In this document: in pieces, positions 1 through 38,408 of the stretch
Numbering within the stretch: position 1 is the stretch's first letter
How the letters are laid out: each line of letters begins with the position of its first letter
From: Dehalococcoidia bacterium
GTDB lineage: Bacteria > Chloroflexota > Dehalococcoidia > Lucifugimonadales > Lucifugimonadaceae
NCBI GenBank assembly: GCA_029936155.1
Contig: JAPYUK010000007.1
Span: 11,289-49,696, forward strand
Direction: 5' to 3'
DNA length: 38,408 nucleotides
Position numbers and translations under genes: made by a program
Notes under the pieces: model-generated
The model's input: only the letters and a program-made list of their open reading frames with translations
What the model was told of the DNA's origin: nothing
Database searches by the model: none

Positions 1-67
1 TGGACTCAAGGGATAGCCGCAAGTTTGGACCTGTGAAACGAACGAGCTTCAGAGGACGAGTGCGGAG
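1..67. other. Window edge, no feature
   Basis: The first 67 nt lie beyond the stop of the beta-lactamase-fold lipoprotein gene. No coding or hairpin signal is visible. Confidence 0.4.
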
Positions 68-1330
68 TTAACCACCATCCAGAATCATCTTGACTCCCCG
101 CGTCAGATTCTCAATAACCGGAAGCTGGAAATTCGAATTGGGATTTCGTGATGAGTCAACCTCGTTGGCGATCACGACGATCACTGTGCCATCTTTTGAG
201 CCAGCGTCGGGCCAGTAAACGAACTGCGCCGAGAATGGGTATATGAAGCCGAACTGGCCGATAACTCTTTGATCATTTTCGGTCCACGTAAATACACCCG
301 CCCCCGACTCAATTCGAGACGACCCAGAAGCCTGCGCTGGATGATCGGCAACCCGGAGTATCTCTTCTCGGACACCTTCGAAATCATCCAACTGAAAGAT
401 CACCTGAACCAGCTTGATCACATCTGCCGGGGTTGAGACGAGAGCACCCGAAGCCCACTCGGCGCTAACAACCGAGTGCGTTGGAACTTGCGGTACGTGG
501 CCGTCGACAACGGTTGGCGCGTCCGACGACAGTCCGGCGTACTCGTAACCAAGTGGCGTGCTGCCGGAGTCGAGCGTAGTTCCGGCGAGGTAGGTATTTG
601 TCATTCCGAGCGGATCAAAGAAACGCTTTTGAAATTCTCCATGGAGCGAATTGCCAGTGACCATTTCGATGATCCGACCGAGGATCAGAAAATTCGTTTT
701 CGAATAACCGTACTGTGACCCGGGATCGAAGAACGAACCCTCGGCTGCCGCAACCGCAATCACCTCATCGTGATCTTGCGTAACCGCTGGTTCCTGCTCA
801 TACAAAACATCGAGGAACTCCGCGGTATAGAACACGGGAACACCGCTGGTGTGCTCTAGCAGGTTTCTGATCGTTATATTTTTGGAATTTTCGATTTCCG
901 GGAACCATTTTTCGATGTCGGCTTCGAGATTCAGTAGTTCCTCTAGATCGAGTTGGATTACAGTGGCTGCAACGAGTACGTGGGTAATATCGCCCACAAA
1001 CATCGGCTTGTCGGGCCACACCGCCACGTCCGGTGATCGGTTGGGGTCAATTGAGCGTTTACTCAAGCCGCTGGCGAGATCGTATTGACCATATGTTGGC
1101 GAGTAGACCGACATTGTCGCACCCGTTATCCGCTCATCTTCTCGCCATTCGTTGAATGCATTCTGCAGGTTAATGCGAGTCGCATTGACCTCTTCGGTCG
1201 TTGCTCGTTTGGCGGCATCGTCCGACGAGCACCCGGAAAGTGTGATGACGAACAGGATCCACATCGGCAGGACTAGCAATTGTGATGCATTGGTCATTGT
1301 CTGGATATGGAAACTGAATCGGCGATCCAT
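68..1330 (-). CDS. Beta-lactamase-fold lipoprotein with lost catalytic residues
   Basis: A 420-residue protein of the serine beta-lactamase/class C penicillin-binding fold (Pfam Beta-lactamase type). The N-terminus has a hydrophobic stretch and a lipobox LSGC with Cys34, so it is probably a lipoprotein outside the cytoplasmic membrane. The fold is recognisable from LLEHTSG (residues 157-163) and ILGRIIEMVTG (216-226). The first catalytic motif, normally S-x-x-K, reads D114-I-T-H117, so both the nucleophile and the general base are gone. The second motif, normally Y-x-N, reads Y209-S-K211, and the third (H/K-x-G) reads Q359-F-G361. It is therefore likely to bind rather than hydrolyse peptides or esters. 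It lies 46 nt after hemB on the same strand and could be cotranscribed. Met12 (position 1297) is an alternative start that leaves a more typical signal peptide. Fold assignment is solid; function is unknown. Confidence 0.8.
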   Translation of the reverse strand: MDRRFSFHIQTMTNASQLLVLPMWILFVITLSGCSSDDAAKRATTEEVNATRINLQNAFNEWREDERITGATMSVYSPTYGQYDLASGLSKRSIDPNRSPDVAVWPDKPMFVGDITHVLVAATVIQLDLEELLNLEADIEKWFPEIENSKNITIRNLLEHTSGVPVFYTAEFLDVLYEQEPAVTQDHDEVIAVAAAEGSFFDPGSQYGYSKTNFLILGRIIEMVTGNSLHGEFQKRFFDPLGMTNTYLAGTTLDSGSTPLGYEYAGLSSDAPTVVDGHVPQVPTHSVVSAEWASGALVSTPADVIKLVQVIFQLDDFEGVREEILRVADHPAQASGSSRIESGAGVFTWTENDQRVIGQFGFIYPFSAQFVYWPDAGSKDGTVIVVIANEVDSSRNPNSNFQLPVIENLTRGVKMILDGG

Positions 1331-1376
1331 GTTGCCGAAACTTTATATCGTTCGGCAGCGCCGAAACGGGTTGTGG

Positions 1377-2357
1377 TTAACCCTTGGCGAGAATATTTGC
1401 GGCAGTGATCGCTGAGTATGTGATGATCAAATCGGCGCCCGCTCGTTTGATAGAAGTAAGCACTTCCATCATCGCGCGATCCTGATCCAGCCATCCTGCC
1501 TGACCGGACGCAGCGACCATCGAGTACTCTCCGCTCACGTTGTAGGCGGCGAGCGGCGTGTCGAAGCGCATCGAGGCTTCCTTGATCACGTCGAGATATG
1601 CGAGTGCTGGCTTCACCATGATGATGTCGGCACCCTCATCGAGATCGGCCTCTATCTCTCGCATCGCCTCTCGTGCTTGAGTGGGCGCCATCTGGTAGGT
1701 GCGGCGATCGCCGAACTGCGGTGCAGAATCGACGGCAATGCGGAATGGACCATAGAAGGCCGATGCGTACTTCGCCGAGTAGCCCATCACCGGCGTGTTG
1801 GAGTATCCGGCGTCGTTCAGACCTTCACGAATCGCAGCCACCTGGCCGTCCATCATCGCTGAAGGCGCGACCATGTCGGCACCGGCCTTGGCGTGCGATA
1901 TCGCAGCGTCAGCGAGCAGGGGCAGCGTTCCGTCGTTATCGACATCATTGCCTCTTACGATTCCGCAGTGGCCATGATCGGTGTATTCACACAAGCAGAC
2001 ATCTGTAATCACATATGTGTCCGGCGATGCTATTTTGATTGCCGAAACGGCCTGCTGCACTGCCTCGTCTGGAGAGCTTGCGGCTGAACCTGTGGCATCT
2101 TTTTTATCAGGGATTCCGAACAGCAGAACTGACTTCACGCCCGATTCCATCGCCCGTTGCGCTTCTTCAACTGCAATATCTACCGATATTTGGTCGATCC
2201 CGGGCATCGGCTCGATCGGAGTGCGAACTCCAGCGCCGTTCACCACAAACATTGGATAGATGAACTCCGAAGCCGAAAGTCGGTTTTCGTTGAGCATGTC
2301 GCGCAGCGTTTCGTTGAGGCGGAGTCGTCGTAGGTGAGAGTACTGGTCGATGTTCAT
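1377..2357 (-). CDS. hemB: Porphobilinogen synthase (delta-aminolevulinate dehydratase)
   Basis: Condenses two 5-aminolevulinate molecules to porphobilinogen, the first common step of tetrapyrrole synthesis in the cytoplasm. The 326-residue length is normal for the family. The two Schiff-base lysines are present as YSAKY (Lys196) and MVKPALAYLD (Lys249). The metal-site segment DVCLCEYTDHGHCG supplies Cys121, Cys123 and Cys131, the zinc-dependent form rather than the Asp-rich magnesium form. It starts 14 nt after the cobA-hemD gene and is the last tetrapyrrole gene of the run. No hemA, hemL or hemE-H gene is in the window, so the set here covers the core path to uroporphyrinogen III and precorrin-2. 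Assignment is secure. Confidence 0.97.
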   Translation of the reverse strand: MNIDQYSHLRRLRLNETLRDMLNENRLSASEFIYPMFVVNGAGVRTPIEPMPGIDQISVDIAVEEAQRAMESGVKSVLLFGIPDKKDATGSAASSPDEAVQQAVSAIKIASPDTYVITDVCLCEYTDHGHCGIVRGNDVDNDGTLPLLADAAISHAKAGADMVAPSAMMDGQVAAIREGLNDAGYSNTPVMGYSAKYASAFYGPFRIAVDSAPQFGDRRTYQMAPTQAREAMREIEADLDEGADIIMVKPALAYLDVIKEASMRFDTPLAAYNVSGEYSMVAASGQAGWLDQDRAMMEVLTSIKRAGADLIITYSAITAANILAKG

Positions 2358-2370
2358 ATGACTATTATCG

Positions 2371-3927
2371 CTATTCTGCGTCAGCGGTGACGTGCGCCAT
2401 GATCGCCTTGACGATACCGGCTATCGATTGCTCTTCGGACTGAATATCGATATTCACACCCAGCTCTGCCGCAGTATCACCGGTAATTGGACCGATAATG
2501 GCTGTCTTGCTGGTGTTGATGAGATCCGGGCTGCCACCAAGTAGATCCACCAGATTTCTGACCGTCGATGATGAAGTGAATGTCGTGAAATCGATGCCTT
2601 CTTCGTAGGCTGCCCGGGCGAGTTCGCCGGTGTCGTTAGGCGATTCGGTTGAGTAGGCGATCACTTCGTCCACGTTTGAACCAAGTTCTTTCAAGCCGTT
2701 CGTTAGTGTTTCTCTTCCGATTTCGGATCGAGGAAACAGTACGCTGGACGGCGTGTTGCCTTCGGCCTTCAGCAGATCGACCATTGCGCTTGCGAGATAC
2801 TGATCGGGCATGGCGTCGGGCGTGATGCCGATTTCAGCGAGTGCCCTCGCGATAGAGGGTCCGCTCACACCGAATTTGAGATGAGCGAGCACCCGTGAAT
2901 CGACCCCGATCGCCTTCATACGATCAGCGATTCCGCGCACAGCGTTCGAGCTTGTGAGCATTATCCAATCGTATTTTGTGAGGTTCCGAAGTGCGTTGTC
3001 GAGCGGTTCTGGATCGCGCACGGGAACGATTTCTATAGTCGGATATTCGAGAACCTCTGCACCAAGGTCTTCGAGCTGTTTTACCAACTTGCTCGCCTGA
3101 GATCGTGCACGGGTGACGAGAATTCTCTTACCGAATAGAGGGCGGTTGTCGAACCACGCCATGGCTTCTCGCAGACCAGCTACTTCACCGATCACGAGTG
3201 CCACAGGCGCACCGATTCCACCTTCAACGCCGCGCGCTACGATCTCGCTGATCGGTCCCGTCACAACACGCTGTTTGGTGGTCGTTCCCCACTGCACAAG
3301 GGCGGCAGGGCGTTCACCCGAAACACCGCGGGAAGTCAGGGCGGCGATGATGTCGTTCATCCCTTTCCAGCCCATCACAAATACGAGCGTGCCAGATAGA
3401 CCAGCCAGAGCATCCCAGTTGATCGTGGAATCAGGCTTGTTGGGATCTTCACTCCCGGTAACGATCGTGAGTGATGTCGACATCCCGCGCTGTGTGACCG
3501 GAATACCGGCGTATGCGGGGGCAGCAATAGTGGATGAAATTCCGGGAACTACTTCCCACGGGACACCTGCAGCAGCAAGGTTGAGCGCTTCTTCACCACC
3601 TCGACCAAACACGAACGGATCGCCTCCTTTTAAACGGCACACATTCAAGCCTCGTAGGCCCAGTTCGACAAGTAGTTCGTTGATCTCGGTCTGGGTCATC
3701 CGGTGGTCATCACGGCCCTTGCCTGCGTCGTACAACTCGGCATCCAGACGTGCTTCAGCGAGAAGCTGCGGTGGTGCGAGACGATCAAACACAACTGCAT
3801 CAGCTGTGCGAAGTGATTCGAGTCCTTTGACGGTGATCAGACCGGGATCACCCGGCCCGGCTCCTACAAGGAACACCTTGCCGAGAGCGTCTGATGTTGG
3901 TGATGACTGTGGCGTCTGATTTGGCAT
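2371..3927 (-). CDS. cobA-hemD: Uroporphyrinogen-III C-methyltransferase fused to uroporphyrinogen-III synthase
   Basis: A 518-residue two-domain fusion. Residues about 17-255 are the SAM-dependent uroporphyrin-III C-methyltransferase (CobA/SUMT), with the glycine-rich GAGPGDPGLIT at 22-32 and the family's GGDPFVFGRGGEE segment. Residues about 264-510 are uroporphyrinogen-III synthase (HemD), opening with GKRILVTRARSQASKL. HemD closes hydroxymethylbilane to uroporphyrinogen III; CobA methylates it twice to precorrin-2. This couples ring closure to the siroheme/cobalamin branch. The gene is 3 nt downstream of hemC and 14 nt upstream of hemB, consistent with one operon. Such fusions are known in Gram-positive bacteria and Chloroflexota. 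HemD sequences are poorly conserved, so that half rests on the N-terminal motif, length and context. Confidence 0.95.
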   Translation of the reverse strand: MPNQTPQSSPTSDALGKVFLVGAGPGDPGLITVKGLESLRTADAVVFDRLAPPQLLAEARLDAELYDAGKGRDDHRMTQTEINELLVELGLRGLNVCRLKGGDPFVFGRGGEEALNLAAAGVPWEVVPGISSTIAAPAYAGIPVTQRGMSTSLTIVTGSEDPNKPDSTINWDALAGLSGTLVFVMGWKGMNDIIAALTSRGVSGERPAALVQWGTTTKQRVVTGPISEIVARGVEGGIGAPVALVIGEVAGLREAMAWFDNRPLFGKRILVTRARSQASKLVKQLEDLGAEVLEYPTIEIVPVRDPEPLDNALRNLTKYDWIMLTSSNAVRGIADRMKAIGVDSRVLAHLKFGVSGPSIARALAEIGITPDAMPDQYLASAMVDLLKAEGNTPSSVLFPRSEIGRETLTNGLKELGSNVDEVIAYSTESPNDTGELARAAYEEGIDFTTFTSSSTVRNLVDLLGGSPDLINTSKTAIIGPITGDTAAELGVNIDIQSEEQSIAGIVKAIMAHVTADAE

Positions 3928-3930
3928 CGA

Positions 3931-4878
3931 CTAATCAACGTCCCCTGCTACTAGCTGTCTTGCTCCGCGCTCCACAAACAGCTGGCCGATTCGTCGTCCG
4001 ATCTCGGCGGCGTTGGAAGCGTCGCCTGAGAGATATTCACGAATGACGGTGATGCCATCAGGCGTTGAGGCGAACGCTGAAAACGTGATCTTTCCTTCCC
4101 TGTTTTTGGCGTGTGCCGATACCGAAGCTGAGCACCCACCACCGATCTCGTCCAAAAATGCGCGCTCTGCTGTTACTTCAAGTCGCGTTTGTTCATGGTC
4201 GATTTTTCCAGCCAGCGAAATAGTCGCGATGTCATCCGTTCTGGTCTCAAGTGCAAGTGCGCCCTGGCCGACTGCGGATACGAAACTGGAGCAGGATAGA
4301 TGCTGCGTGATTCGATTTTCGAGACCGAGTCGATTCAACCCGGCTGCTGCTAGAACTACTGCGTCAGGGCCATCGGCTTCATCGAGCTTGCCAAGACGGG
4401 TAGGCACGTTGCCACGAAGCGGCTCGACGACGAGATCGGGTCGCAGACTTTTGATAAGAGCTTTACGACGCGCACTTCCCGTGCCAACCCGTGATCCCGC
4501 TGGAATCTTTTCCAGCGTTTCACCACTACGGCTTACGAATGCATCTCGTGGATCTTCTCGATTCGGCACAGCGGCGAGTGCAAACTCCGGTGGGAGCGAC
4601 GAGGGCATGTCTTTCAAACTGTGAACAGCTATGTCGACTCGACCGTCCCGCAATGCTTCTTCCAGCTCTCTGACGAAAACCGCTACGCCTAGAGTGGCCA
4701 GATTCTGACATTTGTCCCTGTCGCCGATGGTTTTTATCACTACGAGTTCGAACGCCACACCGGGGTTGGACGATTTAAGAGCGTCGACTACGTGTCCGGT
4801 CTGGGTAAGGGCGAGTTCGCTTCCGCGGGTGCCGACCTTAACCACAGAACTTGGGGTTGTGTCATTAGTGCTAGTCAT
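3931..4878 (-). CDS. hemC: Hydroxymethylbilane synthase (porphobilinogen deaminase)
   Basis: Polymerises four porphobilinogen units into hydroxymethylbilane. The 315-residue protein has the usual features: VGTRGSELALTQT near the N-terminus, HSLKDMP (86-92) with the catalytic Asp90, the RRKALIKSLRPDL arginine segment, and GGGCSASV, where Cys249 would carry the dipyrromethane cofactor. It lies 36 nt downstream of the precorrin-2 dehydrogenase gene and 3 nt upstream of the cobA-hemD fusion, so its product passes directly to the next encoded enzyme. There is no clear Shine-Dalgarno sequence before the ATG, but family alignment supports this start. Confidence 0.97.
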   Translation of the reverse strand: MTSTNDTTPSSVVKVGTRGSELALTQTGHVVDALKSSNPGVAFELVVIKTIGDRDKCQNLATLGVAVFVRELEEALRDGRVDIAVHSLKDMPSSLPPEFALAAVPNREDPRDAFVSRSGETLEKIPAGSRVGTGSARRKALIKSLRPDLVVEPLRGNVPTRLGKLDEADGPDAVVLAAAGLNRLGLENRITQHLSCSSFVSAVGQGALALETRTDDIATISLAGKIDHEQTRLEVTAERAFLDEIGGGCSASVSAHAKNREGKITFSAFASTPDGITVIREYLSGDASNAAEIGRRIGQLFVERGARQLVAGDVD

Positions 4879-4914
4879 TGCTGATTGTCGGTTCTGAAAT
4901 TAATGTGACAGCTA

Positions 4915-5583
4915 CTAGGCTTTGCTTGTCGCGTCGTGCTGTTCGAGTGCCGAAACCAGTATCGATCGAGCTTTGTCGGTGTCACCGCCTTCGAAGATCT
5001 CCAGCACCTGATCGGTGATCGATTCCGCCCACTCGTTTGGAGTGACCTTGAGATCACGCGCTCGCTGTTCGACACGTACATCGGCCAACATCGGACCCAT
5101 GTCTGCCCACCGCAAGCACTGACAGTTCTTCTCGTCGCTCATTCGCTCGCGAAGTCGACGTGCCAGCGCAGGGCTGGAACCAGCGGTCGATACCGCAACG
5201 GTGACTTCATTTCGCTGAATCAGCGAGGGAGCGATCCATGTGCAAAGCGGTGTGACGTCCATGACGTTGAGCAGAATACTCCGCTCGGTAGCCTCTTTGG
5301 AGATCGCCTCGTTAGTGTCCATCGAAGATGTGTCGGCTACGATCACGATCCAGGCTCCAGCTAGGTCACCAGCCTGATACGTGCGCTTCGTCCACTCGAT
5401 CTCGCCTGCATCTGCCTTCGCTCGAAGTGCTGGTGAAATTTCATATTCAGGACTGAAAAGCTTTACGTTTGCCCCGCATTCGAGCAGGTAGTTCACTTTT
5501 CGTTGGCCTTCGTGGGCATCTCCGCCAAAGACGATTCCGAGGCGTTCTTGCACATCGAGGTACATACCGTAATAGCGCGGCAC
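4915..5583 (-). CDS. Precorrin-2 dehydrogenase / sirohydrochlorin ferrochelatase-type protein (CysG N-terminal/Met8 family)
   Basis: The 222-residue protein matches the NAD-dependent precorrin-2 dehydrogenase family (CysG N-terminal domain, Met8p). It opens with the typical MPRYYGMYLDVQ segment. The nucleotide-binding loop reads GGDAHEGQRKV instead of the usual GGG-x-V-A-x-RKV, a mild deviation. NVMDVTPLCTWIAPSLIQR and AVSTAGSSPALARRLRE match the conserved central region. It would oxidise precorrin-2 to sirohydrochlorin and may insert iron. It is the first tetrapyrrole gene of the leftward run, followed by hemC after 36 nt. The gene ends in two consecutive TAG codons. The family is clear; the ferrochelatase activity is inference. 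Confidence 0.88.
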   Translation of the reverse strand: MPRYYGMYLDVQERLGIVFGGDAHEGQRKVNYLLECGANVKLFSPEYEISPALRAKADAGEIEWTKRTYQAGDLAGAWIVIVADTSSMDTNEAISKEATERSILLNVMDVTPLCTWIAPSLIQRNEVTVAVSTAGSSPALARRLRERMSDEKNCQCLRWADMGPMLADVRVEQRARDLKVTPNEWAESITDQVLEIFEGGDTDKARSILVSALEQHDATSKA

Positions 5584-5651
5584 AGTGGTCTCCAGTTCTA
5601 GGTTTGCCGGTCAAATGGGTGGATGACCCGGCGAGTAGGGTAGTAGCTGAG

Positions 5652-5933
5652 AAGCAGTCGCTCTTTGTGACGCCACTCGGTGTAAAGATTCTCATAGATT
5701 TTAGAACTTGTTGGATCAGGCTCGTATTTTGTGTGTTCAGTTGTTCGGATCGCGGCGTACTCGGCGAGTGATGGCCCGTCCGAAACACTTGCAGCTACCT
5801 GTGAGAGCGTGCCGATCAAAGCTGGCCCCCGAAAGCTGTTGAGGCGTTCGATGTTGTAACGAATTGCGAACGCAAAGTTGATCATCATGGAGAAGTTTGA
5901 CCGTTGGTCAGCTACCACGTGAATCCGACCTCC
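5652..5933 (-). pseudogene. Probable remnant of an FGGY-family carbohydrate kinase (C-terminal end only)
   Basis: The 324-nt stretch between hpnE and the precorrin-2 dehydrogenase gene has an open frame on the minus strand that runs from inside the 3' end of hpnE to a TAG at about 5601. Its translation resembles the extreme C-terminus of FGGY kinases (xylulokinase/glycerokinase type): RGPALIGTLSQVAA matches the family's RGAA-x-L-A helix, and KYEPDPTSSKIYENLYTEW matches the closing pattern F-x-P-(D/N)-P-x(4)-Y-x(3)-Y. The N-terminal ATPase domain and most of the C-terminal domain are absent, and no start codon fits the conserved part. I read it as a leftover of a kinase gene lost by deletion. 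The resemblance rests on about 90 residues and needs a profile search. Confidence 0.45.
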
Positions 5934-7335
5934 CTTCCGATGTTGCCAGGCCGACCGGATGCAGTGACCCGGTACCAATATCCGCGACCACATACTTGGC
6001 TGCGAGATTTCCACTTCGGACTGCTGATTCCATAGTCGATGGCCAACCGGTGTCGGTCCAATCACCAGCAAGGTAGAAGCCGGGCAGCGGAGATCGCTGC
6101 GACAGTCGAATTCGCTGTGACCCCGGTGCGACCCTGAAAGTAGCTTCGAGCATCTTCACGATGGTGAACTTTTTGATAACTGCGGATTCGGCCGTAGGGA
6201 ATGCTTTTTCCATTTCAACCGTGAATATATCGCGCAGCTCTTGTTTCGAGCGATCCTGCCACTGCCAAGCGCCGCTTAACGAGATGACAATGTGCTGCCC
6301 AGATTCTGATGACTGGTTGTTGTGCGGTTTCAGATCGGTGTCGTTGAAGACCCACTGCAGAGGACTATCGAGAACCGCTACAAACTTCTCGCTAAGGACA
6401 GGACGGTCGTACCAGATATGAATAGCTACTATCGGAGCCGTTTTAACGCTTTCGGCAGGCGTGAAGAAGTCGTTCGGCCCGTCAGAGTCACTGATAATCA
6501 ACTTGGTCATCGCCTGAGCAGGAACAGCAGAAACAACCGCTTCACCCTCGATCAATTCGTCGCCGACAGTACTTACACCCTTGATTCCACCCCCTGCAAT
6601 GTGAAGCGAATCGACATCGACGCCTGTACGAATCTCGCCACCATGTAATTCGATAAATCGTCGGGCGTTCTCGCCGATAAGTGTCGACAGACCGGCCAGC
6701 GGAATACCCATCGCCGGGTTTTGAGCCGACCCAAGCAGTGCGATCTTGAACAGTTGGATACCGGTGTAAGCGCTCACGGCAGTGATGTCGTCATTGAGCG
6801 AAGGGAGGATGATCAGATTCCAGAAGTTGCGAATCGTCTCGTTGTTCTGCGAGTGGCCACGCAGCCAGTCATCGAAAGAAATCTGATCGTGTGAAGGGAT
6901 CGGACCCGAATCGAGTCGAGCCAGCTTGATAAGAAGAAGAGCCCACAGAATTCTGAGTTTGCCACCCAGACTGACATGCCGGTACCCGAGAAGCGCTGAA
7001 AGATTGGAAAGTAACCCGGGCAGTCGGCGTGCCTTTAGCCAGCCGATTTTCTGGCCCTTGAGCACCGGAAATCCGATCCGCTCGTCGAGCCTGATCTGGT
7101 CTGAGGCTCCAATATCAGCGATATATTTCTGTAACTCATCACAGGCACCGACAAAAACGTGCTGGCCGTTGTCGATCTCCTCACCGGAGTCGGAATCAGT
7201 AAACGAGTACGCCCTGCCACCCAAGAACGGACGCTTCTCCAGCACGATCGGTTTCAGGCCAAGCTGAATCAGCCGCACAGCCGTGGCGAGCCCGGCGATA
7301 CCGCCGCCAATTATGACTACGGTTCGAGTCGGCAT
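5908..7335 (-). CDS. hpnE: Hydroxysqualene dehydroxylase (squalene-associated FAD-dependent desaturase)
   Basis: A 475-residue FAD-dependent amine-oxidase/phytoene-desaturase-type protein of the HpnE family. The N-terminal Rossmann motif VIIGGGIAGLATAVRL (about 7-22) is followed by LEKRPFLGGRAYSF and the HpnE-typical EIDNGQHVFVGAC. The C-terminal FAD contact reads LAGDWTDTGWPSTMESAVRSG. It would reduce hydroxysqualene to squalene, completing the HpnC-HpnD-HpnE route. It begins 3 nt after hpnD ends, so the three genes are clearly one transcription unit. The C-terminal tail beyond the FAD motif is long, and its last bases overlap the kinase-like remnant. Assignment rests on motifs plus the hpnC-hpnD-hpnE order. 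Confidence 0.94.
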   Translation of the reverse strand: MPTRTVVIIGGGIAGLATAVRLIQLGLKPIVLEKRPFLGGRAYSFTDSDSGEEIDNGQHVFVGACDELQKYIADIGASDQIRLDERIGFPVLKGQKIGWLKARRLPGLLSNLSALLGYRHVSLGGKLRILWALLLIKLARLDSGPIPSHDQISFDDWLRGHSQNNETIRNFWNLIILPSLNDDITAVSAYTGIQLFKIALLGSAQNPAMGIPLAGLSTLIGENARRFIELHGGEIRTGVDVDSLHIAGGGIKGVSTVGDELIEGEAVVSAVPAQAMTKLIISDSDGPNDFFTPAESVKTAPIVAIHIWYDRPVLSEKFVAVLDSPLQWVFNDTDLKPHNNQSSESGQHIVISLSGAWQWQDRSKQELRDIFTVEMEKAFPTAESAVIKKFTIVKMLEATFRVAPGSQRIRLSQRSPLPGFYLAGDWTDTGWPSTMESAVRSGNLAAKYVVADIGTGSLHPVGLATSEGRSDSRGS

Positions 7336-7338
7336 GGG

Positions 7339-8292
7339 CTAGACGAACCTGATCCCGCGGCTGCGAAGCCAGATCACCGATAGCAACTTGAACTTTTGAA
7401 ACTTCGATAGGCTGGCGCGGTTGTTTAACGTGTCGTATCCGAGCTTCTCGATTTGATCGAGAAGTATCTCGTAGACATGGGTCATTGTTTCCGGACACTG
7501 GCGTGATTGCTTGTCCAGTAGCGGAAATAATCGCACCCCAGATGCCAAGTAATTTCGAGCTCGCCCGACCTGAAACTTCATAAACAAAACAAACTCTGAG
7601 GTGATTCGCTTGTTCCGAAGATCATAGAGCGTGATTCCGTATTCTGCGAGTTCATTAGCAGGCAGGTAAACCCGCCCAATTTCCAGATCCTCAGTGATGT
7701 CTCGGAGAATATTGGTTAGCTGTAGCGCTATGCCAAGATCAATCGCATATTCGACAGCTCGTTCATCTTCGTATCCAAACACTTCGATCAGCGCGAGTCC
7801 GGTAGCACTGGCAACAAGCTTGCAATACTCGACAAGATCATCGAACGTCTCGTATGTAACATCGTCGAAATCCCGACGACAGCCTTCGACAACATCCAGA
7901 AGATGCTGCTGGTCGATTGGATATTTGTGGAGGGTGTCGCCAAGCGCGAGCCACATTGCTGGCGTGGCTTCCTTTACAACTGGGACTTCACCATTACCAG
8001 AATCATGAACATTGCCCGCGTAAGCGGCTGCCAAATGAGTTTCTAGTGAGTCGAGTGCTGCGCCGGTCTGGTCGCCGTATCCGCCTTCATCTACTACGTC
8101 GTCGGCAAGCCGGCAAAATGCGTACCCGGCGTACACAGCGTTGCGCTTTTCGGGCGGGAGAGTGATGAAGGCGTAGTAGAAATTCGACGATGCGGCCCTG
8201 GTTGCATTGGCCACGACCTTGTAGGCCTCAGTGATCTGCTGAGGAGTGGGAGTAGATTTCACTTCTGCTGGATTATTCGACTCTGGTGGCAT
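7339..8292 (-). CDS. hpnD: Presqualene diphosphate synthase
   Basis: A 317-residue trans-isoprenyl diphosphate synthase of the squalene/phytoene synthase superfamily. It carries FYYAFITLPPEKR, then YAFCRLADDVVDE with the first Asp motif (residues 64-68), and NILRDITEDLEIGRVYLP with the second (198-202). HpnD condenses two farnesyl diphosphates to presqualene diphosphate. It lies between hpnC and hpnE with gaps of 1 and 3 nt, which separates it from a phytoene synthase role. HpnC and HpnD are diverged paralogues; this one is the HpnD member by the QLTNILRDI segment. It ends in a TAG stop. Confidence 0.94.
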   Translation of the reverse strand: MPPESNNPAEVKSTPTPQQITEAYKVVANATRAASSNFYYAFITLPPEKRNAVYAGYAFCRLADDVVDEGGYGDQTGAALDSLETHLAAAYAGNVHDSGNGEVPVVKEATPAMWLALGDTLHKYPIDQQHLLDVVEGCRRDFDDVTYETFDDLVEYCKLVASATGLALIEVFGYEDERAVEYAIDLGIALQLTNILRDITEDLEIGRVYLPANELAEYGITLYDLRNKRITSEFVLFMKFQVGRARNYLASGVRLFPLLDKQSRQCPETMTHVYEILLDQIEKLGYDTLNNRASLSKFQKFKLLSVIWLRSRGIRFV

Positions 8293-8293
8293 C

Positions 8294-9310
8294 TCAGTCA
8301 GTATGCCTTGCTACCGACTTGAAGGCACTAGCTGGAATGAGGCTCAGACCGAGTTTAGATCGCAGCCACGTCGAAGCGAGAATCTTCATCTTGCCGAACT
8401 TCGAGATAACCGGGCGTGAACCGAGCACGTCGTAATCCTGCCGTTCAATGGCTTGCAGTATCGAAAGTCCACCACGAGTAAACAGGGCGAAGTCGGCTCT
8501 CAGTGATTTATCGAGGTGTTTCGCCAGTGGATAGCCATCAACGAACAGCTGTCTGGCGCGATCGACCTCGAACTGCATGAGGGAAGCGAACTGTTCGTTC
8601 ATCCTACCTTCGATGATCTGTTGCTCAGGTACACCAAATCGGTCCAGATCTTCGCGTGGAATGTAGATACGCCCAATGTCAGCATCACGGCGAACATCCT
8701 GCCAGAAATTCGCAAGCTGGAGCCCAGTGCAGGTGTGGTTCGACAGAGCACGTAGCTCTGGATTCCGCACGCCACCGAGATAGAGCACGAGGTGTCCGAC
8801 AGGATTCGCTGAGTACGTGCAGTACTCAAGTACGTCATCAAATGATTCGTGCCAAGTGATGTCCTGATCCCGCCGACTCGCTTCGATGAGCCGCTTGAAC
8901 GGATCAGCAGGAATATCGAAAATCCGAATCGTCTCCGCCAGCGCTACGAAGTACGGATGTGTTGGTCCTTGGGCAGCGTTTTCACCGGGATTCGAGCCGG
9001 TCGAAACGTAGCAAGAATCCAGTTCCCGTTCCCACATATCCAACAGCGCAATCCTGTCGCCATCGGCTTCGTCACCAAGATCGTCTACTCCCCGCGAAAA
9101 GGCATAAATCGAGTAAAAGTGAGGGCGCAGATGTGCGGGCAGTAGCCGAGAGCCGACAGCGAAATTTTCGTAATGGGTTTTAGCCAGCTCTTCACATGCA
9201 GCGAAGGTGGCGGAGAGGTAGTTGGGCGAGTCGGCGCCGACTTCCATGTTCGGAACCGTAAGCTCAACAGCCGATGTAGCTGACTGAGTCATGGGCGCAG
9301 TATGCAGCAT
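8294..9310 (-). CDS. hpnC: Hydroxysqualene synthase
   Basis: A 338-residue member of the squalene/phytoene synthase superfamily, HpnC branch. The first Asp motif reads YAFSRGVDDLGDE (residues 76-80 acidic) and the second QLANFWQDVRRDADIGRIYIP (about 198-218); ANFWQDV is characteristic of HpnC. It would convert presqualene diphosphate to hydroxysqualene, the intermediate passed to HpnE. It is the first gene of the hpnCDE run. Two ATG codons are possible, at 9310 and at Met7 (9292); neither has a good ribosome-binding site. The N-terminus before residue about 28 is not conserved. Confidence 0.93.
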   Translation of the reverse strand: MLHTAPMTQSATSAVELTVPNMEVGADSPNYLSATFAACEELAKTHYENFAVGSRLLPAHLRPHFYSIYAFSRGVDDLGDEADGDRIALLDMWERELDSCYVSTGSNPGENAAQGPTHPYFVALAETIRIFDIPADPFKRLIEASRRDQDITWHESFDDVLEYCTYSANPVGHLVLYLGGVRNPELRALSNHTCTGLQLANFWQDVRRDADIGRIYIPREDLDRFGVPEQQIIEGRMNEQFASLMQFEVDRARQLFVDGYPLAKHLDKSLRADFALFTRGGLSILQAIERQDYDVLGSRPVISKFGKMKILASTWLRSKLGLSLIPASAFKSVARHTD

Positions 9311-9352
9311 CGTATCAATGCTGTTCGTTGGTCCGTTAGTTTGGCGGGCGAA

Positions 9353-9895
9353 CTAGAGCCCCGTCACCTGTACGGCGACCTGGCGAGGCTTCGGCTCGTC
9401 GAGTTCGACAAGCATCACACGCTGGAATTCACCGAGCAGCGGGTTGCCATCGATGACTGGCACGATCTCCGAGGTACCGAGGATCATGTGCTGACAGTGG
9501 GCGTGGCCGTTCGGGCATTCGTTGGGTCGCATGCTGACTGTGCGGAGTTCGAAATCGTTGTGACCGTAGTACGCGTCTTTAGGAGCGCAACGTTCGAGAA
9601 AGTGCTCCATGTCCTGAACTAGGAGAGGTTCGTTCTCATTGATCATTACAGAGAACGTTGTGTGGGTGCTGTAAATGGATACCTGGCCGTTTTGCACGCC
9701 AGATTCCGCAACCAACTGTCGTACTGTATCGGTGAAGTCGATGATCTCAGGAGCATCGGTTGATTCGACTTCGACTATCTTGCTAAACACTTTGTATTCG
9801 GTGCCGGTAGCAAGACCACCGGGTGAGGCACCGTTCAACACGCTAATTCGGCCGGCTTCAACAGCCGACATCTTACGTGTCTTGTCCGAAAGCAA
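9353..9895 (-). CDS. YjbQ/UPF0047-family protein
   Basis: A 180-residue member of the YjbQ (UPF0047) family. Members are small metal-binding proteins; one has reported secondary thiamine-phosphate synthase activity, but the physiological role is unsettled. Characteristic segments are STHTTFSVMINENEPLL, LRTVSMRPNECPNGHAH and the closing LGEFQRVMLVELDEPKPR. The conserved histidines of NGHAHCQHMILG lie around 130-140. An N-terminal extension of about 30 residues precedes the family core. The TTG start at 9895 is supported by AGGGGGA a few bases upstream; ATG at Met9 is the alternative. It ends 42 nt before hpnC on the same strand, so cotranscription with the squalene genes is possible. Confidence 0.88.
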   Translation of the reverse strand: MLSDKTRKMSAVEAGRISVLNGASPGGLATGTEYKVFSKIVEVESTDAPEIIDFTDTVRQLVAESGVQNGQVSIYSTHTTFSVMINENEPLLVQDMEHFLERCAPKDAYYGHNDFELRTVSMRPNECPNGHAHCQHMILGTSEIVPVIDGNPLLGEFQRVMLVELDEPKPRQVAVQVTGL

Positions 9896-10246
9896 ACTTA
9901 TTCCCCCTGAGGCACAGAGCGTAGCGGAGACAACATATCAGTAGCCCCGCCGACGATACGCGCTCTAACGCCGTCGATTTCTAGATTAATCCAGATTTTC
10001 GGCGACTTCGGTCACGCCGCTAATCATCTTACTTCAACAAACGCGTTTGAGCATCTGTTATTTTCATGGCAACCCCCGGGTCGAGCACTCAAGCATCGCC
10101 TGAACGCATGACCTAATATCAGCCAGCGCAGTGTAACGATATAGCGGAGTCGATCAGACACATATCAGTTGTAATTTGGTCCAATATCTCTAATCAGCAT
10201 GACTGAGGGTCGGGCAGGGCATTTCAGAAGGCGCGAGATTCTCAAG
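9896..10246 (-). other. Intergenic stretch with no recognised feature
   Basis: About 350 nt between the HpnG-like gene and the YjbQ gene. I see no convincing coding frame, hairpin terminator or promoter pair in either strand. It probably holds the promoter for the YjbQ-hpnCDE run, but I cannot point to it. Confidence 0.4.
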
Positions 10247-11053
10247 CTACGAGTTTCGTTCACCAATCGACATTGGCGTAATGGCATCCATGAATGCCGT
10301 CATAAATATCCTCAAAGCCGTGCTCGCAGCAGTTGATGATCTACGGAGTTTTATTAGAGCTGGAAGATCTCGTGGAGCCTTCGATACGTGTTTTATGTAG
10401 GCAGATACCCCACGCTCGTACGGACCTGAGCCGATCCTGTCGCCAATGGTTGGGACGTTGAAATCGCGGTCGTCGAGCACGCTCTTCACTACGATCCACG
10501 GCACACGGGCATCGTTTGCGACTGTTGCGATACTGTGGGCTTCGGTGTCTACAGCATTGGAATTTATCGCCTCGCCGAGCCACTGCTTGGCACCGGCGGT
10601 GGTTGTGGATTTCGAGATCGTAACGATAGTCCCGTGGTGATAATCGAGTCCCGAGACTTCCACCGCAGTTCGAGCTGCGAGCAACAGCGATCTGTCAGGC
10701 CCAAGCGAGTTGATGTCATCGACTATCGACCATTCGAACGGTGCCCCGGGGAGCCCTGCAACTCGAGCAGCAATAACGATGTCACCGGAGCGCTCGAGAT
10801 CCCTTGTAGCGCTACAAAACCCGAAGGCGATTATAGCGTCGGGTGCGAACTTCTCGATCGCCCATTTTGCAGCGCGAGTTGCACGTTCTGATCCTGAGCC
10901 GCTGAGCACTACTACGGGCAGTGCACCGGCAGATCCAGAAATGAAAAAGGGTCGATACGCCAGAAAATCCTCTGGTGCGTCGACCTCTGTGTAGTCGCCG
11001 GAGCGAAGAATTCCATCGGCTTCACGGTGGAGTGATCCCAGTGCGACGATCAT
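10247..11053 (-). CDS. Nucleoside phosphorylase-superfamily protein, probable hopanoid-associated phosphorylase (HpnG-like)
   Basis: A 268-residue member of the purine/uridine phosphorylase and MTA/SAH nucleosidase superfamily. Visible features are the N-terminal MIVALGSLHREADGIL, the phosphate-loop-like VVLSGSGSERATRAAKWAI, the strand AIIAFGFCSATRDL, and the nucleoside-site segment SNAVDTEAHSIATVAND, whose Asp-Thr-Glu fits the M/D-E-x-E region of the family. In hopanoid clusters the HpnG member removes adenine from adenosylhopane. Its neighbours are a polyprenyl diphosphate synthase upstream and hpnCDE downstream, which favours that role over a generic MTA/SAH nucleosidase. The HpnG call is context-driven; superfamily membership is clear. 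Confidence 0.78.
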   Translation of the reverse strand: MIVALGSLHREADGILRSGDYTEVDAPEDFLAYRPFFISGSAGALPVVVLSGSGSERATRAAKWAIEKFAPDAIIAFGFCSATRDLERSGDIVIAARVAGLPGAPFEWSIVDDINSLGPDRSLLLAARTAVEVSGLDYHHGTIVTISKSTTTAGAKQWLGEAINSNAVDTEAHSIATVANDARVPWIVVKSVLDDRDFNVPTIGDRIGSGPYERGVSAYIKHVSKAPRDLPALIKLRRSSTAASTALRIFMTAFMDAITPMSIGERNS

Positions 11054-11129
11054 GTGAGTTGTGAACCGTGCATGAATACCTGTGAGTGGCGATAGTCGTC
11101 CATTGATTCAAGGCCGAGTGATCAGTTGA

Positions 11130-12221
11130 TTACGACTCTCGCACCAGCAAGAATTCTCCAAACTCGGTAAATTCCTTGCCGGTGGATCCTGAAAGTTCGA
11201 GCGACTCTATCATCCGCTCACATTCTACCCAGCGCTGTTCGGCCATCGATTGGCAGTAGTCTTGGGTTCCGAGGCTCTCCATAACTTCGAGTACGACATG
11301 AATGTCTTCATCGTCGAGATCGCCTTCTATGCGGAAAATATCCTGAATACGCTCTGCACTTGCCCCGGTCGACGTGCTGAGTGCATGGACGGCGGGAAGG
11401 GCCTTCTTTTTGCGCTTGATATCGGCGCCAACAGGTTTCCCCGTTTCTTCACCACCCCAGATGCCAAGCACGTCATCGCGGATCTGGAAGATTCGACCCA
11501 GCTCGTACCCCATTGACTTTAGAGCTTTCGCCTTATTGCGATCAGGTCCCGATCGTGGAGCAACCAGCCCTCCCAGATAGATAGAAGCCTCGATGAGCGC
11601 TCCGGTTTTTCGCTCGATCATGTCGAGATACTGGTCGACTGTTACCGACGCTTCTGTTTCGAACGAAATGTCGAGGTATTGACCTTCCATCATCTTCAGA
11701 TAGTGGTTCGTAAGCTCCGATTCAGCTTCAAGCGCAACCGACTCTTCGACGCCAACAGAGCGCAGTTTCCATGCTGCTGCATCGGCGATCTTTAGCATGG
11801 CGTTTCCAGATACGATCGCCGCAGACTCGCCCCAGATAGCCCACACGGTGGGACGGTGATGGCGTACGCGATCCATGTCTTCGAGATCGTCGTGGATCAG
11901 CGAGAAGTTATGGACGTACTCAAGTGCAACCGCAATGGGGGTCGCACGCTCAAGATCGCCGCCAACAGCGTCGGCTGCGAGCATCGCAAGAGTAGGGCGC
12001 ATCCGCTTGCCGCCCATGGAGTTTGAGTCCGACCCGTCTATCTCCTGCCAGCCCATGTAGTAGCGGTGGATGTCGTAAATGTCGGGTTTCAATCCGGCTA
12101 ATTCAGCGCGCAGAGCTTCATCGATTCTTCGCTGATAGCGAGAAAAGAAAGCTGGAAGCGATGGCCCCGTTTTTACGCTCTCGGGACTCGCTTGCGCTGA
12201 ATTAGATGATGGTGAACTCAA
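11130..12221 (-). CDS. Polyprenyl (farnesyl/geranylgeranyl) diphosphate synthase
   Basis: A 363-residue class I trans-prenyltransferase. It shows GGKRMRPTLA (70-79) for diphosphate binding, the first Asp-rich motif LIHDDLEDMD (Asp111, Asp112, Asp115), and the second region FQIRDDVLGIWG (Asp249, Asp250) followed by KRKKKALP. The enzyme elongates dimethylallyl diphosphate with isopentenyl diphosphate; chain length cannot be read reliably here. Farnesyl diphosphate would feed hpnC/hpnD. The start at 12221 is a TTG without a clear ribosome-binding site, and the first 20 residues are not conserved, so the start may be slightly different. It probably heads the transcription unit that includes the HpnG-like gene. 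Confidence 0.92.
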   Translation of the reverse strand: MSSPSSNSAQASPESVKTGPSLPAFFSRYQRRIDEALRAELAGLKPDIYDIHRYYMGWQEIDGSDSNSMGGKRMRPTLAMLAADAVGGDLERATPIAVALEYVHNFSLIHDDLEDMDRVRHHRPTVWAIWGESAAIVSGNAMLKIADAAAWKLRSVGVEESVALEAESELTNHYLKMMEGQYLDISFETEASVTVDQYLDMIERKTGALIEASIYLGGLVAPRSGPDRNKAKALKSMGYELGRIFQIRDDVLGIWGGEETGKPVGADIKRKKKALPAVHALSTSTGASAERIQDIFRIEGDLDDEDIHVVLEVMESLGTQDYCQSMAEQRWVECERMIESLELSGSTGKEFTEFGEFLLVRES

Positions 12222-12347
12222 GAAGCGTGATTCAGGTGACTAAATTAACCGAAGAACAAAGGGTATCGCGTCGCCAGCTACGCCGGGCGAACATTTTTTA
12301 TGGATTCTCAAGCTCGACACGAGATATCGAATAGGAACCTTCGGCTG

Positions 12348-12409
12348 TTAAACCGCCGAGATCTCGAGCTAATGAGCCTTCTTCGACTCTAGCTTCGGGA
12401 TAGTGATGG
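12348..12409 (-). pseudogene. Out-of-frame remnant of the hsp20 C-terminal tail
   Basis: Downstream of the hsp20 stop, another minus-strand frame encodes the missing end of the protein. If one base is restored near 12418, the text reads KDGVLTITIPKLESKKAH, then TAG (12371-12369), then LEISAV and TAA (12350-12348). ITIPK is the normal last strand of the alpha-crystallin domain, and L-E-I sits where the IxI/V tail motif is expected. So the gene carries both a one-base deletion and an amber codon, probably where Gln stood. The two lesions together make decay more likely than a single sequencing error. Confidence 0.7.
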
Positions 12410-12790
12410 TTAGTACGCGTCTTTGAAAATCGACTCGGCATTCTCGTAGTCGACGGTCTCGGGAAGCCGTAGCACCCTGTAGTACGAACCAGCTCGTCGC
12501 TCGCGGAGGAGGAATCCATCTGAATCCTCTGCCGAGCCCCAGCCGGTCGAACTTGTTGACTCGGCCTTGATTGTCAGTACGTTGTCGTCAACCGAAACGT
12601 CGATCTCATCCTTGGGCACTCCAGGCACCGATACCGTGACGACGAGGGAATCTCCTGACTGAACGACGTCTAGTGGGGTGCTCCATGCCTCAGGCTCGGT
12701 GCTCTTCACGCCACGGGTTCCGAGAAATTTGCTGAACAGATCATCGAAGTCCCTAATGCTCCCGAACTGTTGCCACTTTTCAATTGCCAT
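12410..12790 (-). CDS. Small heat-shock protein (Hsp20/alpha-crystallin), C-terminally truncated by frameshift
   Basis: A holdase-type chaperone of the Hsp20 family, 126 residues as read. The alpha-crystallin core is clear: DVVQSGDSLVVTVSVPGVPK, VDDNVLTIKAES, RRAGSYYRVLRLPETVDYE. The protein stops at SIFKDAY, just where the family continues with G-V-L-T-I-x-I-P-K and an IxI tail. The continuation exists in another frame immediately downstream, so a single base is missing. As read, the product lacks the last core strand and the tail used for oligomerisation. A good AGGAAA ribosome-binding site precedes the ATG. It is divergent from dnaJ and probably shares heat-shock control with it. Confidence 0.88.
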   Translation of the reverse strand: MAIEKWQQFGSIRDFDDLFSKFLGTRGVKSTEPEAWSTPLDVVQSGDSLVVTVSVPGVPKDEIDVSVDDNVLTIKAESTSSTGWGSAEDSDGFLLRERRAGSYYRVLRLPETVDYENAESIFKDAY

Positions 12791-12858
12791 TTTGAGTTTC
12801 CTTTTTGCAAATACCGGCTTGCCGTTTGTTGGCGCGTCGGCTGCGGTTTATTAATTTT

Positions 12859-12888
12859 TTGCTAAAACTTGCACGGCGTGAGTATAGA
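12859..12888 (+). promoter_or_regulatory. Candidate promoter for dnaJ-hspR-clp
   Basis: TTGCTA (12859-12864), an 18-nt spacer and TATAGA (12883-12888) form a plausible -35/-10 pair on the plus strand. The -10 lies over the opposite-strand -10 of hsp20, so the two promoters would be mutually exclusive or jointly controlled. I did not find a full HspR-type inverted repeat (CTTGAGT-N7-ACTCAAG) here. Confidence 0.3.
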
Positions 12889-12910
12889 AATCTCATAAGT
12901 AACGTATCAA
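12881..12910 (-). promoter_or_regulatory. Candidate sigma70-type promoter for hsp20
   Basis: On the minus strand TTGATA (12910-12905) is followed after 18 nt by TATACT (12886-12881), a good pair of -35 and -10 hexamers. Transcription would start near 12874, about 85 nt before the hsp20 ATG. It overlaps the candidate dnaJ promoter on the opposite strand. Confidence 0.4.
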
Positions 12911-13003
12911 ATCATATAGCGTTCAACAGATAAGGTGTGCTAATATTCATCAATATTGAACTGATACAGCTCCCATCGGCATCCAATAACTACAAACCAA
13001 CCT

Positions 13004-14005
13004 ATGGCACAGAACTACTACGAAATACTCGGAATCAACAAAAGTGCTTCCGATAAAGACATCAAATCGGCTTACCGGAGGATGGCGAGAAAGCTACATC
13101 CCGACGTAAATCCAAATGATGAGCGCGCCCAGGAACAGTTCAAAAAAATCAACGAGGCGTACGAGATCGTGGGCGATCCGGCACGTCGCAAGGATTACGA
13201 CCAGTTCGGTGAAAACTGGAAGCACGCCGACCAGATGCGCAACATGAGCGGTGGGCGCCCGGGTGATTCGACCGGTGGTATGGGCTTTAATTTAGGCGAT
13301 CTTTTCGGTGGCATGGGTGGAGCGCAGGGTGGTCGAGGCGGCCAGGCGCACAGTAACTTCGGCGACATGTTTGGCGGTATGGGCGGCCAGGAGCAGCAAA
13401 GGCAACAGCAGCAGAGTCCGGTGCTCCACAAAGGAACACTCGATGTCTCACTAGAAGAGGTCTACACCGGAGCGAAACGGCGCATTTCGATAGGTTCAAG
13501 CTCGACAGGACAACGAAATCTTGAGGTCGAGATTCCCAAGGGAGTCCCCGACGGTCGCAACATCAAGTTACGCCCAGACCGCAAAACCGAGGTGACCCTG
13601 ACCGTAAAGGTGCGTGCCGACAAGCGGTTTACTCGCGAAGGCGCAAATCTGCGAGCGGAGATAACGGTGCCGTTGTTTGATGCGATGCTCGGCGGTGAGG
13701 CGGAAGTGCCGACCATGACCGGGCGAATCGCTCTTCACATTCCTGCGGGGACACAGAACGGTCGTTCATTCAAGATCAAGGGCAAAGGACTGCCAAAATC
13801 AAAATCAGGTGATCACGGCGACTTGTTTGCAACTGTGAAGGTGCGGTTGCCCGAAAATCTCTCAGAAGAAGAGCAACAGCTTTACTCACAGCTACGCGAC
13901 ATCCGTGGAGTCTCGGCTGAGCCTGACCTGCGATCGACGGTTGATTCTGAGCAAAGCACCGCTAGCTCAAACACCGGCGACGATAATGGAGGAGATAGCT
14001 CATGA
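13004..14005 (+). CDS. dnaJ: DnaJ-type co-chaperone lacking the zinc finger (type II, CbpA-like)
   Basis: A 333-residue Hsp40. The J domain (about 1-70) contains the HPD triad at 32-34, needed to stimulate the DnaK ATPase. A glycine/phenylalanine-rich and then glutamine-rich linker (about 75-140) is followed directly by the two C-terminal substrate-binding beta domains (LHKGTLDVSLEEVYTGAKR onward). There are no CxxCxGxG repeats, so it is a type II protein and not canonical DnaJ. No dnaK or grpE is nearby. Its stop overlaps the hspR start (ATGA), so the two are translationally coupled. Clear ATG start. Confidence 0.93.
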   Translation: MAQNYYEILGINKSASDKDIKSAYRRMARKLHPDVNPNDERAQEQFKKINEAYEIVGDPARRKDYDQFGENWKHADQMRNMSGGRPGDSTGGMGFNLGDLFGGMGGAQGGRGGQAHSNFGDMFGGMGGQEQQRQQQQSPVLHKGTLDVSLEEVYTGAKRRISIGSSSTGQRNLEVEIPKGVPDGRNIKLRPDRKTEVTLTVKVRADKRFTREGANLRAEITVPLFDAMLGGEAEVPTMTGRIALHIPAGTQNGRSFKIKGKGLPKSKSGDHGDLFATVKVRLPENLSEEEQQLYSQLRDIRGVSAEPDLRSTVDSEQSTASSNTGDDNGGDSS

Positions 14006-14334
14006 CAATGGGTCACAACGATCCGGTCTTTGCTATCGGAATCGTTGCTCAGATGTGTGGCGTTCACCAGCAGACCCTCCGCAACTACGAACGGTGGGAG
14101 CTGGTGATTCCGCAGCGATCAAGCGGTGGAACGAGACTCTACTCGAACCGTGATGTCGAGTTGATACAGCAGATATTGAGATGGAAAGACGAGTTCGGTC
14201 TGAATCTTGCCGGCATCGAAGTAATGTCGAAGCTTTTGAATCGAATCAATAGATTAGAAGCGCATGTAGAGGACCTGACGGTCGAAATAGTCAGGTTACG
14301 AGAAGGTAACACTCAGACGAGATTACCGGGTTAA
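14002..14334 (+). CDS. hspR: MerR-family heat-shock repressor HspR
   Basis: A 110-residue MerR-type regulator. The winged helix-turn-helix is typical of HspR: FAIGIVAQMCGVHQQTLRNY, then GGTRLYSNRDVELIQQI, followed by LNLAGIEVMSKLLNRI and a C-terminal coiled-coil. HspR represses dnaK, clpB and hsp20-type genes in Actinobacteria, Deinococcus and Chloroflexota, usually with DnaK as co-repressor. It overlaps the dnaJ stop by four bases (ATGA), with a second ATG 6 nt downstream. Position between dnaJ and a Clp ATPase gene fits autoregulation of the cluster. Its binding site in this window was not identified. Confidence 0.92.
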   Translation: MTMGHNDPVFAIGIVAQMCGVHQQTLRNYERWELVIPQRSSGGTRLYSNRDVELIQQILRWKDEFGLNLAGIEVMSKLLNRINRLEAHVEDLTVEIVRLREGNTQTRLPG

Positions 14335-14409
14335 TAACTCTCCAGCTCGATCCCGTTTTCGGGACGGGAAGCCAATTTTGGTAGTCAAGGAGAGAAGGGG
14401 AAATTAGGA

Positions 14410-16929
14410 ATGGTACTTAAACAAGACGATTTCACCGAGCAGGCGCAGGAGGCGTTGAGCACTTCCCAACAGCTTGTGGCGCAGATGCGTCACAGCCAGT
14501 GGGACGCTGAGCACCTGCTATCGGGACTCTTGCAGATCGACAATTCACTTTCGGCAAAGATTCTTGAAGCGATGAACGTTGATGTTGCCGACCTGCTACA
14601 TCAACTGACAGCAAAGCTCGAGGAATCCCCAAAAGTAGGCGGATCATCAGGTCAGAGCCAGATCTACCCGACCCCCCGGGTGCAAAAAGCCATCGAGCTT
14701 GCCAAGGGCGAGGCTGATCGACTTAAGGACGAACTGATCGGTGCCGATCATTTATTGGTCGCGCTCGCGAAAGAGACGAGCGGTGACATTGCCGCGATAT
14801 TCACGAGTAAGAACATCACCGAAGAACGTGTCTATCAGGCGTTGCTTGAGGTTCGCGGCTCCGCTCGTATCACCGATCCACGTGCCGAGAGCAAGTACAA
14901 GGCGCTTTCGAAGTACAGCGTCGACCTGACCGATCTCGCCCGCGAGGGCCAGCTCGATCCAGTTATCGGCCGTGACCTTGAAATTCGACGTGTGATGCAG
15001 ACGCTTACTCGTCGAACCAAGAACAACCCGGTGCTGATCGGAGATGCCGGAGTCGGCAAGACCGCGATAGCGGAAGGACTCGCTCAGCGCATCGTCGCCG
15101 GAGACGTTCCCGAAAGCCTTCAGGGACGCCGAGTGATCGCGCTCGAAATGGGCTCTCTCGTGGCCGGTGCGAAGTTCCGAGGTGAATTTGAAGAACGGCT
15201 CAAGGCCGTGATGGACGAAATTCGCCAGGCTTCTGGCGAGATAGTTTTGTTCATCGACGAGATCCACACTGTTGTGGGCGCAGGTGCTGGCGACGGAGCA
15301 CTCGACGCATCGAATATGATGAAGCCTGCGCTCGCACGTGGAGAGTTGCAGACGATTGGCGCAACGACTCCAAACGAGTACCGCCGTTACATCGAAGCCG
15401 ACCCTGCGCTTGAACGCAGATTCTCACCTGTTTGGGTTGAAGAGCCCGACACCGAGACAGCGATCGAGATGCTCGAAATACTTCGTCCGCGTTACGAACA
15501 GCACCACGGATTCACGATAGAGCAGTCCGCATTGGAGGCCGCTGTAAAACTTTCGGCTCGCTACATTTCGGATCGGCTGCTGCCAGACAAAGCTGTCGAT
15601 TTGATCGACGAGGCTGCCGCTAAAAACCGCATTGAAAACGAGCTGCTCCCTTCGAATTTGAAGGACATGCAGGTCATATTGCAAAAGCTCGACGAAGAAG
15701 AAGAGTCTGCTTCGGTTCGAGGAGACTACGAAAAGGCTTCAAATGCAAAGGCCGCGAAGCTGCGAGCACTCGAGGATTTCGAAAACGCAAAGCGTGAATG
15801 GGAAATGACCCACGAAGTCAGCGAGATTGTTACCGATCAGGACATTGCCTCGCTCATCGCCGAGCGTACCGGCATTCCGGTAACCCGATTGGTAGAGGGG
15901 GAAGGCGATCGCCTGTTGAATCTTGAACAGCGTTTGCACACGCGTGTGATCGGTCAGGATCGAGCAGTCGAAGTATTGGCAGATGCCGTCCGCAGAGCAA
16001 GGGCGGGTCTGAAGGATCCCAAGCGACCAATCGGAAGTTTCATCTTCCTTGGGCCAACCGGGGTCGGGAAGACCGAACTTGCCCGTGCGCTTGCCGAGTT
16101 CATGTTCGACGATGAGGACAACATGGTTCGTGTCGACATGTCGGAGTTCCAGGAAAGGCACACCGTATCGAAATTGATCGGCGCACCCCCCGGCTACGTT
16201 GGCTACGACGAGGCAGGTTACCTGACCGAAGCCGTTCGCCGGCGCCCGTTCTCGGTTGTGTTATTCGATGAAATCGAAAAAGCACACCCCGACGTCTTCA
16301 ACACGTTGTTGCAAGTACTCGATGATGGGCGACTTACTGATAGCCACGGCCGAACAGTTGACTTCCGAAACACGATCATCATCATGACCAGCAATCTTGG
16401 TTCCGAAGGCATTGCACAGCAGGCGTTCGGATTCGGAAAGCAATCAGTAGAAGAAACAGAGAGCGCTCGTGTGCGTACGAACGTCGAAGATGCGTTGAAG
16501 CAAGAGTTTCGTCCCGAATTCCTGAACCGACTCGACGAGTTCATCGTGTTTGACTCGCTTACTCACGAAGACATTGAACTCATAGTCGACAAGTTCATGG
16601 GTGAGGTCAGCGACCGGGTTGCCGATCTGAAGGTTTCGCTAACTCTCACCGAAGGCGCACGAAGCTGGCTTGCGAAAACCGGGTTCGACCGCATGTATGG
16701 TGCTCGCCCGCTCAAGCGATCCATCCAGCGGTACGTAGAAAGTCCGCTTTCGAAGAAAATGCTGGCAGGAGAATTCCCAGAGGGAACGGCAATTGCCATC
16801 GACGAAACCGAAGGCGAAATTACGTTCGGCATCGAAGAAGTTGGCACCGAAGCAAGCACGGATACCGAAGCTGTTGGCGAAGCTCAGAAGGCTTCAGGCA
16901 AATCCGAAAAAGAAACCGTCGTCAGCTAA
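14410..16929 (+). CDS. Hsp100 AAA+ unfoldase, ClpB/ClpC type with ClpC-like features
   Basis: An 839-residue two-ring AAA+ protein. The Clp N-domain spans about 1-145, the first ATPase has GDAGVGKT (211-218) and [13 protein letters not shown], the second GPTGVGKT (548-555) and [14 protein letters not shown]. The position after dnaJ-hspR is typical of clpB. The middle region between the rings is only about 65 residues (roughly 405-470), far shorter than the coiled-coil of ClpB, and contains a UVR-like segment [17 protein letters not shown], as in ClpC. After the second sensor region, A-FGF-GK (Phe673-Phe675) aligns with the ClpP-binding loop of ClpC/ClpA. I lean towards ClpC, a protease-coupled unfoldase. 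Preceded by a purine-rich ribosome-binding region (GGAGAGAAGGGG). Confidence 0.9.
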
Positions 16930-16944
16930 CTCGTATAGAAGTCA

Positions 16945-16994
16945 GAATAGACCCCTCTCTTCACCTAATCATGATGAAGACGAGGGGTCTATTC
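16945..16994 (+). terminator. Large hairpin after the clp gene, terminator-like
   Basis: A 13-bp perfect inverted repeat, GAATAGACCCCTC (16945-16957) with its complement at 16982-16994, encloses a further 6-bp pair (TCTTCA 16958-16963 with TGAAGA 16975-16980). This gives a 19-bp stem with one bulged C and an 11-nt loop. It begins 16 nt after the clp stop. The run of T expected of a Rho-independent terminator is weak, so it may act as a transcription stop, an mRNA-stabilising end, or both. Confidence 0.55.
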
Positions 16995-17019
16995 GCGTTA
17001 ACTCCCGTAAGATGCTGAG

Positions 17020-17652
17020 GTGTCAGATCAACCAGCTTCAGCAACAAGAGAATCTGACGTTCGACCCACTCGACGATCGTCCAGCAAACTCGCTGTATTC
17101 GTAGTGAAGCACCATCGCGCCTATCAAATGACTATCTGGACTGTCGTAGTCCTTTCAATTCTTGGCGGAACAATCGCGTGGTTGGGCGGTTGGCTCGACG
17201 TGCAGGATGCCGGGTACTGGGGGGCGTTCGTAGTCAACCTGGTCGGCTCGGCAGCGGTGGTAATTCCGGTGCCCGGTCTGGCAGCAGTCTGCGCCGCCGC
17301 CGCCCCAGACATAGGACTTAGTTTCGTGTTGCTCGCCGCAACAGGTGCCGCAGGATCGACTATCGGCGAACTAACCGGTTATCTCGCGGGCTACGGCAGT
17401 CAGGGTATCATCCAGAAATCACGGTACTATTCACGTATACGTTGGTGGGTACGCCGACGCGGCGGCTTCGCACTGTTCATTCTTGCGGTGATACCAAATC
17501 CGCTCTTCGATATCGGTGGAATTGCCGCCGGATCACTGGGCTACCCACTACCAAAATTCTTTTTGTGGGTTGGAATGGGCAAAGTCATCAAGTTTTTGGT
17601 CGTCGCCTATGCCTGTCGCCAATCGATATCGTGGCTTGTTGATCTCGTTTAG
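17020..17652 (+). CDS. VTT (SNARE-associated/DedA-like) membrane protein, copy 1
   Basis: A 210-residue polytopic membrane protein of the VTT-domain family (DedA/YdjX/TMEM64 relatives), implicated in lipid or ion movement across the membrane. Hydrophobic segments lie around 40-58, 68-90, 98-118, 150-170 and 180-205. The family's GELTGYLAG segment and the re-entrant VIPNPLFDIGGIAAG are present. It starts with GTG at 17020, with no strong ribosome-binding site. The next gene, 5 nt downstream, is a clear paralogue, so this is a tandem duplication. The substrate cannot be inferred. Confidence 0.82.
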   Translation: MSDQPASATRESDVRPTRRSSSKLAVFVVKHHRAYQMTIWTVVVLSILGGTIAWLGGWLDVQDAGYWGAFVVNLVGSAAVVIPVPGLAAVCAAAAPDIGLSFVLLAATGAAGSTIGELTGYLAGYGSQGIIQKSRYYSRIRWWVRRRGGFALFILAVIPNPLFDIGGIAAGSLGYPLPKFFLWVGMGKVIKFLVVAYACRQSISWLVDLV

Positions 17653-17657
17653 ATCTT

Positions 17658-18374
17658 TTGGTTCTCGCTATTTGTCTTGATTTGGGTTACCCCAGAGTAT
17701 TTGTTTTGTCGGACTCTTCTCGACCGGAAATATTGGATGCAGCCGATCCCGCGCACAGTAGCGAGGGCGATGGGAGCTCGAACGCCGGTCTTGAGCTAAA
17801 GGGCTTCCAATTGTGGCTGTCGAACAACCGAGATCGGGTATTTCGACTTTCAATCATTACATTTGTGTTTGCATTTGTGATTGTTGGTGCGATTCTGTGG
17901 CTCACCGGTAGCTTGAATCTGGAGAATGTCGGGTATGGCGGCGTATGGATCGTCAGCTTCATCGCCGCTGGATCGATCATTCTGCCTGTGCCGGGATCTG
18001 CAGCAGTCTGCGCCGCCACCGTCCCCAATCTTGGACTGAATCCGCTGATCATCGGGATAGTTTCCGCTTCAGCCGAAGCACTCGGTGAAATGACCGGATA
18101 CCTGGCAGGTCTCTCGGGTCGGTCTCTATTTGAGCGGAACAGGTACTACCCTAAAGTGCATCGACTGGTGATACGACGTGGCGGTGTGATCTTGTTTATC
18201 GGTGCCATCATTCCTAACCCGCTGTTCGACGTGATCGGAATAGCGGCGGGCAGTATCGGGTATCCGATCAAGCGATTTCTTGCCGTTGTATTTGTGGCTA
18301 AGGCGATTAAGTCGACAGGCATCGCATACGCCTGCTTCTGGGGCATCGAGTGGATTCAAGGACTGGTTGGATGA
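17658..18374 (+). CDS. VTT (SNARE-associated/DedA-like) membrane protein, copy 2
   Basis: A 238-residue paralogue of the preceding gene. The shared core includes GEMTGYLAGLSG, the VIRRGGVILFIGAIIPNPLF segment with VIGIAAGSIGYP after it, and the same order of hydrophobic helices. Copy 2 carries a longer, acidic and Ser/Ala-rich N-terminus. The first possible start is TTG at 17658, 5 nt after copy 1; other TTG codons (for example 17706) are possible, since the first 45 residues are not conserved. Its stop overlaps the ispDF start (ATGA), so it is probably translated together with the isoprenoid gene. Confidence 0.8.
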   Translation: MVLAICLDLGYPRVFVLSDSSRPEILDAADPAHSSEGDGSSNAGLELKGFQLWLSNNRDRVFRLSIITFVFAFVIVGAILWLTGSLNLENVGYGGVWIVSFIAAGSIILPVPGSAAVCAATVPNLGLNPLIIGIVSASAEALGEMTGYLAGLSGRSLFERNRYYPKVHRLVIRRGGVILFIGAIIPNPLFDVIGIAAGSIGYPIKRFLAVVFVAKAIKSTGIAYACFWGIEWIQGLVG

Positions 18375-19585
18375 CAGGTAATTCTACCCAAATGGGCGTC
18401 GTGATAGTGGCTGCTGGACGAAGCTCTCGTATGGGCGGCGTCGATAAACAGACAATGCTTCTTGGCGATGAGTCGGTGATCGCTCATTCGCTCAGGGTGT
18501 TTGAAACTTTTGACGAGGTCGGCGTAGTGGTTCTGGTGATGTCTGCCGAAAATCTCGAAGAAGGGAAGATCACTGTAGCCGATGGCAAATTTGCAAAAGT
18601 TATCGACGTTGTGGCCGGCGGCGAACGTCGTCAGGACTCTGTAAAGATCGGATTTGACGTGCTTGCCAGTCAGGCTGAAGTTGCACCTGATTTTGTTGCC
18701 GTGCATGATGGCGCAAGGCCGTTCATCGATCATGAGATGCTCTCACGAGGATTGGCAACAGCTCAGAAAATCGGAGCTGCGATAGCTGCGGTTCCCGTGA
18801 AAGACACGATCAAGCTCGCCCCGCATCGGGTGGTCACCGAGACTCCTGATAGGGCGAGCATGTGGGCGGTTCAAACCCCTCAGATATTTCGCTTCGACGT
18901 GCTGAAGACGGCACATGAAATGACCGACGAGGACGCCACGGACGATGCGTCAATGGTCGAATCGGTTGGCGGGCTCGTCGCGATATTCGAAGGTTCGAAC
19001 GACAACATTAAGATCACAACCCCCGAAGACCTCGAACTTGCGACGCTTATTTTCGACCGACGTGGTGGCTCGCACGGAACTACCGGTGGTGAGCCTGTAT
19101 CAGGCTCACGCTTCGGCATCGGATTCGATGTCCACAGCTTTACGAGTGGCGGCCCTATGCGCCTGGGCGGAGTCGATATCGAGTTCGATGAACGCCTAGA
19201 CGGTCACTCCGACGGTGACGTGCTGTTCCATTCGATCGCCAGTGCAATTCTTGGAGCCGCAGGTCTTGGCGATCTTGGCGGCAGGTTTCCATCTTCAGAC
19301 GAGCGCTACGCCAATTTCAACTCCGCTCGATTCATCGCCGAGTCAGCACGTTTGGCTAGGGAAGTTGGATGGCTGGTCGATCATGTCGATGCTACGATCA
19401 TTGCTCAGAAACCTCGACTCGCAGCCGAAACGCCCAAAATGGTGGCGCAAATCAAAGCGATTCCCGGCCTCGAAAACTCAAGTATTAACGTAAAAATAAC
19501 ATCGACCGATCACGTCGGCGCGATAGGCGCGGGCGAGGGCATCGCAGCCCAGGCCATCGCAACACTAACTCCAAGCACAAAGTAA
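18371..19585 (+). CDS. ispDF: Bifunctional IspD/IspF (MEP pathway)
   Basis: A fusion of 2-C-methyl-D-erythritol 4-phosphate cytidylyltransferase (IspD, about 1-230) and 2-C-methyl-D-erythritol 2,4-cyclodiphosphate synthase (IspF, about 245-404). IspD motifs are VVIVAAGRSSRMGG near the N-terminus and FVAVHDGARPF. IspF motifs are FGIGFDVHSF (Asp and His zinc ligands), LDGHSDGDVLFHSI and ITSTDHVGAIGAGEGI. It catalyses steps three and five of isopentenyl diphosphate synthesis; IspE for step four is not in the window. I chose the ATG at 18371, which overlaps the stop of the upstream gene, over a GTG at 18350. It is followed by cysS after 13 nt, a common neighbour. Confidence 0.96.
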   Translation: MTGNSTQMGVVIVAAGRSSRMGGVDKQTMLLGDESVIAHSLRVFETFDEVGVVVLVMSAENLEEGKITVADGKFAKVIDVVAGGERRQDSVKIGFDVLASQAEVAPDFVAVHDGARPFIDHEMLSRGLATAQKIGAAIAAVPVKDTIKLAPHRVVTETPDRASMWAVQTPQIFRFDVLKTAHEMTDEDATDDASMVESVGGLVAIFEGSNDNIKITTPEDLELATLIFDRRGGSHGTTGGEPVSGSRFGIGFDVHSFTSGGPMRLGGVDIEFDERLDGHSDGDVLFHSIASAILGAAGLGDLGGRFPSSDERYANFNSARFIAESARLAREVGWLVDHVDATIIAQKPRLAAETPKMVAQIKAIPGLENSSINVKITSTDHVGAIGAGEGIAAQAIATLTPSTK

Positions 19586-19598
19586 CCCGTCGAAACGA

Positions 19599-20966
19599 AT
19601 GATCCAGCTCTACAACTCACTCACCCGCACCAAAGAAGATTTCGAACCGCTCGGTGACGAGGTAAAAATGTACGTTTGCGGCGTGACCGTTTACGACGAT
19701 TCTCACCTTGGTCATGCACTGAGCAGCATCATTTTCGACGTACTTGACCGGTACCTAGAATTCCGTGGTTATACGGTCAAGAAAGTTCAGAATTTCACCG
19801 ATGTTGATGACAAGATTATCAACCGGGCGAGTGCCGACGACGTTCCGTGGGAAGAGATAACTGAGAAGTACATCGAGTCTTTCTTCAAGTCGATCGACGG
19901 GCTGAACGTCAGACGGGCGACGCTGCACCCCAGAGCGACTGAGGACATGCCGGAGATTATCGGCTTGATCGAACGATTGGTAGACGGCGGTTCGGCTTAC
20001 GAGTTGAACGGATCTATTTACTACCGAGTTCGGAGCAAGTCCGATTACGGCAAGCTGAGCGGTCAAAACATCGACGAAATGCTGGTTGCGACTGGGAGCG
20101 ATATCGAAGACGGAAAAGAAGATCCCGCCGACTTCGCCCTGTGGAAAGCTGTAAAGCGGCACGAACCAAAGTGGGACAGCCCATGGGGACCGGGCCGACC
20201 AGGCTGGCACATCGAGTGCTCGGCAATGGCGTTCAAGCATCTGGGTGAGCAGATCGATATTCACGGCGGCGGACTCGATCTAATATTTCCGCACCACGAA
20301 AACGAGATTGCGCAAAGTGAATCGGCGTCAGGTCGAGTGCCATTTGCGGGTACGTGGATGCATAACGGCATGCTTCGAATTGCCGACGGCCAGGAGATGA
20401 GCAAGTCGCTTGGGAACGCGTTCAATGTGAACTCCGCTTTGGACGAGTTCAGCTCGGATGCAATCCGATTATGGATTTTGCAAAGCCACTATCGATCCAA
20501 TCCACTCCTCGATAAGAAATTGATCGGTGGTGCCGAACGATCGATGCGACGCATCCGAAACGCCGTTGAAGCAGAGACGGTTGAGTCTGAAAAATCTCTG
20601 GACCCAACGTCGTTCAAGCGGCGATTTACCGAGGCGATGGACGACGATCTCAACTCGCCACAAGCGCTTGCCGCGATATTCGACCTGTGCCGCAAGATGA
20701 ACCAGAGCCGCGACCGCGGGACCAATGTTTCAAAGGCCGCTGACCTCGTGCATGAGCTGACGGGTGTGCTTGGTTTCACGCTCGAAGCTCCGCCACAAAA
20801 AGAGGATGGCCTGAGCGATGACGCAATCAACGATTTGATTGAGCAGCGAAAAATAGCTCGCAACGAGAAGCGTTGGGGGGATGCCGACGCGGTCCGAGAT
20901 CAACTCGATGCAGTCGGCATTTCCATCGCCGACTCCGGCGGTGAAACCACCTGGACTAGGGATTAG
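19599..20966 (+). CDS. cysS: Cysteinyl-tRNA synthetase
   Basis: Class I aminoacyl-tRNA synthetase that charges tRNA-Cys. The 455-residue protein has MYVCGVTVYDDSHLGHA (zinc-ligand Cys27; HIGH-type HLGH 36-39), WHIECSAMAFKHLG and GGGLDLIFPHHENEIAQSE with further zinc ligands. The KMSKS loop reads EMSKSLGN (266-273), with Glu replacing the first Lys. The C-terminal DALR-type helical domain follows. It is 13 nt downstream of ispDF, an ispD/ispF-cysS arrangement seen in several phyla. Secure assignment. Confidence 0.97.
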   Translation: MIQLYNSLTRTKEDFEPLGDEVKMYVCGVTVYDDSHLGHALSSIIFDVLDRYLEFRGYTVKKVQNFTDVDDKIINRASADDVPWEEITEKYIESFFKSIDGLNVRRATLHPRATEDMPEIIGLIERLVDGGSAYELNGSIYYRVRSKSDYGKLSGQNIDEMLVATGSDIEDGKEDPADFALWKAVKRHEPKWDSPWGPGRPGWHIECSAMAFKHLGEQIDIHGGGLDLIFPHHENEIAQSESASGRVPFAGTWMHNGMLRIADGQEMSKSLGNAFNVNSALDEFSSDAIRLWILQSHYRSNPLLDKKLIGGAERSMRRIRNAVEAETVESEKSLDPTSFKRRFTEAMDDDLNSPQALAAIFDLCRKMNQSRDRGTNVSKAADLVHELTGVLGFTLEAPPQKEDGLSDDAINDLIEQRKIARNEKRWGDADAVRDQLDAVGISIADSGGETTWTRD

Positions 20967-21058
20967 CGTAGGCTGCAGCGCCTCCTCTTCCAGCGGGCGA
21001 GGGTTGGGGCGAGGGAGATACGGACTTCTGCTCTCAATGATAGCCGCCACTTCCGCGT

Positions 21059-21110
21059 CCCGCGCGAAGTGCATCCGTAGCTGAGGGATCTAGGGAGGCG
21101 ATGCGCGGGT
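21059..21110. repeat. Intergenic repeat, copy A
   Basis: A GC-rich block between the convergent cysS and PEP-synthase-like genes. It resembles the block at 31960-32010: both share the frame CCCG-x-G-x-GAAGT, then CATC, then GAGGGATCT and a downstream CGCG, with scattered differences and small gaps. The similarity was judged by eye and is roughly two thirds or more over about 45 nt. Confidence 0.45.
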
Positions 21111-21139
21111 CGTTGGCGAGATTGCCGAAAAAACGTCCC

Positions 21140-23737
21140 CTAAACCAGCGGATTTAGCATGACTGTACCCGCGCTTCCATCCACGGTGATCATCTGCCCG
21201 TCAGCGATCTTTGATGTCGCTTCTTTGGTCTGGATCACGCACGGAATGCCGTACTCTCGCGAAATCAGCGAAGCATGCTGAAAGTTGTCTCCGCCATCGA
21301 GCACCAATGCCCCGATCAGTGGGAATACCGGAACCCAGTCAGGCCCAGTATTTTCCGTCACGAGGATGCTGCCCTTTTTCACATCCGGCGGTCGGGACGT
21401 ACGGGTAATCACGACACGAGCTGTGCCGGTGAATGCCCCCGGCGACGAAGCCTCACCGTGAAGAGTTAACCCGTCCTCACTGAGCCCTCGCAGCGGCTCG
21501 TCCTTGTCATTATCCTTCTCTTTTTCCGGCGGTTTGATACCGATAAAGTCCGGACGTTCGAGCTTCGAATTTTCTTCCCGTTCAGCCTTGGCCTCGGCAA
21601 CCGACCAACGTAACCCCGAGTAGTCATCAGACGATACCGCATCGTCCATCTCAGCAAGTCGCAGGTAGAAAACATCGTCGGCCGCATCGATCCATTCTCC
21701 GCGTACCAGCGCCATCCCCACCCTGTTGATCGACTCTCGATACTCGCCATAGGTGCGTTGCTCAATTAGGTAGTTGTGCCCCTCCATCATCTTCGTGTGG
21801 TGGGTCACCTTGATCAACTCGAACTCGAATTTCTTGAGTAGATCGCTGTTACGTCCGATTTTTTTACGCACAGCCCGAATTGCAGATTTACGCTTTTCAA
21901 CGAGCTTCGGGTGGTCACGCTGCTGCTTTTCAGGATCCTGCCGGGCAAAAGAACCGATCGAGTCGAGCGGTATTTCGGGCTGCATGTTCCAGGTTGGGTC
22001 CGGCGGCTTCCACGCCGAACCGTATCCAATTCCGTTGCGGCAGCCCCAGGTCTTCAATAGTGACCTGAACCTCGTTCGGAATTTTCTCAACGCGGGTCGA
22101 AACCCATTGCCTCTGGTGAACAACGCCTGATAGTCACGAGTGCTAAATACTTCGCTCAACCACGGATCAGATTTCACCAACACTGCCAGACCGATCAGTC
22201 GTTTAGTCACGCGCGACGTCATGTGATCAAGCCCGAGCACGAGATCAGCTGCCTCGATCTCTGGACGACCGGTGATTTTAGAAAACAGGGAACCCATTTT
22301 GTTATCTGACGCTTTGAAACCCGCCCAAGCGCGCCAGTGCAGATCATTCATGTGATCGGCTCCGACTCCCATCGCCCGGCGCAGATTCGCCACAAGCTCG
22401 GGGATCGGCGCATCGTTCGCTGGCCGCGTAGCCTCGAGATTTCCAAGATTTCTGAGCAGGACTGGTTCAACCTCTTCGTAGTAGTAAGTTGTTCCCTTTT
22501 CGAGATATCGACGACCCTTGAGATGGTGCTTAAACAACGTTGACTTAGTCATCTCAGAATCCCGAGACGATGCAGCGTTGTAGAGATAGCCATTCACGAC
22601 TTTTTTCAGGTCGTTTTTACCCATGTCCTCGCCGACAGTATCCATCGATCGCTTGCCGGCAACCGCCGACATGAGGGTCATATCGATCACAAGTGGAAGA
22701 ATCGGCTCGTGCCCACCCACAATCCAGTGCAGTTTTTCTTCTTCTGGGTTGTCCCACTCGACTGGAAACTCCGTGGTCTTTTCGGCACCTGTGGTGATGG
22801 GGCGGGATTGGAGAATGTGAACGACATGATCCTTGACGGCGAACTCAATATCTCGGTCGTCACCAGACGATTTTTTTATTGCTGTTGCAACCTTCGCAAC
22901 TGCCAGCAGGTTCGCGTCAGAAAGTGCTGGAGCGCTGCGGGTTTCGGAAGGGACAGGCACAAGTTCTAGTTCACCCGCAGAAGGTGATGTGAACATCCAT
23001 TCTTTGTCGATGACGTTGCGGTTGGAGATTTCCGATCCGTCTGGTGTAAGCACGAAAGAATCGGAAAGAGCATGACCCGCCACCACACTCTCGCCCAGTC
23101 CGAGAGCGACGTTGATCAGGATCTGGTCTGCGCCATCTCGCGGATCGCGTGTGAAAACCACTCCACCCGCGTCGGCGTTGATGAACTCCATCACGAGAAT
23201 CCCCATCAGCCCAGATTCATGCGATATCCCCTGGTACGCCCGATACGAAATTGCTCTTCCCGAGTAGTAGGAATCCCAAACATCACGAATTCGTTGGAGC
23301 ACCGATTCTGCATCGGTCGGATCCATGAAAGTCTCATACAATCCGGCGAACGACTTGTCTTCGAGGTCTTCAGTGGTCGCAGACGAACGCACCGCCAGAT
23401 TTGTCGAAGGTGCCATGGCCACTCGTTTTGTAACTTCAGCAACGAGCTCAGGCGGTGTTGGCAGTGACCCGATAAGTTTGGTTATCGAATCCGAAGCTTC
23501 TTCTGCAGATGAAGGAACTTCTGGGTCAACATCGGCAAGTAATTCGGCAATCCGGGTCTTTACCGGTTCGATGAAGATTGCGTACGCTCCGACATGAATT
23601 GCGAAGCCGTAAGGCACCTGTACACCCTGTCGCATCAGTTCAGAAATCGATGCGGCTTTCCCGCCAACTATCGAAACCTCGAGAGCATCCGGAGAATCAA
23701 GTTCGACGATGAAAGAGAACGATTTTGGGGATGACAT
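21140..23737 (-). CDS. PEP synthase/rifampin phosphotransferase-like ATP-dependent dikinase
   Basis: A protein of about 865 residues from the chosen start. The N-terminal region is the PEP/pyruvate-binding ATP-grasp domain (VGGKAASISELMRQGVQVPYG, LAVRSSATTEDLEDKSFAG, DAGGVVFTRDPRDGADQI). The C-terminus is the swivelling phosphohistidine domain, with GGDNFQHASLISREYGIPCV and the expected catalytic His, 45 residues from the end. The C-terminal PEP-utilising TIM barrel of PEP synthase is absent; the central 400 residues are a different domain. This is the layout of rifampin phosphotransferase, so the protein probably phosphorylates an unknown small molecule. Start: Met at 23737 is preferred, since a longer start at 23788 would lie in the terminator T-tract of secG. 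A TAATAT box 14 nt upstream of the ATG suggests a leaderless transcript. Confidence 0.85.
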   Translation of the reverse strand: MSSPKSFSFIVELDSPDALEVSIVGGKAASISELMRQGVQVPYGFAIHVGAYAIFIEPVKTRIAELLADVDPEVPSSAEEASDSITKLIGSLPTPPELVAEVTKRVAMAPSTNLAVRSSATTEDLEDKSFAGLYETFMDPTDAESVLQRIRDVWDSYYSGRAISYRAYQGISHESGLMGILVMEFINADAGGVVFTRDPRDGADQILINVALGLGESVVAGHALSDSFVLTPDGSEISNRNVIDKEWMFTSPSAGELELVPVPSETRSAPALSDANLLAVAKVATAIKKSSGDDRDIEFAVKDHVVHILQSRPITTGAEKTTEFPVEWDNPEEEKLHWIVGGHEPILPLVIDMTLMSAVAGKRSMDTVGEDMGKNDLKKVVNGYLYNAASSRDSEMTKSTLFKHHLKGRRYLEKGTTYYYEEVEPVLLRNLGNLEATRPANDAPIPELVANLRRAMGVGADHMNDLHWRAWAGFKASDNKMGSLFSKITGRPEIEAADLVLGLDHMTSRVTKRLIGLAVLVKSDPWLSEVFSTRDYQALFTRGNGFRPALRKFRTRFRSLLKTWGCRNGIGYGSAWKPPDPTWNMQPEIPLDSIGSFARQDPEKQQRDHPKLVEKRKSAIRAVRKKIGRNSDLLKKFEFELIKVTHHTKMMEGHNYLIEQRTYGEYRESINRVGMALVRGEWIDAADDVFYLRLAEMDDAVSSDDYSGLRWSVAEAKAEREENSKLERPDFIGIKPPEKEKDNDKDEPLRGLSEDGLTLHGEASSPGAFTGTARVVITRTSRPPDVKKGSILVTENTGPDWVPVFPLIGALVLDGGDNFQHASLISREYGIPCVIQTKEATSKIADGQMITVDGSAGTVMLNPLV

Positions 23738-23786
23738 AGCGAGGGATATTACACGCGACCAGAAATCGGCTATGGATAAAAACGAC

Positions 23787-23814
23787 AAAAAAACAGGCGC
23801 TTTATGGGCACCTG
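23787..23814 (-). terminator. Rho-independent terminator after secG
   Basis: On the minus strand a 7-bp stem (CAGGTGC with GCGCCTG, one G-U pair; 23814-23808 and 23800-23794) closes a 7-nt loop and is followed by seven T residues (23793-23787). It begins about 32 nt after the secG stop. Confidence 0.75.
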
Positions 23815-23845
23815 TGGTACTCGTACTTGCTCGATAGAGCGAACG

Positions 23846-24061
23846 CTAACTAAATCGTACGTTGGCGATTGCTATGCCGACAAACACGAACGCCAGAACA
23901 ATGGTCGCCCGGAACAACAACTGCTCGACACCACGTCGAGATCGGAACGTGCTGGAAGCTTCACCGAACAAGGATGACCCGGAGCCGCGTGCCTGCAGGA
24001 GCAATACGCTGATAAGCGTGATTGCGACGATCATAAGTATGACGCTAAATACGGTTTCCAT
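23846..24061 (-). CDS. secG: Preprotein translocase subunit SecG
   Basis: A 71-residue membrane protein with the SecG pattern. The first transmembrane helix (about 3-22) ends in LLLQARGSGSSLFGEA, then the conserved FRSRRGVEQLLFRATIVLA leads into the second helix (50-70). It assists SecYE in protein export. It is followed by a good Rho-independent terminator and preceded by a 6-bp inverted repeat, so it may be transcribed alone or as the end of a gatB unit. Confidence 0.93.
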   Translation of the reverse strand: METVFSVILMIVAITLISVLLLQARGSGSSLFGEASSTFRSRRGVEQLLFRATIVLAFVFVGIAIANVRFS

Positions 24062-24072
24062 GAATTTTCCCG

Positions 24073-24090
24073 AGCGCTATCTTAAGCGCT
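24073..24090 (-). repeat. Short inverted repeat between gatB and secG
   Basis: AGCGCT (24073-24078) is repeated inverted at 24085-24090 around a 6-nt loop, 12 nt upstream of the secG start. It has no T-tract. It could be a weak stop for gatB or a leader hairpin for secG. Confidence 0.35.
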
Positions 24091-24213
24091 AATTGGTGAA
24101 CAACTATCTATGTTAAGACTATGAAGCCGGTCTCGCCACAGTTCGCCGCATATGAATGCAACGCCCAATGCCGAAGTTGCCGGTAAATCAGGCCGCAACG
24201 TGTGAGAAAATCG

Positions 24214-25689
24214 CTACTGGGCGGCTAACTTCTCTTTGATAATTTCCGTTGCCTGAACAGGATCGGCCTGACCGCGAGTCGCCTTCATCACTTGACCCAT
24301 CAACGACTTGAGCGCAACTTCTTTTCCACCAAGATAATCGGCAACAGCCTTTTCATTGTTCGCTATGACTTCATCAATGATAGGCCCGAGCGAATCAGCC
24401 CCAGAAACAACACCCAGCCCGAGTTCTTCGATGATCACTTCAGGCGCTGTGCCCTTGTTGAACATCACCTCGAACACCTGCTTGGCCGAGTTGTTGTTTA
24501 GTTCTCGCTTACGGAACTTTTCTACAAGAGTAGCCAACGCTTCTGGTGAGACCCTAGTGTCGGACATGTTCGTGATTTCATTCTCGTTCATCAAGCGAGC
24601 CATCTCACCGTTGAGCCAGTTAGCGGCCGCCTTGGCGAACGAATGCTTCGCGTCGTTCGCTGATGCTTTTAGACCCGCGCATACCGACTCGAAGTAATCG
24701 GCTGTCGAGCGCATTGCGGTCAGCAACTCGGCGTCGTATTCACTCAAGCCCCACTCGGATATGAAGCGGCTTTTTCGTGCGAGAGGGAGCTCTGGCATCT
24801 TCGCCTGTGTGCTTTCGATCCAGTCTTCGCTGATGATCAGCGGCGGAATGTCTGGCTCCGGGAAGTAACGGTAGTCGTTAGCTTCCTCTTTGCTGCGTTG
24901 AGAGTTCGTAATGCCGGTGCCATCGTCCCAACCACGGGTTTCCTGAATGATCCGTTCACCGCTCTCGTAGCAGGTGATCTGTCGTTCGATTTCATATTCA
25001 ACGGCCCGCACAATCGCCCGGATGCGATTCATGTTCTTCACTTCGACCTTGGTCGTGAGTTCGGTGCTGCCCTTTGGTCGGACGCTGATGTTAGCGTCGC
25101 AGCGAAACGAACCTTCTTCCATGTTCGCCGTGCCAACACCCAGATAGCGGATGATGTGCTGGAGATTGTTGATGTACGACTCGACCTGTTCGGACGTGTG
25201 CATATCAGGCTCGGTAACCACCTCCATAAGAGGCGTACCGGCGCGATTAATATCAAGAAGCGAGTGAACGGTGCCACCCTGCGGACCTTCAACGTGAATC
25301 AGGCGAGCGACATCTTCTTCCATGTGGACACGATTGATCCGCACACGCACTGGTTCGTCTAGAGGTAGATCGACGTAGCCTTCGTAGCAAATCGGCTCGT
25401 CCATCTGGGTGATCTGGTAACCCTTCATCAGGTCGGGGTAGGTGTAGTTTTTCCGGTCGAACTTGGTGATGCGGGCGATATTGCAGTTGATCGCCATACC
25501 GATCATCATGGCGTACTCAACGGCGGTTTCGTTGACTACCGGAAGCGTGCCGGGAAGCGCCATGCTGACAACATCGACGAGTGTGTTCGGCTCAGCAGTC
25601 TGGTACTCGGCGCTGGATGTGCCGAACATTTTGCTGCGCGTCTTTAGCTGGATGTGGGTTTCAAGACCAATTACTGCTTCGTACTCCAC
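24214..25689 (-). CDS. gatB: Asp-tRNA(Asn)/Glu-tRNA(Gln) amidotransferase subunit B
   Basis: The 491-residue tRNA-binding/kinase subunit of the GatCAB amidotransferase. It opens with YEAVIGLETHIQLKTRSKMF and carries TKFDRKNYTYPDLMKGYQIT, LLDINRAGTPLMEVVTEPDM and RCDANISVRPKG; the C-terminal tail domain (LAALVEKF-type helices, KSLMGQVMKATRGQADP) is complete. It activates the glutamate or aspartate on misacylated tRNA before amidation. gatA and gatC are not adjacent, so the complex is encoded at more than one locus. Secure assignment. Confidence 0.97.
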   Translation of the reverse strand: MEYEAVIGLETHIQLKTRSKMFGTSSAEYQTAEPNTLVDVVSMALPGTLPVVNETAVEYAMMIGMAINCNIARITKFDRKNYTYPDLMKGYQITQMDEPICYEGYVDLPLDEPVRVRINRVHMEEDVARLIHVEGPQGGTVHSLLDINRAGTPLMEVVTEPDMHTSEQVESYINNLQHIIRYLGVGTANMEEGSFRCDANISVRPKGSTELTTKVEVKNMNRIRAIVRAVEYEIERQITCYESGERIIQETRGWDDGTGITNSQRSKEEANDYRYFPEPDIPPLIISEDWIESTQAKMPELPLARKSRFISEWGLSEYDAELLTAMRSTADYFESVCAGLKASANDAKHSFAKAAANWLNGEMARLMNENEITNMSDTRVSPEALATLVEKFRKRELNNNSAKQVFEVMFNKGTAPEVIIEELGLGVVSGADSLGPIIDEVIANNEKAVADYLGGKEVALKSLMGQVMKATRGQADPVQATEIIKEKLAAQ

Positions 25690-25943
25690 AAGCTACCTTC
25701 CGTTGACTAATAATTCTCCTGTTCAATGCGGTGGGAGAATGGATTGACTGGAACCGTCGATTAGAACTTGGCTAACGATTCATTCTAGTCGAAATATGGT
25801 GTCCTAAATTTGAATATAGCACCGGGTTGGCTTAGTCTCTGCGATTAAGTCTGTGCGCTGATATCGATGTGGTTGGGTACCTTTAGCTGCGGTGGGGTCG
25901 GTCGATCGAACACTCACTATGCCGCGCGACGCCGCAAAAAAAG
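25690..25943. other. Intergenic stretch between gatB and the cupin gene
   Basis: About 250 nt between divergent genes with no convincing coding frame. It must hold the gatB promoter on the minus strand, but I could not single one out. Confidence 0.4.
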
Positions 25944-25972
25944 TTGACTAGAGGTCCAAGGCCTCTTACACG
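25944..25972 (+). promoter_or_regulatory. Candidate promoter with inverted repeat in the spacer, before the cupin gene
   Basis: TTGACT (25944-25949) is followed after exactly 17 nt by TACACG (25967-25972), a weak -10. The spacer itself is an inverted repeat, AGAGG-N7-CCTCT, which could be an operator. The ATG of the cupin gene is 17 nt downstream. Confidence 0.3.
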
Positions 25973-25989
25973 GAGCCCGAGTACCTATC

Positions 25990-26235
25990 ATGCCCTACAT
26001 CGACCCAATTGAGAGCTCACCCGACCATTACACGGTTCTTCTCGAAAATGAACACGTTCGCATGCCGGAGATGATCGTTCCACCGGGAGCGGGCGATGTC
26101 AGGCACTCGCTCTCTGAAAAGACTGTGTATTTCATCACCGGCGGAAAAACCAAGGTAACGACGGAAGACGCCTCTGTTGTCGAGATGGAACTACTCGACG
26201 GCGCAACAATGTGGCACGAAGCACGAACCCACTAG
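25990..26235 (+). CDS. Small cupin-domain protein, truncated by an in-frame amber codon
   Basis: As read, 81 residues of a cupin fold: YTVLLENEHVRMPEMIVPPG, then RHSLSEKTVYFITGGKTKV and LLDGATMWHEARTH. Related cupins continue with a final strand of the form THxVxNIGxTDxRVF. Here that strand follows directly in the same frame after TAG at 26233-26235. So the gene carries a single amber codon near its end and has lost its last beta-strand unless the codon is read through. The His cluster usual in metal-binding cupins (HxH) is reduced to RHS. Role unknown. Confidence 0.7.
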   Translation: MPYIDPIESSPDHYTVLLENEHVRMPEMIVPPGAGDVRHSLSEKTVYFITGGKTKVTTEDASVVEMELLDGATMWHEARTH

Positions 26236-26286
26236 GTGACGAACATCGGCTACACCGATATCCGAGTGTTTTATCGTCGAGATTAA
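26236..26286 (+). pseudogene. In-frame continuation of the cupin gene beyond the amber codon
   Basis: Sixteen codons in the same frame, VTNIGYTDIRVFYRRD, end at TAA (26284-26286). They match the final strand of this cupin family (typically VxNIGDTDIRVF). With the TAG read as an amino acid the protein would have 98 residues, a normal length. Confidence 0.65.
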
Positions 26287-26401
26287 GAAGTAGTTTTTTC
26301 GCGATTCATTCCAAAACGCCCGAATTCAATTCGTATTCGGATCGCACTTGCGTGCTCGCGAATAAATTAACGCTCGCTGGAAATGATCCGCGCGCACGAA
26401 C

Positions 26402-26449
26402 ACTGATGCGTTCGCACCTAAATCCCTCCTGATTCGCACCTGCATCAGT
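26402..26449. repeat. Inverted and direct repeat cluster upstream of suf
   Basis: ACTGATGC (26402-26409) and its complement GCATCAGT (26442-26449) flank two copies of TTCGCACCT (26411-26419 and 26433-26441). The arrangement is compact but its meaning is unclear; it could be an operator or a terminator stem. Confidence 0.35.
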
Positions 26450-26503
26450 ATTGCTTCGCAGTTACGAAATTCGTTGACGTTGATCTAGGTGGGTTTTAAA
26501 CTA

Positions 26504-26528
26504 ATACTTGACTGAATGAGTCAGGAAT
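26504..26528 (+). promoter_or_regulatory. IscR type 1-like operator upstream of sufB
   Basis: This 25-nt site fits the E. coli IscR type 1 consensus ATASYYGACTRWWWYAGTCRRSTAT, as I recall it, at 23 of 25 positions: ATACTTGACT, then GAATG, then AGTCAGG and AAT. The core GACT-N5-AGTC is perfect. It contains TTGACT, a possible -35, so binding would block transcription. It lies 82 nt before the likely sufB start. No Rrf2-family regulator is encoded in the window. Confidence 0.65.
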
Positions 26529-26536
26529 AGGAAATC

Positions 26537-26559
26537 CGGGTATTTGAGTTCAAAACCCG
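26537..26559 (+). repeat. Inverted repeat in the suf leader
   Basis: CGGGT-A-TTTGA (26537-26547) pairs with TCAAAACCCG (26550-26559), a ten-base-pair stem with one bulged A and a two-base loop. It sits just downstream of the IscR-like site and 51 nt before the sufB start, so it may be a second protein-binding site or a leader hairpin. Confidence 0.4.
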
Positions 26560-26609
26560 AGTGATTTCAGCCTTCGCCTATCTCGATTTTCTTGGACGGA
26601 GAAACATTA

Positions 26610-28073
26610 TTGACTAACCAGAACACGATCTCACGCGAGTCCGACCTTTCGGGCGGCGAGTACAAGTGGGGATTTGTTACTGATGTCGAGACCGATCTCG
26701 CGCCAAAAGGCCTGAGCGAAGACATCGTTCGTCTGATTTCGGCGAAGAAGGAAGAGCCCGGGTGGCTCCTCGAATGGCGACTCAGGGCCTATAGGCACTG
26801 GGTGAAGTTGAACGAGTCTGAAGGCGAGCCCGATTGGGCGATGATCGACTACCCCGGTATCGACTACCAGGACATCTACTACTACGCCGCTCCCAAGGGT
26901 ACGAACGAAGCGCCCAAGAGCCTCGACGATGTCGACCCCGAAATGCTCGCAACCTTCGAAAAACTCGGCATTCCGCTGCAAGAGCGAGCCGCACTTGCTG
27001 GCGTTGCCGTCGACGCCGTGTTCGACTCAGTATCCGTCGCAACCACGATGGAAAAGCAGCTAGGTGAACTCGGAATCATCTTCTGTTCGTTTGGTAACGC
27101 AGTCAAAAACCATCCCGAACTTGTGAAGAAGTATTTGGGCTCGGTCGTTCCATACACCGACAATTTCTTCGCCACCCTGAACGCCGCCGTGTTTACAGAC
27201 GGCTCGTTCGTCTACATTCCGCCCGGCGTGAAATGCCCGATCGAGCTGATGACCTACTTCCGCATAAACACGGAAGGCTCGGGTCAGTTCGAACGCACGC
27301 TGATCATCGCTGATGAAGGGGCGTATGTGTCCTACTTAGAAGGCTGCACAGCACCCTTCCGTAAGACAAGCCAACTCCACGCCGCGACTGTAGAACTGGT
27401 CGCGCTGGACAATTCCGAGATCAAGTATTCGACTATACAGAACTGGTTCCCCGGCACTCCCGATGGTGAGGGCGGCGTATACAACTTCGTCACCAAGCGA
27501 GGGCGAGCCGACACGGACGCTAAGATTTCGTGGACGCAGGTCGAGACTGGATCTGCGATCACGTGGAAATACCCGAGCGTGATCCTCAAAGGTGACAACT
27601 CGGTTGGCGAATTCTTCTCGGTGGCGCTTGCCAATAATCATCAGCAGGCCGACACCGGTACCAAGATGATCCACATCGGCAAGAACACCAAGTCGACCAT
27701 CGTGTCGAAAGGTATTTCTGCAGGTAAGGGCAACAACACGTATCGAGGCCAAGTGCAGATCATGCCCGGTGCCGAGAACGCCGTGAACCACACGCAGTGT
27801 GACTCGCTGCTCGTGGGCGATGAGTGTGGTGCTCACACGGTTCCATACATTGAGGTTCGAAACCCCACGGCTCGATTGGAGCACGAGGCTTCGACTTCGA
27901 AGGTGAGCGACGATCAGCTGTTCTACCTTATGGCACGGGGACTATCCGAAGAGGAAGCGCACCACATGATCATCACCGGATGGAGCCGTGAGGTATTCAA
28001 GGAGTTACCGTTTGAGTTCGCCCTCGAAGCCGCGCAGCTGCTCAAAGTCTCACTCGAAGGCGCCGTCGGATGA
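26610..28073 (+). CDS. sufB: Fe-S cluster assembly scaffold SufB
   Basis: Scaffold subunit of the SufBCD complex, about 487 residues. Conserved parts are [60 protein letters not shown], and in the C-terminus [20 protein letters not shown], containing the Cys that takes part in cluster formation. It partners SufC (ATPase) and SufD, both encoded next. Start: TTG at 26610 is preferred because GGAG (26598-26601) lies 8 nt upstream; a TTG at 26592 is possible. A probable IscR-type operator precedes the gene, so iron or Fe-S status is likely to control the whole five-gene unit. Confidence 0.95.
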
Positions 28074-28137
28074 CGAGTCACGTTTTCTATTTATTCATTC
28101 CTAGTACGTTCACTAAACTCCGGTAACAAATTCAAAA

Positions 28138-28905
28138 ATGCTTGAGATAAAAAACCTGCACGCGTCCGTTGTGGACATTGACGATTCCGAGATTCTTCGC
28201 GGAATCGACCTCACCGTCAACAAGGGCGAAGTACACGCCATCATGGGACCTAACGGGTCCGGCAAAAGCACACTCGTCAACGTCCTGATGGGGCGCTTCG
28301 ACTACGAAGTGACAGCCGGCGACATACTCGTGAACAACGAGTCGATCCTCGCCCTTCGTCCCGACCAGCGCGCGCATCTAGGCATGTTTTTGGCATTCCA
28401 GTACCCCGCCGAGATTCCCGGTGTTCGACCGTGGCAGTTTCTGAAGGCCGCACTCGACTCGAAGGCTGAAGCCAACGGTGAAGAGAAGATGTCAGTTCGA
28501 ACCTTCTCGAAGCTGTTCGACGAAAAAGTCGAAGCGGTTGGCATTAATCCGAATTTAGTGAAGCGCTCTCTCAACGAAGGCTTCTCCGGTGGCGAGAAAA
28601 AGCGGAACGAAATGCTTCAGCTCGAAGTACTTAAACCTACCCTCGCAGTACTCGACGAGACCGACTCTGGCCTCGACGTCGACGCGCTTCGTATCGTCGC
28701 CGAAGGTGTGAACTCGATGCGTTCGCCGGAACGTTCGTTCATCGTAGTCACTCACTACCAGCGATTGCTGAACTACATCACACCTGATGTCGTTCACATA
28801 TTGGTCAACGGTAAAATCGTGAAGGCTGGCGGGGCTGAATTAGCTCTGGAAGTCGAGAAAAATGGCTACAAGAGTTACCTTGCCGCTGCCGGAGCCAACG
28901 CCTAA
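28138..28905 (+). CDS. sufC: Fe-S assembly ATPase SufC
   Basis: A 255-residue cytoplasmic ABC-type ATPase that drives conformational change in SufBD. Walker A is GPNGSGKST (37-45), the SufC signature is FSGGEKKRNEML, and Walker B is LAVLDETDSGLDVDAL, all canonical. The gap to sufB is 64 nt without a recognisable hairpin; sufD follows after 2 nt. Start ATG at 28138. Secure assignment. Confidence 0.97.
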   Translation: MLEIKNLHASVVDIDDSEILRGIDLTVNKGEVHAIMGPNGSGKSTLVNVLMGRFDYEVTAGDILVNNESILALRPDQRAHLGMFLAFQYPAEIPGVRPWQFLKAALDSKAEANGEEKMSVRTFSKLFDEKVEAVGINPNLVKRSLNEGFSGGEKKRNEMLQLEVLKPTLAVLDETDSGLDVDALRIVAEGVNSMRSPERSFIVVTHYQRLLNYITPDVVHILVNGKIVKAGGAELALEVEKNGYKSYLAAAGANA

Positions 28906-28907
28906 AT

Positions 28908-30260
28908 ATGACACTCGGAACATCGCCAACTGCGGTCGAGAAATATTCAGCCGCATTCATTCAGCATTCAGCGCAGTCCGTCGACTCACCAGTATGGCTA
29001 GACACTCTCCGAAAGCGGGCATGGTCTACTTTCTCCGAATTCGGAATACCTGTAAAAAGACGTGGAAACGAGCTTTGGAAGTACACGAACCTTCGACCGC
29101 TGTCCGATAAGGATTTCGAACATGGCGTGACGGGTTCTGTAACTCACAATCAGATCAAAGCACTGGGGCCGTGGGACGACACTTGGGACACCGTTGTAGT
29201 TGTAGACGGAATTTTCAGTGCTGACCTGTCGAACCTGCACGGCATAACTGGCCTGAACGCCGGAAGCCTCGGTGAGGCGATCACGTCGGGAAGCGTGAAT
29301 GTCGAGCAGCAGCTTGCGAGTCTCGCAGGTCGAGAGGACTACACGTTCACTGCTCTAAACACCGCATTTCTGGATGACGGAGCTTACGTCGCGATCGCCG
29401 CCAACACTGAGTTGGCCGCTCCCGTTCATGTTGTATTCGTCACCTCGGATTCGTCGACTAGCAAGGCGATTTACCCGCGACTTCTTGTCGATGCCGGTGC
29501 GAACACTTCGTCAGTGATCATCGAAACTCACCTCAATCTTGCCGACTCTTCACAGCTATCCGTCCCAGTCGTCGAGGTGTTCGCTGCTGATGGCTCGACA
29601 GTCCAGCACTACCGCATCCAGATGGAAAACGAACGGTCGTTCCACCTCGGTACCACCCGTGTGAATCAATTTGCCGATGCAACGTTCACTTCGACGAGTT
29701 TTGCGGTTGGGGCACAGATCGCCCGAAACGATATTCACACATTGCTTGACGCCCCCGGCGCTAACTGCACTCTGCGCGGTCTCTACATGACAAACGGACA
29801 GCAACAGCAAGATCAAGAAATCTCTACGACACACGCAAAACCTCACTGCACATCCGATCAGTTCTACAAAGGAATCCTGTCGGGCAAGTCGCATGCGGTG
29901 TTCAGCGGCAAAGTAGTTGTCGAGCGCGACGCCCAGAAATCAGCCGCAACTCAGAAAGACCTCAACCTGCTGCTTTCGCGGGGAGCTGAGATTAATGCAA
30001 AGCCATCACTCGAAATCTACGCAGACGACGTAACAGCGGCCCATGGTGCGACCGCCGGACACGTCGACCGTGACACGCTTTTCTACCTACAGTCACGAGG
30101 GGTAGACGAGGAAGCTGCGAAAGCCATCCTTATTCGTGGGTTTGCAGAAGAGATACTCAACGATTTCAAGCCTGCGGCGTTGTACGAATTTGTCGAACGA
30201 GTAACCGATGAACGTATTCCCGTATTGCTTGCTGAGTCGGACTCGTTGGGTACGGCATGA
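28908..30260 (+). CDS. sufD: Fe-S cluster assembly protein SufD
   Basis: A 450-residue paralogue of SufB that forms the SufB-SufC-SufD complex and helps iron entry. The N-terminal part is weakly conserved but contains RGNELWKYTNLRPL. The C-terminal beta-helix has the family hallmarks SDQFYKGILSGKSHAVFSGK, KPSLEIYADDVTAAHGAT (with the functionally important His) and LFYLQSRGVDEEAAKAILIRG. It begins 2 nt after sufC, and its stop overlaps the sufS start, so all are translationally linked. Confidence 0.95.
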   Translation: MTLGTSPTAVEKYSAAFIQHSAQSVDSPVWLDTLRKRAWSTFSEFGIPVKRRGNELWKYTNLRPLSDKDFEHGVTGSVTHNQIKALGPWDDTWDTVVVVDGIFSADLSNLHGITGLNAGSLGEAITSGSVNVEQQLASLAGREDYTFTALNTAFLDDGAYVAIAANTELAAPVHVVFVTSDSSTSKAIYPRLLVDAGANTSSVIIETHLNLADSSQLSVPVVEVFAADGSTVQHYRIQMENERSFHLGTTRVNQFADATFTSTSFAVGAQIARNDIHTLLDAPGANCTLRGLYMTNGQQQQDQEISTTHAKPHCTSDQFYKGILSGKSHAVFSGKVVVERDAQKSAATQKDLNLLLSRGAEINAKPSLEIYADDVTAAHGATAGHVDRDTLFYLQSRGVDEEAAKAILIRGFAEEILNDFKPAALYEFVERVTDERIPVLLAESDSLGTA

Positions 30261-31489
30261 GCAATTTCGACATCGATGCCATACGTGCTGATTTCCCGAT
30301 TTTGTCGCGAAAGATAAACGGCCAGAATCTCGTCTACCTCGATAATGCTGCGACTTCTCAGAAGCCGAAACAGGTGATCGCGGCGTTGACTGACTATTAC
30401 GAGCAGACCAATGCCAATGTCCATCGGGGTGTGCACACTCTTTCGATTGAGTCCACAGACGACTACGAACTTGCCCGAACGAAAGTCGCAAAGTTCATCA
30501 ATGCGCCTCGCCCCGAGGAAGTTATCTGGACCCGGAACACCAGTGAATCGCTCAACCTCGTCTCTGCGACGTGGGCTGAAAAGAACGTCGGTGAAGGCGA
30601 CAACATCGTTATCACAGTGATGGAGCACCACTCGAATATTGTTCCGTGGCAGCAGTTAGCCGCTAAGAAAAACGCTGAGCTTCGGTATTTAGCGGCTGAC
30701 GAAGACGGGCTTCTAGATGTCTCTAATGTAGATTCGATAATCGACTCTCGGACGAAAATCGTTGCGGCCACTCATATGTCTAATGTACTCGGAACGATAA
30801 ACCCGATAGCGATGTTGGCCAACCAAGTGCATGCTGTTGGCGGTGTAATTCTGGTCGACGCCGCACAGAGCGTGCCGCACATGGCCGTCGACGTGCAGGA
30901 ACTCGATGCCGATTTCCTCTGCTTCTCAGCCCATAAGATGCTGGGGCCAACCGGTATCGGCGTCCTCTACGGCAAGTACGATCTGCTCGACGAAATGCCG
31001 CCCTACATGTTCGGGGGTGACATGATTCTGGAAGTCACATACGAGGACGCCAGTTGGAACGACCTTCCGTACAAATTCGAGGCTGGAACGCCGAATATCG
31101 CCGATGCAATCGCTACCGGAGCGGCAGTCGACTACTTGAGCGAACTCGGCATGGACAACGTCTGGCAGCATGAGCAAGAGCTTACTGCGTATGCAATGGA
31201 GCAGATCCTGTCACTGGACAATGTGAAGGTTTTGGGTCCGAAAAATCCATGTCTTCGTGGTGGTGTGATTTCTTTCATTCACGACACGATTCACCCGCAC
31301 GATCTGGGCACTGCGCTCGATCAGCAGGGCATCGCTATTCGCACAGGTCACCACTGTGCAATGCCGCTCGTGCGAAGTTTCGATGTTGTTGCCGCAGCGC
31401 GAGCAAGCTTCTACATCTACAACACGAAATCCGACGTCGACGCTCTGGTCAATGGGATTAACGAAACTGAAGGGTATTTCAGCCGATGA
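30257..31489 (+). CDS. sufS: Cysteine desulfurase SufS
   Basis: A 410-residue PLP-dependent enzyme of the group II (SufS/CsdA) class that takes sulfur from cysteine. It has YLDNAATSQKP near the N-terminus, ANVHRGVHTLS, the PLP-binding SAHKMLGPTG (Lys227), and the persulfide Cys367 in RTGHHCAMP, in the short loop typical of group II. It would pass sulfur to SufU, the next gene. The start overlaps the sufD stop by four bases (ATGA). Confidence 0.97.
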   Translation: MSNFDIDAIRADFPILSRKINGQNLVYLDNAATSQKPKQVIAALTDYYEQTNANVHRGVHTLSIESTDDYELARTKVAKFINAPRPEEVIWTRNTSESLNLVSATWAEKNVGEGDNIVITVMEHHSNIVPWQQLAAKKNAELRYLAADEDGLLDVSNVDSIIDSRTKIVAATHMSNVLGTINPIAMLANQVHAVGGVILVDAAQSVPHMAVDVQELDADFLCFSAHKMLGPTGIGVLYGKYDLLDEMPPYMFGGDMILEVTYEDASWNDLPYKFEAGTPNIADAIATGAAVDYLSELGMDNVWQHEQELTAYAMEQILSLDNVKVLGPKNPCLRGGVISFIHDTIHPHDLGTALDQQGIAIRTGHHCAMPLVRSFDVVAAARASFYIYNTKSDVDALVNGINETEGYFSR

Positions 31490-31947
31490 CGGGTGGCATG
31501 TCTGGTCTTGACGAAATGAATGATCTCTACGAAGCGATCATCCTTGATCATTACCGTAGCCCTCGAAACACGGCTGCTGTAGTAGACGCCGATATCGATC
31601 TCGAAGTGAACAATCCGTTCTGTGGAGATGAGTTTCACATCCAGCTAAAAGTCGAAGATGACTCTGTTTCAGAGGTCGGAATAACCGGTAGTGGCTGCGC
31701 AATTAGCCAGGCCTCTGCGTCACTGCTTGCGGAGTTGGTAAAGGGCAAATCGGCAGGTGACGTTCAAGCTGCGGTCGATGCCGTGAGACGTCTGTTGAAA
31801 GGCGAAGACGTAACCGAAGAAGAGCTAGACGTGCTTGGCGATATCGAAGCGCTCGAAGGCGTCCGCAAGTTCCCGGTTCGCATCAAATGTGCGCTTCTCA
31901 GCTGGGTCGGCCTCGACGACGCGCTAAGAGAGCACCTGGCGAAGTAG
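31486..31947 (+). CDS. sufU: Sulfur-transfer/scaffold protein SufU
   Basis: A 153-residue IscU-fold protein of the SufU type. Zinc/cluster ligands are seen as NPFCGDE (Cys46, Asp48), GSGCAIS (Cys71) and RIKCALLSW (Cys135). Between the second and third cysteine it has the insertion of about 20 residues (RRLLKGEDVTEEELD) that distinguishes SufU from IscU. SufU exchanges zinc for the SufS persulfide and hands sulfur to SufBCD. The ATG overlaps the sufS stop (ATGA); a second ATG at 31498 is possible. It ends the suf operon with a TAG codon. Confidence 0.95.
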   Translation: MTGGMSGLDEMNDLYEAIILDHYRSPRNTAAVVDADIDLEVNNPFCGDEFHIQLKVEDDSVSEVGITGSGCAISQASASLLAELVKGKSAGDVQAAVDAVRRLLKGEDVTEEELDVLGDIEALEGVRKFPVRIKCALLSWVGLDDALREHLAK

Positions 31948-31957
31948 CCTGTCCTTG

Positions 31958-32076
31958 TTTCCCGAGTGAAGTCATCGGAACCGAGGGATCTGGTGCGGGG
32001 ACGCGCGTGGCTCTGGGCTGTAATGTAGGGTGTGTCCAGCGAGGTCTCTCTGCATCGCTACGCTGCGATCGGGAAA
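31958..32076. repeat. Intergenic repeat, copy B, with terminal inverted repeats (MITE/REP-like)
   Basis: A block of about 119 nt between the convergent sufU and binding-protein genes. Its ends are perfect 8-nt inverted repeats, TTTCCCGA (31958-31965) and TCGGGAAA (32069-32076), with partial inverted similarity continuing inwards. Its left half resembles the block at 21059-21110, sharing GAGGGATCT and neighbouring motifs. This suggests a short non-coding repeat family; it may also act as a two-way terminator. Confidence 0.45.
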
Positions 32077-32088
32077 TGGGTGCTGCCT

Positions 32089-33954
32089 CTACCCCGCTCG
32101 GTCAGTCATCCAGACCCGCGTCAGAAAATCGGTGTCGCCTCGTGGTGTGACAGGCTTGAAGTCGTTCACGAATCCCCACCACATCCAATAAGTTTTTCGA
32201 GTTTGGACGATGAACCGGTGCGACCCGGCAAGAATCAACCGCTGAGCGTCGATGAGCATCTCGCGACGTTTCGTCGAGTCGTACTCACGAGCTTGAGACT
32301 CGATCAGCCGGTCTATCTCAGGATTTGAGTAGCCGGTGGTGTTCCACGGGCCATCGGAATGATGTACTGCGAACAGATACGCCGTGGTGCTCGAAACAGG
32401 TGGTGGTGCACCGACTGCAATATCGTAGTCGCCGCCAATCCAAACCTCATCGCCAAACGTGCGAGTCGAAACCCGTTCGACATCCGCACGAATGCCGACT
32501 GATGCCAGTCCTTCCGCCATAGCGTTCGCCTGATCGAGGTAAGCCTGCCCGAACTCGCCGACCTTGATTACGATGTTGTCGGTTGGTTTGAGAGCGGCAG
32601 AGGCGAGCAGAGCGTTCGCCTCGTCACGTGCTTCATTACCAGGACCGAATATGGACAAGTAGTTGCCCGGAGAAAGCAGCCAATCTGGATAAATAAGCGG
32701 CAACCCTAGACCAACCCCCGGTAGGGTGTTGTGCGGAGGCAGTAGCGCAGTGACCCCAGGTATGCCATCGAGCTTCCCCGCCGGCCATGTCAGCATCATC
32801 GCCTCACGCACCGCCTCTTTGTCCATCGGACTCCGTGCGGTGTTGATCATGATCTCGAGCCCCGCAGCCGGATTCTCAGCAACCGCCCACTCGATCTCTT
32901 CGAACCTTTCTCTCGCACTGTCGACAGATTCGAAACCACCCTGAGCCAGATCGATAACTCTCGCGCGCATGCCAGCTACACGCGTGGCTTCAGAGGGAAC
33001 AACCTGAATATCCATTCCGGCAAGGAAAGGGAAGCCCTCGTCGTAGTAGTCGGGGTTAGCGATCAGCCTTGTCGTAGTTGTCTGAACCTCGTTGGCGATC
33101 CACGGTCCGGTACCGACAGTAGGCCCATGCCGAAGATCGCCATTGACTTCCACCGCTTCGGGAGCAACGATTCGTGAGTGAGAGTCGGCCAGTTTTTCAA
33201 GCGTTTCTGAATCGGGAACCTTGAGCCGAATGACAACTTCGTGTTCCCCTATCGCGGTGAACTCGGAAATATTCGAGAGCAGCGCTGCATTTGGGTAGGT
33301 TGCGGTGTTCTGGCGATTGAGGCTGAATACAACATCCTGTGCGGTCAGTGCACGACCGTTGAGAGGAGGCAGGTTTTGCCACAGGATGTCATCGCGCAGT
33401 TTTACAGAAAAGGTCAGAGGCGCCGACTGCTCCCAGGACTCACAAAGATCGCATACGACCACAGAGTCGCCCCCGCTTGTGTCGAACTTGAAAAGTCGCG
33501 AGTATGCCAGTCCCGGACCCCAACTCAACAGTCCGGAAGAGACGGTCCGGTGCGGGTCTACGTGGGGAGATCCCTCGGGTACTGCAAACTTCAATATGCC
33601 TCCACGCTCGAGTGACTCTGGTGGGGCTAGTGAAGTTGGGACAGGGATCGCGGTTGGAGTAGCGAACGGTGTCGCAGTTGGTCCGGCGGTGGCAGTGGGC
33701 GTCGGGGCTGCGGTGGCCGCTGGCTCAGTAGTCGTCAATGTCGGGGTGGGGGTGTCATCGGTGCACTGCGCAAGGACAAGCGCCAACGTCAGCGTAAGCG
33801 CAATTAGCGGCGCTTTAGCTGGGATTTCACCGATCCGGGCTGTTGCCCTGCCCGATATAACGGACGCTCGAATATTGAGGTTCAGTTGAATTCTTGGTGG
33901 ATAGCACCACGTGCAAGGGGTAATGCCACGTGGAATACGCGACCAGCACAGCAT
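32089..33954 (-). CDS. ABC transporter substrate-binding lipoprotein, oligopeptide/dipeptide type (SBP_bac_5)
   Basis: A solute-binding protein of the family-5 (peptide/nickel) class. A hydrophobic segment ends in VLAQC, a lipobox, followed by a Thr/Pro/Ala-rich linker with repeated PT-type units. The binding domain begins with ERGGILKFAVPEGSPHVDPH and includes LRDDILWQNLPPLNGRALTAQDVVFSLNR split over two strands and PTVGTGPWIANE. It would be anchored outside the membrane. No permease or ATPase gene is adjacent. The start is unclear: 60 or more residues of non-conserved sequence precede the signal peptide and I found no ATG, GTG or TTG near it in frame. I use the ATG at 33954; a GTG at 34053 is further upstream. 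A frameshift or unusual start is possible. Confidence 0.85.
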   Translation of the reverse strand: MLCWSRIPRGITPCTWCYPPRIQLNLNIRASVISGRATARIGEIPAKAPLIALTLTLALVLAQCTDDTPTPTLTTTEPAATAAPTPTATAGPTATPFATPTAIPVPTSLAPPESLERGGILKFAVPEGSPHVDPHRTVSSGLLSWGPGLAYSRLFKFDTSGGDSVVVCDLCESWEQSAPLTFSVKLRDDILWQNLPPLNGRALTAQDVVFSLNRQNTATYPNAALLSNISEFTAIGEHEVVIRLKVPDSETLEKLADSHSRIVAPEAVEVNGDLRHGPTVGTGPWIANEVQTTTTRLIANPDYYDEGFPFLAGMDIQVVPSEATRVAGMRARVIDLAQGGFESVDSARERFEEIEWAVAENPAAGLEIMINTARSPMDKEAVREAMMLTWPAGKLDGIPGVTALLPPHNTLPGVGLGLPLIYPDWLLSPGNYLSIFGPGNEARDEANALLASAALKPTDNIVIKVGEFGQAYLDQANAMAEGLASVGIRADVERVSTRTFGDEVWIGGDYDIAVGAPPPVSSTTAYLFAVHHSDGPWNTTGYSNPEIDRLIESQAREYDSTKRREMLIDAQRLILAGSHRFIVQTRKTYWMWWGFVNDFKPVTPRGDTDFLTRVWMTDRAG

Positions 33955-33970
33955 AACCACCGCCCGGCTG

Positions 33971-33984
33971 AAGTGGCGCCACTT
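33971..33984. promoter_or_regulatory. Perfect 14-bp palindrome, candidate operator
   Basis: AAGTGGCGCCACTT is a perfect palindrome, directly followed by the AT-rich TATATATGTAAT. It lies between the leftward binding-protein gene and a rightward small ORF, where an operator for a dimeric repressor would be expected. Confidence 0.4.
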
Positions 33985-34039
33985 ATATATGTAATCAAAT
34001 AGACCTGTGTTATCCGCAACCTCATTAAGGGAGTTACGG

Positions 34040-34243
34040 ATGCGACTAAGCACGCATCGTAAATATTGTAGTTATCAGAAGTCACTGATAGCACTCCGAA
34101 GAATTGGTAATTCAGTGGAAGAGGTTTGGGATTTGCAACCGGGCTCTCGGCTGGCGACAAACATTGCAGTGAAGGAGGAGCGCAACGGCACCTTCACATT
34201 CGGTGCTGTAACCGAAGATGGCATGCTTTTGTTTTGGGAGTGA
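34040..34243 (+). CDS. Small hypothetical protein
   Basis: A possible gene of 67 residues. The ATG at 34040 has a strong ribosome-binding site, AAGGGAG (34027-34033), at 6 nt spacing, and an AT-rich promoter-like stretch lies upstream. The C-terminal half (NIAVKEERNGTFTFGAVTED) reads like a small beta-rich domain. No cysteine cluster or membrane segment is seen and I do not recognise the family. It lies opposite the uncertain 5' region of the binding-protein gene. It precedes the NMT1-like gene by 80 nt on the same strand. Confidence 0.4.
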   Translation: MRLSTHRKYCSYQKSLIALRRIGNSVEEVWDLQPGSRLATNIAVKEERNGTFTFGAVTEDGMLLFWE

Positions 34244-34323
34244 GTCACTACGCAACGTGAGCCGGTAGAATCCCCACTGGCCAGCGAAACGATCACGATT
34301 TACGAATCGCACAGGAAACAAGA

Positions 34324-35211
34324 ATGACCAAACTCAACATCATGGCCTCCCGCCACTCGGCCTTCTACAGCCCGATGATCTGCACTATCGCCGGTGGATT
34401 TCTTGAGAAAGAGGGACTCTCTGGCGAGTATCACGTTGTTGGAGCTGGTGACAGCAGCGGAGGAGCCGTGGCTGCGGGTCGGATGGACGTTGCGCAGGCA
34501 GCCGTGTCGGCGAGTTGGGGTCCGCTAGACAACGGTTCGAAAGCACCGTTCGCTCACTTCGCACAGATCAACCGTTACGACGGGTTCTTCATTGCAGGCC
34601 GTGAGCCTGATTCCAATTTTTCTTGGAACAAGCTTCTAGGCAGCAAGTTTCTGCACGTCCACGGCGGGCAGCCGGAAGCAATGTTGCGTTACGGCGCGCA
34701 TAAGCAGGGCGTTGATCTTGCGGCTGTCGACGATATTGACTCGCCCGGTGGCGGCGAGATGATGGAGCAGTGGCGCAACGGCGAAGGTGACTATTTCCAT
34801 GAGCAGGGCGCGTTCCCACAACAGCTGGAGCACGCTGGCCAGGCCCACATCGTTGGCTCCGTTGGCGAAGCGGTAGGCCCGGTAGCGTTTTCAAGTCTGG
34901 TAGGTCGATGGGACTGGCTCGAAACCGACGATGCCAAACGATTCGCAGCGGCGTTCAAAGCTTCGCGAGAGTGGGTGAACACGGCCGATCCTGTTGAAAT
35001 CGCCAAAGCGGAAGCCAACTTCTTCCCAGATATGGCAGAATCGGCTATTGCTGCAGCTGTAAGCGCTTACCAGAAGCTCGGAACCTGGTCTGGAGGAATA
35101 GTGATAGAAACCGAGCTCTACGAAGCAGCTCTAGATGTGTTTCAGCATTCCAACATGGTCGGATCGCGCCACCCCTACTGCGATGTCGTAGTTCCACCAC
35201 CGGGAATTTAG
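34324..35211 (+). CDS. NMT1/THI5-like substrate-binding-fold protein without signal peptide
   Basis: A 295-residue protein with the fold of ABC-type nitrate/taurine/thiamine-precursor binding proteins. The N-terminus LNIMASRHSAFYSPMICTIAGGFLEKEGL fits the first strand-helix unit of that fold (shown here as one domain of about 28 residues at 4-32), followed by AAGRMDVAQAAVSASWGP. There is no signal peptide or lipobox, so it should be cytoplasmic, unlike a transporter subunit. No permease or ATPase gene adjoins it. It could be a small-molecule sensor or an enzyme of the NMT1/THI5 kind, but the fungal Cys-rich motif is absent. AGGAAACAAG before the ATG is a good ribosome-binding site. Confidence 0.75.
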   Translation: MTKLNIMASRHSAFYSPMICTIAGGFLEKEGLSGEYHVVGAGDSSGGAVAAGRMDVAQAAVSASWGPLDNGSKAPFAHFAQINRYDGFFIAGREPDSNFSWNKLLGSKFLHVHGGQPEAMLRYGAHKQGVDLAAVDDIDSPGGGEMMEQWRNGEGDYFHEQGAFPQQLEHAGQAHIVGSVGEAVGPVAFSSLVGRWDWLETDDAKRFAAAFKASREWVNTADPVEIAKAEANFFPDMAESAIAAAVSAYQKLGTWSGGIVIETELYEAALDVFQHSNMVGSRHPYCDVVVPPPGI

Positions 35212-35655
35212 GGAACTCACGGCTTCGTCGGCTAGTTCGCCTCGTCAAAAATCATATCCAACTCGTCGAACAGAGAAGTGCTGTTTCATTCCAATCGCAA
35301 TAATAATGTCCGGCCATCGTACGCAATTATTTGATCTCCGATAGAAAAACCTGAGTAACTGATAATTTGGGGCATTACAACTCCAACCAGCAACCTGATT
35401 GGTAACTGATGCCTGATTCCACCGAAATACGTGGTGACCAGAAGAACACTTGGGTGTCTGGATTCAGGTCGCCAAAAGGTGAAGAATCATCGAACGCCGT
35501 GGCGAACGTCTGCGTGTACGACTGGCGATCTTCAAGCGCTACCTACCTGAGCAGATACCCCGCTGCGATCCCGGAAACTGCAGGCACGACCGTGTTGCCG
35601 CGAACCATCTACAGTTGAGGTTTTAGCGCTCTGCCGTCAGCAGCTCGCAGACCGC
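35212..35655. other. Intergenic stretch between convergent genes
   Basis: About 440 nt. A short open frame at 35409-35618 (plus strand, 69 codons) has no recognisable motif and lacks a convincing ribosome-binding site. I see no strong terminator hairpin. It could hold decayed sequence, but I cannot identify a parent gene. Confidence 0.4.
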
Positions 35656-36549
35656 TCAAATGGGTGCCACTCCGAGGCGCTCCATCAGTGAGTCAAGCTC
35701 TCGGAAAATCCCGTCATCTGGTTTTACGGCTGGCATTCTCGGATACGCCTCTGTGAACACGCCTCTCCTGCGGAGAATCTCCTTGGCGACCCAGTAGAGC
35801 TGACCTTCTCCGAGCGTGTACAGTTTCACCAATGGCTGGAAGTGGTTCCACATCGACTCGGCAGCAATTTCATCGCCAGCCTGGAAGTGATCCCACGTCT
35901 TTCGCACGATGTCGCACAACGCAATCCCCTGCATGGTGCCTTTAGCCCCTCGGCGCATCTCTTCGATGAAGAAGACACCGTTCGCCCCGCCAAACATCGA
36001 CAACCCGTCTCCGGCCAACGCGGCGGTTTCGCTGAACCTGTTCGGTGTCGGGAGCGTTTCAATTTTTGCGTAGCAGAGATTCTCGTGTGCACTTGAAAGG
36101 TCAGCCATCAATGCCGGAGCCATGCCGGCACCAGTCATATCCTGCATGTAGATCGGGATGTCCGAACTGCCAGCCACGTCGATGAAATGCTGCCGCAAAA
36201 GTGTAGTGGGGATCCCAGCGATCGCCGGGGGAGCGATCATCACGGCATCTGCACCGAGTACCTTCGCCGCTCGGGTGTAATGAATCGCCTGCACCGTTGA
36301 GGGAGCACCGGTGTTCATCACGACTTTGATTCGGCCGTTGGCCTGATCGACAACAGCGCTTAGTGCTTCGTCGCGTTCGTGGTCGTCGAGCTTGTTAACC
36401 TCTGATCCGTACGCAATACCAACCCCGTGAACTCCGCCGCGGATTGCATATTCAACTTCGGCCCTCAGGTCCTCGAAAATAATCTGCCCGGTCTCATTGA
36501 ACGGCATTTGCAGAATAGGGAAGACCCCTGCGAAGTTGCGATCTGGCAT
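35656..36549 (-). CDS. DapA-family (dihydrodipicolinate synthase-like) aldolase/lyase
   Basis: A 297-residue TIM-barrel protein of the class I aldolase DapA/NanA family. The Schiff-base Lys is Lys162 in CYAKIE, and the partner Tyr134 is in PIYMQDM. The segment that in true dihydrodipicolinate synthase reads G-T-T-G-E reads YGSEVNKL (47-54), so the Thr pair used for the second substrate is missing. It is thus more likely a sugar-acid or keto-acid lyase than DapA. The aldehyde dehydrogenase gene lies 126 nt upstream on the same strand, suggesting a two-step pathway such as keto-deoxy-sugar acid to a semialdehyde and then to an acid. GGGGGTGA precedes the ATG. Confidence 0.85.
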   Translation of the reverse strand: MPDRNFAGVFPILQMPFNETGQIIFEDLRAEVEYAIRGGVHGVGIAYGSEVNKLDDHERDEALSAVVDQANGRIKVVMNTGAPSTVQAIHYTRAAKVLGADAVMIAPPAIAGIPTTLLRQHFIDVAGSSDIPIYMQDMTGAGMAPALMADLSSAHENLCYAKIETLPTPNRFSETAALAGDGLSMFGGANGVFFIEEMRRGAKGTMQGIALCDIVRKTWDHFQAGDEIAAESMWNHFQPLVKLYTLGEGQLYWVAKEILRRRGVFTEAYPRMPAVKPDDGIFRELDSLMERLGVAPI

Positions 36550-36675
36550 TAAGTCACCCCCGAATTAGCCGCGTCGGACTATCTAAGAACAAAATACCGG
36601 TTTGATCTGGCACCGAAGTCTGGTGGTTAGCCAAGTAAACCGACCGCCAGACACATAAGCTATCAGGGATGCTAA

Positions 36676-38136
36676 CTAGGTTGCACTGCGATCGACGTAT
36701 ATCGTCTTCGATTGCGTGAAGAATTCAATCGCTGCCTTACCCTGCTCCCTGTCTCCAGATGAACTCGACTTCATGCCGCCAAACGGTACTTGCGGTTCGA
36801 GTCCGGCAGTTTCGCCATTGATCTTCACTATTCCAGCTTCGATCCGATCGGCGAAGTCGAGAACCGAGTTGAGATCCCTGGTAAATATGCCAGCGCTCAA
36901 GCCGTAATCGACCGAGTTTGCGACGTTGAGCGCATCTTCTGCATCAGCGGCGGGAAGAATCGACAGTACGGGGCCAAAGATCTCTTCGCAGGCGACGTAG
37001 GCGTCTGTTGCCACATTGTTGATCACAGTTGGCTCGACGAAGGTACCGCCGTCGAAAGTAGATCCGCTCGGGACACCGCCGCCTGCAAGCACCGATCCAC
37101 CATCAGCGACTCCACGGGCAATCATCGAAGCGATGTTGTCTTTTGATGCCTGATCGATAACGGGCACGATGATCGAGTCGGGGTCTGAACCGCGACCGAT
37201 CTTGAGAGCGTTCGTCTTTTCGACCACCATGTTCGTGAACTCTCCAATAATGTTGCCAACCACGATGGCCCGTGATGTAGCCGTGCACTTTTGACCCGAA
37301 TACTTCATGGCGCCAGAAACTGTAATTTCAGCGGCCTGTTCCAGGTCGGCATCCGGCAAAACGATGACCGGGTTTTTACCGCCCATTTCAAGCTGGTAGC
37401 GTTTGCCACGCTTGGCCGATTCTGCTGCAATGTTCATTCCGATACGAGTTGATCCAGTGAACGATATTGCAGCAACCTTGGAGTTTGTAATCAGTTCGTT
37501 ACCAACGGCTCCACCAGAGCCGGTTACGAGATTGAATACACCTTCTGGCAGATCGACTGCCTCCCACATTCGAGCGATGAGAGTCGCTACGTGCGGTGTC
37601 GCTGAAGCTGGCTTCAACACAATAGTGTTTCCGTAGACCAGTGCGGGCGCCATCTTCCAAATCGGTATGGCGATAGGGAAGTTCCATGGGGTGATGAGGC
37701 TGACGACGCCAAGTGGCATGCGATTGGTGTAGAGCAGAATGTTGGGGTTTACCGACGGTACGACTGCGCCGACCGGATTTGCACCCTCTACACCGTAGTA
37801 CTGGAGTAGTGCGATGGCACGGCCTACTTCACCTCTGGATTCGAGGATTGCTTTACCCGACTCTCGAGTCACTGCCTGAGCATATTCTTCGAGGTTGGCC
37901 TCTAGATAAGAAGCGGCTTTGAGAAGGTATCCGCCACGTGCCAGAGACGACGTGCGACGCCAGCTTTCTTTTACATCGTGAGCCGCCGTGATCGCCACGT
38001 CGACATCTGCCGAGTTCGAAGCCTGGAATTCACCAACAACGTCAGATAAATCTGCGGGGTTTGTACTAGTTGAAACCTCTCCAGTTGTCGCGTCAGTCCA
38101 GGTTCCGTTTACATAGTTTTGATACCGCTCAGCCAT
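36676..38136 (-). CDS. NAD(P)-dependent aldehyde dehydrogenase, possibly 2,5-dioxovalerate type
   Basis: A 486-residue enzyme of the ALDH superfamily. It has TPWNFPIAIPIWKMAPAL with the conserved Asn, the cofactor segment FTGSTRIG, the general-base Glu in LEMGGKNP (Glu250), and the catalytic Cys284 in GQKCTATSR. The C-terminus PQVPFGGMKSSSSGDREQG resembles alpha-ketoglutarate semialdehyde dehydrogenases, but substrate choice cannot be settled by eye. The ATG at 38136 is chosen because GGAAGGAAAA lies just upstream; an in-frame ATG at 38181 is less likely. It precedes the DapA-family gene on the same strand. Confidence 0.92.
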   Translation of the reverse strand: MAERYQNYVNGTWTDATTGEVSTSTNPADLSDVVGEFQASNSADVDVAITAAHDVKESWRRTSSLARGGYLLKAASYLEANLEEYAQAVTRESGKAILESRGEVGRAIALLQYYGVEGANPVGAVVPSVNPNILLYTNRMPLGVVSLITPWNFPIAIPIWKMAPALVYGNTIVLKPASATPHVATLIARMWEAVDLPEGVFNLVTGSGGAVGNELITNSKVAAISFTGSTRIGMNIAAESAKRGKRYQLEMGGKNPVIVLPDADLEQAAEITVSGAMKYSGQKCTATSRAIVVGNIIGEFTNMVVEKTNALKIGRGSDPDSIIVPVIDQASKDNIASMIARGVADGGSVLAGGGVPSGSTFDGGTFVEPTVINNVATDAYVACEEIFGPVLSILPAADAEDALNVANSVDYGLSAGIFTRDLNSVLDFADRIEAGIVKINGETAGLEPQVPFGGMKSSSSGDREQGKAAIEFFTQSKTIYVDRSAT

Positions 38137-38375
38137 CAAATTTTCCTTCCGTACGTCGAGAGATCGGATTATTTGGAACATACATTACGCTATGGCTGGC
38201 GATGATTTGCAGTAGGAGCGTGAGAAATACCGGATGCTTACTTGGAAGGCGGACCAGTAACTGACGCGCAAAGTGACCTTCATACGAAGACCACTTTGAA
38301 GTGCAAAGAAGCGAGAGAGAATCTTTGAACAATGACTGGTCCCAGAGTCAGATCGTTACGACCCTGATCCAATCT

Positions 38376-38396
38376 GTTCAGCAACTATTGCTGAAC
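38376..38396. promoter_or_regulatory. 21-nt interrupted palindrome at the window edge
   Basis: GTTCAGCAA (38376-38384), then CTA, then TTGCTGAAC (38388-38396), a perfect 9-bp inverted repeat. It lies 240 nt upstream of the aldehyde dehydrogenase gene. It may be an operator for that unit or a terminator of a gene outside the window. Confidence 0.4.
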
Positions 38397-38408
38397 TATT
38401 TAACTAGC

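Follow-up and report, generated by a model that had tools for sequence, protein, structure and literature searches.

What does a lipoprotein with the serine beta-lactamase fold do once every catalytic motif of that fold has been exchanged? The question is raised by one gene in a stretch of 38,408 nucleotides (the window) from a Dehalococcoidia bacterium placed within the marine SAR202 genus Ca. Lucifugimonas, whose assembly comprises 2.07 Mb in 84 contigs. The gene lies on the minus strand at positions 68–1330 and is an intact frame with an ATG start and a product of 420 amino acids. PF00144, the S12 family, is the sole Pfam-A family in that product (E=5.9e-32, 111.6 bits against a cut-off of 27), and none of its 12 NCBIfam matches lies at or above its own cut-off. 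With the class C beta-lactamase model NF033085 the protein scores 20.2 bits, under the cut-off of 415, and the catalytic residues are absent.

A search of PDB sequences with phmmer gave 48 distinct matches to E=0.01, the top one being alkaline D-peptidase 4y7p (E=1.7e-22). The AlphaFold2 model, built from nine sequences, is of moderate quality (pLDDT 65.5, pTM 0.71), with several loops, including 201–208 and 363–367, under pLDDT 50. It nevertheless matches S12 structures with Z of 26.6–29.7 over 302–334 residues among the best 50 matches. D-amino acid amidase 2dns comes first (Z 29.7, 334 residues, rmsd 3.1), and the fold is likewise that of LACTB (7v1y, Z 28.2), several AmpC entries (Z about 27) and the Streptomyces R61 DD-peptidase (3pte, Z 26.8). 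By profile match and fold, the window protein is a member of the PF00144/S12 family. From a hydrophobic N-terminus and a lipobox recognized by inspection, L-S-G-C34 (signal peptide and lipobox at 1229–1330, minus strand), with C34 present in 9/9 intact copies, we infer a bacterial lipoprotein with a lipid anchor.

All three catalytic motifs are replaced. At the first one, D114-I-T-H117 (980–991, minus strand; codons of D114 at 989–991 and of H117 at 980–982) stands in place of S-x-x-K. The second, Y-x-N, has become Y209-S-K211 (698–706, minus strand; K211 at 698–700), and Q359-F-G361 (248–256, minus strand) occupies the position of H-x-G. Between the first two, the scaffold motif LLEHTSG (residues 157–163; 842–862, minus strand) is kept. 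In four PDB alignments, D-x-x-H and Y-x-K pair locally, without gaps, with the SxxK helix and the Y-x-N loop. The HMMER alignments to 4y7p and the R61 enzyme cover motifs 1 and 2 and stop before the third, the correspondence of which comes from a 60-row alignment covering all three motifs.

The third motif of the R61 DD-peptidase is H-x-G. Compared with that enzyme, alignable at motifs 1 and 2 (1cef), the window protein has the nucleophile, the base and the Asn replaced, and Q-F-G for H-x-G. The alkaline D-peptidase and other D-stereospecific S12 hydrolases (4y7p, 9s7k, 3wwx) share the HTSG motif and the context of the SxxK helix with it; 4y7p and 9s7k, however, have S-x-x-K and Y-x-N where the window protein has D-x-x-H and Y-x-K. 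LACTB differs in the same way, as it is described in passages of PMC2266909 as keeping its catalytic residues.

Ten of the 19 genomes of the genus carry the gene, and nine, in assemblies that are 79–96% complete across the genus, have no match. An intact copy is present in the complete genome (CP046147) of Candidatus Lucifugimonas marina JH1073, presented in passages of PMC10444878 as a cultured SAR202 isolate. The eight intact orthologues other than the window's are 53–66% identical to it. D114, H117, Y209, K211, Q359 and G361 are identical across all nine intact copies, as are the whole of YGYSKTN and, within LLEHTSG, L158, H160, T161, S162 and G163. The catalytic set of S12 enzymes is thus absent from the clade: Ser and Lys are missing, Tyr is kept but its Asn partner is Lys, and the His or Lys of the third motif is Gln. 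The preliminary description had read the gene from its letters as a lipoprotein of this fold with all three motifs replaced, a conserved scaffold motif and an intact frame; PF00144, the 60-row alignment and the nine orthologues bear it out, down to the residues named and their positions.

Relatives outside the clade look different. We tried 52 such S12 loci, which gave 51 alignable proteins and one fragment. The first motif is S..K in 51/51. Column 211 holds N in 37, S in 10 and D in 4, next to Y209 in 50/51; at the third motif, H occurs in 49 of the 50 with a letter and G in 51/51. Within the genus itself, 50 other S12 loci were tried and all 48 readable ones have S and K; these 48, part of 86 other matches, count one gene twice and include three also found among the 51 relatives. 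Their second and third motifs are more variable, and since several lack the motif-3 His, loss of that residue alone is not special. Some genus proteins of 726–782 amino acids (L155, L156, L157, L158 and L159) have two S12 domains, the second being divergent, with S-A-S-K in L155 and L159, whose full sequences were read.

Replacement of Ser together with Lys was observed in one clade only. In a quick-search tree computed without the motif columns, the nine copies form a group supported by SH-aLRT 100; its stem measures 1.14 changes per column, and it lacks any close sister. An order-wide sample of 250 genomes gave four weak matches outside the carriers at E up to 1e-15 (3e-17 to 8e-16). Matches were found in 17/393 genomes of a class sample and 92/400 of a phylum sample, from which 43 new loci of best matches were read; profile searches for the variant covered Chloroflexota. 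Scanning genome contigs for YGYSKTN[FY] and [VI]GQFGF[IL]Y retrieved 10 of 101 stretches, at 9 loci, all within the genus, while a single-sequence scan of the same contigs for the variant outside the genus gave 0/18 and a scan of viral contigs for YGYSKTN and YPFSAQF 0/68; such motif scans would miss a D-x-x-H protein with different flanking motifs.

The replaced residues are fixed under purifying selection. A tree-wide codon model yields omega 0.095 (log-likelihood −8511.6), and fixing omega at 1 on the same tree lowers the log-likelihood to −9290.7, a cost of 779 units. Synonymous sites are saturated in 30/36 pairs (pS 0.75 or more), and pN ranges from 0.11 to 0.30 among the 36; in the pair with the least divergence, dS is 0.62 and dN 0.12, a ratio of 0.20. 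Codons of D114, H117, Y209, K211, E291 and Q359 drift synonymously among the nine, and the amino acid stays fixed. These results support a functional protein rather than decay, as had been proposed, and motif loss here goes together with purifying selection, the pattern looked for in a pseudoenzyme.

Conservation is concentrated around the former active site. Of the columns no more than three residues from one of the three motifs, 18/28 are invariant, versus 110/348 of the others (one-sided Fisher p=0.0007), and for a wider set of blocks, picked after inspection of the alignment, the figures are 42/48 versus 86/328. A comparable but weaker tendency is seen in the S-x-x-K relatives (the top letter has a mean share of 0.58 in the motif windows versus 0.44 elsewhere), as expected for an active-site region, so that pocket conservation alone is no proof of a new role. 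Among the residues that the clade keeps invariant and that differ from those of relatives are the charged or polar D114, H117, K211, H278, E291 and Q359, and the aromatic F347, W349, F360, F362, Y364, F370 and W373. One of them belongs to the invariant pair E291-W292 (455–460, minus strand), in a column where at most a tenth of relatives have E.

We favor, at an even balance of confidence, a membrane-anchored binding protein of the S12 fold whose pocket, remade and under selection, would have lost acyl-serine chemistry. Passages of PMC10444878 describe the genus as monoderm; the S12-fold domain would face outward, fixed by its lipid anchor to the outside of the cell's one membrane. Catalysis through an acyl-serine would have given way to a fixed new set of residues, with Asp at the position of the nucleophile, His at that of the base, the family Tyr kept, Lys at that of the Asn, Gln-Phe-Gly at the third motif, and a number of invariant aromatics. 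The proposed aromatic-walled Asp-His-Lys-Tyr pocket, presumably the functional site, may bind, without turning it over, a small organic compound that comes from seawater or the cell surface, as a receptor, scavenger or delivery protein. Lack of catalysis, which the preliminary description had also suggested, is no more than plausible.

Pseudoenzymes are a known kind of protein and S12 is a known fold; MEROPS lists S12 'non-peptidase homologues'. A conserved fold with a lost catalytic motif is typical of pseudoenzymes in general and is what we see here, inactivity being putative in this case; a review of pseudoenzymes (PMC10211241) notes that catalytic residues are able to migrate. Passages of PMC6478378 describe a class A-like protein that keeps S-x-x-K and SDN. 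Among the open-licence papers covered, we found none on the present protein, nor any report of all three motifs replaced and fixed in a lineage reported to be without peptidoglycan.

Peptidoglycan had been put forward as a possible ligand. In the R61 enzyme, the H-x-G strand helps to bind the substrate carboxylate. The transpeptidase family PF00905 was found in 0/19 genomes of the genus, with 10/14 controls positive, and passages of PMC10444878 report that SAR202 genomes encode no peptidoglycan biosynthesis. A receptor for D-Ala-D-Ala is unlikely because H-x-G is changed as well, PF00905 was not found and SAR202 is reported to lack peptidoglycan synthesis; the same two observations on the host tell against a peptidoglycan receptor more broadly, and we consider that role unlikely.

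Fixed ionizable D, H, K and Y are a pattern that a new enzyme would show too. The nucleophile could then be Asp114, by way of an aspartyl intermediate (alkyl or acyl); alternatively Lys211, together with His117 and Tyr209, could serve as base or nucleophile. The Lys of the helix would in effect have relocated to the Y-x-K loop, with Tyr kept. In the alpha/beta-hydrolase fold, a Ser-to-Asp switch separates esterases from haloalkane dehalogenases. The invariance of all four residues in 9/9 copies despite codon drift fits such chemistry, and SAR202 is proposed in passages of PMC10444878 to oxidize a broad spectrum of organic compounds. On the other hand, nothing of the catabolic operon type is seen around the gene, and no S12 member with comparable chemistry was found among the open-licence papers covered; both activity and substrate would be putative. 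We regard a new enzyme on the S12 scaffold as a possible but secondary explanation. Its more specific form, an Asp/His/Lys/Tyr centre (e.g. with an aspartyl-ester intermediate, by analogy with that Ser-to-Asp switch) working at the SAR202 surface on marine dissolved organic matter, is somewhat less likely.

In 10/10 carriers the gene follows cysG-N, hemC, cobA/hemD and hemB, at one syntenic site beyond hemB. An aquaporin gene lies directly upstream, between hemB and the gene, in 8/10 carriers, the exceptions being the window genome and G009. On the other side come a convergent signal-peptidase-like gene and then sodN, in the gene's own direction. These three names rest on the JH1073 copies alone, which match PF00230 (aquaporin), PF10502 (signal peptidase) and TIGR02753 (sodN); the PF10502 protein is over the cut-off for signal peptidase I and under that for the NiSOD maturation protease.

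Eight non-carriers in which hemB was located share these flanks but lack the gene. G001 and G005 have an intact aquaporin gene adjoining the signal-peptidase gene; in G002, G007, G014 and G016, hemB adjoins it. In G008 (L061:6212-8440) and G011 (L063:3637-5865), an ORF of 742 amino acids occupies the slot, with the signal-peptidase gene on one side and the broken remnant of an aquaporin gene on the other; the G008 ORF is a catalase-peroxidase (KatG, NF011635), and that of G011 is given the same name because its start and length are alike. The slot of the eight non-carrier loci yielded no remnant of the gene itself; the best tblastn matches there (E=0.004 in L065 and 0.011 in L064) fall within a different ORF. 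A tree built from four flanking proteins (18 rows) and rooted on the non-carriers G002 and G016 requires three changes for presence and absence. Such a count would fit a single gain once G002/G016 had split off, with two losses, and by itself it cannot separate gain from loss.

Since non-carriers keep the same flanks without the gene, the hem genes are neighbors of a variable slot and imply no tetrapyrrole role. The place behind the tetrapyrrole genes, previously called unexplained, is accounted for by this slot, which lies between hemB and the signal-peptidase gene. A tetrapyrrole role found no support, non-carriers having the signal-peptidase gene, aquaporin or KatG next to hemB.

As to the neighborhood itself, a two-unit siroheme decarboxylase-like protein (L020:2879-3982; PF17805 and PF22451, assigned on the L020 copy) adjoins the siroheme/heme genes in 8/10 carrier loci, which suggests a heme route by way of siroheme; clustering gave no orthologue of it in G010 or in the flank of the window itself. 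A promoter scan of the first 1600 bases of the window gave no sites. Just before the start codon, at 1331–1350, a short stretch with the consensus CTGTATGGTTTCGGCAGC is partly common to most orthologues and is possibly a start-proximal promoter or leader element.

The aquaporin bears on a structural alternative, in which a salt-bridged Asp-Lys-His cluster would close the pocket and the protein would scaffold the envelope through protein-protein contact, e.g. with an S-layer or the aquaporin. Opposite charges (D114, K211 and H117) do arrive together, and beside its frequency in carriers the aquaporin is intact in only 2/8 examined non-carriers (G001 and G005), with remnants in two more. The association is nevertheless phylogenetically non-independent and fails in the window genome and G009, and conserved positions cluster in the former active-site blocks. 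We take the link between gene and aquaporin as a lead only, and a scaffolding role as unlikely.

An ordinary serine hydrolase, with its nucleophile elsewhere or its motifs misaligned, is very unlikely. Several serines are invariant in the nine copies, including S74, S162, S210, S294, S342, S367 and S393. No S-x-x-K at any other position is common to the nine, however, and the alignment of the SxxK helix is unambiguous. Sister genomes do not restore the motif either: all ten genus copies have D-x-x-H at this place.

The tenth copy (G018; L024:9431-10615), identical in D-x-x-H and the other motifs, contains an in-frame TAG and TAA and appears as a decaying copy in one species. With nine of 19 genomes lacking a match, parts of the genus can do without the gene. 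That it is generally a decaying or recently dead hydrolase gene is nonetheless scarcely credible, as decay is ruled out for the other nine by their intact frames and omega of 0.095, alongside mostly saturated synonymous sites and more conserved motif windows, and applies to G018 only.

Owing to beta-lactams, the S12/SxxK fold is among the most studied enzyme scaffolds. That one lineage has exchanged all three of its motifs and since kept the new residues fixed shows that the S12 pocket can be remade for another task, and this in bacteria reported to be without peptidoglycan synthesis. With an intact copy in the cultured JH1073, the choice between binding and new chemistry is directly testable.
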